Positions 1 through 57,936 of a stretch of 57,936 bases of DNA are shown here, piece by piece. A program made the position numbers and the translations under genes. Each line of letters opens with the position of its first letter. The stretch's first letter is position 1. This DNA comes from Deltaproteobacteria bacterium (GTDB lineage Bacteria; Desulfobacterota; Desulfomonilia; Desulfomonilales; Desulfomonilaceae). Location of the stretch: positions 1 to 57,936 of the forward strand of contig JAJYDQ010000017.1 in NCBI GenBank assembly GCA_021777225.1, given 5' to 3'. A model generated the notes under the pieces. The model did no database searches and had not been told where the DNA came from. It saw nothing but the letters and a program-made list of their open reading frames with translations.

Positions 1-60
1 TCATAAACCGCGTGCGATGTCTTGCGATAGTGTTGCATAATACCGCAAGCCTACTGAAGT

Positions 61-84
61 CTTCGCCTAAAGGCGAGGGTTTTT
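61..84 (+). terminator. Probable intrinsic terminator upstream of gatC
   Basis: A hairpin with arms at 61-67 and 72-78 (core TCGCC/GGCGA, loop TAAA) is followed by GTTTTT at 79-84. It would end a transcript entering from the left, whose gene lies outside the window. A second small hairpin (TCCCC-GAA-GGGGA, 92-104) follows. No coding region is evident in 1-262. Confidence 0.55.
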
Positions 85-179
85 CTCCCATTCCCCGAAG
101 GGGACAATAAGAATTGAAGGTTGATCTCGTGTCATAGACGCCATACTTTGCAGCCTGGGTTTTCAAAGCCAACTGCGAC

Positions 180-208
180 TTGACATAATCAGCCGTAAGG
201 GTTTAAGT
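180..208 (+). promoter_or_regulatory. Possible sigma70-type promoter for gatCAB
   Basis: A perfect -35 hexamer TTGACA at 180-185 is followed after 17 bases by TTAAGT at 203-208, which matches only three of six -10 consensus bases. It lies 55 bases before the gatC start, a plausible distance. The weak -10 keeps this tentative. Confidence 0.3.
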
Positions 209-262
209 TGACGAAACATCCCGTTTTGATCACATGCGGATAGCTTACAAAAACGAAGTAAA

Positions 263-550
263 ATGAAAATCACACAAGAACAAGTCGAATATGTGGCGGT
301 ACTCGGCAGATTAGCCTTGTCAAATGAAGAAAAGACAAAATTTATGGGTCAACTCGATGACGTGCTCAAGTACATGGACACGCTCTCCGTTGTTCCAACT
401 GATGACGTCGAACCTATGGCGGGGCCGGTTGAACTCTTCACTCCGTTAAGAGAAGATGCGGTAAAGCCGTCTCTGCCTATTGAACACGCTTTAGCAAATG
501 CCCCGGCGAGCGACGGCTCGTCTTTCCTTGTTCCCAAAATTATTGAGTGA
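263..550 (+). CDS. gatC: Glu-tRNA(Gln)/Asp-tRNA(Asn) amidotransferase subunit C
   Basis: The 95-residue product has the length and helical N-terminal pattern of GatC, with the family signature of an opening I-T-x-E-x-V segment, L-A-x-L around residues 16-20 and a conserved D-D-V-x-P-M motif near residues 47-52. GatC is a small stabilising subunit wrapped around the GatA-GatB interface of the amidotransferase that converts mischarged Glu-tRNA(Gln) or Asp-tRNA(Asn) to the cognate amidated form. It is followed 41 bases later by gatA and then gatB, giving the order C-A-B, and the three are almost certainly one operon. Presence of the complex suggests an indirect route to Gln-tRNA or Asn-tRNA. Confidence 0.95.
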   Translation: MKITQEQVEYVAVLGRLALSNEEKTKFMGQLDDVLKYMDTLSVVPTDDVEPMAGPVELFTPLREDAVKPSLPIEHALANAPASDGSSFLVPKIIE

Positions 551-591
551 CCAGTTAGCCTGGTTCATGAATTCTTAAAAGGGGAAAACAG

Positions 592-2052
592 GTGTCCAAC
601 CTTTACGAAAAAACCGCTACTCAATTGGCGGGACTTTTGCTTGACAAGAAGATCTCGTCGGTAGAAATCACTCAAGCCGTCCTAGACAGAATTAGTACAC
701 TAGAGCCCATGATCCATTCTTTTGTAAATACTTATCCCGATCTCGCCCTGGCAATGGCTAAAGATGCGGACAGGCGGATCGAAGAAGGGACTGCCGGTCC
801 TTTAACCGGCATCCCGATAGCCATAAAGGATAACATGTGTCTGAAATCAAGGAAAACCACATGTGGATCGAAAATCCTTGCGAATTTCAGTCCTCCTTAC
901 GATGCGACAGTCGTGAAATCCGTCAAAGACGAAGGCATGGTGATCCTGGGAAGCGCAAACATGGATGAGTTCGCTATGGGGTCATCGACGGAGACATCCT
1001 GCTGGGGGCCTACCAAAAATCCGTGGGACACCGAACGGACCCCTGGAGGATCTAGTGGGGGCTCGGCAGCGGCTGTGGCCTGTGGTCAGGCTACAGTAGC
1101 CTTAGGATCCGATACTGGTGGCTCCATTAGACTGCCGGCGTCGTTTTGCGGGGTTACCGGAATTAAACCCACTTACGGCTCAGTTTCGCGATTCGGATTG
1201 GTAGCTTACGCTTCAAGTCTTGATCAGATAGGGCCTCTCGCTCGAGACGTCTCGGATATCGCCTTACTTCTAAACCTTCTTTGCAGACATGATCCCATGG
1301 ATTCCACTTCGGTCCCAATTCAGCATCCGGATTTCACAACGTTCCTTGATAAATCTGTATCCGGAATGACTTTAGGGGTTCCCGTCGAATTTTTTAATAA
1401 GCTGGGCAACGAAGATGTGGAAAAGAGTTTGTCGGACGCAAGAAAGGTTTTCGAAAAACTCGGCGTCAAATTTGTTGAACTCTCCCTGCCTTCCCTGGAC
1501 TACGGAATTGCTGCGTACTATGTGATAGCCCCCTGCGAGGCTTCGTCGAATCTTGCCAGGTACGATGGCGTAAAATACGGACACAGGGCAGAGCAATTCG
1601 ACGGCATGATAGACATGTATTGCAGAACCAGAGCGGAAGGTTTTGGCCCGGAGGTCAAACGCAGAATAATGCTGGGTACATATGCGCTTTCCTCGGGTTA
1701 TTATGACGCCTATTACCTTAAAGCCGCCAAGATTCGAACACTCATAACCAAGGACTTTAAAAAGGCGTTCGAATCATGTGACGGAATCTTTAGCCCAGTC
1801 GCTCCTGCACCGGCTTTCAGGATCGGGGAAAAGATTGATGACCCCATACAAATGTATTTGACTGATGTTTTTACCATCCCGGTAAACATGGCTGGTCTCC
1901 CCGGCATCTCCTGCCCTGCAGGACTTTCCAGGGATGGGCTCCCCATAGGTATGCAACTTATAGCGTCTCACTTCCAGGAGTCCAAACTAGTCCAATTGGT
2001 CGCTGCTTTCCAGAGAGAAACCGATCACCATTTGAAACATCCAGCCATATAG
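592..2052 (+). CDS. gatA: Glu-tRNA(Gln)/Asp-tRNA(Asn) amidotransferase subunit A
   Basis: This 486-residue amidase-signature enzyme releases ammonia from glutamine for transfer by GatB. The Ser-cisSer-Lys triad is visible: Lys79 in the GIPIAIKD motif, Ser154 in PGGSSGGS and Ser178 in GSDTGGS; the numbering coincides with characterised GatA proteins. The start is a GTG at 592, preceded by an AGGGGAAAA ribosome binding site. Length is normal and no motif is missing. It is the middle gene of gatCAB, ten bases ahead of gatB. Confidence 0.97.
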
Positions 2053-2062
2053 GAATAGAATT

Positions 2063-3502
2063 ATGGAATTCGAAGCAGTAATAGGTTTGGAAGTTCACGC
2101 CCAACTTCTAACCAACTCCAAGGCGTTTTGTTCGTGTACCACCAAGTTCGGCTCCGAGCCTAACTCCCATACATGTCCCATTTGTCAGGGGATGCCCGGT
2201 TCTTTACCGGTGTTCAACAAGACAGCCCTCGAATACACTGTGTTGATGGCTATTGCGTGCAACTGTCAAATCAACGGAGTGAGCCGGTTCGCGAGAAAAA
2301 ACTACTATTACCCCGACTTGCCAAAGAATTATCAGATATCGCAATATGAACTTCCCGTCGCAGAACACGGTTGGATAGACGTCGACACATCGTCAGGAAT
2401 CAAGAGGATCGGCATAACACGAATTCACATGGAAGAAGACGCCGGTAAACTCATTCACGACGAGCACAAACCGATTTCTTATGTTGATCTCAACAGAACA
2501 GGGGTACCCCTGATAGAGATAGTCTCGGAACCAGACATAAAGACAACTGAAGAAGCCACCGCCTATCTCAAGTCCCTGCGTTCCATCCTGGTCTACCTGG
2601 GGATCTGCGATGGAAACATGGAAGAAGGCAGTTTCCGCTGTGACGCAAACGTGTCTATTCGCCCTAAAGGGCAAACCAGTCTCGGCACCAAAACCGAACT
2701 AAAAAACATGAACTCCTTTAAGAATGTTCAAAAAGGTCTGCAATACGAAATCGAAAGACACACTGAGGTCTTGAGGGACGGAGGCTCCATCGTCCAGGAG
2801 ACGCGGCTTTTCGACCCGTCTACAGGGGCGACCGTGTCAATGCGAAGCAAGGAGCAGGCCCATGACTATCGCTACTTCCCTGATCCAGACCTCCTACCAT
2901 TAAAAGTTGAATCCGACCTGATCGAAAAAATGAAGCTTGCATTGCCGGAACTACCTCGTCAAAAACGGGACAGATTTGTCAGGGACCTCGGGATACCCGA
3001 GTATGACGCCGGCGTCTTAACTGCGGAGCGCTCTTTGGCTCAGTTCTTTGAAGACACTGTGACCATCTTCCCCAACCCAAAGTCAGTCAGTAACTGGATA
3101 ATGACAGAGTTTATGAGAGCCGCAAAAGGACAGGACCCGGGAACAATTTCTTCCCCTGTTACACCAGCGAACCTGGCCAAACTTTTGAGCATGATTGAAG
3201 AAGGAACAATCTCCGGTAAAATAGGCAAGACCGTTTTTGATGAAATGTGGGTTTCTGGGAAATCTCCTGATCAAATAGTCAGGGAAAAGGGTCTAGTGCA
3301 GGTTTCCGATGTTTCCGAACTTACAGATGTGATTAAAAAGATCCTCACTGAAAATCCCGGAGAGGTATCACGTTATCTGGCGGGCAAAACCCAGTTGCTG
3401 GCCTTCTTTGTCGGTCAGACAATGAGGGCTACCAGGGGCAAGGCAAATCCTCAGGTGGTCAATGAAATACTGTTGGCTGAGCTGAACAAACTGATTGACT
3501 AA
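2063..3502 (+). CDS. gatB: Glu-tRNA(Gln)/Asp-tRNA(Asn) amidotransferase subunit B
   Basis: The 479-residue product begins with the GatB signature GLEVHAQL, followed by a zinc-site-like cluster C-x-C near residue 23 and C-P-I-C near residue 45. It then has the long catalytic cradle ([23 protein letters not shown]) and a C-terminal YqeY/GatB helical tail from about residue 330 that binds the tRNA. GatB phosphorylates the misacylated tRNA and performs amide transfer with ammonia channelled from GatA. It is the last gene of the operon; the next gene is convergent and its stop lies only 35 bases away. Confidence 0.97.
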
Positions 3503-3536
3503 TTGGGATTCGTTCCCCCAACCGTTCAATGGTTTC

Positions 3537-4202
3537 TCATTTTGCTCGGGGTTTTTCTTCTTTCTTCTGCCGTTTTGGCGTATGTTTGGGCTTGACCGGT
3601 TTGCGAACAGCTTCTTTGATCTGAGGCTTTGGTTCTGGTTCCGGCCCTCCCATCTTTTCCAGTTGATTGTCGAACGCCTTCCACGATGCGGCAAATTCTC
3701 CTGCTTGCCGTTGTAGACCGCTCAAAGCTTCCCTAGCCTCCAGAAAAGCCTGAAGTGATCTGAGTTCTTCGGTCATATCAACTTTCCAGGGAGATTTAGG
3801 ATCGGACTTTGTCAATCTTATCAGCCGAGTTTGTCCCTTCAATGTCCTGACTTGCAATAGCGCCAGTCCTTCATCCATCTTTACCAGAGTCGGTGGCGCC
3901 ACAGGGTCCAATATGTTCAACAGGGCCGTTTTCTCCGGCGGTTGGCCCAACTTGTAATGTTCGTCAATGTCTTTGGCCAGATTCAGCGAATCTGTGGACA
4001 ATAGATTTCTGGCGTCCTTAACTTTGTCAGCGTTCATTCTCTCACGATACAGAATAAACACCTCTTCCGGCTTCACTGGTGTGACATCGCAACTTACCAA
4101 CAAGGATAGAGTTAAAGTCCCGATTAAAATCAAAACCAACATGGCCGGCGTTCTTGCGCCGGCTTTACAGAGCGATAATGAACGGCTGGATTCTGTCTTC
4201 AT
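3537..4202 (-). CDS. Small lysine/proline-rich lipoprotein, unknown function
   Basis: The 221-residue product has a hydrophobic segment at about residues 21-36 ending in a lipobox-like L-V-S-C, with the lipidated cysteine at 38. A mostly helical domain without a recognised family follows, and the tail from about residue 185 is very rich in Lys, Pro and Glu. A later start at Met21 would also leave a working lipoprotein signal. It lies 25 bases downstream of the receiver-kinase gene on the same strand, so it may be the last gene of that signalling operon, possibly an envelope component sensed by it. No function can be assigned from sequence. Confidence 0.65.
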   Translation of the reverse strand: MKTESSRSLSLCKAGARTPAMLVLILIGTLTLSLLVSCDVTPVKPEEVFILYRERMNADKVKDARNLLSTDSLNLAKDIDEHYKLGQPPEKTALLNILDPVAPPTLVKMDEGLALLQVRTLKGQTRLIRLTKSDPKSPWKVDMTEELRSLQAFLEAREALSGLQRQAGEFAASWKAFDNQLEKMGGPEPEPKPQIKEAVRKPVKPKHTPKRQKKEEKPRAK

Positions 4203-4227
4203 TTGTTCCGGTTATCACACGCTCAGA

Positions 4228-5319
4228 CTATTGCGGCAATGGAAACCAAAGCTTGAACATACTACCCTTTCCTGGATAGCTTTCCAATTCTATGCTACCA
4301 TTATGCAGTTCTATCAGCTCCTTGCAAATCGAAAGCCCCAATCCTGATCCGACTTCGCCGTCCGTCCCTTTTTCTCTTCCGCGATGGAACGGTGAGAACA
4401 GTCGCTCTCGGTCCTGATCACTTATCCCTATTCCATTGTCGGAAACTGCAACAGAAACGCCACTTGTTCCCTTTTTCAAAAGTTCGTTTGTCTGGATTCG
4501 GATTATTCCACCCCTGTTCGTGAATTTTATGGCATTGCTGATCAAATTATTCAGGATCCTGGTTATTTGTCCAATGTCCCCTGAAACTTTGGGGAGATCT
4601 TTTTCAAGTTCCGTTTCTATTTTGAGGCCTTTTGCCATGGCCAAGGTCGTCATGGTCTGAACACTCTGATTTACAGCGAGATTGACATCCGTAGGCAATA
4701 GCCGGAGTTGGGTAAGACCGGAATCCAATCGCAACAACTCCAGCAAGGAATTGATGAATGACAGTTGCTGATTCGCTGATTCAAACATTCTGTCAACATT
4801 TGCAGAAAGGTCGGGAGGGATGTCACTTCTTTTTAAAAGATTCATAGTGCCAAGCAATGCCTGAAACGGAGCCCGCACATCGTGCGTTAGCACCGACAGA
4901 AGTTTAGCCTGTTTCCTGTTAATTTCCTCAGTCCGTCTGCGTAATCTGTTGCGTTCAACGAGACTATTGATCATCAGGCATATTTTTCGCGGGTCGGTGT
5001 TCAAAAGTTCCCGTTTCTCAAAATAGCCGTCCGCCCCTGCTTCAAAAGCCTTGTTCCAGGCCTCGACGGTTTCCATGGAAGAGTTTATCAGCACAGTACT
5101 GTGGGGATCGTCCTTTTTGATAGACCTGCATATGTCTACACCATTCCCGTCAGGAAACATGATGTCCAGAAGGATGACATCAAAATCACAAGGCGACGCT
5201 TCCATGGCTTCCTTTGCCGTCGAGACCTCCTGAATCCTGAAAGAGGGGCCTAACATGAGCCCTACCCTCTTTCTGATTATGTCTTCATCATCGGCTATTA
5301 GCAGGGATGGCTTTTGCAT
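4228..5319 (-). CDS. Hybrid protein: response-regulator receiver plus histidine kinase
   Basis: The 363-residue product is cytoplasmic. Residues about 5-120 form a receiver domain with the acidic pair near the start (ADDED), the phosphoacceptor Asp in VILLDIMFPDG and the Lys in FEK. A HisKA helix with the phosphorylated His in THDVRAP (about 148) follows, then a HATPase_c domain with N box (NAIKF), G1 (DNGIGI) and G2 (GSGLGLSICKE). There is no transmembrane segment. The gene starts three bases after the stop of the upstream kinase, so the two are translationally close and likely partners: the upstream kinase could phosphorylate the N-terminal receiver to control this second kinase. Confidence 0.9.
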   Translation of the reverse strand: MQKPSLLIADDEDIIRKRVGLMLGPSFRIQEVSTAKEAMEASPCDFDVILLDIMFPDGNGVDICRSIKKDDPHSTVLINSSMETVEAWNKAFEAGADGYFEKRELLNTDPRKICLMINSLVERNRLRRRTEEINRKQAKLLSVLTHDVRAPFQALLGTMNLLKRSDIPPDLSANVDRMFESANQQLSFINSLLELLRLDSGLTQLRLLPTDVNLAVNQSVQTMTTLAMAKGLKIETELEKDLPKVSGDIGQITRILNNLISNAIKFTNRGGIIRIQTNELLKKGTSGVSVAVSDNGIGISDQDRERLFSPFHRGREKGTDGEVGSGLGLSICKELIELHNGSIELESYPGKGSMFKLWFPLPQ

Positions 5320-5322
5320 GGA

Positions 5323-7269
5323 TCATATCTCGATCGATTTCGGCAGAGTGAGGGTAAAACAAGTCCCATTTCCCAGTGAACTCTTGACTTCAAGGCGTCC
5401 ACCGTGGGCCTTGGCGATCTTTTTGGCCAGATAAAGACCTCTACCACTTCCACCTGTAGTGAACCCCAAATGAAAAATTTTCCCCAGATGTTCCGGCGGT
5501 ATTCCAGGTCCGTCGTCTTCTACCGAACAGCAAGACTGATTGATCAATGATCTCAAATTGATTTCGACTCTTCCACCTTGATGACAGAACTTAACAGCGT
5601 TTCTAACCAGGTTGTCAATGGCCCGTCTAAGAAATCTTTCTTCTCCCGCAACGAATATTCCCTGTTCATCAAGGTGATTGGATTGAATTTTTACGCCTTT
5701 GTTCGCGGCCACTTCCGAATAATTTTCCAAACATTTGTCTACCAGTATGTTCAGGTTTACCGCAGCGGGTTGTATCTGAAAAGAATCAGAATGGAGCCTG
5801 ATAAAATCTATTCGCTCTTCCAGCATGTGGAAAAGCTCTAAACGTTTGTTTTCTATCTGTTCGAGAATTTTTACAGATTCTTCAGGCGAGCCTAGCAATA
5901 TTAGCCGTTTTGCGCTGTCTATACCTATTCCCATGACATCAAGGGCGGCTGACAACTCATGCCTGTACAGCTTACCGACTTCTTTGTTTATAAGATTCTG
6001 ATCAGTGCTATTCCTTATGAGCACCACCTGTGGACCTAGCTCAATGTCAAAATGCTTGCCTTGAGTTTCAAGGGAAATTCTATCGCCAAAAATTTGCGCT
6101 GATATTGCTTGGTCGGATCCCAATTTTCTGATATTGGAAATTACCCTTTCCCTGGAATACCTCCGGATAGAGTCTTCAAATGAAATTGGACCGAACAGTG
6201 TTGTACGGAGCCAGCTCTCGTCCTGCAACGTTTTCTCCGCCGCAGGGTTCATGTAATAAAGAGATTTTGCCTGGTCCACACAGATTATACCATCAGGTGA
6301 CATTTCAAGGGCTTGCCTGTCCAGTTCGCTGTTTTTAACTTTTCGTTCCCGTTCCTCTTTCATCTTGACGGTCCTGGATCTTTGTATGGATTCCTTGGCC
6401 AAAGGATATGTTTCGAACAGGAATCTCCGGGCAAGACCCTGCTTCGCGATATCAGACGTCAGAATGTAACCGGAACCGGACCGCTCAACGATTCCGGAAC
6501 CGGCAAGAAGATGGAAGTAATTGCTGTCCGCTGAATTAAGCCACAATTGTCTAAAGTCCTTGTCGGACAGGGGAACATAGAATAACCATGTTAAATAGAG
6601 GACTCTCGTGAGGGAGGAGAGTTCCCTAACATCCAGAACAGATCTGACTAACTGATGGAAGTCATCGGCCCCGCGGGTAGCCTGGACTTTTCTTGGAATC
6701 TCACCGCATGGGATGGATGGTCTCCAATTCCTCAGAATAGGTGTTTTGGGATAACGCGTTTGTAAGGACTTCAAAAGGTCGGGAGTCATGCCGTTGTTTA
6801 GGATGGCAAGGGTGCAAAGCCGGGCCAGATCTTTCAATTCTTCCGGAGTATCTGATTTCTGTTGGAAGTTTTCTATAAGAAACGGAACAGAGACCGCTGG
6901 ATCAACATGGCGGAGAATCAGTATCTGCATGAAGCCCATTTCAGGGGCCTTAAAATCCTTCAAAAGCGGCTCATAACCCCCTCTAAGGGTCCTATAAGCC
7001 CATAGACAGGCAGGGGAAAGGAATCCACGGGAATGGATTGCCTTTCTCAAAGACATTCGCTGAATCGGATTAGCCCACCTCACACCGGCTTGAATAGCCA
7101 CATTCAAGTACGAACGTCCACCCGATTCTACTATATCAAGTAGTTTTAAAAAAGCTTCATCAGAGAAACAAAGTGAATCGGGACTCGAATGGAATAAATT
7201 CCTGAACCTGGAAAGCAACGTATCGATCCTGGTTCGTTTCTCGAGTTCGATTATAAATTGGTTCAACAT
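5323..7269 (-). CDS. PAS histidine kinase with an unrecognised ~300-residue N-terminal region
   Basis: The 648-residue product has no signal peptide or membrane helix. The first ~310 residues are largely helical and match no family I recognise; around residues 245-290 the pattern (hydrophobic helix, GSGYILT hairpin, then a basic helix) resembles a winged-helix fold. A PAS-like segment follows (SPDGIICVDQ...YYMNPAAE, about 325-400), then a dimerisation helix with candidate phosphoacceptor His in YRHELSAAL. The HATPase_c domain has N box NLVRNAVKF, DDGPGIP and GGSGRGLYLAKK. Its stop is three bases before the start of the receiver-kinase hybrid. The N-terminal region is the likely input domain; its ligand is unknown. 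Confidence 0.85.
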   Translation of the reverse strand: MLNQFIIELEKRTRIDTLLSRFRNLFHSSPDSLCFSDEAFLKLLDIVESGGRSYLNVAIQAGVRWANPIQRMSLRKAIHSRGFLSPACLWAYRTLRGGYEPLLKDFKAPEMGFMQILILRHVDPAVSVPFLIENFQQKSDTPEELKDLARLCTLAILNNGMTPDLLKSLQTRYPKTPILRNWRPSIPCGEIPRKVQATRGADDFHQLVRSVLDVRELSSLTRVLYLTWLFYVPLSDKDFRQLWLNSADSNYFHLLAGSGIVERSGSGYILTSDIAKQGLARRFLFETYPLAKESIQRSRTVKMKEERERKVKNSELDRQALEMSPDGIICVDQAKSLYYMNPAAEKTLQDESWLRTTLFGPISFEDSIRRYSRERVISNIRKLGSDQAISAQIFGDRISLETQGKHFDIELGPQVVLIRNSTDQNLINKEVGKLYRHELSAALDVMGIGIDSAKRLILLGSPEESVKILEQIENKRLELFHMLEERIDFIRLHSDSFQIQPAAVNLNILVDKCLENYSEVAANKGVKIQSNHLDEQGIFVAGEERFLRRAIDNLVRNAVKFCHQGGRVEINLRSLINQSCCSVEDDGPGIPPEHLGKIFHLGFTTGGSGRGLYLAKKIAKAHGGRLEVKSSLGNGTCFTLTLPKSIEI

Positions 7270-7599
7270 AATTGACTAATTATTCGAAATCACGAAAAAA
7301 GTCAAGTAAACAACGCTTTAACCGGGGTTGGTTTTTTGTAGATGATGTCCAATATAGGGTTAGGCCTTTCTGAGGGATTATTGGACTGGTTCTAACCTGA
7401 CAGGGTAGAAAAGTTATATATTGGGTCTTCGCATGGTTTTTGTGTTATTGTTCCAGGCAAGAGGTAAAAGACCTGCGCTCTTTTGATTTATCCTGGAATT
7501 TCCGCAACCATGATCAAGTAACCTAACAGTGAGTTTGATAAGGTCGCATTTTTGGATAGGTCTTGGCTCATATTGCGACAGGAGCAGGAGGACCGAGCA
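7270..7599. other. Divergent intergenic region between kinase operon and metY-like gene
   Basis: This 330-base AT-rich gap must hold the promoters of the leftward kinase operon and the rightward PLP enzyme. A bulged hairpin lies at 7459-7482 (AAGAGGT pairing with ACC and CTCTT) and is followed by TTTT on the plus strand. A smaller one (ACC-GGGGTT-GGT plus a T run) lies near 7320-7336. I see no convincing SAM riboswitch consensus before the methionine-related gene and no small ORF with a good ribosome binding site. Confidence 0.4.
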
Positions 7600-8898
7600 A
7601 TGGAAGATAAAGAACGAAATTATGGTTTTGATACAAAAGCGATTCATGCCGGCCACGCGCCTGATCCTGCGACTTTGTCTCGCGCTGTGCCAGTTTACAG
7701 AACATCGTCTTTTGTTTTCAGAGACTCGGAGCATGCCGCCAATCTTTTTGGACTGAAAGAGCCGGGCAATATTTATTCTAGAATAATGAACCCAACGTCC
7801 GACGTACTCGAAAAGAGGATGGCTTCTTTAGAAGGCGGGGTTGGCGCTTTGGCTCTGGCGTCAGGTAGCGCCGCCGTATTTTATTCCGTGATCAACATCA
7901 TTGAACATGGATTCGAACTTCTGGCGTCCAGGCACCTCTATGGGGGCACATTCACTCTTTTCCACGACATTCTGCCGCAACTGGGCATCAAGACACGTTT
8001 CGTCGACTGTGGGGACGCAGAGGCTTTTGCAAGTTCAATTAATCCAAAGACGCGCGCCATCTTCGTAGAAACAATAGGAAACCCTGAACTTTGCGTACCG
8101 GAGTTTCTGGAAGTCAAAAAGGTAGCAAACCAGGCTCATGTTCCATTAATAGTCGATTCCACTTTTACGACTCCGTACCTTTTTAAGCCCATTGAATACG
8201 GAGCGGACATTGTGGTTCATTCATTGACCAAATGGATTGGCGGTCATGGGACAGCTATCGGTGGCGTGGTAGTTGACGCCGGCAAATTTGACTGGACTGA
8301 TCCCAAATTCAGGTTGTTCAACGAACCCGAACCATCTTATCACGGGTTGAGGTTCGCCCATGATCTCGGGGAAATGAGTGCAATGGCCTACATCTTGAGA
8401 ATGAGATTAGCCCCTCTAAGAAACATGGGGGCTTGCATCAGCCCTGACAACTCATGGATTTTTCTTCAGGGTCTGGAGACTTTGTCGCTACGAATGAGGC
8501 GTCATTGTTCAAACTCTCTCGCTGTAGCCCGTTATCTTGAGAAGCATCGTAAAGTTGACTGGGTGAAATATCCGGGTCTGGAATCCAGCCCCTCTTTCGA
8601 ACTCACTAAAAAATATTTCAGGGACGGCCTGTCAGGCGGAGTTGTGGTTTTTGGGATCCATGGCGGAACAGAGGCTGCCGAGAAATTTATGCGCGGCCTA
8701 AAGCTGTTTTCCCATTTGGCCAATGTTGGTGACGCCAAAAGTCTTGTGATTCATCCAGCAAGCACTACACACTCCCAGCTTTCGGATGAGCAGCGTCTGC
8801 TCGCTGGTATCCCCAACGAAATGATCAGACTGTCTATCGGTATTGAGGATGAAGAAGATATCCTTTACGATCTCGAAAAAGCTTTCGCGGGCGTATAA
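7600..8898 (+). CDS. O-acetylhomoserine sulfhydrylase-like PLP enzyme (Cys/Met metabolism)
   Basis: The 432-residue product belongs to the Cys/Met metabolism PLP family. It has the N-terminal AIHAG motif, the YSRIMNPT motif, VDSTFTTPYL with the PLP-ring Asp, and the PLP lysine in HSLTKWIGGHG. The long insertion after the lysine and overall length above 420 favour O-acetylhomoserine (thiol)-lyase (MetY) over cystathionine lyases of about 380-400 residues. It would make homocysteine or methionine from an activated homoserine and sulfide. The start at 7600 is chosen because GGAGCAGGAGG (7581-7591) stands just before it; an in-frame upstream start at 7552 lacks such a site. Confidence 0.88.
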   Translation: MEDKERNYGFDTKAIHAGHAPDPATLSRAVPVYRTSSFVFRDSEHAANLFGLKEPGNIYSRIMNPTSDVLEKRMASLEGGVGALALASGSAAVFYSVINIIEHGFELLASRHLYGGTFTLFHDILPQLGIKTRFVDCGDAEAFASSINPKTRAIFVETIGNPELCVPEFLEVKKVANQAHVPLIVDSTFTTPYLFKPIEYGADIVVHSLTKWIGGHGTAIGGVVVDAGKFDWTDPKFRLFNEPEPSYHGLRFAHDLGEMSAMAYILRMRLAPLRNMGACISPDNSWIFLQGLETLSLRMRRHCSNSLAVARYLEKHRKVDWVKYPGLESSPSFELTKKYFRDGLSGGVVVFGIHGGTEAAEKFMRGLKLFSHLANVGDAKSLVIHPASTTHSQLSDEQRLLAGIPNEMIRLSIGIEDEEDILYDLEKAFAGV

Positions 8899-9016
8899 TC
8901 GATATGTAATCCCTTTCTGAATGCCCTGTTCGAATGCTTAGGTGAACCGCCTGTGAATTTTGGTTAACGTTTTAATGTCAGATTCGAAGGTCTTTTAAAA
9001 GTATTAGCAGTAAGGT

Positions 9017-11107
9017 ATGAACTCTCAACAACGTAAACCAAGGCCAAACCTTCGTAGAAAAATTGCGTTCAAGCCGGCAAGAAAACAGGACACTCACACA
9101 AAAGAAGCTGGTTCGTTTCATCCACACATACACAGCGAAGCAGAACTTTTACTATCCAATATAGGGGTACCCGAACAAACTCCTTTTGTCCCTGACCCCT
9201 TCCAGAAAAAGGCCCTCGAAAATATTCTGGTTCAGGATGTTTTGGTAAGCGCCCCTACTGGATCGGGTAAGACATGGATAGCTGTTGAGGCCGCCAGAAA
9301 TTGCCTTTCCAAAGGCCTCAAGGTTTGGTACGCCACTCCTCTCAAAGCGCTTTCAAACGCCAAGAATGAAGAGTTTAGCGTTACGTTCGGGGCAGAGAAC
9401 GTAGGTATCCTGACCGGGGATCGTAAAGAAAATTCTGATGCCCCATTAATAGTGGGCACAACCGAAATCCTAAGAAATCAGCTTTACGACTCCATGGAGT
9501 CCGGTTTGGATATTGACGTGGACCTCGTGATACTGGATGAGGCTCATTATCTCGGAGACCCGGATCGTGGCGTTGTCTGGGAAGAAGTCCTGATATATCT
9601 CCCACCTCGGGTCAGAATTCTACTGCTGTCGGCTACCATATCGAATGCTGCGGAAGTTTCGAATTGGCTGCAAAACACCCGGAATTCGCCTTGTAAGGTG
9701 GTCCTTTCGGTAGAAAGGCCTGTTCCGCTAAATGCGCTTTTTCTGGCCCCATCCGGCGAACTGACACCATTTCTCAGAGGAAAACGGCTTTTCCCTCAAG
9801 TGGCGCTTCTGGCGAAAAATCAAAGAAAACAAAGAAGGTCTCAATCTAACGAACCACCCGATTTCAACCGAATCCTGGACGTTCTCAGACATTTCAATCT
9901 TTTACCGGCAATAATCTTTATGAAGTCAAGGTTAGACTGCGACAAAGCTTTAGGTTCACTGAACCCGGCGCCTATGAAACCACATGAGGACGGCTTTGAT
10001 AGAGAGCTTGACGCTTATCTGGAAGCCAACCCCGACCTGCGGACCCAGAGACACATAGATAGACTGCTGACATGTAGAGTGGGGGCGCATCACGCAGGGC
10101 ATCTACCCGCATGGCGTCTGCTGGTTGAGAACATGATGCAGGCTGGTCGCCTTGAAGCTATTTTCTCGACATCAACGGTCGCTGCGGGGGTCAATTTCCC
10201 TGCTCGCACTGTTGTGATTCTCCAGACAGACCGGTTTGACGGCAGGTCCTTTGTGGACATGACCGCCACCGACTTTCACCAGATGACGGGTCGAGCTGGA
10301 CGGCGAGGCAAAGACAAGGCCGGTTTTACTGTCCTGGTCCCTGGAAAATTTTTTGATATCTCGGTGGCTCAAGAGCTTTTAACATCAAGCCCTGAACCGC
10401 TGCGTTCACAGATAGCGATAAATTTCTCGATGGTCCTGAACCTTCTTTTGTCCCACGATCCCGCCGGAGTAATAAAACTGCTGGAACTGTCTTTTGCGTC
10501 ATATTCCCTGAATCAGACCCGCGCAAAGAAAGTGAAAACCAAGCTGGTTGAACAGTTTTACGTTCACCTGGAGCTTTTGCGGGAGTTAGGTTACCTTGAC
10601 AAGAATGGGGCGCCGACCGCTGATGGTAAGTGGGCTGCAAAACTCAGATTGGATCAACCTTTATTAATTGCCGAACTAATAAGAAGTGGAGACCTTTCGA
10701 ACCTGGATCCCATCAGCCTGGCGTCATTGATTGCGCCTTTCGTGGTTGATAAAGACCGGGAGATTCAAATGAGTCGCGAGTTGTGGAATGATACCAGAAA
10801 GCTTTGGAAACAGTTTCGGAACATAATACAGAGGTTGAAACCACTGGTAAATTATATGATAGACAGAGGGTTTGATTTTCCTCCAATTTCTTTCTGGCCT
10901 TGCGCCGCGACCTTTTTATGGGCGGGTCAGGTTGAATGGGATGAGTTGATCGAAAATCTATCCGCCGACCAGGGCGATCTTGCGATGATGTTATTGAGAA
11001 CAGCGGACCATCTGCGACAAATTGTAGGACTTGAAGATGAACAGCCTGCACTGGCGAATGCGGCCAGGCAGGGAATTTCCTTGATCATGCGGTCCCCAAT
11101 AGTCTGA
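9017..11107 (+). CDS. Ski2-like superfamily 2 DExH helicase
   Basis: The 696-residue protein has a basic N-terminal tail (residues 1-35) and then a helicase core. Motif I is APTGSGKT (79-86), motif II DEAH (174-177), motif III LLLSATIS (about 205), and motif VI QMTGRAGRRG (about 422-431). The close spacing and the C-terminal helical extension fit Ski2/Mtr4/HelY-like helicases, which unwind RNA or DNA in the 3' to 5' direction. The full rRNA-binding arch of Mtr4 is absent. It stands alone between an amino-acid gene and a convergent vWA gene, so the substrate cannot be inferred from context. Confidence 0.85.
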   Translation: MNSQQRKPRPNLRRKIAFKPARKQDTHTKEAGSFHPHIHSEAELLLSNIGVPEQTPFVPDPFQKKALENILVQDVLVSAPTGSGKTWIAVEAARNCLSKGLKVWYATPLKALSNAKNEEFSVTFGAENVGILTGDRKENSDAPLIVGTTEILRNQLYDSMESGLDIDVDLVILDEAHYLGDPDRGVVWEEVLIYLPPRVRILLLSATISNAAEVSNWLQNTRNSPCKVVLSVERPVPLNALFLAPSGELTPFLRGKRLFPQVALLAKNQRKQRRSQSNEPPDFNRILDVLRHFNLLPAIIFMKSRLDCDKALGSLNPAPMKPHEDGFDRELDAYLEANPDLRTQRHIDRLLTCRVGAHHAGHLPAWRLLVENMMQAGRLEAIFSTSTVAAGVNFPARTVVILQTDRFDGRSFVDMTATDFHQMTGRAGRRGKDKAGFTVLVPGKFFDISVAQELLTSSPEPLRSQIAINFSMVLNLLLSHDPAGVIKLLELSFASYSLNQTRAKKVKTKLVEQFYVHLELLRELGYLDKNGAPTADGKWAAKLRLDQPLLIAELIRSGDLSNLDPISLASLIAPFVVDKDREIQMSRELWNDTRKLWKQFRNIIQRLKPLVNYMIDRGFDFPPISFWPCAATFLWAGQVEWDELIENLSADQGDLAMMLLRTADHLRQIVGLEDEQPALANAARQGISLIMRSPIV

Positions 11108-11117
11108 AACCGGGACA

Positions 11118-13253
11118 TCAGTCTTTGTTGACGCCGGGGGGTTCGGGCATTGCTTGCGCCGGTGGATTAACCACTCTGAAACAGGTCCCATTGTTCGTAA
11201 ATGACACGTCCGGTCCCAACGCAAAAATGTCCCCGAGCCTCTCATTGCTAAAGACCATATCGAAGTACTGGTCGCTCATAAATTTAATCTCTTTTGTGGT
11301 TGTCGATGTTTGAGGGGACAATTGAGTCCAGGAGCCATCATCGCATTTGAACAGCATCGGTCCAATCCTTTTGAATCGGCTTTGTGTAACATCCGAGATG
11401 ACAAAAGAAGTCTTGTATTTCCATAGTGAGTCAGCAAAGAGTTCTCCAAACTTTGGGGAGATGTCGTAAACCGTGAAACCAAATCGGGAACTCAATTGTT
11501 TGGTTTGCGCTTCACGCGTCCGGTTTTCTCCCTTAGTCCTCTCAAGATCAAGTATGCCGGCCATTTTACGCATAGCCCACTGGGCAGGAATAAAGTCAAA
11601 AGAAGTTGCTTCAGTAGGCACATTAACTTTCTTGATTAACTCCCTAACCTTACCTCCTATTTTCCCTTTGAGGTTCACGGTTTCCTCGCCCGCTGCTTCT
11701 TTGCCATATCTGCCAAAGACGACGATACTTTCCTGACCTATAATATCGGGCGCGGGTTCTGGAATTAAACCTTCGGTGGTCACCTCTTTAAGATTGATGG
11801 CAAGCTCGGTTACCTGAGGTGAAATAATGTTTGAAAGCCATCGGGAAACTTTGGCGTCAAAATCCTTGGCGCCCGGGGCTTGGAGCATTGCTCCTCCGGT
11901 TATCCTGGCTATCTGATCGAGGGTTGCCACGTCCGGAGATGATCCCATGGCTATTATGAATATCCTGGCCTTGCCCCTATTGTAGCGTTTCACCATATCT
12001 ATCAACGCTTCAGGAGTCGTCTTGCCGATGGTGGCTTTTCCATCGGTTGTCAGAAGGATCATACTTGATCGCTTTCTCGATCCAAGGGTGTCGCACGCGT
12101 CCAGAATGGTGTTATACAGATCTGTTCCCCCACTTGGTTCGGCAGATTCCACAAATTTTACTGCTGAGGACACGTTGTGAGGCTGGGCTTCCACCAGAGA
12201 CCCGAACATCCTTTTCTGCCTGGATGAGAAACTGATCACCTGGAATCTATCTTTTGGCCGGCACTTTTCGATAAGAAGTGTGACGGCCTTCTTCGCCAAT
12301 TCAAGATCTTGCGGGCTAATGCTGCTTGAGCAATCGAGCAGCATAACCAAATCAGCCGGGGGCGATTCATCCGACTTTTTTGTTACTGGAGGCTCCACCA
12401 TAGCCATGAAATAACCCTGACTCTCGTCAGATCTATAGAAAAGTGTCCGTAAGTTTAAATCTGGACCTCCAAAAGTTGTAATAAGCCTGAAATCCTCAGG
12501 GGCACGCAGGCCTCGTTCCTTGCAGGCCACAAGTCTTCGACCGACTGACTCGTTATCAATACGGATATAGTTCGTAGGAGAAATCGAGGTCCTAACTGCG
12601 CGCGACATTTTAAACCTGACGAGGACCTCATATTCCCCAATCGGGTTCCTGGCGTAACGCTCACCGACCATAGGGACTGTCATATCAAAGATTTCGTCTT
12701 TTGACACAACAAAAGGGACCCTGTACGTTATGCGGAACGATTTGCTCTCTCTAATGCCCAGCTTGATCCCTGGACAGACAACTGCGTGCGAACCGCAAAT
12801 TGCCAGCGGAGCGGGATCTTCAGTCTGGCATGTGATCTTTTTCAGAATAGGGAAGACTTCAACAGGCTTCAGAATGTCGAAAGTCCCATTCTCTCCGTTG
12901 ATTAGGGTTTCCACTACATTGTAAGGGCCTTGAAAAGCTAAGGGAAAAACAAACACGGCATCGAGCGAGTAATCATTGTCATTCCTGAAAACCTGTTCGG
13001 TTTTAACTTCAATAGATGAGTCCGAGACGGTCAGGAAAGTTTTGGAAATCAGACAGGTTGGTCTGGCTACAGGACAAAGTTTCCCGTCTACTTCCGGCGG
13101 AAAAACTTGCAACATTCCTCCCGCAAAACAATAACTGTGAAACAGGCCGAGCATTGTCGGCGCAAGGAACACCATAGCTAAACATGTTCCTCCGGGGCAA
13201 AGCCTGATTGCCAATCGAACCAGGTATATGAGGCCGTTCTTGATGATTGTCAT
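11118..13253 (-). CDS. Exported VIT and von Willebrand factor A domain protein
   Basis: The 711-residue product carries an N-terminal hydrophobic export segment (about residues 15-45). A VIT domain follows (about 65-200, including the typical NDNDYSLDAVFVFPL stretch), then a vWA domain (about 295-470) with an intact MIDAS start, D-C-S-S-S, and downstream Thr/Asp positions (GGTDLY, TTDG). The C-terminal ~200 residues resemble the tail of inter-alpha-trypsin-inhibitor-like bacterial proteins. Such proteins are believed to mediate metal-dependent protein contacts at the envelope, but no specific role is known here. Its stop is ten bases from the convergent helicase, and it starts nine bases after the flavoprotein gene, so those two may be co-transcribed. 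Confidence 0.85.
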   Translation of the reverse strand: MTIIKNGLIYLVRLAIRLCPGGTCLAMVFLAPTMLGLFHSYCFAGGMLQVFPPEVDGKLCPVARPTCLISKTFLTVSDSSIEVKTEQVFRNDNDYSLDAVFVFPLAFQGPYNVVETLINGENGTFDILKPVEVFPILKKITCQTEDPAPLAICGSHAVVCPGIKLGIRESKSFRITYRVPFVVSKDEIFDMTVPMVGERYARNPIGEYEVLVRFKMSRAVRTSISPTNYIRIDNESVGRRLVACKERGLRAPEDFRLITTFGGPDLNLRTLFYRSDESQGYFMAMVEPPVTKKSDESPPADLVMLLDCSSSISPQDLELAKKAVTLLIEKCRPKDRFQVISFSSRQKRMFGSLVEAQPHNVSSAVKFVESAEPSGGTDLYNTILDACDTLGSRKRSSMILLTTDGKATIGKTTPEALIDMVKRYNRGKARIFIIAMGSSPDVATLDQIARITGGAMLQAPGAKDFDAKVSRWLSNIISPQVTELAINLKEVTTEGLIPEPAPDIIGQESIVVFGRYGKEAAGEETVNLKGKIGGKVRELIKKVNVPTEATSFDFIPAQWAMRKMAGILDLERTKGENRTREAQTKQLSSRFGFTVYDISPKFGELFADSLWKYKTSFVISDVTQSRFKRIGPMLFKCDDGSWTQLSPQTSTTTKEIKFMSDQYFDMVFSNERLGDIFALGPDVSFTNNGTCFRVVNPPAQAMPEPPGVNKD

Positions 13254-13262
13254 ATTTATTAT

Positions 13263-13982
13263 CTATTCGGATTTTAGGCCCAACTCCCTATCCCAATAAG
13301 CGTTCGCCATAGTAATCAGTTCTTCAGTTGAACAGATGTCCAGCGCAACTGAATCCAGCGTTTCGGTCGCTACCCTACCTTCTGACGCCAACTGGTGTCC
13401 CGATGCCCTTATAGCGTCCAGGACTCCCTTGACTCTTTCCGGGTATTTCCTGGTTAAAAGGATCGAGAATATTGCCGGTCTCAACAAAGCTCCACAACAT
13501 TCTGAATGAAAATTTTCACAAATTCTCTTGAATTGCAGGACGAGAGAATCAAAGTTTCCAAGCCCGGGATATCCACAAACAGCTATGAGAAACATCTTTT
13601 GGGGGAAATTCCACCGCAGAGGGTGTCTGATGCGGCCTGATTCGCTTTCGAAATGAGGGTCCATGAATGTCACCAGGCGGTCGACAACCTTTTTGGCCAG
13701 ACTGGTCATTCCGTCGATATACAGTGGAGTGGCCAGCGCCAACATGTCAGAGGCCCTTATTTTCTCAGTCAACTGATCCATGTCGTCATTGTAGATACAT
13801 TTCCCCGGGGTTTTTGCATAGCATGAGAAGCAACCTATGCACGGGTTAATTTTCTTTTTGGCCAAGTGGACAATATCTATTGTTGCCCCAGCTTCTTTGG
13901 CCCCGACAAGAAAAGGTGTCAGGACAATCTGGGTGTTTCCTGACTGCATTCTCGGAGACGCGTTTAACACCAGGATCTTCAT
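13263..13982 (-). CDS. Iron-sulfur flavoprotein (NADPH-dependent FMN reductase family, Isf-like)
   Basis: The 239-residue product opens with the flavodoxin-like FMN phosphate loop (MKILVLNASPR...GNT). It also has a compact cysteine motif at C48-x2-C51-x2-C54-x7-C62, the arrangement of the 4Fe-4S cluster in archaeal and bacterial iron-sulfur flavoproteins. A second flavin-contact segment (ATPLYIDGM) lies near residue 92. Such proteins pass electrons between ferredoxin-like donors and small acceptors in anaerobes, often in oxygen or peroxide defence. The physiological partner is not indicated; the vWA gene directly downstream has no obvious redox role. Confidence 0.85.
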   Translation of the reverse strand: MKILVLNASPRMQSGNTQIVLTPFLVGAKEAGATIDIVHLAKKKINPCIGCFSCYAKTPGKCIYNDDMDQLTEKIRASDMLALATPLYIDGMTSLAKKVVDRLVTFMDPHFESESGRIRHPLRWNFPQKMFLIAVCGYPGLGNFDSLVLQFKRICENFHSECCGALLRPAIFSILLTRKYPERVKGVLDAIRASGHQLASEGRVATETLDSVALDICSTEELITMANAYWDRELGLKSE

Positions 13983-14129
13983 TTTCGCTCCTACCCGCTG
14001 TTTTATGGCGCATTAGAATTATGTCATACTGTTTAGCTCTTAAAACCATTCAACAGAAACAGTATTGCAAAAAATGCCAGATAGAATTAGTGGTAAAATA
14101 TAAACTAACAAATAAGTGAGGTCCTGCAA

Positions 14130-14348
14130 ATGGCTGGAAAGAAATTTCTGAACCCTATATCCAAAATAGTCATATGTTTGGCCGGTGTCCTGATCTTGGG
14201 CTATTTTGTACATATGCCCCTGTATGAGGCAATCTTCCTGAATGGCCCTTGGGACAACATGCTTGTTGGCAGGCTGGTTGTTATGATCGCATTTGTGTAC
14301 CTGTTGGCGCAAAGCGTGAGAGAATTGTCAAAGCGCAACTCCACATGA
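14130..14348 (+). CDS. Small two-helix membrane protein, unknown
   Basis: The 72-residue product has two hydrophobic helices, about residues 13-35 and 45-63, joined by a short loop containing NGPWDNM, and basic ends (AGKK, SKRNST). The ATG at 14130 is preceded by GTGAGGTCC, a moderate ribosome binding site. No family is recognised. It lies 245 bases upstream of fdhA on the same strand but appears to be separately transcribed. A membrane partner for the otherwise soluble formate dehydrogenase is possible but unsupported, since it has no haem-ligand pattern. Confidence 0.6.
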   Translation: MAGKKFLNPISKIVICLAGVLILGYFVHMPLYEAIFLNGPWDNMLVGRLVVMIAFVYLLAQSVRELSKRNST

Positions 14349-14593
14349 AAAGGTGTTTCAAATTGAAATAGAATGTCAAACTTATGTCATTTCAGACACT
14401 AGTCAGCACCCTTAAAATCGTTTTATTCAGTAAGTAATTCAACAAGATATTATTTTAGCTTAAAAACCGTCCTTGACTCTGTTTATCCCTCCTGTTTTAC
14501 TCTGATAGAGGCTTATAATTTCTCATTTATCCTAAAGTTCCTTTTTGCATTTTTTCCAGGCTCAACCGTATGTTTACAAAAGGAGAGAGCGTC

Positions 14594-17500
14594 ATGACAA
14601 TCTCACGCCGGGAATTTCTCTTGATCTCAGGGGCAGTTGGCGCTGGGCTGGCCCTTTCAAAACTCGGAATCGACACAGGTCCGGTGAAGGCCTATGCCGA
14701 CGAGTTGAAGAAAGTCGACAAGGTTAAATCAGCCAGGCGGACAACGACCATTTGCCCATACTGCGCTGTAGGCTGTGGTTTGATCTGTAGCGCCGACATC
14801 AAGGCAGGGAAGATAATAAATATCGAGGGTGATCCTGATCATCCAATTAATGAAGGCTCGTTATGCGCAAAAGGCGCGGCCCTTTTCCAGACAACAGCGA
14901 ATAATCCTAACAGACTGCAAAAGGTCCTTTACAGGGCGCCCCATACCGATAAGTGGCAGGAAAAGTCGTGGGACTGGGCCATTACAGAGATAGCCAAACG
15001 TGTAAAATCTACAAGGGACAATAATTTTATCGAAAAGAATTCTAAAGGAGAACCAGTAAACAGGGTCGAAGCTATAGCTCATATTGGAAGCGCAGCTCTG
15101 GACAATGAAGAGCTTTGGCCCCTTCAGGCGATGATGAGAGCTTTAGGCCTGGTGTACATTGAACATCAGGCCCGCATATGACACAGCGCCACAGTACAGG
15201 CTCTGGCAGAGTCTTTTGGCCGCGGCGCAATGACGAATCATTGGATAGACCTTAAAAACAGTGATTGTATTCTTGTTATGGGCAGCAACGCTGCCGCAAA
15301 CCATCCTATCTCCATGAAATGGGTCCAGAAAGCCAGGGACAAGGGAGCAATCCTTATATCGGTCGACCCGAGGTTCACTCAAACATCAGCAAAAGCCGAT
15401 ATATATGCTCCTTTACGATCCGGGACCGACATACCTTTTTTGGGAGGGATGATCAAATACATCCTGGATAATAATAAGTACTTCAAAGAATACATGGTGG
15501 ATTATACGAACGCTTCTTTCATTGTTGGCCCCAAGTATGATTTCAAGGATGGGCTATTTTCGGGTTACGATCCCAAAACCCGGACATATGACAAAAGTTT
15601 CTGGGCCTTTGAAAAGGACCCGGACGGCAAGATAAAGCGTGATAATACCCTCCAGGACCCTAGATGCGTTTTCCAATTGCTGAAAAAGCATTATTCCAGA
15701 TACACACCTGAAACTGTATCCGCAATTTCAGGAACTCCAGGAGACGAGCTGCTAAAGGTTTACGAAGCGTATGCGTCCACCGGCTCCAAAGATAAAGCTG
15801 GGACCATAATGTATGCCATGGGTTGGACTCAACACACGGTTGGGGTCCAAAACATCCGGGCAATGTGCATAATTCAGCTTCTTTTGGGGAACATGGGTAT
15901 CCCTGGTGGCGGAGTAAACGCCCTTCGAGGGGAATCGAATGTTCAGGGATCTACAGACGCTGGACTGCTGTTCCATATTTTACCTGGTTATCTTGCTTAT
16001 CCGAGGGCAAATCTGACTAACCTTGATTCCTATCTTAAATCTATAACTCCCTCTACCAAAGACCCCATGTCGGCTAACTGGCCGCAAAATCTACCAAAAT
16101 ACTTCGTCAGCCTAATGAAGTCTTTCTGGGGCGACAAAGCGACAAAGGAAAATGAGTTTGGTTACGAATGGCTTCCCAAGCTGGACGTTGGTCAAAACTG
16201 TTCATGGCTAAATCTCTTCAACACCATGTACGATGGCAAAATTAAGGGATTTTTCGCCTGGGGTCAGAACCCGGCATGTTCCGGGGCTAACGCGAACAAA
16301 GTTCGCCAAGGGCTCGCCAAACTCGACTGGATGGTAAACCTCAACATTTTTGACAACGAGACCGGATCTTTCTGGAAAGGCCCGGGAATGGATCCGAAGA
16401 ATATTAAAACAGAAGTCTTCATGTTGCCTGTGGCGGCGTCAGTCGAAAAGGAAGGGAGTATCACCAACAGCGGACGGTGGGCTCAATGGCGGTACAAAGC
16501 CGTGGCCCCACCTGGAATGGCCAAGCCTGATGGCGACATAATGATTGAACTGTTTGGCAAAATAAGAACTCTCTACAAAAAAGGCGGCAAATTCCCGGAA
16601 CCGATCCTGAATCTTAAATGGGACTACGTTGACGACAAAGGTCACTTCGATCCGCAAAAAGTGGCCAAGGAAGTCAATGGTTACTTCTTAAAGGATGTCA
16701 AAATAGGCGATGTGGAGTACAAGAAGGGCACATTAGTGCCCGGTTTTGCCCTGCTTCAGGCCGATGGTAGCACGTCTTCCGGAGACTGGATCTATTGCCA
16801 GAGCTACAATGCCCAAGGCAACAACATGGCTCGCCGTAAAAAGGAAGATCCCACAGGACTTGGGCTATATCCTGGATGGGCATGGGCATGGCCCGTAAAC
16901 CGCCGCATTATATACAACAGGGCGTCTGTAGATCTTGATGGCCAGCCATGGAACCCAAAGAAACCTGTCCTCAAATGGGAACAAGGTAAAGAGGTTGACG
17001 GAAAGAAACAACCGGGGAAATGGGTTGGCGACATTCCTGACGGGCCTTGGCCCCCGATGAGTCAGGCCGGTGGCAAGTATCCATTTATCATGAAACCGGA
17101 TGGTCTTGGCGCAATATTCGGTTCCAGTCTCGCCGATGGTCCATTCCCTGAGCATTACGAACCTCTGGAATGTCCGGTCCCGAAAAATCAACTGTCCGGG
17201 CAATTCACTAACCCCACGATAACTATATTCTCAGGAGCTATGGATAAACACCTTACTTGTGATCCGAGATTTCCGTTTGTGGGGACCACATATCGTGTTA
17301 CGGAACACTGGCAGACAGGTATTATGACTCGCTGGCAACCATGGCTGGTCGAGGCTGAGCCCCAGATGTTCGTAGAAATGAGCGATGAGCTTGCAAAACT
17401 TCGGGGAATCAAAAATGGAGAGAAGGTAAAAGTGTCTTCGGTTCGGGGTGAAGTTGGAGCTGTCGCGATTGTGACCACGCGGTTCAAGCCGTTCAAGATA

Positions 17501-17674
17501 GGCGATTTGACCGTTCACCAGATCGGGATGCCATGGTGTTTCGGATGGATGGTCCCCAAGGATGGCGGCGAAAGCGCAAACCTGCTCACTCCTAACGTTG
17601 GAGATCCAAACACGGCGATTCCTGAATCAAAGGCATTTATGGTCAATGTAACCAGAATAGAAGGAGGTAAGTAA
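14594..17674 (+). CDS. fdhA: Formate dehydrogenase catalytic subunit, selenocysteine-containing, Tat-exported
   Basis: Reading through the in-frame TGA at 15179-15181 as selenocysteine gives one 1026-residue protein. The start at 14594 follows AAGGAGAGAG. Residues 4-8 are the twin-arginine motif SRREF ahead of a hydrophobic stretch, so the mature enzyme is periplasmic. The 4Fe-4S ligands are C54, C57, C61 and C91. Sec falls at residue 196 in the context QARI-U-HSATV, followed by FGRGAMTNHW, just as in FdnG-type enzymes. The molybdopterin (or tungstopterin) domains fill the remainder. It oxidises formate to CO2. fdhB follows after one base and encodes the electron-transfer subunit; no haem-b membrane subunit is present, resembling Desulfovibrio-type FdhAB. 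Naive gene callers would split it at 15181 and restart at 15230. Confidence 0.96.
15179..15207 (+). promoter_or_regulatory. UGA selenocysteine codon and adjacent SECIS-like hairpin
   Basis: The TGA at 15179-15181 is followed six bases later by a hairpin: GCCACAG at 15188-15194 pairs with CTCTGGC at 15201-15207 with one C-C mismatch, closing a six-base loop UACAGG that ends in GG. Bacterial SECIS elements lie directly 3' of the UGA inside the coding region and present a small apical loop with a GG pair or similar to SelB. The placement fits; the exact loop requirement in this organism is unknown. Confidence 0.7.
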
Positions 17675-17675
17675 A

Positions 17676-18323
17676 ATGTCTGAAGGATATTCAATTCTTG
17701 TAGACACCTCCAGATGCACCGCATGCCGCGGATGTCAAATAGCGTGCAAACAGTGGAACAGTCTACCTGGCACACATACCAAAAACGAGGGAACCCATGA
17801 AAATCCCTTGGACCTCTCTGCTGACACATGGAAAATCGTCAGGTTCGCTGAAGGACCTTCCAAGGACGGCAATCCCTTCTGGCACTTTTTTTCGGAACAG
17901 TGCAGACACTGTCTGTCTCCCGGATGCATGGCCGACGCCGAAAACGGTGAGATCATTCAGGATGAAAAGACCGGCGCTGTGATCTACACGCCAAAAACAA
18001 AAGATCTCAATTATCAGGCCACCCGCGATGGGTGTCCCTATGACATTCCGCGCCAGGACCCAAAAACCAAACAACTTTTCAAGTGTACAATGTGCTTTGA
18101 CAGAATCACAAACAATATGATCCCAGCATGCGTGAAATCCTGTCCCACAGGAGCAATGCAATTCGGAGAAAGGCCCAGGATACTGGAGACGGCCAGGGCC
18201 AGAGTTGAAGAGTTGTCCAAGACTTTTCCCAAAGCTAAAGCCATAAATCCTGAAGACGTAAGAGTTATTTATATGGTTAACGATGATCCCCAGAAATACT
18301 GGAAGCTGGCGGCAGGTAAATAA
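17676..18323 (+). CDS. fdhB: Formate dehydrogenase iron-sulfur subunit
   Basis: The 215-residue ferredoxin-like protein has multiple cysteine groups: C-T-A-C-R-G-C-x3-C near residues 15-25, C-R-H-C-x4-C near residue 73, then CPYD, C-T-M-C and C-V-K-S-C-P in the second half. These would hold four 4Fe-4S clusters carrying electrons from FdhA. It ends soon after the cluster region, without the C-terminal transmembrane helix of the 294-residue FdnH, so the pair would be a soluble periplasmic dimer. It has no signal of its own, as expected if carried by the Tat signal of FdhA. An AGGAGG site at the end of fdhA supplies translation. Confidence 0.93.
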   Translation: MSEGYSILVDTSRCTACRGCQIACKQWNSLPGTHTKNEGTHENPLDLSADTWKIVRFAEGPSKDGNPFWHFFSEQCRHCLSPGCMADAENGEIIQDEKTGAVIYTPKTKDLNYQATRDGCPYDIPRQDPKTKQLFKCTMCFDRITNNMIPACVKSCPTGAMQFGERPRILETARARVEELSKTFPKAKAINPEDVRVIYMVNDDPQKYWKLAAGK

Positions 18324-18362
18324 CGTGTTGTAAATTGTTGGTTATTCCCCAAGAGGCATTTG

Positions 18363-18402
18363 AAGCCCCAAACGTCATTTCGACCAACGGGGCTTTTTTT
18401 TT
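18363..18402 (+). terminator. Intrinsic terminator after fdhAB
   Basis: AAGCCCC at 18363-18369 pairs with GGGGCTT at 18389-18395 across a 19-base loop, followed by a run of nine T (18394-18402). It lies 40 bases after the fdhB stop and separates fdhAB from fdhE, which therefore probably has its own promoter or depends on read-through. Confidence 0.85.
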
Positions 18403-18473
18403 GGGAGTTTCCGGGATATTATCCAAATATTCCAAATGATACTGGAATACCCACTTAAATCAGGAGGGACAAA

Positions 18474-19373
18474 ATGGTCTCAGATGAGACTCATAATAAG
18501 ACGGTAAAATCGATCAGAGATTCATTGGAGTTGATAAAGAAAGATATTCCGCAGTTGAGGGGTGTCGTTGAGGCTTTCGAGGAACTCCTGGTGGCGAAAT
18601 CTGTCGCTAAATCCGAAATCTCAACTCCAGGTTTCTCAAATATTGAAATAGACCTTGCCAGGTTCTCCCAGGGTGTGCCCGTTTTGGACGACAGGAAAAT
18701 CGAAGTGGACAGGGATTCACTTCGGAAGGTAGCGCTGCTACTCATCCCGGCAATCAAAAAGGGATTCCCAAAGATCGACGTAGCCCTCAACCGCCTGGAG
18801 TCTTTTGTTGCAAATGACGAAACGGCAATGGAACAATTGCAGCCCGCCCTTGAATCGGGTTCAGCCGTCATTCTCGGCGACATGGCTGTTAAGCTGGATA
18901 TACCTACGGAAATTCTGCAATTTGTCTGTTCCGAACTTGCAAAACCTTTTGCAGAGAAAGTCGAAGAGGCAATAGCGCCTATGATTGAAGGACTAAACTG
19001 GCTCAAGGGTTATTGTCCCGTTTGTGGCGCCTGGCCAACTGTGAGTGTTTTGAAAGGCAATGAGGGTCGTAGATTCCTGAATTGCTCCGTGTGTGGTCAT
19101 GAATGGAACTATATGCGGACCCAATGCCCTTTTTGCGAGAATACCGATACTACGAAGCAGGAAATTATTTTTTCCGAGGACAGGAAATATGAGTATGCGG
19201 AACTTTGTCACACTTGCAGGAAATATATAGTTGGGCTAGATACCAGAAATTTGATTAGTCCTCCGCATCCCTCTACAGCGCCTATAGGATTGATTTATCT
19301 GGATGTATTGGCCCAGGAGAGAGGTTTCACTCCCGGCGCGACTGTTTCGATGTTCAGAGACTTGACGATGTAA
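18474..19373 (+). CDS. fdhE: Formate dehydrogenase accessory protein FdhE
   Basis: The 299-residue product has a helical N-terminal domain and a cysteine-rich C-terminal half with four C-x2-C pairs at 181/184, 204/207, 218/221 and 245/248, two of them in rubredoxin-like CPVCGAWP and CSVCGHEW settings. This is the FdhE family, needed for activity of exported formate dehydrogenases in enterobacteria, where it interacts with the catalytic subunit before or during export. An AGGAGGG site precedes the ATG. Its place after fdhAB fits this role. Metal binding by the paired cysteines is family knowledge. Confidence 0.93.
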   Translation: MVSDETHNKTVKSIRDSLELIKKDIPQLRGVVEAFEELLVAKSVAKSEISTPGFSNIEIDLARFSQGVPVLDDRKIEVDRDSLRKVALLLIPAIKKGFPKIDVALNRLESFVANDETAMEQLQPALESGSAVILGDMAVKLDIPTEILQFVCSELAKPFAEKVEEAIAPMIEGLNWLKGYCPVCGAWPTVSVLKGNEGRRFLNCSVCGHEWNYMRTQCPFCENTDTTKQEIIFSEDRKYEYAELCHTCRKYIVGLDTRNLISPPHPSTAPIGLIYLDVLAQERGFTPGATVSMFRDLTM

Positions 19374-19455
19374 ATTTGCTTCTTAAGACACCCATGATAA
19401 CACTTCTAGAACTTGAATAGTTTTTACAAGGCGTATATAAAACAGAGTTGGCTTT

Positions 19456-20022
19456 ATGAGGATCATTTCCGGCAGACTAAAGGGCCTGCGACTAGCTCTC
19501 CATGCAAAGGCGAAAATTAGACCTACCGCAGAACGAGTCAGGGAGGCCCTCTTTAGCGCTTTGGGATCAGCGGTCTGTGGAGTGGACGCGCTCGATCTCT
19601 TCGCAGGGACCGGTGCACTGGGACTCGAGGCTTTAAGCCGTGGGGCCGGATCAGTGACCATGGTCGAAAAGGATTTGAGATTGGCCAGGGACCTCGCTAG
19701 GTTCTGCGCTGGTCTCACAATGGTCGATAACATTAAGGTGTTGAATATGGACGCAGGCAAATCTCTGGATTACCTGTCTTCCCGGCAAATAAAATTTGGT
19801 CTGATTTTCCTGGACCCACCCTATGATAGCGACTGGATATCGAGATTGTTACCGAACGCGTCATTTCGGGGTTTGTTATCCCCGGGGGGGCTTGTAGTTG
19901 TAGAGAGAACCGGTTTGTCAAAAGATATACAAGATTTTGAATGTCATGGACTGGAAACTACTTTCTCCAGAAAATATGGAGCCACCATGTTGGAGATATT
20001 TAAATCCGTCAACTCGGATTGA
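19456..20022 (+). CDS. rsmD: 16S rRNA (guanine(966)-N(2))-methyltransferase
   Basis: The 188-residue protein opens with the RsmD signature (RIISGRLKG, then RPT-x-RVREALFS). It has the SAM-binding loop LDLFAGTGALGLEALSRGA (about residues 47-65) and the catalytic DPPY motif near residue 119. It methylates G966 of 16S rRNA in the small subunit. The downstream coaD overlaps or closely follows it, an rsmD-coaD pairing common in bacteria. Length is typical. Confidence 0.95.
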   Translation: MRIISGRLKGLRLALHAKAKIRPTAERVREALFSALGSAVCGVDALDLFAGTGALGLEALSRGAGSVTMVEKDLRLARDLARFCAGLTMVDNIKVLNMDAGKSLDYLSSRQIKFGLIFLDPPYDSDWISRLLPNASFRGLLSPGGLVVVERTGLSKDIQDFECHGLETTFSRKYGATMLEIFKSVNSD

Positions 20023-20048
20023 TGTCAAATTTGGGGTCTTTTAAAGTT

Positions 20049-20573
20049 ATGGGCAAAAGGATCGCAATTTATCCAGGGACCTTTGATCCCTTTCACAATG
20101 GGCATCTGGAAATTATCCATCGTGCTTTGGGCGCATTTGATCAAATCATCGTCGCGTTAGGTTTGAATCCCGAAAAGGAAACGCTGTTCTCACTCGAAGA
20201 GCGCATGGATATGATAAGGAACAGCGTAAACGGCGATCCGCGGATTCAGAGCGAATGTTTTGAAGGGCTTCTGGTCAGATATGCTGAAAAAAAGAAAGCT
20301 TGCGCAATAATTAGAGGCTTGAGGGCTGTTTCGGATTTTGAGTACGAATTCCAGTTGGCGTTGATGAACCGCAAACTCAGTCGTAAAATTGAAACTTACT
20401 TTCTGATGACCGCTCACCGATATCTTTATGTGAGTTCGAGAATAATAAAGGCTACAGTCTTTGCCGGGGGGTCACCCGAAGGTTTGGTTCCCGATTATGT
20501 GCTCAAGGTCCTCAGGAAAAAATTTCCGACAGCTAAAATCCCACGTGGTTCGTCGAGCAAGTGTAGGAGCTAA
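20049..20573 (+). CDS. coaD: Phosphopantetheine adenylyltransferase
   Basis: The 174-residue enzyme catalyses the fourth step of coenzyme A synthesis, transferring AMP from ATP to 4'-phosphopantetheine. It starts with the family pattern MGKRIAIYPGTFDPFHNGH; the nucleotidyl-transferase HxGH motif is H16-N-G-H19. A second nucleotide-binding segment (SSRIIK) lies near residue 130. I chose 20049 because it gives the standard N-terminus; an ATG at 20022 overlapping the rsmD stop, and a TTG at 20019, are in frame but would add nine or ten unusual residues. Neither has a strong ribosome binding site, consistent with translational coupling. Confidence 0.93.
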   Translation: MGKRIAIYPGTFDPFHNGHLEIIHRALGAFDQIIVALGLNPEKETLFSLEERMDMIRNSVNGDPRIQSECFEGLLVRYAEKKKACAIIRGLRAVSDFEYEFQLALMNRKLSRKIETYFLMTAHRYLYVSSRIIKATVFAGGSPEGLVPDYVLKVLRKKFPTAKIPRGSSSKCRS

Positions 20574-20574
20574 T

Positions 20575-21759
20575 ATGAAAACAGTATTGTCTGAGAGGGC
20601 TTCACAACTAAAACCGTCAGCTACCCTGGCGATATCAGCCAAAGAGAAGGAACTCAAGAGTCAGGGAATAGATGTAATAGGATTTGGCGCGGGAGAGCCC
20701 GATTTCCCCACACCTCCCAGAATTCGTGAGGCGGGTAAAAGATCTCTTGACCGTGGAGAAACATTTTATACACCGGTAGGCGGCACATTAGAACTCAGAA
20801 AGGCTGTGGCGCACAGGTTTCTCGAAGACTACGGGCTGGAATACAGGCCAGAGAATATAGTGGTCTCCTGCGGAGCCAAGCACAGTTTGTACAACATCTT
20901 TCAGGCAATTGCCGGCCCGGGGGATGAAGTTATTTGTGTGGCCCCGTACTGGGTTTCATATCCTGAGATGGTGGCGCTTGCCGGAGCAAAGCCGGTAATT
21001 GTGGAAACGTCCGAGAAGAACCTGTTCGAACCTGATGTCAAAACCATTGCGTCCAGGATAACTTCGGCGACCAAAGCAATTATTCTCAACTACCCATCCA
21101 ACCCATCCGGCACTATGTATTCTGAAGAATTCCTTGGACGGCTCTCCGGCCTGGTTTCAGAAAGAGACTTACTGGTTATCTCTGACGAGATCTACGATAA
21201 ACTTCTTTTCGATGGGAAAAAATATACTCCGTTTGCGACCCTTCCTGGAATGAAAGCCAGAACAATCACGGTCAATGGGGTTTCAAAGACCTATGCGATG
21301 ACGGGTCTTCGAATAGGATATCTGGCCACGGATAACATGGAAATTGTGAAGGCGGCGACCAACATTCAGAGCCAGTCAACTTCGAATCCCAGTAATACAG
21401 CTCAAGCCGCAGCAACAGAAGCCCTCTCCGGCCCCCAATCGGAAGTTTTTGAAATGCGTGGGATTTTTGAACGTAGAAGGAACCTTATTATTGATCTTGT
21501 GAATCAAATACCAGGACTTTCCGTGATAAAACCGGATGGGGCGTTTTACGCCTTTGTTAATGTTTCCAGTTTTATCGGCAAATCCGGCGTCTCCAGTTCC
21601 ATCGATTTTGCCGGGTATCTGTTGGAGAAACACCACGTCGCATGCGTTCCCGGAGCGCCCTTCGGGTCTGATGATCATGTTCGTCTTTCTTTCGCCACAA
21701 ATGAAGAGATCATCTCTGAGGGAATGAGAAGAATCAAACTGGCCTGCTCCGAGCTTTGA
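20575..21759 (+). CDS. Pyridoxal-phosphate aspartate aminotransferase (class I, Ib subgroup)
   Basis: The 394-residue enzyme shows the class I aminotransferase landmarks: GAGEPDFPTP near residue 39, YPSNPSGT with the PLP-stacking Asn, SDEIYDKL, the PLP-lysine segment VNGVSKTYAMTG, and the substrate-carboxylate Arg near the C-terminus (HVRLSFA). The N-terminal LSERASQLKPS form is typical of Ib aspartate aminotransferases, which interconvert aspartate and oxaloacetate. The ATG at 20575 follows TAGGAGC and begins right after the coaD stop. Alternative substrates such as aromatic or branched amino acids cannot be excluded. Confidence 0.9.
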   Translation: MKTVLSERASQLKPSATLAISAKEKELKSQGIDVIGFGAGEPDFPTPPRIREAGKRSLDRGETFYTPVGGTLELRKAVAHRFLEDYGLEYRPENIVVSCGAKHSLYNIFQAIAGPGDEVICVAPYWVSYPEMVALAGAKPVIVETSEKNLFEPDVKTIASRITSATKAIILNYPSNPSGTMYSEEFLGRLSGLVSERDLLVISDEIYDKLLFDGKKYTPFATLPGMKARTITVNGVSKTYAMTGLRIGYLATDNMEIVKAATNIQSQSTSNPSNTAQAAATEALSGPQSEVFEMRGIFERRRNLIIDLVNQIPGLSVIKPDGAFYAFVNVSSFIGKSGVSSSIDFAGYLLEKHHVACVPGAPFGSDDHVRLSFATNEEIISEGMRRIKLACSEL

Positions 21760-21760
21760 G

Positions 21761-22534
21761 ATGGTTAATGAACAGCCTCTAATTTTACTGACCAATGACG
21801 ACGGTATCCACGCCGAGGGTTTGCGGAGCCTGAGAGCTTTCGCCAGGAACCTTGGTGAAGTTATAGTCGCAGCGCCCAATACTGAACAGAGCGCTGTTGG
21901 TCATTCAATAACTCTTTATGATCCTATCAAGGCCCACGAGATATACGATGACGGGGTATTTTATGGATACGCGATAGGCGGCACCCCCGCTGATTCAGTA
22001 AAGCTGGCGATTCACTATCTGTTACCCCGAAAACCCGATCTTGTGATTTCCGGAATCAACAACGGGGCCAATCTCGGAATCAACGTTTTGTATTCAGGGA
22101 CCGTTTCGGCCGCTACGGAAGCCGCGATATTGGGAACACCAGCGATAGCGGTTTCAATTGCGGCCAAGAAAAATCCCCCATTTGAAAGGACCTTTCCTTT
22201 TCTGAAAAAAATTGCTCTCTGGGTCTTAGGGGGCGGCCTTCCGGAAGGTGTCGCTCTCAATGTTAACGTTCCCGCCACGCCGCTAGGCCAGATCAAGGGA
22301 ATTAAAATTACCCGGCAGTCACTTTCCCGTTTCCATGAAACATTTGAGCGACGGGAGGACCCGAGGGGAGACTTCTACTACTGGCTCTCCGGTGAATCGA
22401 CGCCGGACGAGGCGGAAGACGGCGTTGACATAGCTGCCCTGCGCGATGGTTATGTGTCAGTAACACCACTGTTTTACGACCTTACGGCTCACACGCACAT
22501 AGAAAAATTATCATGGTCACTAACAAAGAAATAG
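21761..22534 (+). CDS. surE: 5'/3'-nucleotidase SurE
   Basis: The 257-residue product has the SurE N-terminus ILLTNDDGIHAEG with metal-binding Asp13-Asp14. The AAP-x-x-EQSAVGHSIT motif lies near residue 45 and SGINNGANLG near residue 96. SurE is a divalent-metal phosphatase acting on nucleoside monophosphates. It starts two bases after the aminotransferase stop and its 3' end overlaps rnc by 22 bases, so the genes are tightly coupled. Confidence 0.95.
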   Translation: MVNEQPLILLTNDDGIHAEGLRSLRAFARNLGEVIVAAPNTEQSAVGHSITLYDPIKAHEIYDDGVFYGYAIGGTPADSVKLAIHYLLPRKPDLVISGINNGANLGINVLYSGTVSAATEAAILGTPAIAVSIAAKKNPPFERTFPFLKKIALWVLGGGLPEGVALNVNVPATPLGQIKGIKITRQSLSRFHETFERREDPRGDFYYWLSGESTPDEAEDGVDIAALRDGYVSVTPLFYDLTAHTHIEKLSWSLTKK

Positions 22535-23268
22535 CTTCCTCGTTCCCCCCGGAAGAACTTCACGAGATCGAAACGGCCCTCGGGTACGAATTCAAGGACC
22601 CGGATCTCCTTCTAAACGCGCTGACAAGAAGGAGTTTCTGGCATGAAAACCGTACAACATGCAGTGAAAACAATGAACGCATGGAGTTCCTGGGGGACTC
22701 GGTCCTTAACCTGGTCATCGCGCATATACTGTATGTGTGGTTTCCCGACGCTGAAGAAGGTGAACTCCAGAAAAGGAGGGCCAGCCTCGTAAAGCAGCAT
22801 GCTTTGGCAAGGATTATGAGACGCCTGTGTCTGGCTGATTTTATAAGGATGGGCAAAGGAGATGAACGCTCAGGTTGTCGTGAAAGGAGTTCAATCCTGG
22901 CTGACACGGTTGAGGCTATAATCGCTGCGGTTTTTCTGGATGGTGGTTATTATTGCGCCGAGAAATTCATCAGCGGCCATTTCAGATTCATGCTGGATGA
23001 TCTGGAAACTTCTCGAGTCTTTGATGATCCCAAGAGTATGCTTCAGGAAAGATCACAGGCCTTGATGGGAATAACGCCCGTATATGTTTTGCTCGATGAG
23101 ACGGGAGCTGAACATGACAGGATATTTAGAATGGGTGTATACATTGGAGACTCACTTGCAGCGGAAGGTGAAGGACAAAACAAGAAAGAAGCCGCCCAAT
23201 CCGCAGCCGGTCTGGCGCTTTCATCATTTGACTGGCCGAACACTGTTGACAAACAAAAAATCACTTAA
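22513..23268 (+). CDS. rnc: Ribonuclease III
   Basis: The 251-residue protein has the RNase III signature ERMEFLGDSVLNL near residues 50-62, with the catalytic Glu/Asp residues. The second acidic cluster (ADTVEAIIAAVFLDGG) is near residues 131-146. A C-terminal double-stranded RNA-binding domain runs from about residue 172 to 245 (DPKSMLQE... NKKEAAQSAA). It processes rRNA precursors and structured mRNAs. The chosen ATG lies inside surE; translation would be coupled to it. Length is slightly above the 226 of the E. coli enzyme, through the N-terminus and linker. Confidence 0.95.
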   Translation: MVTNKEIASSFPPEELHEIETALGYEFKDPDLLLNALTRRSFWHENRTTCSENNERMEFLGDSVLNLVIAHILYVWFPDAEEGELQKRRASLVKQHALARIMRRLCLADFIRMGKGDERSGCRERSSILADTVEAIIAAVFLDGGYYCAEKFISGHFRFMLDDLETSRVFDDPKSMLQERSQALMGITPVYVLLDETGAEHDRIFRMGVYIGDSLAAEGEGQNKKEAAQSAAGLALSSFDWPNTVDKQKIT

Positions 23269-23338
23269 CACCGAATACTCTTTTCAACCAGCCTATGTTC
23301 AGACACCACTTCAAGCTTTGTGGAGAAAGGATCAAACA

Positions 23339-24067
23339 ATGCGAGATGAGATCAGTAGACGGGAGATTATTGGCGGGATTGGGGCTTTAGGAGCTTTGGG
23401 CGTTTTGTCCGCCGCATTGCCTACGGAAGCCGTGGCTTCTTCCTTGCCGTCCCATGGTCCGGTAAACCTGCTGGAATTGCCAGCGCTTCCGTATCCTGAA
23501 GACGCCCTGGAACCAGTTATCGACAAGGAAACGGTAAAGATTCACCATGACAAGCATTTTGCCGCCTACGTAGCAGGGCTTAACAAGACCCTCAAGGATA
23601 TTGAAAAGTCCCGCCAGACCGGAGATTTTGAACACATTAAGGCGATGAGCAGAGACCTCGCCTTCAATGCCTCAGGCGTCATCCTCCATTGGATTTATTT
23701 CAGCGTTATTGGGCCTAAGGCCGGCGCCGCCCCGACAGGGAAAGTAGGGGAACTTATCAAGCGCGATTTCGGATCTTTCGAGACTTTCTGGAAACAGTTC
23801 TCCGCGGCATCCAAGAATGTGGAGGCTTCCGGTTGGGGAATTCTCGCATGGAACCCTTTCAGCAAAACATTATCCGTTCTTCAAGCTGAAAAACACCAGA
23901 ATTTGACCAGTTGGGGGGTCATGCCGTTGATGGTTTGTGATGTCTGGGAGCACGCCTATTATCTCAAATATCAAAACCGGCGGGCGGACTATGTCGACAA
24001 TTTCGCTAAAATAATTGACTGGAACAAAGTCGAAGAGCGATTTACAACGTACTGTGAGATGAAATAG
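23339..24067 (+). CDS. Fe/Mn superoxide dismutase with Tat signal
   Basis: The start at 23339 follows GAAAGGA and gives 242 residues. The N-terminus has the twin-arginine motif SRREI followed by a glycine/alanine/leucine-rich hydrophobic stretch and an Ala-rich cleavage region ending near residue 34, so the enzyme is predicted to be exported folded. The mature part has the Fe/Mn-SOD ligands: His in KIHHDKHFAAYV, His in VILHWIYF, and Asp and His in DVWEHAYYLKYQNRR. It would remove superoxide outside the cytoplasm, sensible for an anaerobe with a periplasmic metal-sulfur formate dehydrogenase. Iron versus manganese cannot be decided. Confidence 0.9.
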   Translation: MRDEISRREIIGGIGALGALGVLSAALPTEAVASSLPSHGPVNLLELPALPYPEDALEPVIDKETVKIHHDKHFAAYVAGLNKTLKDIEKSRQTGDFEHIKAMSRDLAFNASGVILHWIYFSVIGPKAGAAPTGKVGELIKRDFGSFETFWKQFSAASKNVEASGWGILAWNPFSKTLSVLQAEKHQNLTSWGVMPLMVCDVWEHAYYLKYQNRRADYVDNFAKIIDWNKVEERFTTYCEMK

Positions 24068-24233
24068 ACAACTATCATTTGCAATTCCATTTGCTTGAGA
24101 TTTATGGTGTGGAACCTGACAGTCCTTTAGAGGTCAAAGCGATAGTTAGAGGTAAGCTTTCTTTGAAGGCTTCAGGCTATTGGGAAAATGGGAGGGACAA
24201 TTTTGGGAATGCTCGCATCGGAAAGGAACCATT

Positions 24234-25391
24234 ATGGCACATGACAACAAACTGGGATATGCCGCCAAAGTTGCCCTTGTTACTATTTTCATGACTTTGC
24301 CGACCTTCGGTCCGAGCCTGGTCGCGGCTTCTGATGGTATTCAAACCATGGTCGCAGCGGACAGGGACAGCATCATGGACGCGCCTGTGACCGAGTCAAA
24401 AAGTGGCGTCAATTTTAACTCCGGCGATCACAAGGGAAACACCGAGTTGTGTCAGGTAGGCCTGGATGCCTTTCAAACACTTGACGCTTCCCTCCGGGGT
24501 ACTCATGCGCTGGTGGCCGCAGCCGAAGGCGGTCTTGTCGAACGGGTTATAACCCTTTTGAAAAGTGGTCTTGACGTGAACGCCCGGGATTATGTGGGAG
24601 ACACAGCCCTGTACCAGGCCAGCCTGACCGGTCACGCCGACGTCGTCAAGATTCTGCTTGAACACGGCGCTATTCCCGACGCGACAGCGACTGGAGGTCG
24701 AACTCCACTTATGGCCGCGTCCGAAAATGGTAACCTGGATTCCGGAGAATTGCTTCTAGCCAGTGGCGTGAATGTCAATTTTACCGACCGAAAGGGCGAC
24801 ACAGCGCTTATCGACGCATCTAAGAGGGGGCATCTTGAAATCGCTCGTCTGTTGCTGTCCAAAGGCGCTAACGTCAACACAGCGGACCACCAAGGCGACA
24901 CCGCGTTGATCGAGGCCGCTAAAAGCGGGCATCTCGAAATCACTCGTTTACTGTTGTCCAATGGGGCTAACGTGAACGCCACCGACAAAGAGTGGCGCAG
25001 CCCTCTTCTCGAAGCGGCTTATCACGGCAATCTGGGGATTATGCGTTTGCTGCTTGAAAAGGGCGCTAATGTAAACACCGCCGACAAGGATGATGGGGCC
25101 ACTCCATTAATTGTGATCATGCGACATCAAAGTTCAGGATACATCGACATTGCCAAATTATTGATTGATAAAGGCGCTGATATAAACGCGCAGGCCAGAG
25201 ATGGGTATACGGCGTTGCATGATGCGGCCGCCAAGGGTAATAACGTGGAGGTCGAGTTTTTACTCGATCATGGCGCCGATCCACGCATACAGGGCCTCAA
25301 TGGAAGGACACCCTACTTGGTGGCCCTTTCAAGGGGACATAGAGACACAGCGGCATTGTTCGAGAAGCGAAAGTCAAGCAAGAAGCGTTGA
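24234..25391 (+). CDS. Exported ankyrin-repeat protein (first of a tandem pair)
   Basis: The 385-residue protein begins with a signal peptide (KVALVTIFMTLPTFGPSLVAA). From about residue 95 it has seven to eight ankyrin repeats of 33 residues, with the usual G-x-T-A/P-L-x-x-A and LL-x-x-GA-x-x-N features. The ATG at 24234 follows GGAAAGGAACC; an in-frame start at 24180 lacks a ribosome binding site and would spoil the signal. Two successive repeats (about 183-250) are nearly identical, showing recent internal duplication. It probably acts as a periplasmic binding or shielding protein; in some bacteria periplasmic ankyrins lie beside catalase genes, and here the neighbour is superoxide dismutase. 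Confidence 0.85.
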   Translation: MAHDNKLGYAAKVALVTIFMTLPTFGPSLVAASDGIQTMVAADRDSIMDAPVTESKSGVNFNSGDHKGNTELCQVGLDAFQTLDASLRGTHALVAAAEGGLVERVITLLKSGLDVNARDYVGDTALYQASLTGHADVVKILLEHGAIPDATATGGRTPLMAASENGNLDSGELLLASGVNVNFTDRKGDTALIDASKRGHLEIARLLLSKGANVNTADHQGDTALIEAAKSGHLEITRLLLSNGANVNATDKEWRSPLLEAAYHGNLGIMRLLLEKGANVNTADKDDGATPLIVIMRHQSSGYIDIAKLLIDKGADINAQARDGYTALHDAAAKGNNVEVEFLLDHGADPRIQGLNGRTPYLVALSRGHRDTAALFEKRKSSKKR

Positions 25392-25451
25392 TGAGTATGT
25401 ATATTGCAACCACAAAATGAAAAACCTGGAAGTTTTCTAAAGGAGCCAATC

Positions 25452-26444
25452 ATGTCAATGGATCGTCGTAAACTTGTAAGGACCAGCGCGTGGTCAATTG
25501 CCTCAATCTTGCTCGTTCTTATTATTGCCCAGTCAGGATTTGCAAAAACTGAGGGAGACGTGAACATTCTCGTCGCTTCTGCAGAGGGTGGCCTTGTGGC
25601 GGAGACCCAGCGGATCTTGAAAAGCGGCGTTGACGTTAACTCTCGGGATAGTGGCGGGTACACAGCTTTGTGCCAGGCTAGCGGTAACGGACACGTGGAA
25701 GTGGCGAAACTCCTGCTGGATCATGGAGCGAAGGCGGACTTGGCTGACAGGTCAGGCTGGACACCCTCAATGTACGCTGCCAAGGGCGGTCATTTGGAAA
25801 TCTTGCACATGTTGCTGGATAAGGGCGCAAATCTCAACGCAGCGGACAAGATGGGGGAGACCCCTCTGATATACGCCTCGGTAAGTGGTCATTGTGGAAT
25901 TGTCAAACTGTTGCTGGACAAGGGATCGGATGTCAACGCTTCAGATAAGGCCGGAAAATCCCCGCTGATGTACGCGGCCGAAAACGGTCACCTGGAAATA
26001 GTTAGGCTACTAGTTGCGAAAGGCGCGGACGCCGACAGCTCAGACACGAGAGGTTCTACTGCCCTGGATGCCGCGATCGCGAATGGACAACTGGAAACCG
26101 CTGTGTTTCTCGCGACTAAAGTCAAGAACGTCAACGATTCGGATAAAGACGGTTGGACTCCATTGATGCTGGCCTCACAGAACAGTAATTTCACTGATCT
26201 TGCAAACACGCTCATCGAGAAAGGCGCGAACGTGAATGCCAGGAGGAACGATGGCTACACTGCGCTCCACGTAGCTGCGGCTAACGGAAATAACGCTGGA
26301 GTGCGCTTGCTGTTAAACCGCGGCGCGGACCTTTCACTCAAAGACAACAACGGACGGACCGCTCTTCTAGTAGCTTTGTCTAAGGGACACAGGCACATAG
26401 CTGAACTGATCGAAGCCAAAATGGCGCCACCAAAAAAGAAGTAA
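25452..26444 (+). CDS. Exported ankyrin-repeat protein (second of a tandem pair)
   Basis: The 330-residue paralog has an N-terminal basic stretch and a hydrophobic signal segment (SIASILLVLIIAQSGFA) ending near residue 32, then about eight ankyrin repeats to the C-terminus. The ATG at 25452 follows AAAGGAG. Both ankyrin proteins share an opening block of the form L-V-A-(S/A)-A-E-G-G-L-V and a closing block with DGYTALH, LL-x-x-GAD and NGRT, so they arose by gene duplication and then diverged in repeat number. They lie 60 bases apart and probably share a transcript. The target is unknown. Confidence 0.85.
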   Translation: MSMDRRKLVRTSAWSIASILLVLIIAQSGFAKTEGDVNILVASAEGGLVAETQRILKSGVDVNSRDSGGYTALCQASGNGHVEVAKLLLDHGAKADLADRSGWTPSMYAAKGGHLEILHMLLDKGANLNAADKMGETPLIYASVSGHCGIVKLLLDKGSDVNASDKAGKSPLMYAAENGHLEIVRLLVAKGADADSSDTRGSTALDAAIANGQLETAVFLATKVKNVNDSDKDGWTPLMLASQNSNFTDLANTLIEKGANVNARRNDGYTALHVAAANGNNAGVRLLLNRGADLSLKDNNGRTALLVALSKGHRHIAELIEAKMAPPKKK

Positions 26445-27097
26445 ATTCACTGAAACGCCTGCTCAATCTGCTTTGGGCAGGCATTCCCCCAAGACAATTT
26501 TTGTCTGATTGATGCAGAATTGGAGCAATAGCAAAACCGACCTGTTGTTGTGAGTCCACATCGTCAACCAAAAAAAAGATTATAAATTTCATTCCAGTTT
26601 TAATGTTGTACTAAAATACTTTTCATAATTACCTACATCCTTACACCGGTTCATTCCTCGATGCGTAATTCCTTTTTGGAATATGACCATCACAAACCAG
26701 AATTCTTCTTATATCCGGCGACTCCCGGTCAGAACACACCCTGGCCGAACCATCGGTCTAATTACTCACCTAAACATTAGTTAGTATTACTCATTCTCAA
26801 AATTTCTTCGAATTACCCTCTTGTCATATTCACATCATTTTTGATAGACTCATGTTCTACAGGTCTTCTAGGTCTATGCGCCTAATGACAATGTTTCTTT
26901 GGGTTAACCGGTAAGCCACTTGCCGGGTTGCAAATTACGTGGAGGATTTCACTCGATCCAAGCTGGTCCTGTCCGATTTGCGGGCTTAAGGGGACCCAAG
27001 AGCCTTGCCTCTCGATGTTCTGTAAAATCTTCCAGGTATTATGCGAACAGCCGAAGGCCATCAGATTATATGCATTCTTGGTTGAGGTCAAAATAGT
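26445..27097. other. Long AT-rich intergenic region upstream of the RND operon
   Basis: No credible gene is visible in these 653 bases. Two hairpins follow the ankyrin gene: GCCTGC/GCAGGC (26457-26482) and AGACAA-TTT-TTGTCT (26492-26506), neither with a clear T tract. A direct repeat ATTACTCA occurs at 26761-26768 and 26786-26793, flanking a CTAA-ACA-TTAG inverted repeat (26770-26780), a possible regulator site. A leftward reading frame over 26882-27385 runs into the transporter gene and has no family resemblance. Confidence 0.45.
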
Positions 27098-30000
27098 ATG
27101 AACCTTGTAACGTTCGCATTGCGACGCCCTTTCACTGTCGTAGTGCTTTTTACCGCGGTCGTGTTCGGCGCTATCATGGGCATTAAGGAGATGCCCAGAG
27201 ACATTTTCCCCAGTTTGGGGATACCGACCATTTACGTGGCGCAACCATATGGCGGCATGGATGCGTCGCAAATGGAAGCCTATCTGACTTACTTTTACGA
27301 ATATCACTTTTTGTACATATCGGGTGTTGAACACATCGAATCCAGGACAGTTCAGGGCGCCTCCCTGATGAAAATTCAGTTTCATCCGGGCACGGACATG
27401 TCTGAAGCCATGTCGGAGACAGTTGCGGAAGTCGACAGATCGCGCGCGTTTATGCCACCGGGGACCGTACCACCTTTTGTATTGAGGTTTGACGCCGGCA
27501 GTGTGCCCGTTGGATACCTTGTGGTTTCCAGTCGGACCAGAACAGTCGCAGAATTGCAGGATGCGGCGCTCAACCTTGTCAGACCACTTTTCGCGACCCT
27601 TCCCGGGGTCTCCAGTCCTCCCCCATTTGGAGGCAGCGCCAGAGCGATTGTCGTGAACGTGGACCCGGAACGTCTTCGCGCTTACAACATGTCGATAGAC
27701 GAGGTTGTGGAATCATTAGCTAATACGAACTACATAAGCCCGTCCGGCAACGCCATGATAGACGGCAAGTATCCGATCGTGCCTGTTAATTCAGTCGTGA
27801 CCGACATCCACATGCTGGATACGGTGCCTCTCCGAAGCGCCACGTATCCAACGGTGTTTATGAAAGATGTTGGTCAAATAGTCGACTCATCCGACATAGT
27901 GACCTGTTACGCCCTCGTTAATGGTCGACGAACCGTTTATATACCGGTTACCAAGCGCTCTGACGCCTCGACTCTAGCCGTAGTGGAAGCGGTTAACGAG
28001 AACCTTCCCAGATTCCAGGGGGTTCTTCCTGCTGACATGAAAGTCAGTTACGAATTTGATCAGGCGCCATACGTGATCCGGGCTATTGACGGTCTGGTGA
28101 TGGAAGGAGCGTTGGGAGCCCTTTTAACCGGGATAATGGTGCTGTTGTTTCTGCAGGACTGGCGAAGTGTGTTGATAGTGTTATTGAACATCCCTCTGTC
28201 GTTATGCGGAGCGGTATTCGCCCTTTGGTTAACCGGCCAGACCATCAACATCATGACTCTGGGAGGGCTGGCGCTCGCTGTTGGTATACTCGTGGACATG
28301 TCCACAGTGGCCATTGAGAACATACATACGCATTTGCAAATGGGGAAACCTGTTCCGAGGGCTGTGGCTGATTCCGGCAAGGAAGTGGCATTGCCGCTTT
28401 TGATCGCAATGTTATGCGTGCTGGCTGTGTTCTTGCCGTCTTTCTTCATGGTTGGAGCAGCCAAAGGCTTGTTTATACCGCTATCGTTAGCCGTTGGCTT
28501 CTCTATGGTAACAGCCTACATCCTGGCCGGAACACTTGTTAACGTTATTGCTATCTGGATACTGAAAGCCCACAAGAAAGAGAAACTTGCAACTGATGAT
28601 AGAGGCCCTACCGGGTTTGCAAGGTTCCAGTCCATTTATGCCGCAGCCGTTCGTCAGATTCTACGATCCAGAGGCTTCGTAATTGTTCTGTATCTCCTTT
28701 TGTGTGGCGGAATAATTTGGCAGATTGGGATGAAGCTGGGGACCGACATTTTCCCGAAGGTCGACGCGGGCCAAATTCAGGTTCGGATTCGCGCTCCCAA
28801 CGGCACTGATCTGGATGGCACAGAGGCCCTTGCTTTGAAAACGCTTGATATAATCAAGGAGGAGGTCGGGCCTGAAAATATCGAGATCACGCTAGGGTTC
28901 GTTGGTATCCATTCCCCAAACTATGCGGTCAGCATGATTTATCTTTTTGCCAGGGGTGTGGATGAAGCAGTCGTTCAGGTCCAGTTGAAACACGGAGTGC
29001 CAATTGCAATAGCTGGACTCCAGGAACGTCTTCGGAAAAAGCTCACGGATGAGATGCCCAATGTTAAATTCTCTTTTGAGCCAAGCGATATTGTTAGTCG
29101 CGTCATGAGTTTGGGGTCTCCGACTCCGATAGAGGTGGCTGTTTTTGGTCCTGATTTGACTAAAAACTTCCAGTACGCTGAAAAAGTCAGGGCCCGGCTC
29201 CAGGATGTCCCCGAACTCCGTGATGTTCAGTTTGCCCAGGAGCTGGAATATCCAACAGTCCGGGTGGATATAGATCGTCAGAGCGCAGGGATCCTTGGCG
29301 TACGAACAAGGAATGTGACCAACTCCCTGACCCCGTCAACTTCTTCAAGCCGGTTCACTCACCCGGTTTTCTGGGGAGATTTGAAAAGAGGGGTAGCCTA
29401 CCAGATCCAGGTACAGGTCCCTCTGGAAAAAATGAATTCCAAAGAGGAAATCAAGAACGTCCTCTCTGGAAGCCAAAGCGGCAAACCATCTTTGCTTCGA
29501 AGTGTTGCAAAAGTCAGTGATGGGACAATGGTTGGACAATACGACCATTTCGACATGCAGCGTCTCGTAAGCGTTACAGCCAACATTCAGGGCGCCGATC
29601 TCGGCACGGTTTCACGGGCGGTAAAGAAAGCGCTTGCAGAAATTAAGGAACCACCTTTGGGTGTTTCTGTCGCCCTGCGTGGCCAGGTAGTGCCTCTAGA
29701 CCAAATGTTCAGTGGATTACAAACGGGGCTTTTGCTGGCAGTTGTTGTTATTTTTCTTCTGCTGGTAGCCAACTACCAGTCCATGAAACTGGCGGCAATC
29801 GTCGTATCAACCGTCCCGGCGGTCATTGCCGGAGTGGTCGTAATCCTTTGGGCCACTCAAACTACTCTCAACATAGAATCCTTCATGGGAGCGATCATGT
29901 CGATCGGGGTCGCTGTTTCCAACGCCATCATCCTTGTGACCTTTGCGGAACGCAGCCGAATGGTGGGGATGGATTCTGCGGAAGCAGCCGTCGATGGAGC

Positions 30001-30316
30001 AAGGAGCCGTCTGCGTCCCATATTGATGACAAGCTTGGCCATGATCGCTGGAATGCTGCCCATGGCGCTTGGCATGGGTGAAGGCGGACAGCAGACAGCG
30101 CCTCTAGGTAGGGCGGTGGAGGGCGGTTTGATCTTCGCCACATTTGCTACCTTGTTGGTTTTACCGGCAGTATTTACGGTGATCCAGGGTCGGACCAACC
30201 GTACGTCCAGTTCGCTTGACCCAGATGACTCATCGAGTCCCAATTTTGTGGCCCCCGGGGGCCATCCTGAAGAGGAAGAGCCTTCAGGACCATTTTGGAG
30301 GCATGACAAAACATGA
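27098..30316 (+). CDS. RND-family efflux pump inner-membrane permease
   Basis: The 1072-residue protein has the RND layout: a membrane helix at residues 10-28, a large periplasmic loop, helices 2-6 about 330-495, helix 7 about 525-545, a second periplasmic loop, and helices 8-12 about 870-1035. It would export hydrophobic or amphiphilic compounds, or other toxic substrates, using the proton gradient. Of the residues forming the AcrB proton relay, the first Asp is present at D400, but the adjacent Asp is Met401, and the position of the helix-10 lysine is Ser941 (GVAVSNAIIL). The relay is therefore of a variant type. The adaptor gene starts within its stop codon (ATGA overlap). Confidence 0.92.
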   Translation: MNLVTFALRRPFTVVVLFTAVVFGAIMGIKEMPRDIFPSLGIPTIYVAQPYGGMDASQMEAYLTYFYEYHFLYISGVEHIESRTVQGASLMKIQFHPGTDMSEAMSETVAEVDRSRAFMPPGTVPPFVLRFDAGSVPVGYLVVSSRTRTVAELQDAALNLVRPLFATLPGVSSPPPFGGSARAIVVNVDPERLRAYNMSIDEVVESLANTNYISPSGNAMIDGKYPIVPVNSVVTDIHMLDTVPLRSATYPTVFMKDVGQIVDSSDIVTCYALVNGRRTVYIPVTKRSDASTLAVVEAVNENLPRFQGVLPADMKVSYEFDQAPYVIRAIDGLVMEGALGALLTGIMVLLFLQDWRSVLIVLLNIPLSLCGAVFALWLTGQTINIMTLGGLALAVGILVDMSTVAIENIHTHLQMGKPVPRAVADSGKEVALPLLIAMLCVLAVFLPSFFMVGAAKGLFIPLSLAVGFSMVTAYILAGTLVNVIAIWILKAHKKEKLATDDRGPTGFARFQSIYAAAVRQILRSRGFVIVLYLLLCGGIIWQIGMKLGTDIFPKVDAGQIQVRIRAPNGTDLDGTEALALKTLDIIKEEVGPENIEITLGFVGIHSPNYAVSMIYLFARGVDEAVVQVQLKHGVPIAIAGLQERLRKKLTDEMPNVKFSFEPSDIVSRVMSLGSPTPIEVAVFGPDLTKNFQYAEKVRARLQDVPELRDVQFAQELEYPTVRVDIDRQSAGILGVRTRNVTNSLTPSTSSSRFTHPVFWGDLKRGVAYQIQVQVPLEKMNSKEEIKNVLSGSQSGKPSLLRSVAKVSDGTMVGQYDHFDMQRLVSVTANIQGADLGTVSRAVKKALAEIKEPPLGVSVALRGQVVPLDQMFSGLQTGLLLAVVVIFLLLVANYQSMKLAAIVVSTVPAVIAGVVVILWATQTTLNIESFMGAIMSIGVAVSNAIILVTFAERSRMVGMDSAEAAVDGARSRLRPILMTSLAMIAGMLPMALGMGEGGQQTAPLGRAVEGGLIFATFATLLVLPAVFTVIQGRTNRTSSSLDPDDSSSPNFVAPGGHPEEEEPSGPFWRHDKT

Positions 30317-31425
30317 TCCCGATTAACCTAAAAGCTAAGAATCTGTCCCGTTTTCTAATTCTTGCAATTTGCCTTTTATCGCTGGCCTTTTTGCCAGGAT
30401 GCCAGGAGGAAGAGACAGTCGTCGAACCTGTCAAGCAAAAGGCTCCAGCCCCACCACTAGAAGTTGAAGCGACGCATCTGCAAAAGGGTGAAATCTGGCG
30501 TAGCGTCACTTTACCCGGCTTTGGCATAGCCTACTACAATACCGTCATCTACGCCAAAATCGCTGGATACCTGAAGTACATCAACGTCGATAAAGGTGAC
30601 TTTGTAAAAGAAGGCGAACTCCTCGCTGAAATCGAAAATCCTGAGCTTGAGGCCGAGCGACCCAAATATGAGGCTGAAGTTGCGGTATGGGGGACCCAGT
30701 ACAAGAGGCTTAGTGACGCCAGGGAAAATGCGAGCGACCTGGTTGTTCCCTTACAGGTGGATGAGATGAGAGGCAAGTATCTGGTCGCAAAGGCTAATCT
30801 GGAACGAATCAAGTACTTGCTTTCTTACGCAAAAGTTACCGCGCCTTTTACCGGCCATGTCACGGTCAGGTGGGTTGATCCGGGAGCTTTCATTCCTGAC
30901 GCGACTTCAGGCAGTGTCGCTAGATCAACGGCCATAGTCACGTTGAACGACCTCAGCCGAATCAGGGCAGATGTCGCGGTGCCAGAAATCGATGTCCCCT
31001 TCGTAAATACCCAGGTACCGGTCACGGTAACTGCCGATGCGCTTCCCGGCAAGGTGTACAGGGGCACTGTCACGAGATATGAATACGCACTGAATCAGTC
31101 TACCAAGACCATGATTACCGAAATCGAAGTGCCTAATCCCAAAGAGGAGCTTCGGCCCGGTATGTACCTGATGATCAAGCTGGATCTGGAAAAGAAAACT
31201 GACGCTCTTCTGGCCCCTGTTTCGGCTCTGATTTCCGAGAAATCACGAGACTTTGTTTTCATTGTGGAAAACGACAAGGCGAGATTGGTGCCGGTAAAAA
31301 CAGGACTGAACGACGGGACCAATGTGGAGATCCTCGGCGGGATAAACCCCGATGAAATGGTAATCCTGCTTGGGAAACAACGCCCCAAGGATGGACAACC
31401 TGTGACCGTAAAGGAGGCAAAGTGA
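30313..31425 (+). CDS. RND efflux periplasmic adaptor lipoprotein
   Basis: The 370-residue membrane fusion protein has an N-terminal signal ending in a lipobox with the lipidated Cys at 30 (FLPGC). A biotinyl-lipoyl-like half motif follows (AKIAGYLKYINVDKGDFVKEGELLAEIENPELEAE, about residues 80-115), then a short helical hairpin, the second lipoyl half (VTAPFTGHVTVRWVDPGAFI), and beta-barrel and membrane-proximal domains. It bridges the RND permease to the outer-membrane channel. It overlaps both neighbours by four bases, so the three components are co-translated. Confidence 0.93.
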   Translation: MIPINLKAKNLSRFLILAICLLSLAFLPGCQEEETVVEPVKQKAPAPPLEVEATHLQKGEIWRSVTLPGFGIAYYNTVIYAKIAGYLKYINVDKGDFVKEGELLAEIENPELEAERPKYEAEVAVWGTQYKRLSDARENASDLVVPLQVDEMRGKYLVAKANLERIKYLLSYAKVTAPFTGHVTVRWVDPGAFIPDATSGSVARSTAIVTLNDLSRIRADVAVPEIDVPFVNTQVPVTVTADALPGKVYRGTVTRYEYALNQSTKTMITEIEVPNPKEELRPGMYLMIKLDLEKKTDALLAPVSALISEKSRDFVFIVENDKARLVPVKTGLNDGTNVEILGGINPDEMVILLGKQRPKDGQPVTVKEAK

Positions 31426-32825
31426 GAGTCTCGATCTTTGTCAGAAGGTCCGTCATTAGTTTGCTCGGGGTCCTTGTCCTGGGCCTGGGCATCGCGTACG
31501 CCCAGACACAAAACGGCATGGCGTATCCGATTGATCTACAGACCACGCTCCGGCTTGCCGGGGCCCAAAACCTGGACATCCGGATTGCCCGATCTGAATT
31601 GCAAAGATCTCGCGCCAATCAGTTGATGGCCTGGGAGAAGTTTTTGCCGTGGTTGGCGCCTGGGGCCGTGTTTGACCGACGGTACGGCATGTCGATCTCT
31701 AGCGTTAATGGTGTGATTGAGCCAGCCAATTATGCGTTCAATCTGCCAGGTTATACAATACAGGGAAATGTGCCTGTTGGAGACGCGATTTTCAACGCCC
31801 TATCCGCTAGACAGCTAGTCCGGGCCGCGGCTGGAGCCCTTGACGCTCAATTTCAGAACTCCTCACTCGAAGCCGCTCTGAGCTACTTCCGGACCCTTGA
31901 AGACAAAGCCAGGGCCAATGTTGAGCGTCAGGCCGCTATAATATCCGCCAAGTATCAGAACGAATTACACCATGCGGTCGCTGTGGGAATAGCGTTCAAG
32001 GGGGATGAACTCAGGGTCCAGACTGAAACAGAGCGCTACCAGATAGCGCTTCAGCAGTGGAACCAGCATCAACGCGATTCTGCGGCCAAACTTGCGGACG
32101 TCCTTAGAATGGACTCGACCATTGATCTGATTCCTCAGGATTCCGACCTGACACCCATTATGCTGTTTGACATTGAGACTCCACTTGAATCCATTGTGCA
32201 ACAGGCTTACAGCGCGCGGCCGGAAATCAGGGAAAGTCAGGCCCTGATTGAGGCCGCCAATGCGCAGAGAAAAGGTGTGACTTACGGCCCTATCATTCCG
32301 ACCTTGAGCACAACCATGTTCTTTGGAGGACTCGACGGGAGCTGGGCTGGTTACAAAAGTCCGGGTGAAAGGGCTACACCCAAGCCAAAACAATATCCTA
32401 GTGGTCAAAACCAAGGAGCTACACAAGACCTCCTTTTCGGTGTGAACTGGCGAATCGGCCCGGGCGGTCTTGGCGACCTTGGCGCTATCCGTGCCGCCAA
32501 CTCCAAACTGGACACCGAACGACTCAGAGGACAGAAAGTTATCGATGAAATCACTCGACAGGTGGTCCAAAGCTACACCCGTATTCGCTCATATTACCGC
32601 CAGATATCAATGGCGAGAAACAACGTCAAATCAGCCCGCGAAACTTTACGATTGACCGAAGGACGTAAGGATTACGGAGTTGGGAACGTGCTCGAAGTGA
32701 TCCAGGCTGAGCAGGCGCTGGAAAGAGCAAGCACCGAATACGTGGTGGCGCTCGCTGAGTTTAACAAGGCGCAGTACGAGTTATCCAGAGCTGTGGGCGG
32801 TATGCTTCCCGGAAATATGCGTTAA
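31422..32825 (+). CDS. TolC-like outer-membrane efflux channel
   Basis: The 467-residue product starts at a GTG overlapping the adaptor stop (GTGA). A signal peptide ends near AYA-Q at residues 25-28. The mature protein is two repeated blocks of long helices with short strands, as in outer-membrane efflux proteins, including the repeat-start features (TLRLAGAQNLDIRIARSE near 34-51; SARPEIRESQALIEAANAQ near 264-282). It completes the tripartite exporter with the two preceding genes. No regulator is adjacent. Confidence 0.92.
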   Translation: MRVSIFVRRSVISLLGVLVLGLGIAYAQTQNGMAYPIDLQTTLRLAGAQNLDIRIARSELQRSRANQLMAWEKFLPWLAPGAVFDRRYGMSISSVNGVIEPANYAFNLPGYTIQGNVPVGDAIFNALSARQLVRAAAGALDAQFQNSSLEAALSYFRTLEDKARANVERQAAIISAKYQNELHHAVAVGIAFKGDELRVQTETERYQIALQQWNQHQRDSAAKLADVLRMDSTIDLIPQDSDLTPIMLFDIETPLESIVQQAYSARPEIRESQALIEAANAQRKGVTYGPIIPTLSTTMFFGGLDGSWAGYKSPGERATPKPKQYPSGQNQGATQDLLFGVNWRIGPGGLGDLGAIRAANSKLDTERLRGQKVIDEITRQVVQSYTRIRSYYRQISMARNNVKSARETLRLTEGRKDYGVGNVLEVIQAEQALERASTEYVVALAEFNKAQYELSRAVGGMLPGNMR

Positions 32826-32840
32826 ACGTTCCCTGGACAG

Positions 32841-33221
32841 TTATGAAAAAAACATCTCAAGGGGGCGTCTTTCAGGCACATACTTCCTCGGGAGATTTCC
32901 CTCATTCCATTCTTTGGAAACGTACAAAGCGCAATAGCAGGCGCCAAAATCCCTGACGTCGTCCTCCCGATACGCGCACGGGCATATTATGTCTTTATCC
33001 TTTTCACGATTCCCCGAAGAGAGCCTGCATGGACACGACATGTACCCGTACCTGCCCTTGTTTTTGAGCAAGGAATCCAGTAGGTCCACCACCTTTTCCC
33101 TGTCATTGTTAAAGTAATAGCCTTTAGGCTCCTGAATTTTTTTCAGCATTTCATACAATTGCTGGATTTCGGTTTGTTCAGGCAATTTTTGATTCTCCCT
33201 TTCAAGCCAAAGTTTCTCCAA
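32841..33221 (-). CDS. Ferredoxin-thioredoxin reductase catalytic-chain-like protein
   Basis: The 126-residue protein carries the FTR beta-chain cysteine pattern: CPC at the start of the motif, a second CPC 14 residues later, and CYC 12 residues after that (all in the central part, about residues 61-97). In FTR these hold a 4Fe-4S cluster next to a redox-active disulfide that reduces thioredoxin. The final motif is CYC rather than the usual CHC, so the histidine important in cluster-disulfide chemistry is a tyrosine here. No variable (alpha) chain is nearby, as is normal outside oxygenic phototrophs. A gap of six bases separates it from the phosphatase gene on the same strand. Confidence 0.88.
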   Translation of the reverse strand: MEKLWLERENQKLPEQTEIQQLYEMLKKIQEPKGYYFNNDREKVVDLLDSLLKNKGRYGYMSCPCRLSSGNREKDKDIICPCAYREDDVRDFGACYCALYVSKEWNEGNLPRKYVPERRPLEMFFS

Positions 33222-33227
33222 ACTTCA

Positions 33228-34004
33228 TCAAAACAATTTCCCCAGATCGGCTATGCTGTCAAGAATATACTTGGGCGAAAATGAATATTTCGGAAGATCA
33301 GCCATTGACGTGGCCCCGGTCAGGACGAGAACGGACGACATGCCGGCCCTTCTTGCGAATTCTATATCAGTATCCATCCTGTCACCTACCACAAGACATG
33401 CCGACGCTTCGAGCCCGAGTCTTTCGAGCGCCAATTCGGCCATATCTGTAGATGGTTTTCCAAAAACACGATCCGGGTTCCTGCCCGCGGCGACGGATAT
33501 TGAGGCGACAATGCTGCCGGCCCCCGGACTGAAGCCATCCGCCTCTGGATATGTCGCATCAAGGTTTGTAGCCCAAAAGACAGCCCCCATTTGAATAGCG
33601 CGATGCGCCCTTTTCAATTTTTCATAAGTAAAATATCGGTCAAGCGCAACCACGACTATATCAGTGTCTGATGGATCATCAGTCACGGTGACCCCAACGC
33701 CTTCGAGGCCCTGGATCAGTCTGGGCTGTCCTACGACCATAATCCTTGAGTGCGCAAAGTTCCTGGTGACTTCCCTAATTAGAGCTGAAGCTGAATTAAT
33801 GACCTGATCTTGAGCAACGGGCAGTCCAAGTCTTGTTATCTTGGAGGCAAGGTACGAGGCCAGAGTGGACCCGTTATTTGACAAAAAAAGCCACCTTACC
33901 CCTGCCTCAGAGAGTTCCCTGTAAACGTCGTCAGCTCCCGCTATCAAGGTGTCCCCACGATTAATCGTACCATCCATGTCAGCTAGTACGGCTTTGTAAT
34001 TCAT
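33228..34004 (-). CDS. HAD-superfamily phosphatase, NagD-like
   Basis: The 258-residue protein has the HAD motifs of class IIA (NagD/4-nitrophenylphosphatase) enzymes: nucleophile and acid D-M-D-G-T at about residues 9-13, motif II in LFLSNNGS, Lys in VFGKPSTDM and motif IV in GDRMDTDIEFARRAGM. The cap between motifs II and III is the medium-sized C2 type. Substrates of this group include sugar phosphates and nucleotide monophosphates; the actual one is unknown. Its ATG overlaps the stop of the TPR gene (ATGA at 34001-34004), so the two are translationally coupled. Confidence 0.92.
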   Translation of the reverse strand: MNYKAVLADMDGTINRGDTLIAGADDVYRELSEAGVRWLFLSNNGSTLASYLASKITRLGLPVAQDQVINSASALIREVTRNFAHSRIMVVGQPRLIQGLEGVGVTVTDDPSDTDIVVVALDRYFTYEKLKRAHRAIQMGAVFWATNLDATYPEADGFSPGAGSIVASISVAAGRNPDRVFGKPSTDMAELALERLGLEASACLVVGDRMDTDIEFARRAGMSSVLVLTGATSMADLPKYSFSPKYILDSIADLGKLF

Positions 34005-35629
34005 TTGGCGCCCTGCTCAGCGTTAAACCTCTCGCCAGGTAAGGTCTCCTGAAGTTCTCTGGACTTTGCCAGTTTCAGGTTTTGTTTTGCGTCCAAAAAG
34101 GAGCGTGATATTGCTAAAGCTCTTTCAAAATCCGATTTGGCGGCAGGATAATTTCCTACCTTCAAATAAAAAAAACCTCGATTATTTAAAACCACAGGAT
34201 CGTGGGAGTCCAGGCTGAAAGCCTTCTCCATATCCGCTATAGACTGCTCAAGGTCTCCCATAAAGAACCTTGCGACACCTCTCATACTCAAAGCACGGGC
34301 TGAATCCGGCTTTAAATTACAGACCCGTTCCATGTCGTCAAAAGCGCGTCTGAAGTCTTCCTGGCGCAGATAAACCAGGCCGCGATCGTAAAGGACCCTG
34401 GGATCGTCGTTCATGGTCTCCAGGGCCTGTGAGAAATCATTGGCCGCGGCATCCAACATCCCCCTTTGATACTGGGCTTCCCCTCTCAACGAAAACAGTT
34501 CACCATCGGCGGGATCGATTTTGGAAGCTAAAGTCAGGTCGTTAACAGCCCTGACGTATTCCTTGAGTTCGATTAGAACGCGGGACCTTTCCCTGTATGT
34601 TTCAACCAGTTTTGGATCAAGCTCTATGGCCGCATTCAGGTTGGTCAGCGCCGCGTCAAATTCGGACTTTCGGCTATGCAAAACACCCTGCAATAATCTA
34701 CCTTCAGCGCTATTTGGCCATTTCGTCTGTGCCTGCCCCAAAATCGTTTCAGCTTTGTCGAAATTTCTGGAATATATATATGCGCGAGCGGTCAGCAGAA
34801 GTGAGTCGATGTCATCAGACGCCGCAGCGTGCTGCGACAATATTTGCAGGGCCTTTTCAGGTTTGTCAATTTTTAGATAAGTAAGCGCCCTGTCTTTTCT
34901 GATTTTCTCGTCATTCGGCTTTAGGGAGTCGGCTTTTGAGTAATCGGCCAGCGCAGATTTGTAATCTCGCATCTTGGAGTAAACGCTTGCCCTGAATGTC
35001 AGCACATCAGGGTCCCTTGGAGCGAGATTTGCCATGGCGTCGAGGTCCAGAAGCGCCTTCTTGGGCTTGCCTTCTCTCAGAAGGACTTTCGCGCGGGCTT
35101 CCATTGCGGGCAAGTATGATGGATCATATCGCAAGGCCCTGCCATATTCGTCTTCAGCCTTAAGAAACGCTTCTTCCTTCTCGTATATTTTTCCTCTCAG
35201 AGTGTAAGCGCGAGCCGTTCCCGGCCTTGTCAAAAGGAAATTCTCCAACGCCAGAGAAGCCTGGTCAAGCTGGTCAACCATGGTAAGGCATTCGGCTTTT
35301 TCCAGTAAGGCGTTTGATAGCCTCCTGGAATGACTCATCGCAAAATCCAGATCTTCCAGCGCCCGGAAATAATCCTTCATTTCCTTGAGAGCAATGGCCC
35401 GTTCCAAATACAGGGACGCAAGTGTTTGTCCGTTAAGTCCCTCTCCCTGAAGGGCTTCATCCAGCATTTCAATTCTTTTGGATGGGTCTTTGATTTGTGA
35501 GACACGGCTCAACACTGGATTTACGGTTTGAGCGGCGTTCACGTCCCCGACTGTCATGAAATTTGTAACGATACATAAAATTAGCGGCAGCAATAATTTC
35601 GCGGGACACCCTTCAAAAATTTGAACCAC
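34001..35629 (-). CDS. Exported tetratricopeptide-repeat protein
   Basis: After an N-terminal hydrophobic export segment (residues ~10-32), the 542-residue protein consists of about 13 TPR units, with the G/A/Y/F spacing of the 34-residue repeat throughout (for example NLNAAIELDPKLVETYRERSRVL). It would be a periplasmic scaffold for protein assembly. I prefer the GTG at 35629 because GGAGGA stands ten bases ahead; a TTG at 35653 is also in frame. It is coupled to the HAD phosphatase downstream and follows the CbpM-like gene, so the group may form one transcript from dnaJ onwards. Confidence 0.85.
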   Translation of the reverse strand: MVQIFEGCPAKLLLPLILCIVTNFMTVGDVNAAQTVNPVLSRVSQIKDPSKRIEMLDEALQGEGLNGQTLASLYLERAIALKEMKDYFRALEDLDFAMSHSRRLSNALLEKAECLTMVDQLDQASLALENFLLTRPGTARAYTLRGKIYEKEEAFLKAEDEYGRALRYDPSYLPAMEARAKVLLREGKPKKALLDLDAMANLAPRDPDVLTFRASVYSKMRDYKSALADYSKADSLKPNDEKIRKDRALTYLKIDKPEKALQILSQHAAASDDIDSLLLTARAYIYSRNFDKAETILGQAQTKWPNSAEGRLLQGVLHSRKSEFDAALTNLNAAIELDPKLVETYRERSRVLIELKEYVRAVNDLTLASKIDPADGELFSLRGEAQYQRGMLDAAANDFSQALETMNDDPRVLYDRGLVYLRQEDFRRAFDDMERVCNLKPDSARALSMRGVARFFMGDLEQSIADMEKAFSLDSHDPVVLNNRGFFYLKVGNYPAAKSDFERALAISRSFLDAKQNLKLAKSRELQETLPGERFNAEQGAK

Positions 35630-35658
35630 GATCGACGGTCCTCCGCACGACAAACAAT

Positions 35659-35967
35659 TTATGGCATCCTGAGTTTGATCTCTTTTACCAGGGCTTCCAA
35701 TATCTGGTCAAACTGACGCCTCATCAGCATCATGTTCTCTCTCATCTGGAGAATTACCTCGACTCCGGGGAGGTTGACCTCAAGGTCATGCACAAGATTG
35801 GTAATTATCCGAATTCTTTCAATCTGGTCTATGGTGTATATTTTCTCCTCAGATTGCTCCGCAATTGAGCAACTGATGAGTTCTTCCCGTTCGAGTTCAT
35901 CCAGGAAAGTCTCTTGGAGGCCGAATATTTCGATTACCTGTTCCCTGCGATAATAGTTTTCATTCAT
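35659..35967 (-). CDS. MerR-like chaperone modulator (CbpM type)
   Basis: The 102-residue product has an N-terminal MerR-like winged helix (YYRREQVIEIFGLQETFLDELEREELI) and a coiled helical C-terminus containing the RIRIITNLVHDLEVNLPGVEVIL segment typical of CbpM/MerR_2 proteins. CbpM binds the J domain of CbpA and limits its use of DnaK; relatives such as HspR are DNA-binding repressors. It stands 92 bases downstream of dnaJ on the same strand, supporting a role with that chaperone. Whether it binds DNA is unclear. Confidence 0.85.
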   Translation of the reverse strand: MNENYYRREQVIEIFGLQETFLDELEREELISCSIAEQSEEKIYTIDQIERIRIITNLVHDLEVNLPGVEVILQMRENMMLMRRQFDQILEALVKEIKLRMP

Positions 35968-36058
35968 TGTTCAATCTCGAACCCTCCGGAGGTTTGCCTC
36001 TGAATATTTAGCCCAAAGGGGAAGGCCCTTTTTACGCTGGAATGTTGACCATAGATCG

Positions 36059-37207
36059 CTAAAGCTTTATGCCCTGCCGAACATTGCCTTTGTAAAAAGT
36101 GTCCAGTTTTTTTGCGGCGTCCAACGCTTCCTGATCGTCAGTCTCGGGGACCTGAACACGAATCGTGACGTAAAGGTCACCCGCAATTTTTGTCTTTAAA
36201 TTGGGCGCTCCTTTGCCTTTGAGACGGAACCGCTGACCAGCTTTCGTGCCCTTGGGGATCTTGAGCTGAACAACCCCGGTGGGCGTATCCACCGGTATCT
36301 CGGCGCCGTTCATGGCCTCACCTATAGTAACAGGCACATCAACCCTCAGGGAATCACCATCTCGTTTGTAAAAAGGATGGGCGGCGATATGGGTAATTAT
36401 AAAGAGATCTCCTGGAGGGCCACCATTTCGGCCTGGTTCACCCTTACCCGCCAGCCTTATCTTTGAGCCGTCCCTGACGCCTGCGGGAATGGTTACGTCG
36501 ATGGTTTCAACCTTGGGTTTGACGCCGGTACCATTACAGTCTCTGCACGTTTGCCCAGCCCTGCCTGTGCCTCCGCAATCAGGACAAGTCCTGCTGAAGT
36601 TTACCGGTCCCTGGGAAACTCCTGTCTGCCCTGTGCCGTTGCACGTCCGGCAGACACCATCACCAGGGGTCCCTACCCTGCCGCTGCCGCCACAGGTAGC
36701 GCAAGGCGCGCTGGTTTGCAGGCTGACTCTGGTCGACCCCCCGTGCATCGCAATATTAAAGTCCAACTCAAGGGCCGATTCGATGTCGCGGCCTCTTGAT
36801 GGACCTCTTTGAGCTGCCCCTGCTCCACCAAACAGGTCCGTGAAGACATCTTCGAACCCCGAATATTTGAAGCCGCCCGTATCAAAGGATTGGCCTCCTC
36901 CGAAACCTCGAGGTCCCCGAGCCCTGGATGACTGCTGGCTCCACTGTTTATATTGCCTGGCCTGTTCAGGATCGAAGCCGCTTTTCAAACCTTCTTCTCC
37001 GAACTCATCGTAAATTTTTCTTTTTTCGGGATCTGACAGCGCTTCATAAGCCTCAGATATAGATTTGAATTTCTCCTCAGCCTGCTTGTCACCTGGATTA
37101 ACATCCGGGTGATACTTCCGCGCCAGTTTCCGATAAGTTTTCTTGATGTCAGGATCTTTTGCGTCCTTTTTGACGCCTAATATCGAGTAATAATCTTTAC
37201 CCGCCAT
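36059..37207 (-). CDS. dnaJ: DnaJ-type co-chaperone with zinc fingers
   Basis: The 382-residue protein has an N-terminal J domain with HPD at 33-35, a glycine/phenylalanine-rich linker (about 75-125), and the central cysteine-rich region with all four C-x2-C-x-G-x-G repeats ([32 protein letters not shown]). Two C-terminal substrate-binding barrels and a dimerisation tail follow. It delivers unfolded polypeptides to DnaK and stimulates its ATPase. It is upstream of the CbpM-like gene; dnaK and grpE are not in the window. Motif content is that of a full type I J protein rather than CbpA, which lacks zinc fingers. Confidence 0.93.
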
Positions 37208-37523
37208 TTTATTTTTCCTGTCAGTTGAAAGAGATTCAAACTGAAACTTCTGAATCTTAAGTCCAATAGATCTTTATATTGTATAGCATATTGTTACAGG
37301 CGCTGACTCGAAGCGCTGTAAAAACTACCTGGAAATAATTAATTACGGATAGAGTTTTGTCAAGCTGCGTGTAGCATGGTGTGGGTTACAAATAGAAATT
37401 GAACCGCCCGTATCGTGGGTGTAAGTTAGGTATCCTTAGACTATTTTTTTGCCATTGTTTAATATGGCGTGTGGACCACGCTCCTCTTCCATCTGTACTG
37501 TTTCCCAATGGGAGGCGTTCTCA
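37208..37523. other. Divergent intergenic region between dnaJ and the hybrid kinase
   Basis: This 316-base AT-rich gap holds promoters for leftward dnaJ and the rightward kinase. I see no CIRCE element (TTAGCACTC-N9-GAGTGCTAA) and no HspR-type inverted repeat. A GGGAGG site for the kinase is at about 37510-37515. An in-frame upstream start at 37449 lacks a ribosome binding site. No small gene is evident. Confidence 0.4.
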
Positions 37524-40286
37524 ATGCAGGATCAAGAGAAAACCAGAGATCAGCTTATTGAAGAATTGAATGAGACGCGGCGCAAACTTGCTGAAGTCGA
37601 GGCTAGTCAGCATTCTTCCAGACAAGGCGAACAACATACCCTTGAGAGTGAAAGCCAATTGCGACTGGCTTTAGAAGCCGCTCGTGTTGTGGTTTGGGAT
37701 TGGGATTTGAAAACCGGCAGGGCTATCTGGGAGGAAACTTACACCCGTATTTTGGGATATGATCCAAATGAGCTGGATCCCGGCGTTCAAACATGGAAAA
37801 GAGATATCCATCCAGACGACTGGGGGAAAGTGTCGGAGGCCCTGAATAAACATCTCGCGGGTCGACTTCCTTCTTTCGTAACAGAATATAGGATTCGGAA
37901 CAAGGCCGGCCAATGGATTTGGATTCAATCCCGGGGCAAGGTGGTGGAATATGACAAAGACGGTAAACCGCTGAGAATGAGGGGAACTACAATTGATGTA
38001 ACGGAACTTAGGCGGGTCGCAGAGGAACTTAAGAGGAAAACAGAGGAACAGGACCTTCTTCTGAATACTATAGATACTCAGATCTGGTATCTCACAGATC
38101 CGAAAACATACGGACTGGTAAACCAGTCTCGCGCCGATTTTCTTGGAAAACGACGTGAAGAAATTGAAGGCAAACAGCTTGATGATTTCTATAGCCACGA
38201 TGTGGCCGCTGTTTGTGAGGTCGGTAACGCTGAAGTTTTCCAAACCAGGCGTACTGTCTATACTGAAGAATGGATCCCGAATGCGGCGGGAGAACCAAGA
38301 TTAATATCAATCACAAAAACTCCAAAGCTCGATGAACACGGTAAGGTTGAATATGTTGTGTGCTCCGGCACGGACATTACCGAACGTAAGCGCTTAGAAG
38401 AAGCTCTACGTTTCAGTGAAGAGCAAAAGACGGCCATCTTAAATGGAATCACCACTAATATCGCATTCGTAAACGACAAACTTGAAATACAATGGGTCAA
38501 CAAGGCTAGTGCGGAATCGGTAGGGCGACAAAAGGAAGAAATGATTGGTGTGACGTGTCACTCATTTTGGGGTAATCCGGAACGTCCATGTAAAAATTGC
38601 CCTACCGCGAAAGCTTTCCAAACCGGGCAGTCACAAAAAGCAATTGTGATTACGCCTGACGGAAGAATTTGGGATGAAAGAGGGGAACCGGTATTCAATG
38701 ATAGCGGAAATCTAATAGGTGTCGTGGAAGTGGCGCAAGACATAACCGAACGTAAGCGCTTAGAAGAAGCTCTACGTGAGAGCGAACAGACTCTCAACAG
38801 GATTCTGACGGCTTCACCGGTAGGAATTGCGTTTGTGAGTTCTGATAGAAAATTAGGGTGGGCCAATAAAACTTACCTTGAGCTTTTAGGTTATGACACG
38901 GTTGAAGAGGTCAAGGACTTATCAGTCAGGTTGTTTTATGCGTCTGAAGAGGAATTTGATAGAGTTGGAACTCTGATATCCTCATTTTGTCCCAAGGTGG
39001 AGCCTGCTGTCACAGACACGATCTTGAAACGGAAAACCGGGGAAACCTTCGACGCCCTTGTTCGTGTCAACTCTTTCGATCCGAAGGATATAACCAAGGG
39101 GTTCGTTACGACTGTTCAGGACATCAGTGATAGAAAAAAGGCGGAGAACGAAAAGATAGCGCTGCAGGCTCAGCTTTTCCAATCCCAGAAGATGGAATCG
39201 CTTGGCACTCTGGTCGGTGGCATAGCCCACGATTTCAACAATATGCTTCAGATTATCATTGGCTATTCCCAGTTTTTAATGGATTACCACAAAGAGGGAG
39301 ACCGTGGCCACTGTGATCTTGAGGCCATAATTGAAACCAGCCATGAAGCCGCTGAACTTGTCACGAAACTCCTGGCTTTTGGGCAACAGGCCCAGACCGT
39401 ACCCACTGAGCTTGATCTAAATGATAGAATCAGGGATCTGTCCACTGTAATATCCCGGACTCTTCCACATATAATACGATTGGATCTGGATTTGACAAGC
39501 AGACCAACAATTATCCTTGCGGATAAAGGAGAAATGGACCAGCTTTTCATGAATCTCGCCATTAACGCTTCAGAGGCCATGCCTGACGGTGGAGATCTCA
39601 AGATCAGAACATCAATTGTAAGCCTGGATGAAGAATACTGCAAGGCGCATCCTGGAGCCAAACCGGGCGATCATGTAATGGTGTCTGTTAGAGATACCGG
39701 GCGAGGCATGGACGAGGAAACCAAATGTCGCATATTTGATCCATTCTTTTCCACTAAACAAAGAGGAGCAACAAGGGGAACCGGTCTTGGGCTTTCAGTC
39801 GCAAGAGGTATCACTCAGCAACGAGGCGGTCATATAACCTGTGAGAGCGAACCGGGTAAAGGCACAGAGTTCAAAGTTTATTTCCCCTCGATTGATTCAA
39901 AAGATCAACCAATGGAACCCAAAATGATTTTGGTTGTGGAAGACAACGATCGAGTCGCGGAACTTGAAAGAAGGGCCCTGGAAAGCTGCGGTTACAAAGT
40001 AATTGTAGCGACCAATGGCAAAGAGGCAATCGACATATTTCAGACCAGAAACAATGAAATATCATTGGTTCTGCTTGACCTGATTTTACCGGAGAAAAGC
40101 GGGAGAGACTGTTTGATGGATATGATCACCATTGATCCATCGGTGAAAGTGTTGATAGCAAGCGGCTATTCTATGGAAGGCGTATTAAAAGAAGAGATTA
40201 CACCGCTTGTTAAGGGATTTGTCCGCAAGCCATTTGTAATTACCGATCTGATTAACACCGTTCATGGCGTGTTGGGCAATGCCTAA
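37524..40286 (+). CDS. Hybrid histidine kinase with four PAS domains and receiver
   Basis: The 920-residue soluble protein opens with a coiled coil (~1-40), followed by about four PAS domains: PAS1 ~45-165 with PAC, PAS2 ~190-300, PAS3 ~310-425 carrying C-K-N-C-P, and PAS4 ~430-550. HisKA has the phosphoacceptor His in GGIAHDFNNM. A HATPase_c domain (RGTGLGLSVARG-like G2) and a C-terminal receiver (Asp in LVLLDLILPEKSG) complete it. No membrane helix is seen, so it is a cytoplasmic sensor. The start at 37524 follows GGGAGG. The PAS2-PAS3 and PAS3-PAS4 joints are encoded by a 33-base perfect repeat. Its kinase core is strongly similar to the kinase at 53334-55610. No output regulator is adjacent. 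Confidence 0.92.
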   Translation: MQDQEKTRDQLIEELNETRRKLAEVEASQHSSRQGEQHTLESESQLRLALEAARVVVWDWDLKTGRAIWEETYTRILGYDPNELDPGVQTWKRDIHPDDWGKVSEALNKHLAGRLPSFVTEYRIRNKAGQWIWIQSRGKVVEYDKDGKPLRMRGTTIDVTELRRVAEELKRKTEEQDLLLNTIDTQIWYLTDPKTYGLVNQSRADFLGKRREEIEGKQLDDFYSHDVAAVCEVGNAEVFQTRRTVYTEEWIPNAAGEPRLISITKTPKLDEHGKVEYVVCSGTDITERKRLEEALRFSEEQKTAILNGITTNIAFVNDKLEIQWVNKASAESVGRQKEEMIGVTCHSFWGNPERPCKNCPTAKAFQTGQSQKAIVITPDGRIWDERGEPVFNDSGNLIGVVEVAQDITERKRLEEALRESEQTLNRILTASPVGIAFVSSDRKLGWANKTYLELLGYDTVEEVKDLSVRLFYASEEEFDRVGTLISSFCPKVEPAVTDTILKRKTGETFDALVRVNSFDPKDITKGFVTTVQDISDRKKAENEKIALQAQLFQSQKMESLGTLVGGIAHDFNNMLQIIIGYSQFLMDYHKEGDRGHCDLEAIIETSHEAAELVTKLLAFGQQAQTVPTELDLNDRIRDLSTVISRTLPHIIRLDLDLTSRPTIILADKGEMDQLFMNLAINASEAMPDGGDLKIRTSIVSLDEEYCKAHPGAKPGDHVMVSVRDTGRGMDEETKCRIFDPFFSTKQRGATRGTGLGLSVARGITQQRGGHITCESEPGKGTEFKVYFPSIDSKDQPMEPKMILVVEDNDRVAELERRALESCGYKVIVATNGKEAIDIFQTRNNEISLVLLDLILPEKSGRDCLMDMITIDPSVKVLIASGYSMEGVLKEEITPLVKGFVRKPFVITDLINTVHGVLGNA
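38379..38777 (+). repeat. 33-base direct repeat at two PAS-domain joints
   Basis: The same 33 bases occur at 38379-38411 and 38745-38777, 366 bases (122 codons) apart and in the same reading frame. Each encodes T-E-R-K-R-L-E-E-A-L-R at the junction that follows a PAS-associated C-terminal motif. Identity at silent positions shows recent duplication or gene conversion, one PAS unit in length. Confidence 0.9.
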
Positions 40287-40434
40287 TATAACCTCACAGT
40301 GCGCTTCCCGGGCCCAGCGTGCAGAGTAAATCAAAAGGGCTACAAAGATCCGCTTGAAGCCGGAGAAATTCGTCTTGCCAAAACGGCGTCGCAAGGCTTA
40401 TATTTAATAAAAGGGTTAATAAACCAGATAAACC

Positions 40435-41283
40435 ATGATTATTGATTGTCATACTCACCTGCTCCCACGTCAGGCGCAACAGGACAGATCAGGATTTGTG
40501 GCGACCGACCGGGCCTTCGGATCACTCTACGCATCATCAAAAGCCTGCATAGCGTCTACTGATGATATTATCCGCTATCTGGACACGTCAGGGATCGACA
40601 AAGCGATTGTTTTTGGATTTCCCTGGGAAGACTACGACACCGCAAAACAAAACAATGACGAGATTTGGGAATTCTACCAGAGTTATCCGGATAGAATTAT
40701 CCCCTTTGCGACCTTTTCCCTGGATCAGAGAGACCTGGCTTACAAAGAAAGCGAGCGCACCCTTTCCGCAGGCTTTGCCGGTCTTGGTGAGTTTTCCATG
40801 TATCAGGTGGGCTGGAACCTGGCTGATTTTGAGGCGCTAAGGCCGTGCCTGACCATGGCGTGCGATAGGCAGGTACCGGTAATCATCCATGTAAACGAAC
40901 CAGTTGGTCATCGCTATCCCGGGAAGATTTCCGTTGACATTCGAGCCTTGTTCAAGACCATAAGGAATCACCCTAATCTGGATATAATCCTGGCCCATTT
41001 CGGGGGAGGGTTCTTCATATACAGCCTGATGCCGGAGATCGGTCCAACTATGAAGAGGGTTTATGTGGACACCGCCGCAGCCCCATTCCTTTACGACAGT
41101 AGAATATTGACGGCTTCCATTACTGCGCTTGGGAAAGATAACGTGCTTCTTGGCACAGACTTTCCCCTTCTTGGTATTTCGAGATATCAGAGGATGCTGG
41201 ACGAGGCTGGAATCAACGGGCGCCTACGAGACAAAATATTGGGCGCCAATATTCTTGAAATTCTGGAACGCAGATTACACTAA
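40435..41283 (+). CDS. Amidohydrolase-2 family metal-dependent hydrolase
   Basis: The 282-residue TIM-barrel protein has the N-terminal metal motif D-C-H-T-H (residues 4-8), a histidine in VPVIIHVNEP, a further His in DIILAHFGGG and a late Asp in LLGTDFPLLG. This is the amidohydrolase 2 (PF04909) arrangement used by decarboxylases and hydrolases of aromatic or small cyclic acids. The substrate is not evident. It starts 148 bases after the kinase and ends 55 bases before the convergent SAM hydrolase. No ribosome binding site stands out beyond AAAGGG upstream. Confidence 0.88.
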   Translation: MIIDCHTHLLPRQAQQDRSGFVATDRAFGSLYASSKACIASTDDIIRYLDTSGIDKAIVFGFPWEDYDTAKQNNDEIWEFYQSYPDRIIPFATFSLDQRDLAYKESERTLSAGFAGLGEFSMYQVGWNLADFEALRPCLTMACDRQVPVIIHVNEPVGHRYPGKISVDIRALFKTIRNHPNLDIILAHFGGGFFIYSLMPEIGPTMKRVYVDTAAAPFLYDSRILTASITALGKDNVLLGTDFPLLGISRYQRMLDEAGINGRLRDKILGANILEILERRLH

Positions 41284-41337
41284 TGTGCGGAGAGTGACGC
41301 CATCTTTTGCGAATGTCTCGACAGATCCCGAGGGGAA

Positions 41338-42132
41338 TTAATCCGCGATATTTTCCCGCCGCCAGGTTACTTTTACCCGCGCCCCTATTCCTACTCCGAG
41401 ACTATCAGCGGCGGATCTCTTGTTTATAGCAATTTCCAGCAGTCCAAAGCTATTGATGAGGGCTAGCGGCTCGTGGTCCGGAACATCACTGAAAGTTCTG
41501 TTCAGTTTCTTTATGTTCAAAGATCCAAGACTTATCTCATCTACCGGCCTTTCCAGCATATCGGCCCCTATATTTACGGACAGGTTCCCAAATCTGTCAA
41601 TGTGAATCACTTTCCCTTCTATGCCCTGCTCTAACTTAATGACACGAGGCAAATAGATCCGTTCAGGGTCAGAAATTATGTGGCCTATTTCGCTAAAATC
41701 AGTCCCTTTGGAAAGATGAGCCGCGATCGGGGCGAAAATATCTCTTCCATGAAACGTGGGATGCGGCTTAATGGCGATCAGGCGCGGGTTTTCGATCTCG
41801 CGAATCTCGAAGGAATCATCGTTTGAATATATTAAAGAGAATACTCCGTTATCCGGCCCAACAAAATAATGTCCGGAACTCCTCAGCACTATTCCGCGTC
41901 GATCGGAACCGACGCCCGGGTCGACCACGACCAGATGTATGGAGCCAACCGGGAAATACCGAAAAAAACCATTGACAACGAGCGCCGCGTCTAACGACGA
42001 AAAGGGTTCGATGCTGTGAGTGATGTCAATGAGAACAGCTTCGGGGTTTATGCCGAGAATCATCCCCTTCATCTGGGCCACAAAGCCGTCCCGGTCGCCG
42101 AAGTCCGAAGTCAACGTTATGATTCCAGCCAC
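41338..42132 (-). CDS. S-adenosylmethionine hydrolase (DUF62/SAM hydroxide adenosyltransferase family)
   Basis: The 264-residue protein has the family N-terminus ITLTSDFGDRDGFVAQMKG, then VLIDITHSIEPFSS and VVVDPGVGSDRRGI, with a C-terminal beta domain (GKVIHIDRFGNLSVNI). Members split S-adenosylmethionine to adenosine and methionine using a water-derived hydroxide, without a chlorinase-type loop that would be expected in fluorinases. Why cells degrade SAM is uncertain; control of methylation or salvage has been proposed. It lies 145 bases downstream of the hydrolase-ligase operon on the same strand and may be separate. Confidence 0.92.
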   Translation of the reverse strand: MAGIITLTSDFGDRDGFVAQMKGMILGINPEAVLIDITHSIEPFSSLDAALVVNGFFRYFPVGSIHLVVVDPGVGSDRRGIVLRSSGHYFVGPDNGVFSLIYSNDDSFEIREIENPRLIAIKPHPTFHGRDIFAPIAAHLSKGTDFSEIGHIISDPERIYLPRVIKLEQGIEGKVIHIDRFGNLSVNIGADMLERPVDEISLGSLNIKKLNRTFSDVPDHEPLALINSFGLLEIAINKRSAADSLGVGIGARVKVTWRRENIAD

Positions 42133-42277
42133 TGGGGTCTCCTAAAGATCCTTTCGTCCAGCTATGAATGTAGCAGATCCGTGAGTGTGGTGCCAATTGT
42201 GTCGGTCACGACAACATAGAAAATTTATTCAACCATTTCAGAAAATTATATAGATATTGCCGAAAATCTCCTCTTTC

Positions 42278-43264
42278 CTATTCGCCTCCAAACAGACGAC
42301 GGGGGTTGTCTTCGATGATTGTCTTGATCTGCTCATCGCTAACCCCTCCCTTTTTCAGGGCGGGTATAATATTGTTAAACAAATGTGTTGGGTTCCAATT
42401 GGCTACAAATTGTAATGCCGTCTCCGGCAACTTGATTGGCCGGCCCAACCATGTGCAAATCGAGTCATGAGAAATCATGAGCCGGTCGCCATAACCTTTG
42501 GAAATAAGGTCCAGCATGACAGAATAACGGTCAGCGTCTCTGGGACAGCCCGCTAAAACCTCCAGACCCATACGATCCCAGGAAACGTACACTCCATGAT
42601 CTAGTGTCCTGGTTTGATACGCAAGGTCAAGGTTGTCGCTCATGTGACCAATTTGAATGCGCTTGGGGTTCGCTCCGGCGGCTACTAACAATTCCGCCTG
42701 TTCAGGGCCCATCGTGCCTTCCTGAGTATGCGTGATGATGGGCACGTCCGTTTCTTTCTGGACTCTGGCTGCGGCGTTCAGCATTAGCTTCTCGTAATCA
42801 GTGATCTGGCCCTTGCTAGTGCCCACCTTGATAACGCCGGCTCTGATTCCGGAACGCTGAATGCCCAGCGTCACCTCTGTGGCGAAAAGCTCATAAAGCT
42901 CCTCCCTCACATCTCCAAGGCTGGAGCGGAATTTCCAGTAGGTCGGAGCCCCTTCTCCTTCGTAGTAATATCCGGTGGAACAAATGACGTTTACTTGGGA
43001 TTTTTCGGAAATTTCTTTCAGAACCTCAACGTTCCTGCCACAATCCGCAGCGGTCGCGTCCACGTAAGTCCTCAGGCCAAGGTCCTTCAGGCGCCGGAGA
43101 AGCGTCACACCGTTGTTTACAATGGTTTGGCGGTCAAAAGGCGCCACTGTCTGGTCGCCTTCCCAGCCAGGGTACCCGAAAAACAGATGTTCATGGACTA
43201 AGGTTACGCCCAGCTCCTCGGGTAAGATAGAACCAGTTACCGTATTAATCTTTGTTGCGCCCAT
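42278..43264 (-). CDS. Phosphotriesterase-family metal-dependent hydrolase
   Basis: The 328-residue TIM barrel retains every metal ligand of the phosphotriesterase family: H24 and H26 (VHEH), the bridging Lys146 that is carboxylated in characterised members (GVIKVGTS), H179 (IITHT), H207 (IGHMSD) and D267 (ISHDS). Natural activities in the family include lactonase, amidase and resiniferatoxin-like ester hydrolysis as well as phosphotriester cleavage, so the substrate is undetermined. It is 18 bases downstream of the acyl-CoA ligase gene, pointing to a shared catabolic pathway in which it may open a lactone or cleave an ester before CoA activation. Confidence 0.92.
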   Translation of the reverse strand: MGATKINTVTGSILPEELGVTLVHEHLFFGYPGWEGDQTVAPFDRQTIVNNGVTLLRRLKDLGLRTYVDATAADCGRNVEVLKEISEKSQVNVICSTGYYYEGEGAPTYWKFRSSLGDVREELYELFATEVTLGIQRSGIRAGVIKVGTSKGQITDYEKLMLNAAARVQKETDVPIITHTQEGTMGPEQAELLVAAGANPKRIQIGHMSDNLDLAYQTRTLDHGVYVSWDRMGLEVLAGCPRDADRYSVMLDLISKGYGDRLMISHDSICTWLGRPIKLPETALQFVANWNPTHLFNNIIPALKKGGVSDEQIKTIIEDNPRRLFGGE

Positions 43265-43282
43265 CGATCTTCCTCCTTTGTT

Positions 43283-44953
43283 TTACTTTTTACTGGACAG
43301 TTTTGCTCGTTCCTGTTCTTGCAGAAGCCGCCAGGGAATTTTACCCACACCGGTCTTGGGCAACGACTCGACAAATTGAACCAGGCGAGGATATTTGTAC
43401 GCTGACATCCGCTCCTTCGACCACTGGATGATTTCATCCTCCGTAATCTTGCCTATGGCTTCAGGACGAAGAGTGATAAGAGCCTTGACGTTTTCCACAC
43501 GTTTTACGTCGGGCACTCCGATCACACACGCTTCGAGCACCGCCGGATGGCGATAGAGAACGGCTTCGACCTCGGCCGGCCACACTTTGAAGCCGGCCGC
43601 GTTGATCATCCTTTTCAGCCGATCCGACACATAAAAATAGCCCTCTTCATCCATGTGGCCGATATCGCCGGTCCTGAGGAATCTCTTGCCATCCTCCAGT
43701 TCGATGAAAGCTTCTTCGGTCTCTTCAGGTTTGTTCCAGTAGCCCTTCAAAACAGAGGGACCGTTGACTACGATTTCGCCCTGCTCTCCCGTCTGCGCTT
43801 CCTTGAATGTCGAGATCTCCATGACGCGAGCGTCAACGCCGAACACGGGAATACCGATGCTGCCCGGTTTGGCCCTATCCGGCGGGTTCCAGTGAGTCTG
43901 GGAAATAGTCTCTGTAAGCCCATAACCCTCGACGAACGCTAGTCCGGTAATCTTGTTGAATCTTTCGGCCAGAACTGCGGGCAGTGGAGCGCCACCACCG
44001 CCTACGAAGTCCAGTGAACTCAAGTTCCGTTTTTCTATGTCTGGCGTGGCCAAAAGATCAGTCAACATCGTGGTTATGTTTGGCCAAACGCTAACACCAT
44101 ATTTCTCGATGGCCATCAGCGCCGCCTGACGATCCCAGCGGGTAAGAAGCACACAGGGCGCTCCTACAGCGATGGGAGCCAGGAAACTATGGACCATCCC
44201 GGTAACATGAAAGAGCGGCAAAGTGGCCAGATTCACAGACATGCAAGTGGATGCGCTCCAGACGATAGAGCCAAGAACGTTGGCGGTGACAGTAGCGTGG
44301 GTGTGCATACATCCCTTCGGATTACCTGTGGAACCTGCTGTGTACGGCAAGAGACATACGTCATCGACACTAAATAAAGCAGTGGGAGGTTCGGAGGCTT
44401 CAGCCAGGGTGCTCAACCAGTCGCGCGTCCCCTCGATCATGGATGGCGCCTGTAGCATGAATTCCGGGACCGGCGTCTCCGGCTCTGGAGGTAAATAGTC
44501 TCTATAGGACCCGACGATGACTTCCGAGACACCCGCATCCCGGCAGGTGTCTGCAATCCGAGGATACAAGTCTGTGGTCGTAATGACCATTTTGGCTCCA
44601 CTATCCGCGATCATATGGGCAAACTCAGCGGCCACTAACATGGGATTCATGGGCGCCACGACGGCGCCGGCCCGTATTGCAGCCAGAAAACCGATGGAGA
44701 AATGCGGCGTATTTTGCAAGTACAAGGCCACACGATCACCCTTCTTGATCCCGAGGGTGGCCATGGCTCCGGCCAAGCGTTGGCACTCGGTCCACATCTC
44801 GGAAAATGTTATGCGTCGCCCGTAGTAAATGATCGCGGGCCGGTCCGGATACCGTGCGGCTGAGGTTTGAAGAAATTCATACAGGGGCGTTTGGGGATAG
44901 ACAAGGGATTTGGGAACACGCTTGGGCCAATACTGGTAATGGCTCTGATTCAT
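43283..44953 (-). CDS. AMP-forming acyl-CoA ligase (long- or medium-chain/aromatic type)
   Basis: The 556-residue enzyme shows the adenylate-forming motifs in order: A3 phosphate loop TAGSTGNPKG (about 216-225), A5 GYGLTETISQTH, A7 RTGDIGHMDEEGYFYVSDR, A8 with MINAAGFKVWPAEVE, and the A10 lysine in GVGKIPWR. It activates a carboxylic acid to its AMP ester and then CoA thioester. The start at 44953 is taken because GGAGGA lies five bases ahead; an ATG at 44965 overlaps that site. The neighbouring Liv transporter and hydrolase support a role in activating an imported organic acid. Confidence 0.92.
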   Translation of the reverse strand: MNQSHYQYWPKRVPKSLVYPQTPLYEFLQTSAARYPDRPAIIYYGRRITFSEMWTECQRLAGAMATLGIKKGDRVALYLQNTPHFSIGFLAAIRAGAVVAPMNPMLVAAEFAHMIADSGAKMVITTTDLYPRIADTCRDAGVSEVIVGSYRDYLPPEPETPVPEFMLQAPSMIEGTRDWLSTLAEASEPPTALFSVDDVCLLPYTAGSTGNPKGCMHTHATVTANVLGSIVWSASTCMSVNLATLPLFHVTGMVHSFLAPIAVGAPCVLLTRWDRQAALMAIEKYGVSVWPNITTMLTDLLATPDIEKRNLSSLDFVGGGGAPLPAVLAERFNKITGLAFVEGYGLTETISQTHWNPPDRAKPGSIGIPVFGVDARVMEISTFKEAQTGEQGEIVVNGPSVLKGYWNKPEETEEAFIELEDGKRFLRTGDIGHMDEEGYFYVSDRLKRMINAAGFKVWPAEVEAVLYRHPAVLEACVIGVPDVKRVENVKALITLRPEAIGKITEDEIIQWSKERMSAYKYPRLVQFVESLPKTGVGKIPWRLLQEQERAKLSSKK

Positions 44954-45113
44954 GATTTCCTCCATTTGTCTTAACTTTTTCTCAAATCCTTTTGAACTGG
45001 AACTGAAACATTGTATACAAAACAGGGAATCCCATTCATGAGCGTGTAAAAAGAAATCAGATTTCCTGGGGCACCAACCGATTTATTCGAAAATTCTTGA
45101 ACCATCTCGCAGC

Positions 45114-46076
45114 CTAACGTTTCCTGGGAAACGCTCGTCTTAAAATCTCACTGGCTCTCGGTATGATTTTCTTTTGGAAGAATCCTGCAATTCCATCGCG
45201 AAATCCAAACACGGCTATCATAAAAATGAGACCCATGAAAAGACTCCATGCGTCTGTATAGTTGCTGATTGTGTCTCGCAGTAGAATGATTGACACGGCT
45301 CCTATTACCGGCCCAAACAACGTAGCCATTCCACCTGTAATGTTCATGACTACAACTTCACCTGAAGTGGTCCAATGCAATGAACCGAGCGGGACCATGT
45401 TTAACAGCAATGCGTAGAGGCCTCCCGCCAATCCGGCAAAACAGCCAGATATCACGAAAGCAACGAGCTTAAATTTGTCTACATTGTAGCCAACGCTCAT
45501 AGCTCTGTTTCGGTTTTCCCGGAGCGCCTGGAGCGCTGTCCCCATTGGGGAATGAACGACCCTTACAATGACAAACATTGAAACGATTACCAGCGCCAGG
45601 ATGAAATAATAGAGATTAATTTCTGGATGGAGGTCTATCGGTCCAATATTGGGTCTGGGAACCCCCTGTAATCCATCGTCACCCCCAGTCAGACCTGTCC
45701 ACTTGAAGGCTATAAAGTAAAACATCTGTGCAAAGGCCAAAGTTACCATTGTGAAGTAGATCCCGTGCCTCCGGATGCTTGCATACCCTACGAACGCCGC
45801 TGCCAGACTGCTTACGCAAACGGCTCCCAGCAACGCTACCGGAACCGATGGAAAGACCCTAATCAGTAAGATTCCTGTGGTATATGCTCCTATGCCAAAA
45901 AATGCCGCATGACCGAAAGAAAGCATGCCCCCATATCCCAAGACCAGGTCATAAGACATGGCCAAAAGAGCAAATATCAAAATTTCGCTTGCCAAGGCCA
46001 CATAGGGCGCGACCAAGGGAAACATCAGCGCCAGCGCAAAAAAGGACGTCAGCATTGCGAGTTGTGCTCGATGCAT
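45114..46076 (-). CDS. livM: Branched-chain-type ABC transporter permease (LivM)
   Basis: The 320-residue membrane protein has about nine to ten hydrophobic helices and the LivM signature GYGGMLSFGHAAFFGIGAYTTG near residues 47-68. A further conserved loop has ALRENRNRAMSVGYNVDKFKL near residue 185. With LivH it forms the transmembrane channel. The start at 46076 is chosen because it follows the LivH stop by seven bases and fits family length; the in-frame extension to 46196 overlaps LivH deeply and is not membrane-like. Confidence 0.93.
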   Translation of the reverse strand: MHRAQLAMLTSFFALALMFPLVAPYVALASEILIFALLAMSYDLVLGYGGMLSFGHAAFFGIGAYTTGILLIRVFPSVPVALLGAVCVSSLAAAFVGYASIRRHGIYFTMVTLAFAQMFYFIAFKWTGLTGGDDGLQGVPRPNIGPIDLHPEINLYYFILALVIVSMFVIVRVVHSPMGTALQALRENRNRAMSVGYNVDKFKLVAFVISGCFAGLAGGLYALLLNMVPLGSLHWTTSGEVVVMNITGGMATLFGPVIGAVSIILLRDTISNYTDAWSLFMGLIFMIAVFGFRDGIAGFFQKKIIPRASEILRRAFPRKR

Positions 46077-46083
46077 GTGGATA

Positions 46084-46962
46084 TTACTCGTGAAAGGCTT
46101 CTCGGCCGAACAAGCCCCTCGGCCGGACAAGGAGAAAAGCCGCCATGAAAAAGTAAATGAGGGTGTTAGCCATCGGGGGCCAGACCATGACCCCAATCGC
46201 TATGATTTGTCCTACAATTAATCCGCCTACAACAGACCCACCAAGACTGCCCATACCTCCAATCACTACAACTACAAAACAGTCCACAAGAAGATCCATC
46301 CCCATCAGCGGACGGACATTCTGGATAGGCGCAGCCAAAACTCCTGCCAGACCAGCTAGCCCAGCCCCTAGTCCTACGACTAAAGTCATTGTCTTGGATA
46401 TGTCAATTCCTAGCGCTTCGAGCATTTTAGGGTTGTCTGTTCCCGCCCGAATGATACAACCCAGCTTGGTTTTGGAAAGAAACAACCACACTGCGCAAGC
46501 CGTCAAGGATGTCACCACGATCAAAAAAAGTCGATAGCTCGGATAGTACATGAACCCAAGATTTACCATGCCGGTAAGTGACTTTGGTGTGCTGAAAGGC
46601 ACTCCCATGCTCCCGAACAAAAGCCTTACGGCATCCTGCAACACAAGCATCAAGCCAAACGTGAGCAACATTATATAAAGGGAGGGGAGTTCGTACAGGC
46701 GCCTGAACAGAACCATCTCACAAAAGGCGCCAAATATCGCCATTAGTACAGGAACACACACTAAAGCTAACCAAAAATCGGGTATGACATATGCTGTAAT
46801 CGTGTAGGCGGCGTAAGCCCCCAGCATAAAAAATGCGCCATGAGCGAAATTTATTATCCCCAGCATCCCAAAAATAATCGACAGTCCCAACGCTAAAAGG
46901 ACGTAGAGAGAACCAAGGATAAGGCCATTAAAAAGCTGCATCAGGACGAACTGCAAGTTCAT
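46084..46962 (-). CDS. livH: Branched-chain-type ABC transporter permease (LivH)
   Basis: The 292-residue hydrophobic protein has the LivH N-terminal signature NGLILGSLYVLLALGLSIIFG and GIINFAHGAFFMLGAY, with the Ala/Glu-rich ABC-docking loop (CIIRAGTDNPKMLEALGIDISK) near residue 185. It pairs with LivM. I chose the ATG at 46962, which gives the family N-terminus and is preceded by GGAAG; an in-frame start at 47025 would add 21 residues lacking conservation. Confidence 0.93.
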   Translation of the reverse strand: MNLQFVLMQLFNGLILGSLYVLLALGLSIIFGMLGIINFAHGAFFMLGAYAAYTITAYVIPDFWLALVCVPVLMAIFGAFCEMVLFRRLYELPSLYIMLLTFGLMLVLQDAVRLLFGSMGVPFSTPKSLTGMVNLGFMYYPSYRLFLIVVTSLTACAVWLFLSKTKLGCIIRAGTDNPKMLEALGIDISKTMTLVVGLGAGLAGLAGVLAAPIQNVRPLMGMDLLVDCFVVVVIGGMGSLGGSVVGGLIVGQIIAIGVMVWPPMANTLIYFFMAAFLLVRPRGLFGREAFHE

Positions 46963-47034
46963 CGAAGAAATCTTCCTGCTCAGCCAAGACAGGAGTGCCC
47001 GGTCAAAACACGCATCTCCCGCCATGGCATTGAT

Positions 47035-48249
47035 TTATTCAGTTTTTTCCATCTTACATCCGGTCTCTTTGGGATCCTGGTAGGCCTTGCCAGGTGGAAT
47101 TATTCCGACTACTTCAAAGAAATCCCAGTCTTCTTTGATCTCACCAGGCTGCTTGGCTTTTAAAATGTAGGCGTTACCGACCTCCATATGGTCTTCAGCG
47201 CGAATCTTTCCGGGGTTTGCCAATAGATCACGGAATTCGTGCCCTTCCAATGCCTTGACAACCGGAAGAGCATCCTTCGTTTTGGCTCTCTCCACAGCTT
47301 TGAGATACTGGGTAACGGCGCTGTAGGTTGCGGCGTTCATCCAGTTCGGTGGTTTGTTAAATTGCTTTTTCCACTTTTCAACAAATTCTTTGGAACCTGG
47401 ATTATCACTCTTCCAGTACCAGGCGCCCGTCACATAGTCACCCGCAAATACATCTCCTGATGCTTTTATGTCCTCGATAAACATAAGAGCATGGATAATT
47501 TTCAATTTGTTTTTCAGCCCAAATTCGTTCGCTTGCTTTGTAGAATTAACAGCATCTTTGCCCGCATTCAGTAAAACCAGGACATCCGGCTTTGCGTTCA
47601 TGGCTTTTATAATGTAGGGACTAAAGTCCGACGTGCCTAAAGCGACCATTTCATTACCTAGAAGAGTGCCTCCCTTAGCTTTCAAAGCCTCGGAGAAGTG
47701 GTGAAGGAGATCATGACCCCAAGCGTAATCTGCCGTGATAGTGTACCATTTCTTACCCAAATTCTCCGCAGCCCACAGTCCAACTGCTGTGGCCAGCATG
47801 TAATCGTTGTAGGCCCATTTAAAAGTGTAACGGTTGCAATCCGGGCCAGTTAGGCGGGTAGTCCCAGATCCAACATTAATAAAGAGTTTCTTGTGGATTT
47901 TGGCTTGATTTGCTACGGCAAGACCCGCTGCGCTGTTAGGACAATCAAATATAACGTCTACCTGCTCCTTTTCATATAATTCTTTAGCCTTTTGATTGGC
48001 TACGTCCGGCTTACACATGTGGTCGCGGTAAACGAATTCAACTGGTTCGCCCAGAACCTTGCCACCAAAATCAGCGATGGCCATTTTAGCGGCTTCGACA
48101 TTGGCGCCGGTGATACCGGCATAAGGACCAGACATATCGGTAAGCACCGATATTTTTAAAGGCTCTGCAACGGCTGGTGCGTTGACCAGTAAGAAAAAGG
48201 CAATCGACAGCAAGCATATTGTTAATATCGCGTAACATTTCCTTTCCAT
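47035..48249 (-). CDS. ABC transporter periplasmic substrate-binding protein (Liv family)
   Basis: The 404-residue product has a signal peptide ending near AVA-EPLK at residue 28, then the type I periplasmic binding fold (KISVLTDMSGPYAGITGANVEAAKMAIADFGG). Conserved inter-domain segments follow (DCPNSAAGLAV, TADYAWGHDL). It presents an amino acid, amide, or organic or aromatic acid to LivHM; the specificity cannot be read from sequence. It lies between the ATPase and permease genes of the same operon. Confidence 0.92.
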   Translation of the reverse strand: MERKCYAILTICLLSIAFFLLVNAPAVAEPLKISVLTDMSGPYAGITGANVEAAKMAIADFGGKVLGEPVEFVYRDHMCKPDVANQKAKELYEKEQVDVIFDCPNSAAGLAVANQAKIHKKLFINVGSGTTRLTGPDCNRYTFKWAYNDYMLATAVGLWAAENLGKKWYTITADYAWGHDLLHHFSEALKAKGGTLLGNEMVALGTSDFSPYIIKAMNAKPDVLVLLNAGKDAVNSTKQANEFGLKNKLKIIHALMFIEDIKASGDVFAGDYVTGAWYWKSDNPGSKEFVEKWKKQFNKPPNWMNAATYSAVTQYLKAVERAKTKDALPVVKALEGHEFRDLLANPGKIRAEDHMEVGNAYILKAKQPGEIKEDWDFFEVVGIIPPGKAYQDPKETGCKMEKTE

Positions 48250-48316
48250 GCGCCTACCTCCTCACCACTTATTAATGTTGATCCGGACGCTTGAGACGCA
48301 GTATCTCCAAGCGCCG

Positions 48317-49012
48317 TCATACTCCCAAATACTGTGACCTGATTTCGTCATCAGCTTTGAATTCCATATTGGTCCCACCATAAACGATCCGGCCGTTGTA
48401 TATAATGAAATGATAGTCAGCGACCTCCTCAGCAAATCTACTGTTCTGCTCCACTAAAAGTATTGAAATTCCCTCTCTTTTTAGTTCCAGAACAATTTGA
48501 GCAATCTCACGAACTAACATCGGCGCCAGTCCTTCTGTCGGTTCATCCAGAATAATGAGCTTCACGTTCATGGTTAAGATACGAGCGATAACTAGCATTT
48601 GTTGCTCGCCACCAGATAACTGAGAGCCTCTATGAAAGCCTCTGACCTTAAGAATTGGGAAAAAGGAGTATATCTTTTCGAGGCTCCACCGACCTTCTCT
48701 TCCTCTGGCCATCGGAAGTGTCAAATTTTCGTAGACTGAAAGGCTCGGGAATACAGCTCTTTCTTCAGGAACGTAACCTACGCCCATTCGGGCTATCCGA
48801 TACGGTTTCCTGTTTGTGATCTCTTTTGCGTTGAACTTTATGAAACCCTTGGTGACTGGAACCAGTCCCATTATTGTACGAAGGGTCGTCGTCTTTCCAG
48901 CTCCATTCCTTCCAATAATAGTAGCCACTTGTCCTTCTTCAACTCTGAGCGTGATTCCTTTTAGTATGTGACTTCCACCATAATATGAATGCACGTCCTC
49001 AAGTTCGAGCAA
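48317..49012 (-). CDS. livF: Branched-chain-type ABC transporter ATP-binding protein (LivF)
   Basis: The 231-residue ATPase has Walker A GRNGAGKTTT near residue 37, the Q-loop region, the C signature LSGGEQQML near residue 135 and Walker B LIILDEPTEGLAP. The short length and KGIT/VEEG opening identify LivF. It is one base from livG and 67 bases from the binding-protein gene; together with LivG it energises transport through LivHM. Confidence 0.95.
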   Translation of the reverse strand: MLELEDVHSYYGGSHILKGITLRVEEGQVATIIGRNGAGKTTTLRTIMGLVPVTKGFIKFNAKEITNRKPYRIARMGVGYVPEERAVFPSLSVYENLTLPMARGREGRWSLEKIYSFFPILKVRGFHRGSQLSGGEQQMLVIARILTMNVKLIILDEPTEGLAPMLVREIAQIVLELKREGISILLVEQNSRFAEEVADYHFIIYNGRIVYGGTNMEFKADDEIRSQYLGV

Positions 49013-49013
49013 G

Positions 49014-49772
49014 TCAGTACCCTCCTAAATATGCTTCCTGAACCTCTTGGTTCCCTTGGATTTCTTCGGGCGTTCCCTCAGCGAGTAGCAAACCTTGATA
49101 AAGCACCGCAATCCTGTCCGAAATGTTAAGCACCATGTCGATGTTGTGCTCTATCAGGATTACGGGTATTAATTTGGCAATTTCCGCAATAAGTTTAAGA
49201 ATGACGGCGGTGTCTTCGGCGCTCATACCTGACGTAGGCTCGTCCAGGAGAAGGACTTGTGGCTCGGTGGCCAAAGAAATGCCGATGTCCAAACAGCGCT
49301 GTAGGCCATACGGAAGATTCTTTGCAGGAGAATCTGCCCAGTGATCCAAGCCCATTTGGCTGAGAATTTGTCGTGAGGCAAATTCTACACCGGGAAGCTT
49401 CTCGCATGACATGAAGAAATTGTATCGCGATTTCGACCTTGATTGGCAAGCGACCCGAATATTTTCATATACCGACAGGTTGGGGAATATACTGGTAATC
49501 TGAAACGATCTTCCAACTCCCATTTGGGAAATCTCATAAGGCGCAAGTCCAGTAATTTCTTTCCCACGATAGAGTATCCTCCCCTTGTCCGGGACAAGAA
49601 ATCCGGCAAGCAAATTGAAAAAGGTGGTCTTTCCTGCCCCGTTAGGACCAATGATTGACGTTATCCCGTGACTGACACACAGAGATACCCCGTTTACCGC
49701 CGTTAGAGCGCCAAAATGCTTGGTGATGGCTCTGGCTTCGAGGACGAGCATCTCTGAAGTGTGAACTGTCAT
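49014..49772 (-). CDS. livG: Branched-chain-type ABC transporter ATP-binding protein (LivG)
   Basis: The 252-residue ATPase has Walker A GPNGAGKTTF near residues 40-49, the LivG segment GRSFQITSIFPNLSVYENI, Walker B VLLLDEPTSGMS and the C-terminal LivG helix (EEIQGNQEVQEAYLGGY). The C signature reads YGLQRCLDIG, a divergent version of the usual YGQQR, but acceptable within the family. It is the first transporter gene of the leftward block and is one base from livF. Confidence 0.95.
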   Translation of the reverse strand: MTVHTSEMLVLEARAITKHFGALTAVNGVSLCVSHGITSIIGPNGAGKTTFFNLLAGFLVPDKGRILYRGKEITGLAPYEISQMGVGRSFQITSIFPNLSVYENIRVACQSRSKSRYNFFMSCEKLPGVEFASRQILSQMGLDHWADSPAKNLPYGLQRCLDIGISLATEPQVLLLDEPTSGMSAEDTAVILKLIAEIAKLIPVILIEHNIDMVLNISDRIAVLYQGLLLAEGTPEEIQGNQEVQEAYLGGY

Positions 49773-49898
49773 GAATAATCCAGATTCATCGGGGCCTGCT
49801 TTCCTATTTTCTGCAAATTGGAAACTGTTACGCTAAGGAACGGCTCAGGCTAATCCCTCCAAAAAGAGAAGATAACCGCAGAACATCCGTCGATTTAA

Positions 49899-51887
49899 TC
49901 AAAGAGCGTTGTTCAGTCTCGTCGCAAGTTCCTGGAAAAACTTGAGTGATTCCGGGTTCATCATAGAATCTACATTTACTGCTTTTTCTATCGGCGTGCC
50001 TGACAGAATCTTCTTGACGGGAACCTCCAGTCTCTTTGAGTTAAGGGTCTTGGGGATAGACAGCACCGCATATATTTCATCGGGAACGTGTCTGGGGGAA
50101 AGGGCATTACGAATAGCGTTCCGGATTTTGTCCTTTAATGCGTCGCTAAAATCAACGCCTTCCTTGAGCACGACAAAAAGCGGCATTATGTACTTGCCCT
50201 TTGAATTCTCAAATCCTACAATGAGGCTTTCCGAGATCTCCGGAAGCTCGTCCACAACGCCATATATCTCGCTGCTCCCCATCCTTACGCCCATTCGCTT
50301 GAGGGTAGAATCTGATCGGCCGGCGATGACAGCGCTGCCGCGACTTGTAATCTTTACCCAATCACCGTGCCTCCAAACTCCGGGAAAAACCTCAAAGTAG
50401 CTTTCAATGTAGCGCTTGTTTTCTGGATCGTTCCAAAGATAAATAGGTAGAGACGGCATTGGTTCGGTGATGACCAGTTCGCCAACTTCGTCCACAACCG
50501 GATGGCCGTTTTCGTCGTAGGCCTCAGCTTTGACACCGAGACATCTACATTGAAGTTCACCGGCTCTGACAGGAAGTAGCGGACACGATCCCAGGAATCC
50601 AGTGCAAGGGTCCGTTCCTCCGCTTACTGAGCCGAGCAACAGATCATCCTTAACGGAGTCATATACCCACTTGAATCCCGCGGGTGACAACGGTGAACCT
50701 GTAGAGCCGACTACTCGTAGCGCAGAAAGATCTCTGGTTTTTCCAGGCGTCAATTTTTGACTCATGCAGCCCATAATAAAAGCGGCGCTTGCTCCGAACG
50801 CTGTAACTCGTGCTTTTTCCGCAAGGTCCCACAGCACATTCATGTCAGGGTAACCGGGACTACCATCATAGAGGACAGAGGTTGATCCAAGTAAAAGCCC
50901 GCCCTGCATGATGTTCCACATTACCCACCCTGTGGTGCTAAACCAAAAAAAAGAATCTCTCGGCCTTACATCTACGTGTAATCCAGTGAATTTAAGGAAC
51001 TCGATCAGGATTCCTCCTTGGCTATGGACGAGGGGCTTCGGTAGCCCTGTAGTTCCCGATGAGTAAACAATCCACATGGGGTGGTTAAAATCAACCTGTT
51101 CGTAAGTGAGAGGGCCAGTCTCTTTAGCGACATCATCCCACATGAGCACATTTGTGACTTCGTAAGAAGCATTTGATGGGTAAAGATACGGGACGAGTAT
51201 AGTGTGTTTCAGTGTCGGCAGTGACCCTTGCAAAGTGGCGATGGTGCGCTGGCAGTCGAACTTTTTGCCACCATACTGATAGCCATCAACAGCAAAAAGT
51301 ATTTTTGGTTCTATCTGACGAAACCGGTCTGTAACACTTCGGAATCCAAAGTCAGGTGAACAGCTAGACCATACTGCCCCAATACTGGCGCACGCAAGAA
51401 AGGCAATGATTGTCTCAGGTATGTTGGGCAGGTAGGCTACAACCCTGTCTCCACATTTCACACCCATATTACGTAGAGCGGTCGCCACTGAGGACACTTT
51501 CTGGGAAAGCTCGCTCCAAGATATTTCCGTTAGTGGCCGGATTTCAGATTGAAATTTCAATGCAGGAGTTTCTAGCTTGGCCCAACGGAACACATGTTCA
51601 GCGTAATTCAATTTAGCGCCCACAAACCATTTAGCGCCAGGCATTTTCCTCTCGGAAAGCGCCTGACAATATGGTTGGGAAGTCTGAATCCTGTTAAATT
51701 CCCAAATAGATACCCAAAAATCTTCCAGATTTGTTACAGACCATTTCCAAAGGTCGTCGTATGAGTCAAAACTTAGTTTTTTATTATTCAGAAGAAACTG
51801 AAGGAACTGGGTGATACTGGCTTCGCCTTTAAATTCATCTGAGGGTTCCCAGAGCAGATCGCCCTCTGTCACTTTTGTGAAGTCCAT
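49899..51887 (-). CDS. Acetoacetyl-CoA synthetase
   Basis: The 662-residue AMP-forming enzyme has the N-terminal cap typical of acetoacetyl-CoA/acetyl-CoA synthetases. The phosphate loop is YSSGTTGLPKP near residue 276. The acetoacetate-type segments WMMWN-like (TTGWVMWNIMQGGLL) and GGTDPCTGFLG are present, with the C-terminal RSDSTLKRMGVRMGSSEIY and LNSKRLEVPVKKI. It converts acetoacetate, ATP and CoA to acetoacetyl-CoA. It is 126 bases upstream of livG on the same strand and probably the first gene of the block. Closely related propionate or hydroxybutyrate ligases are possible. Confidence 0.9.
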   Translation of the reverse strand: MDFTKVTEGDLLWEPSDEFKGEASITQFLQFLLNNKKLSFDSYDDLWKWSVTNLEDFWVSIWEFNRIQTSQPYCQALSERKMPGAKWFVGAKLNYAEHVFRWAKLETPALKFQSEIRPLTEISWSELSQKVSSVATALRNMGVKCGDRVVAYLPNIPETIIAFLACASIGAVWSSCSPDFGFRSVTDRFRQIEPKILFAVDGYQYGGKKFDCQRTIATLQGSLPTLKHTILVPYLYPSNASYEVTNVLMWDDVAKETGPLTYEQVDFNHPMWIVYSSGTTGLPKPLVHSQGGILIEFLKFTGLHVDVRPRDSFFWFSTTGWVMWNIMQGGLLLGSTSVLYDGSPGYPDMNVLWDLAEKARVTAFGASAAFIMGCMSQKLTPGKTRDLSALRVVGSTGSPLSPAGFKWVYDSVKDDLLLGSVSGGTDPCTGFLGSCPLLPVRAGELQCRCLGVKAEAYDENGHPVVDEVGELVITEPMPSLPIYLWNDPENKRYIESYFEVFPGVWRHGDWVKITSRGSAVIAGRSDSTLKRMGVRMGSSEIYGVVDELPEISESLIVGFENSKGKYIMPLFVVLKEGVDFSDALKDKIRNAIRNALSPRHVPDEIYAVLSIPKTLNSKRLEVPVKKILSGTPIEKAVNVDSMMNPESLKFFQELATRLNNAL

Positions 51888-52289
51888 TGATGTTCACTCC
51901 CTGAAAGATCTTGTATCTCTATGATCTGAACGAGAATGAGAAGGTTTCCTTATCGGGCAAGAATGACTTATGCCCTTGAATCAAGGTGTGCTGTGTTTTT
52001 GTCAAAAACTCCCCTAAAACAGGATCTCAGTCACTCTGAGGACCAGTTCTAATAAACTCTGTTAATGGTCACTTTGAATTTCCGGCCGATCTCAACCTTT
52101 TTATTTCCGCATGGAACAGTAGTATGAAACGGACATTAGTGTCTAGACAAAAAGCACCTTTGTTGAAGGAAGTTGAACTTCCACGATGAGCGAAACTCTT
52201 CAGGTCTAAATCACGTAGTAGATTTTGGCTGTTGTGGGCCTATTGCTTATTTGATAATTGCGATTTAACCTTAAGTCAGGGGAATGACC
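51888..52289. other. Divergent intergenic region with a perfect 15-base palindrome
   Basis: This 402-base gap separates the leftward ligase-transporter block from the rightward binding-protein gene. It contains GGAAGTT-G-AACTTCC (52168-52182), a perfect inverted repeat about 108 bases before the binding-protein start, and a GGGCA/TGCCC hairpin (51955-51975). No ORF with a ribosome binding site is seen, and neither hairpin has a terminator T run. Confidence 0.5.
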
Positions 52290-53315
52290 ATGAGACACCA
52301 TTTTCGTTCGCGAAAGTCACGTCCGTCTCATCGACTGAGCGTTGGAGTTGAATTAATTATTTTCTTGTCATGGCTCAGCATTCTCTTTCCTTGCCTAACC
52401 CTAGCCACTGAGAGCGTCCCTGAGAAGGTTTATAAAATTGGCGTCTCCGAGTGGACGGGCTATCCTGATAGTGTTAAGGGATTCAAAGACGCAATGGCCA
52501 GAGGCGGGTTTGTTGTGGGCCGGAACGTGGTTTACCTGGATCAAAGCTGTGGACTGAACCCGTCAAGGCAGCGGGAGATCGCTGAATCTTTCAAAGAGGC
52601 TGGAGTGGATCTGGTGTATTCATTGACCACTCCTGGCACAGTGATCATGAAACAGATCATGCCTGAAAACACACCCATTGTTTTTTCCATAGTGACATAT
52701 CCGTCTGATTGCGGGCTTATCGAATCCTTCGATTATTCCGGGAACAATCTGGTGGGAACCAGCAATTATGTGGAAATAACCAATTACATCAAGTTGCTCA
52801 AAATTGTGCTTCCACAGACTCGGTCTCTCGCTATTTTTCGACGAAACAAGGAGCCAAATTCAAAAATCCAGGCCGCCAATATGATTCGTTTGGCCAAAAA
52901 GGAAGATATTCATGTAATCGATACACCTCTTGAATCGTTAGATGAAGTACGCACTGCCGCATTAAAACTGGTCGGCAAAGTGGACGTGTTCATGACAACT
53001 ACGGATACGCTTATGCAGAGCGGCGGAGAACAAGCTCTCATTGAGGTCTCTTTAGACAAAAAGGTCCCAATCTTAAGTTCCAATAAAACAGGCGTTGAGC
53101 AGGGCTCGACTTTCGGCATAGTGGCTGATTTTTATGTTCTGGGCGAAATGTCCGGAGAGATGGCTGTAAGAATTTTAAAGGACAACACTAGCCCCGAACG
53201 ACTACAATCCAGGATTCAAGAACCACCATTGACCTTGATAAATAGAAAAAGCATAAAACTACTCGGCATTAACATTCCAGAAGACAAATTACAAAATGTT
53301 CAATATGTTGAATAG
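52290..53315 (+). CDS. ABC-type periplasmic substrate-binding protein (ABC_sub_bind, PF04392)
   Basis: The 341-residue product has a basic N-terminus, a hydrophobic export segment (about 18-40) and a type I binding-protein fold of the ABC_sub_bind family (IGVSEW... GFKDAMARGGFVVGRNV; VDLVYSLTTPGT; PILSSNKTGVEQGS; LGEMSGEMAVRILKD). Relatives bind tryptophan or other amino acids. The ATG at 52290 is placed seven bases after AGGGG, whereas the ATG at 52284 is only one base away from it. No permease or ATPase follows; instead a sensor kinase starts 18 bases later, so this protein may present ligand to that kinase. Confidence 0.88.
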   Translation: MRHHFRSRKSRPSHRLSVGVELIIFLSWLSILFPCLTLATESVPEKVYKIGVSEWTGYPDSVKGFKDAMARGGFVVGRNVVYLDQSCGLNPSRQREIAESFKEAGVDLVYSLTTPGTVIMKQIMPENTPIVFSIVTYPSDCGLIESFDYSGNNLVGTSNYVEITNYIKLLKIVLPQTRSLAIFRRNKEPNSKIQAANMIRLAKKEDIHVIDTPLESLDEVRTAALKLVGKVDVFMTTTDTLMQSGGEQALIEVSLDKKVPILSSNKTGVEQGSTFGIVADFYVLGEMSGEMAVRILKDNTSPERLQSRIQEPPLTLINRKSIKLLGINIPEDKLQNVQYVE

Positions 53316-53333
53316 GCGTCTGAGAAAATTGTC

Positions 53334-55610
53334 ATGAGAATTGTGTCAAAGGTTGTCCTATTAGTAAGCCTTTCGGTCCTAATTGTGATGGCGGTCGTGG
53401 GCCGGGTCGCCTTCCAACAGAGCAAAGAGGCGTTACATAGGGAAATTGACAATTTATTGACTTCCAACCTGGATTCCGCGGCGACTGACATTGATGAAAA
53501 CTCATCGGATACCAAAAAAACTTCTGAAATCATTGCCCGTAATCCCGCCATTTCAAGGGCGCTGTTTCTTGATGTGAGCATTGGAGTGAATCAGATTTTA
53601 AACCAGATGCTAGAAATATATCCTTTCTACAATTACATCATGATCGTAACGCTTGATGGGGATGTGTTCGCTGTCACCACAATAGACAAGCACGGGAACA
53701 AGATCTCAGGGGAGGAGTTGTTAGGCCTGAATGTTAAGGCGCCGATTTTTCTGGAACGGCCGATCGCTCCCCAAACTGTTGTTGGCGACCCAACCCCGGA
53801 TCCTTATCTGTCATTGCTCGGAATTAAACCAAAGATAAGTCAATGGTTTGTCACCCCAGTTTTTAAGGGGACAGCCCAACTCGGATGGGTGTTGCTCTCA
53901 TATGACTGGCAGGATGAGCTAGCCGCTCTTTTAGCTAGTGTGCGCCGGGAATTGGTTGCCGTTGACAATCCTGTGACCCATGTCGCTCTTGTTAATGAAA
54001 AGGGGGAAATATTCGCCGAGCCTCACTTTTCCAACAGAAAACTAATCAGGTCTCCTGATGTGGTCTGGAAAGAAAAACAACTGTCGTTCGGAAAAGCTAA
54101 CATGAAACTTGTCATTGCCAGCGACAGGACGAAGATCTACGAACCCCTCATAAGAATGAGGAATTATTTTGTTGGCCTCATAGTGGTGTCGTCGATATTC
54201 TTGATGGGCATTCTTTATTTTATCCTTAAAAGGACATTTTTGGAAAAGCTGAAGTTAATACATGAGGGATCTAAAGCTTTTATGTCTGGCGATTTGTCAT
54301 ACCGATTACCTCCCATTGGTCGTGACGAACTGGGATTACTGGCGTCTACATTTAATGAAATGGGGCAGTCTTTACAAGACGCCTCACACAAACTCGAACT
54401 CAGAGTCGAGCGACGCACCGCTGAATTAAAAATCGCCAACGAAAAACTGCTACTTGAAATTGCTCAACATAGACAGACGGCCGAAGAGCTAAAAGAAAGT
54501 GAGGAGAAATATCGTATTATCTTTTCAAAAGAAAAGGATTGTATAGCCCTCATTGATCCTGACACGTTTGAAATCCTCGACGCCAATGAAGCCTCCGAAA
54601 CGCTTTGGGGTTATTCCAGGCAGGAATTACTTGGCATGAATACCCTGGATCTCACCATTGAACCGGAATCTTGTCGTGAGTCCATTTATGCGCTCTCCAG
54701 TCTGAATGGCGGGGCAATAGTTGCTGGGCGACACAAGAAAAAAAATGGTGAGATCGTTCATGTGGAAATATCAGCCGTTCCTATTACTTTGAAGGGCAGG
54801 ACGTTAATATGTCAGATAGTGCGAGATGTTTCCGATCGTTTGAGGGCTGAGCGGGAAAAACAGGAGCTTCAGGCTCAACTTTTTCAATCTCAAAAGACAC
54901 TGGCCCTGGGGACTCTTGTTGGAGGCATAGCCCATGATTTCAACAACATGCTCCAGGTCATCATTGGCTATTGTGATCTTCTGCTGACTCGTGTGAACGT
55001 GGACAAATCGGCTCACAAAGACCTCCAAACCATCATTAAGACGGCTAAAGGGGGAGCTGACCTTGTAAAGAAGCTTCTCCTGTTCGGTAAAGAGGCCCCA
55101 ATTCGCCGGGCTTCTCTTGATCTTAATGACCAGATTCGACAGTTGTTGGTTTTAATGCCTGGCGCTCTTCCTCAAAAGATAGATCTCCAAATTGACTTAA
55201 CCAATGAACCGACCGTGATCCATGCCGACCCGAACCAAATGGATCAGATGGTCATGAACCTCGCTGTAAATGCGGCAGAGGCAATGCCGGATGGTGGACA
55301 ACTCAAGATTGCGACGAAGATTGTGCGTTTGGATGATGAATATTGCAGGTTCCACCACGGAGTGAAACCTGGCAAGTATGTTGGTTTACATGTTTCGGAT
55401 AACGGACGAGGAATGGACGAGGGAACACTTTCGAGAATATTTGAACCATTTTTCTCAACAAAGGAAAGAGGCTCTACAAGGGGAACCGGACTTGGCCTCT
55501 CTGTTGTCCAGGGAATCGTGGAAAAACATGGTGGTTACATAACCTGTGAGAGTGAACCCGGGAAGGGAACCGAATTTAGAATATATTTTCCAGTTGTCGA
55601 AACTGAATGA
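53334..55610 (+). CDS. Membrane sensor histidine kinase (periplasmic sensor, HAMP, PAS)
   Basis: The 758-residue protein has membrane helices at about residues 8-24 and 283-303, enclosing a Cache-like periplasmic sensor. HAMP (about 305-358) and a coiled coil follow, then one PAS domain (about 390-505). HisKA has the phosphoacceptor His in GGIAHDFNNM. HATPase_c has NAAEAMPDGG and RGTGLGLSVVQG motifs. There is no receiver. Its core aligns closely with the hybrid kinase at 37524-40286 (both share the LQAQLFQSQK and GTLVGGIAHDFNNMLQ stretches), showing common descent. It follows a binding-protein gene and is overlapped by a broken kinase fragment (ATGA at 55607-55610). Confidence 0.92.
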   Translation: MRIVSKVVLLVSLSVLIVMAVVGRVAFQQSKEALHREIDNLLTSNLDSAATDIDENSSDTKKTSEIIARNPAISRALFLDVSIGVNQILNQMLEIYPFYNYIMIVTLDGDVFAVTTIDKHGNKISGEELLGLNVKAPIFLERPIAPQTVVGDPTPDPYLSLLGIKPKISQWFVTPVFKGTAQLGWVLLSYDWQDELAALLASVRRELVAVDNPVTHVALVNEKGEIFAEPHFSNRKLIRSPDVVWKEKQLSFGKANMKLVIASDRTKIYEPLIRMRNYFVGLIVVSSIFLMGILYFILKRTFLEKLKLIHEGSKAFMSGDLSYRLPPIGRDELGLLASTFNEMGQSLQDASHKLELRVERRTAELKIANEKLLLEIAQHRQTAEELKESEEKYRIIFSKEKDCIALIDPDTFEILDANEASETLWGYSRQELLGMNTLDLTIEPESCRESIYALSSLNGGAIVAGRHKKKNGEIVHVEISAVPITLKGRTLICQIVRDVSDRLRAEREKQELQAQLFQSQKTLALGTLVGGIAHDFNNMLQVIIGYCDLLLTRVNVDKSAHKDLQTIIKTAKGGADLVKKLLLFGKEAPIRRASLDLNDQIRQLLVLMPGALPQKIDLQIDLTNEPTVIHADPNQMDQMVMNLAVNAAEAMPDGGQLKIATKIVRLDDEYCRFHHGVKPGKYVGLHVSDNGRGMDEGTLSRIFEPFFSTKERGSTRGTGLGLSVVQGIVEKHGGYITCESEPGKGTEFRIYFPVVETE

Positions 55611-55888
55611 TTATTGCTGAAGAGTTGAAGGAGACGCGCCTCAAGCTTTCTGAGTCTCAGAACGCTCAATCCAATCTGGTTGACGTTGCCGAACTCGAGC
55701 AAACGATAAAGGACCTAAAACTAAAGACACAGGAACAGAAACTTCTTCTGAATACTATAGATATTCAGATCTGATATCTCACCGATCCCGGGACCTATGG
55801 ACTGGTCAACCAGTCTCGAACCGATTTCATCAGGAAACCACGAATTCACGAGACAATTCGGTCAGGGATATTGTATTTTGTGAAATAG
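55607..55888 (+). pseudogene. Broken fragment of a PAS histidine-kinase gene
   Basis: From the ATG overlapping the kinase stop, a frame of 55 codons ends in TGA at 55772-55774, exactly where the hybrid kinase at 37524 has Trp (TGG) in DTQIWYLTDP. The frame then continues with YLTDPGTYGLVNQSRTDF, matching the hybrid kinase, before degenerating and ending in TAG at 55886-55888. The matching DNA (about 55741-55835 against 38055-38150) is nearly identical. All catalytic domains are missing. The first part (EELKETRLKLSE) resembles the coiled N-terminus of the same kinase, so PAS1 is deleted or the source was another paralog. Read-through as Sec is rejected because the relative has Trp and nothing functional follows. 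Confidence 0.85.
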
Positions 55889-55949
55889 TCTGGGTTACGT
55901 TCTATGGGAAAAACCCTATATTTACTGTTGTCGCGGTCCGAGCAGGCAT

Positions 55950-56717
55950 GTGATAAATCGAGATATTCTTTCCATGATCTTTGATTCTGTTTCTTCTGTG
56001 ATCTTCCCGGAGGTTTGTTATTTTTGCGGAGCGGGGAGTTATGGCACAGGCTCTGTAATTTGTCCTGAGTGTAGAGATTCCGTTAGGTTGGTATCTCAAC
56101 CTTTTTGCGATTTATGCGGCCTGCCTCTGGACACTTTCGACGACTGCCATTCCTTGTTGTGTGGAAGATGTCTTGCAAGCCCCCCTCCTTTTGACAAGGC
56201 CCGATATGGGGTTTACTATGAACAATCTGTTCGCGCGGCTATCACGAGGCTGAAATTCAATTCATCCCTATTTAATATTCGACCTGTCGCTGAACTTCTT
56301 ATAGAAGCCTATAAGACCCATTATTCGAATGAGACGTTTGACACTATTGTTCCTGTTCCGGTTCACCGAAAACGTCTGGTGGGGAGAGGTTTTAACCAAG
56401 TCATAACGATTTCGGAAAGACTTTCAAGGGAAATCGGAATTGTCCTTGATCGAACATCGCTGGCTAAGAGTCGCGACACAGAGCCTCAGGTAGGACTTTC
56501 CCGTGCAAGGAGACTTGTAAATCTCAAGAATGCTTTTCAGGTTTGCGGTCCGGCACGGATTGCAAACAAGCGAGTTTTGATTGTTGATGATGTCTCAACT
56601 ACAGGAGCGACGGTGTCCGAGGCCGCTAAGGCTGTCAGGAAAGCTGGGGCCTCTTATGTCGCTGTAATGGTAGTAGCTTTAAGATCAAAGACCCAACCGG
56701 CGAAATTGGACATCTGA
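55950..56717 (+). CDS. comF: ComF-family phosphoribosyltransferase-like protein
   Basis: The 255-residue product has an N-terminal zinc-ribbon-like cysteine set (CYFCG, CPEC, CDLCG, CGRC over residues ~22-72). The C-terminal phosphoribosyltransferase fold has the PRPP loop VLIVDDVSTTGAT near residues 208-220, after TIVPVPVHRKRLVGRGFNQ. ComF proteins are linked to DNA uptake or recombination, with a poorly defined biochemical role. The start is a GTG at 55950; an ATG at 55974 is also in frame and neither has a strong ribosome binding site. It is not preceded by other competence genes here. Confidence 0.9.
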   Translation: MINRDILSMIFDSVSSVIFPEVCYFCGAGSYGTGSVICPECRDSVRLVSQPFCDLCGLPLDTFDDCHSLLCGRCLASPPPFDKARYGVYYEQSVRAAITRLKFNSSLFNIRPVAELLIEAYKTHYSNETFDTIVPVPVHRKRLVGRGFNQVITISERLSREIGIVLDRTSLAKSRDTEPQVGLSRARRLVNLKNAFQVCGPARIANKRVLIVDDVSTTGATVSEAAKAVRKAGASYVAVMVVALRSKTQPAKLDI

Positions 56718-56826
56718 ATTACTTTAGCTTTGGAATGTTTGAAGAATATCGTGTTATTTGGAAACGGCTCAACCAAAGTTTGGAATGGTTGTGCTTAATG
56801 AAATGTTTTTCAAGGAGGCTTGATTA

Positions 56827-57936
56827 ATGGCTCTAAAAACTCCCGAAGAGTTCGAGGCTCGACTACGCGATAAAAAACCAAGAGTATTCATGAATGGAAA
56901 AAGAGTGGAGAATATTCTTGAAAATCCTAACACCAGAACTGTGGTTGAATCAAATAAGGCGAGCTACAGATGGGCGCTGGATCCGGAGTATTCAAAGATT
57001 ATGAGTTGCTATTCTCCGCTAATAAACGAGACAGTCAATCGTTACACTCATGTCAGCGCCAGCGTTGAAGATCTTGTGTCGAAAGCGGAGGCTGGAACAT
57101 TTACCGCCGAAAACCTTGGCACCTGCATTTACAGGTGTGTGGGTTATGACGCGTTCCATGCGTTGGCTTCGACAACGTGGGAAATGGATAGAGACCTGGG
57201 CACACAATATCACCCCAGATTTATTGAATACCTGAAAATGGTACAGCGGGAAGACCTCTCAGTAGCCGGAGCATTGACAGAACCCAGAGGACACAGGATG
57301 AAACGTGCCATCGATTGGCCTGATCCTTATCTCTCTCTGAAAATAGTAGAAAAGAACTCGGACGGCATCGTTGTGAGAGGGGCAAAGATCAATATCAGCG
57401 GCGCTTACGCGTGTGACGAGCTGGTAGTGCTGCCTCAAAACGCCAGAACGGAAAACGAGACCGATTACGCTGTGGCGTTCGCTGTGCCATCCGACGCTGA
57501 AGGTATTACTTATGTTTGTCAATATTCGCCCTACTCCGCTGAAAGAGAGTCGGCCGACCACATTGATGAACTTGGCAATCCATTGTTCGGGCAAAGAGAA
57601 ACAGCGATGGTGGTTTTCGACAATGTTTTCGTCCCGTGGGACCGTGTATTCCATTGCGGCGAAACAAAGTATTCCCTGAATTTTGTAGTCAGGTTCGCCA
57701 GGACTCATCGCATGACTTGTGGAGGCACATGTAAGGTCGGTTTTATGAATCAGATTATAGGGGCCTGCAAACTTATCCAGGAGTATAAGGGCCTTGAAGA
57801 AGTACCGCATATCAACGATGAGCTGACTGAAATGGTAGTTCTGAGGGAAACCGGACGGGCTTGTGGCCTTGCCGCAGCAAGGCTGGGCACTGAAGATCCA
57901 GTAGGATCAGGCGTGTTTCTCCCCGATGAACTGATG
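56827..57936 (+). CDS. 4-hydroxybutyryl-CoA dehydratase/vinylacetyl-CoA isomerase-like protein (partial, 3' end missing)
   Basis: The frame runs 370 codons to the window edge with no stop. The ATG follows AAGGAGG (56812-56818). It belongs to the HpaB/AbfD acyl-CoA-dehydratase family: the cluster-ligand pattern Cys100-x3-Cys104 (TCIYRCVG) matches the two N-terminal cysteines of 4-hydroxybutyryl-CoA dehydratase. A His294 then Cys298 and Cys302 (THRMTCGGTCKVG) lies where that enzyme has His and a third Cys seven residues apart. The flavin and substrate segments (GALTEPRGHR; GAKINISGAYACDEL) are present. It probably acts on a CoA-bound hydroxyacid. The extra residue between His and Cys makes the exact substrate uncertain. 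Confidence 0.8.
   Translation, partial: MALKTPEEFEARLRDKKPRVFMNGKRVENILENPNTRTVVESNKASYRWALDPEYSKIMSCYSPLINETVNRYTHVSASVEDLVSKAEAGTFTAENLGTCIYRCVGYDAFHALASTTWEMDRDLGTQYHPRFIEYLKMVQREDLSVAGALTEPRGHRMKRAIDWPDPYLSLKIVEKNSDGIVVRGAKINISGAYACDELVVLPQNARTENETDYAVAFAVPSDAEGITYVCQYSPYSAERESADHIDELGNPLFGQRETAMVVFDNVFVPWDRVFHCGETKYSLNFVVRFARTHRMTCGGTCKVGFMNQIIGACKLIQEYKGLEEVPHINDELTEMVVLRETGRACGLAAARLGTEDPVGSGVFLPDELM

Follow-up and report, generated by a model that had tools for sequence, protein, structure and literature searches.

The scrap of about 230 bases that lies between the sensor-kinase gene K2 and a comF-like gene is best read as the relic of a third, lost sensor-kinase gene, here called X, and was most likely left by chromosome rearrangement. 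Specifically, X would be a dead member of the K1/K3 kinase family that has been cut at both ends and whose left end has been fused to K2, a reading to which we assign a probability of roughly 0.7. The DNA analyzed, referred to as the window, is the whole 57,936-nucleotide contig C142 of a 4.04-Mb draft genome (97.6% complete), and its relevant features are collected in Table 1. Two kinases of this genome serve as references: K1 (920 residues, intact, with kinase core and receiver), which lies in the window and was the relative named in the preliminary description, and K3, an intact PAS hybrid kinase of 942 residues on contig C122. Among the genomes compared, the own genome is designated G000, and the other K1 genes were taken from G003 and G006, which belong to the same genus. 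The phosphoribosyltransferase downstream is ComF-like.

Table 1. Window coordinates of the kinase genes, the parts of remnant X, the two joints and the downstream gene
Feature	Positions	Strand	Remarks
K1: multi-PAS-HisKA-HATPase-receiver kinase	37524-40286	+	Intact
K2: Cache-HAMP-PAS-HisKA-HATPase sensor kinase, 758 aa	53334-55610	+	Frame intact; no C-terminal receiver
Left joint: from the end of K2 homology (~55593) to the start of K1/K3 N-terminal homology (~55610-55617)	55590-55616	+	ATGA 55607-55610 lies inside
Remnant X, 55-codon ORF: coiled-coil start, linker and first PAS residues	55607-55774	+	TGA stop 55772-55774; no ribosome-binding site seen
Best conserved part of remnant X	55724-55827	+	88/104 identical to K1, 79/104 to K3
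Continuation of the X frame after the TGA	55775-55888	+	Recognizable PAS homology to ~55845; TAG 55886-55888 at end
Right joint: unmatched sequence from the last kinase homology to the start of the sequence shared with G002/G003 upstream of comF	55846-55945		
Phosphoribosyltransferase with double zinc ribbon, comF-like	55950-56717	+	

When the DNA of the fragment was searched against its own genome, the best conserved part matched K1 at 38037-38140 (85%, E = 1.4e-26) and K3 (78%, E = 1.2e-15), and these were the only matches with E < 1e-10. Three further rows, with E values from 0.29 to 1, were treated as chance. Given the low E values to K1 and K3, the fragment is real kinase sequence and not a chance resemblance; the preliminary description of a broken kinase 5′ region, with a stop inside the frame, holds. 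A second block of similarity covers the start of the N-terminal coiled coil (∼55617-55653 versus K1 codons 12-24), and between the two blocks the first PAS domain of K1 has no counterpart. The reported change of a K1 TGG to TGA was found at 55772-55774, and the decay reported downstream of it was also seen: the frame stays open beyond the TGA as far as the TAG, and kinase similarity is lost past ∼55845. No domain was recognized by Pfam in a 93-residue reading of the fragment. The frame is disabled, the catalytic parts are lost and similarity to an intact kinase is significant, as in histidine-kinase pseudogene remnants. The remnant presumably has no function of its own. Readthrough of the TGA by selenocysteine insertion or other recoding was considered and rejected, in that the 78 bases 55773-55850 fold no better than their shuffles (z = 0.15) and the frame closes after a further 37 codons, before any kinase part is reached. 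The corresponding stretch of K1 folds better than its own shuffles (z = −2.33) and was taken as coding sequence. Scans of 55300-56100 gave two promoter hits (1.6 expected) and one terminator hit (1.0 expected); every hit was on the minus strand.

At the left joint both partners appear shortened. Similarity of K2 to other kinases stops near 55593, directly after the YFP at the end of the HATPase domain, and the C-terminus follows five residues later. Pfam found no Response_reg domain in K2, which lacks the C-terminal receiver of a hybrid histidine kinase. A C-terminal receiver is present in all six of the other full-length kinases examined (K1, K3, the K2-like kinases of G002, G006 and G012, and a further kinase of G006); the K1 genes of G003 and G006, each broken off by the end of its contig, were not counted. 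On the X side of the joint, K1 and K3 both begin with MQDxEKTRDQLI preceded by a GGAGG-like site, and X begins inside the K2 end at residues matching LIEEL, so that its first ∼10 codons and the GGAGG-like ribosome site are missing. The shortening of both partners suits an out-of-frame fusion in which K2 runs to a chance TGA. Thus, although the overlap of the K2 stop with ATG 55607 was found exactly as the preliminary description had it, the ATGA is probably a fusion scar, judging from the sequence of the two ends.

A different account of the same junction, which we consider unlikely but worth weighing, is that a receiver-less K2 and X formed a native overlapping operon coupled through the ATGA, and that X was later stopped and truncated on its 3′ side only. 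In its favor, ATGA overlaps are a common arrangement in coupled genes, and homology between X and K1 resumes within ∼10 bases of the ATG. It would leave K2 as the exception to the six receiver-bearing kinases, and X as a gene with neither a ribosome site nor the first codons common to K1 and K3. Moreover, an X-like gene was absent behind the K2-like kinase at all three K2-like loci of other genomes. Note that the closest relatives of K2 are ∼42-43% identical to it across the sensor half and are for this reason homologues, not proven orthologues; K2 may have lacked a receiver from the start.

The preliminary description took the fragment for a recent copy of K1, 17 kb away, and called 55741-55835 nearly identical to 38055-38150, silent sites included. 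The similarity is real, but the near-identity is not: 77 of 95 bases agree (81%), and identical runs reach at most 22 bases. Over the 40 codons 55706-55825, fragment and K1 differ at 7, 4 and 14 sites in codon positions 1, 2 and 3, and at 6 of 15 four-fold sites. For comparison, between the local K1 and its syntenic G003 counterpart there are 54, 42 and 131 differences in these positions over 754 codons, and 62 of 290 four-fold sites differ; between K1 and K3, 59 of 121 third positions are changed. Among 72 overlapping 40-codon windows of K1 from G000 and G003, the mean number of differences was 12.3 and the maximum 25, which is the value for the fragment. With 25 differences and 14 of 40 third positions changed, divergence of the fragment lies between the species level and the K1-K3 level. 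Of the 16 differences in the 104 best conserved bases, 10 fall in third positions (p = 0.016 against equal shares); by this excess most of the divergence would have arisen while X still worked as a gene, which suggests that X was functional through most of its separate history.

Nor is the fragment closer to the local K1 than to other copies. It matches the K1 genes of G000, G003 and G006 at 88, 87 and 88 of 104 bases, respectively, an about equal distance from each, and these genes match one another at 98-100 of 104 over the same region. At the 12 sites where all three K1 genes agree against the fragment, K3 carries the K1 base at six, the fragment base at three and a third base at three. At the eight sites that vary among K1 genes, the fragment matches G000, G003 or G006 alone once each, two of them four times and none once. 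The site patterns show no lean toward the local copy. Maximum likelihood trees group the three K1 genes together to the exclusion of the fragment, with support of 84/84 (137 columns) and 76/74 (104 columns). An approximately unbiased (AU) test on these few columns did not reject a clade of fragment and local K1 (p = 0.164 and 0.233, respectively), an outcome that counts weakly against a third gene; the argument is carried by the distances.

We therefore regard it as improbable that the fragment arose by recent duplication of K1 or through conversion still going on among the kinases of the window. The 85% identity over 104 bases, the 22-base run with the local K1 (13 and 14 bases with those of G003 and G006) and a sister relation left standing by the AU test speak for a duplicate; the equal distance to three genomes, a divergence equal to the between-species maximum, the even spread of single-genome matches and the missing first PAS domain speak against it. 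Conversion is countered by the kinase cores. K1 and K2 are identical at 459 of 714 positions with no run longer than 14 bases, compared with 492 of 716 (run of 20) for K1 and K3 and 491 of 717 (run of 17) for K2 and K3. The K1 and K2 cores are less alike than either is to K3 and show no exchange tract, and the idea that the two full kinases exchange sequence is not supported. Of the fusion, duplication or conversion in progress originally proposed, what stands is a probable fusion scar, with K2 lacking a receiver and X its 5′ end; recent duplication of K1 and conversion are not supported. As a separate observation, the K3 core (L013) and the K2-like core of G002 (L035) share an identical run of 41 bases (505 of 707 identical overall), possibly a local conversion or transfer.

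The preliminary description had also proposed looking in related genomes for an intact third kinase. Using the 93-residue reading, matches were obtained in three of 60 relatives (the own genome, G003 and G006; E up to 0.001) and in six of 395 phylum genomes, the own one included (E up to 1e-5). All matches outside the fragment are long open kinase frames of 472 to 1244 codons with 39-66% identity, and the 472-codon frame, in G006, runs up to a contig end. No intact X orthologue was found among the 60 relatives or the 395 phylum genomes, so that X as a former full gene is something we infer. A further search for intact X gave nine loci, of which two are K1 orthologues (88 and 87%) and six lie at 25-36%; inspection covered the remaining one (L043, 59%), which proved to be a PAS relative and not X.

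Around the right joint, sequence shared with G003 starts at window position 55940 and sequence shared with G002 at 55948. G002 and G003 have ∼40 further upstream bases in common that are not clearly shared by the own genome. When the right-joint sequence was compared with its own genome, nothing else was found below E 0.25. By Pfam, the gene upstream of the comF-like gene encodes an AMP-binding enzyme in G002, a MaoC-like protein in G003 and a SAM hydroxide adenosyltransferase in G006; the same adenosyltransferase was read by eye from translations in G001, G004 and G005. In the window this gene lies at 41338-42132, ∼13.8 kb from the phosphoribosyltransferase. The intervening DNA holds a phosphotriesterase-family gene and an AMP-binding gene, both of which also occur beside comF in G002, together with a branched-chain amino-acid-type ABC transporter, a second AMP-binding enzyme, a substrate-binding protein, K2 and the remnant. 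In place of the K1 that the own genome and G003 carry on the DnaJ side, G002 and G006 have there a K2-like kinase preceded by a homologue of the substrate-binding protein; in G003 the DnaJ-K1 side is as in the own genome up to the end of the G003 contig. The region around comF and K1/K2 has been rebuilt several times.

Several side observations concern the same region. The site just upstream of the comF-like gene (55846-55945; loci L015-L020) has differing neighbors in several genomes of the genus and is a point of repeated rearrangement. The DnaJ-amidohydrolase stretch (window 37378-40435; L034:882-11299; L035) is a site of kinase turnover, and in G006 a PAS-only ORF between a kinase and the DnaJ gene (L034:2315-3079) is perhaps another kinase remnant. 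The K1 of G006 (L038 versus window 37387-38410) shows 89% DNA identity, whereas the comF-like protein of G006 is just 69% identical; other genes of G006 are likewise more distant than K1, which there lies in a different neighborhood. Transfer or contig contamination is possible for this gene. The window contains no tRNA genes. A mobile element at the joints was considered and rejected, as 52000-57000 contains only short repeats of 14-18 bases, none tellingly bracketing the fragment.

Both joints were seen in one assembled contig of a draft genome in 153 contigs, and an assembly chimera whose joints are absent from the cell is one alternative. We consider this very improbable: the joints carry no long identical repeat by which contigs could be misjoined (the longest identity to K1 is 22 bases), the right joint has no other own-genome match below the E value given above, and reading frames are coherent on both sides.

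In the order of events that we reconstruct, X, a sister of K1, would once have stood beside K2. An internal deletion or recombination would have joined the K2 end to X at about its codon 10 (∼55593-55616), in a different frame. K2 most likely lost its receiver in this fusion and has since terminated at the TGA within the ATGA, a stop that the fusion would have supplied, which would make the overlap accidental. A further rearrangement next to comF would have removed the rest of X (right joint, ∼55846-55945), and X would have gained its stop codon before or after these cuts. K2 remains intact and should work as a plain membrane sensor kinase, passing phosphate to a separate response regulator and not to its own receiver.

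It is hardly credible that the 55-codon ORF is instead a functional small coiled-coil protein coupled to K2: the overlap of its start codon with the K2 stop makes reinitiation possible, but the ORF ends at a nonsense codon within what is a PAS domain in K1 and has no Pfam hit, and the same truncated form, which the preliminary description had named as the finding that would speak for a small protein, is present in none of the other 59 relatives and leaves a conserved small protein unsupported. We give just as little credence to a variant in which fusion turned a hybrid K2 into a plain kinase and translation of the ATGA-coupled remnant continues, yielding a coiled-coil peptide that would associate with K2 or K1 to tune them.

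Beyond annotation, the fragment carries little weight. It offers a small example, from an uncultured lineage, of possible receiver loss in sensor kinases and of kinase gene turnover at points of rearrangement, and a caution that an ATGA overlap read as an operon may be a fusion scar. The K2/X case is ordinary turnover of two-component genes. According to a study of myxobacterial two-component genes (PMC4603909), insertions and deletions alter gene order, remove domains and form pseudogenes there, and the few relocations of these genes are tied to breakpoints. Compared with the histidine-kinase pseudogenes and domain losses catalogued there (PMC4603909), the turnover here is of the same kind, in other organisms; unlike those cases, the remnant is joined to a neighboring kinase without a receiver. 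X resembles K1 and K3 in its N-terminal coiled-coil start and the start of the following PAS domain (85% and 78% DNA identity, respectively, in the matched part), but K1 and K3 are intact, with kinase core and receiver, and K1 carries an additional PAS domain ahead of the matched one. K2 resembles the Cache-HAMP-PAS hybrid kinases of G002, G006 and G012 in its sensor half and kinase core; those kinases differ from it in having a receiver and no X remnant behind them.
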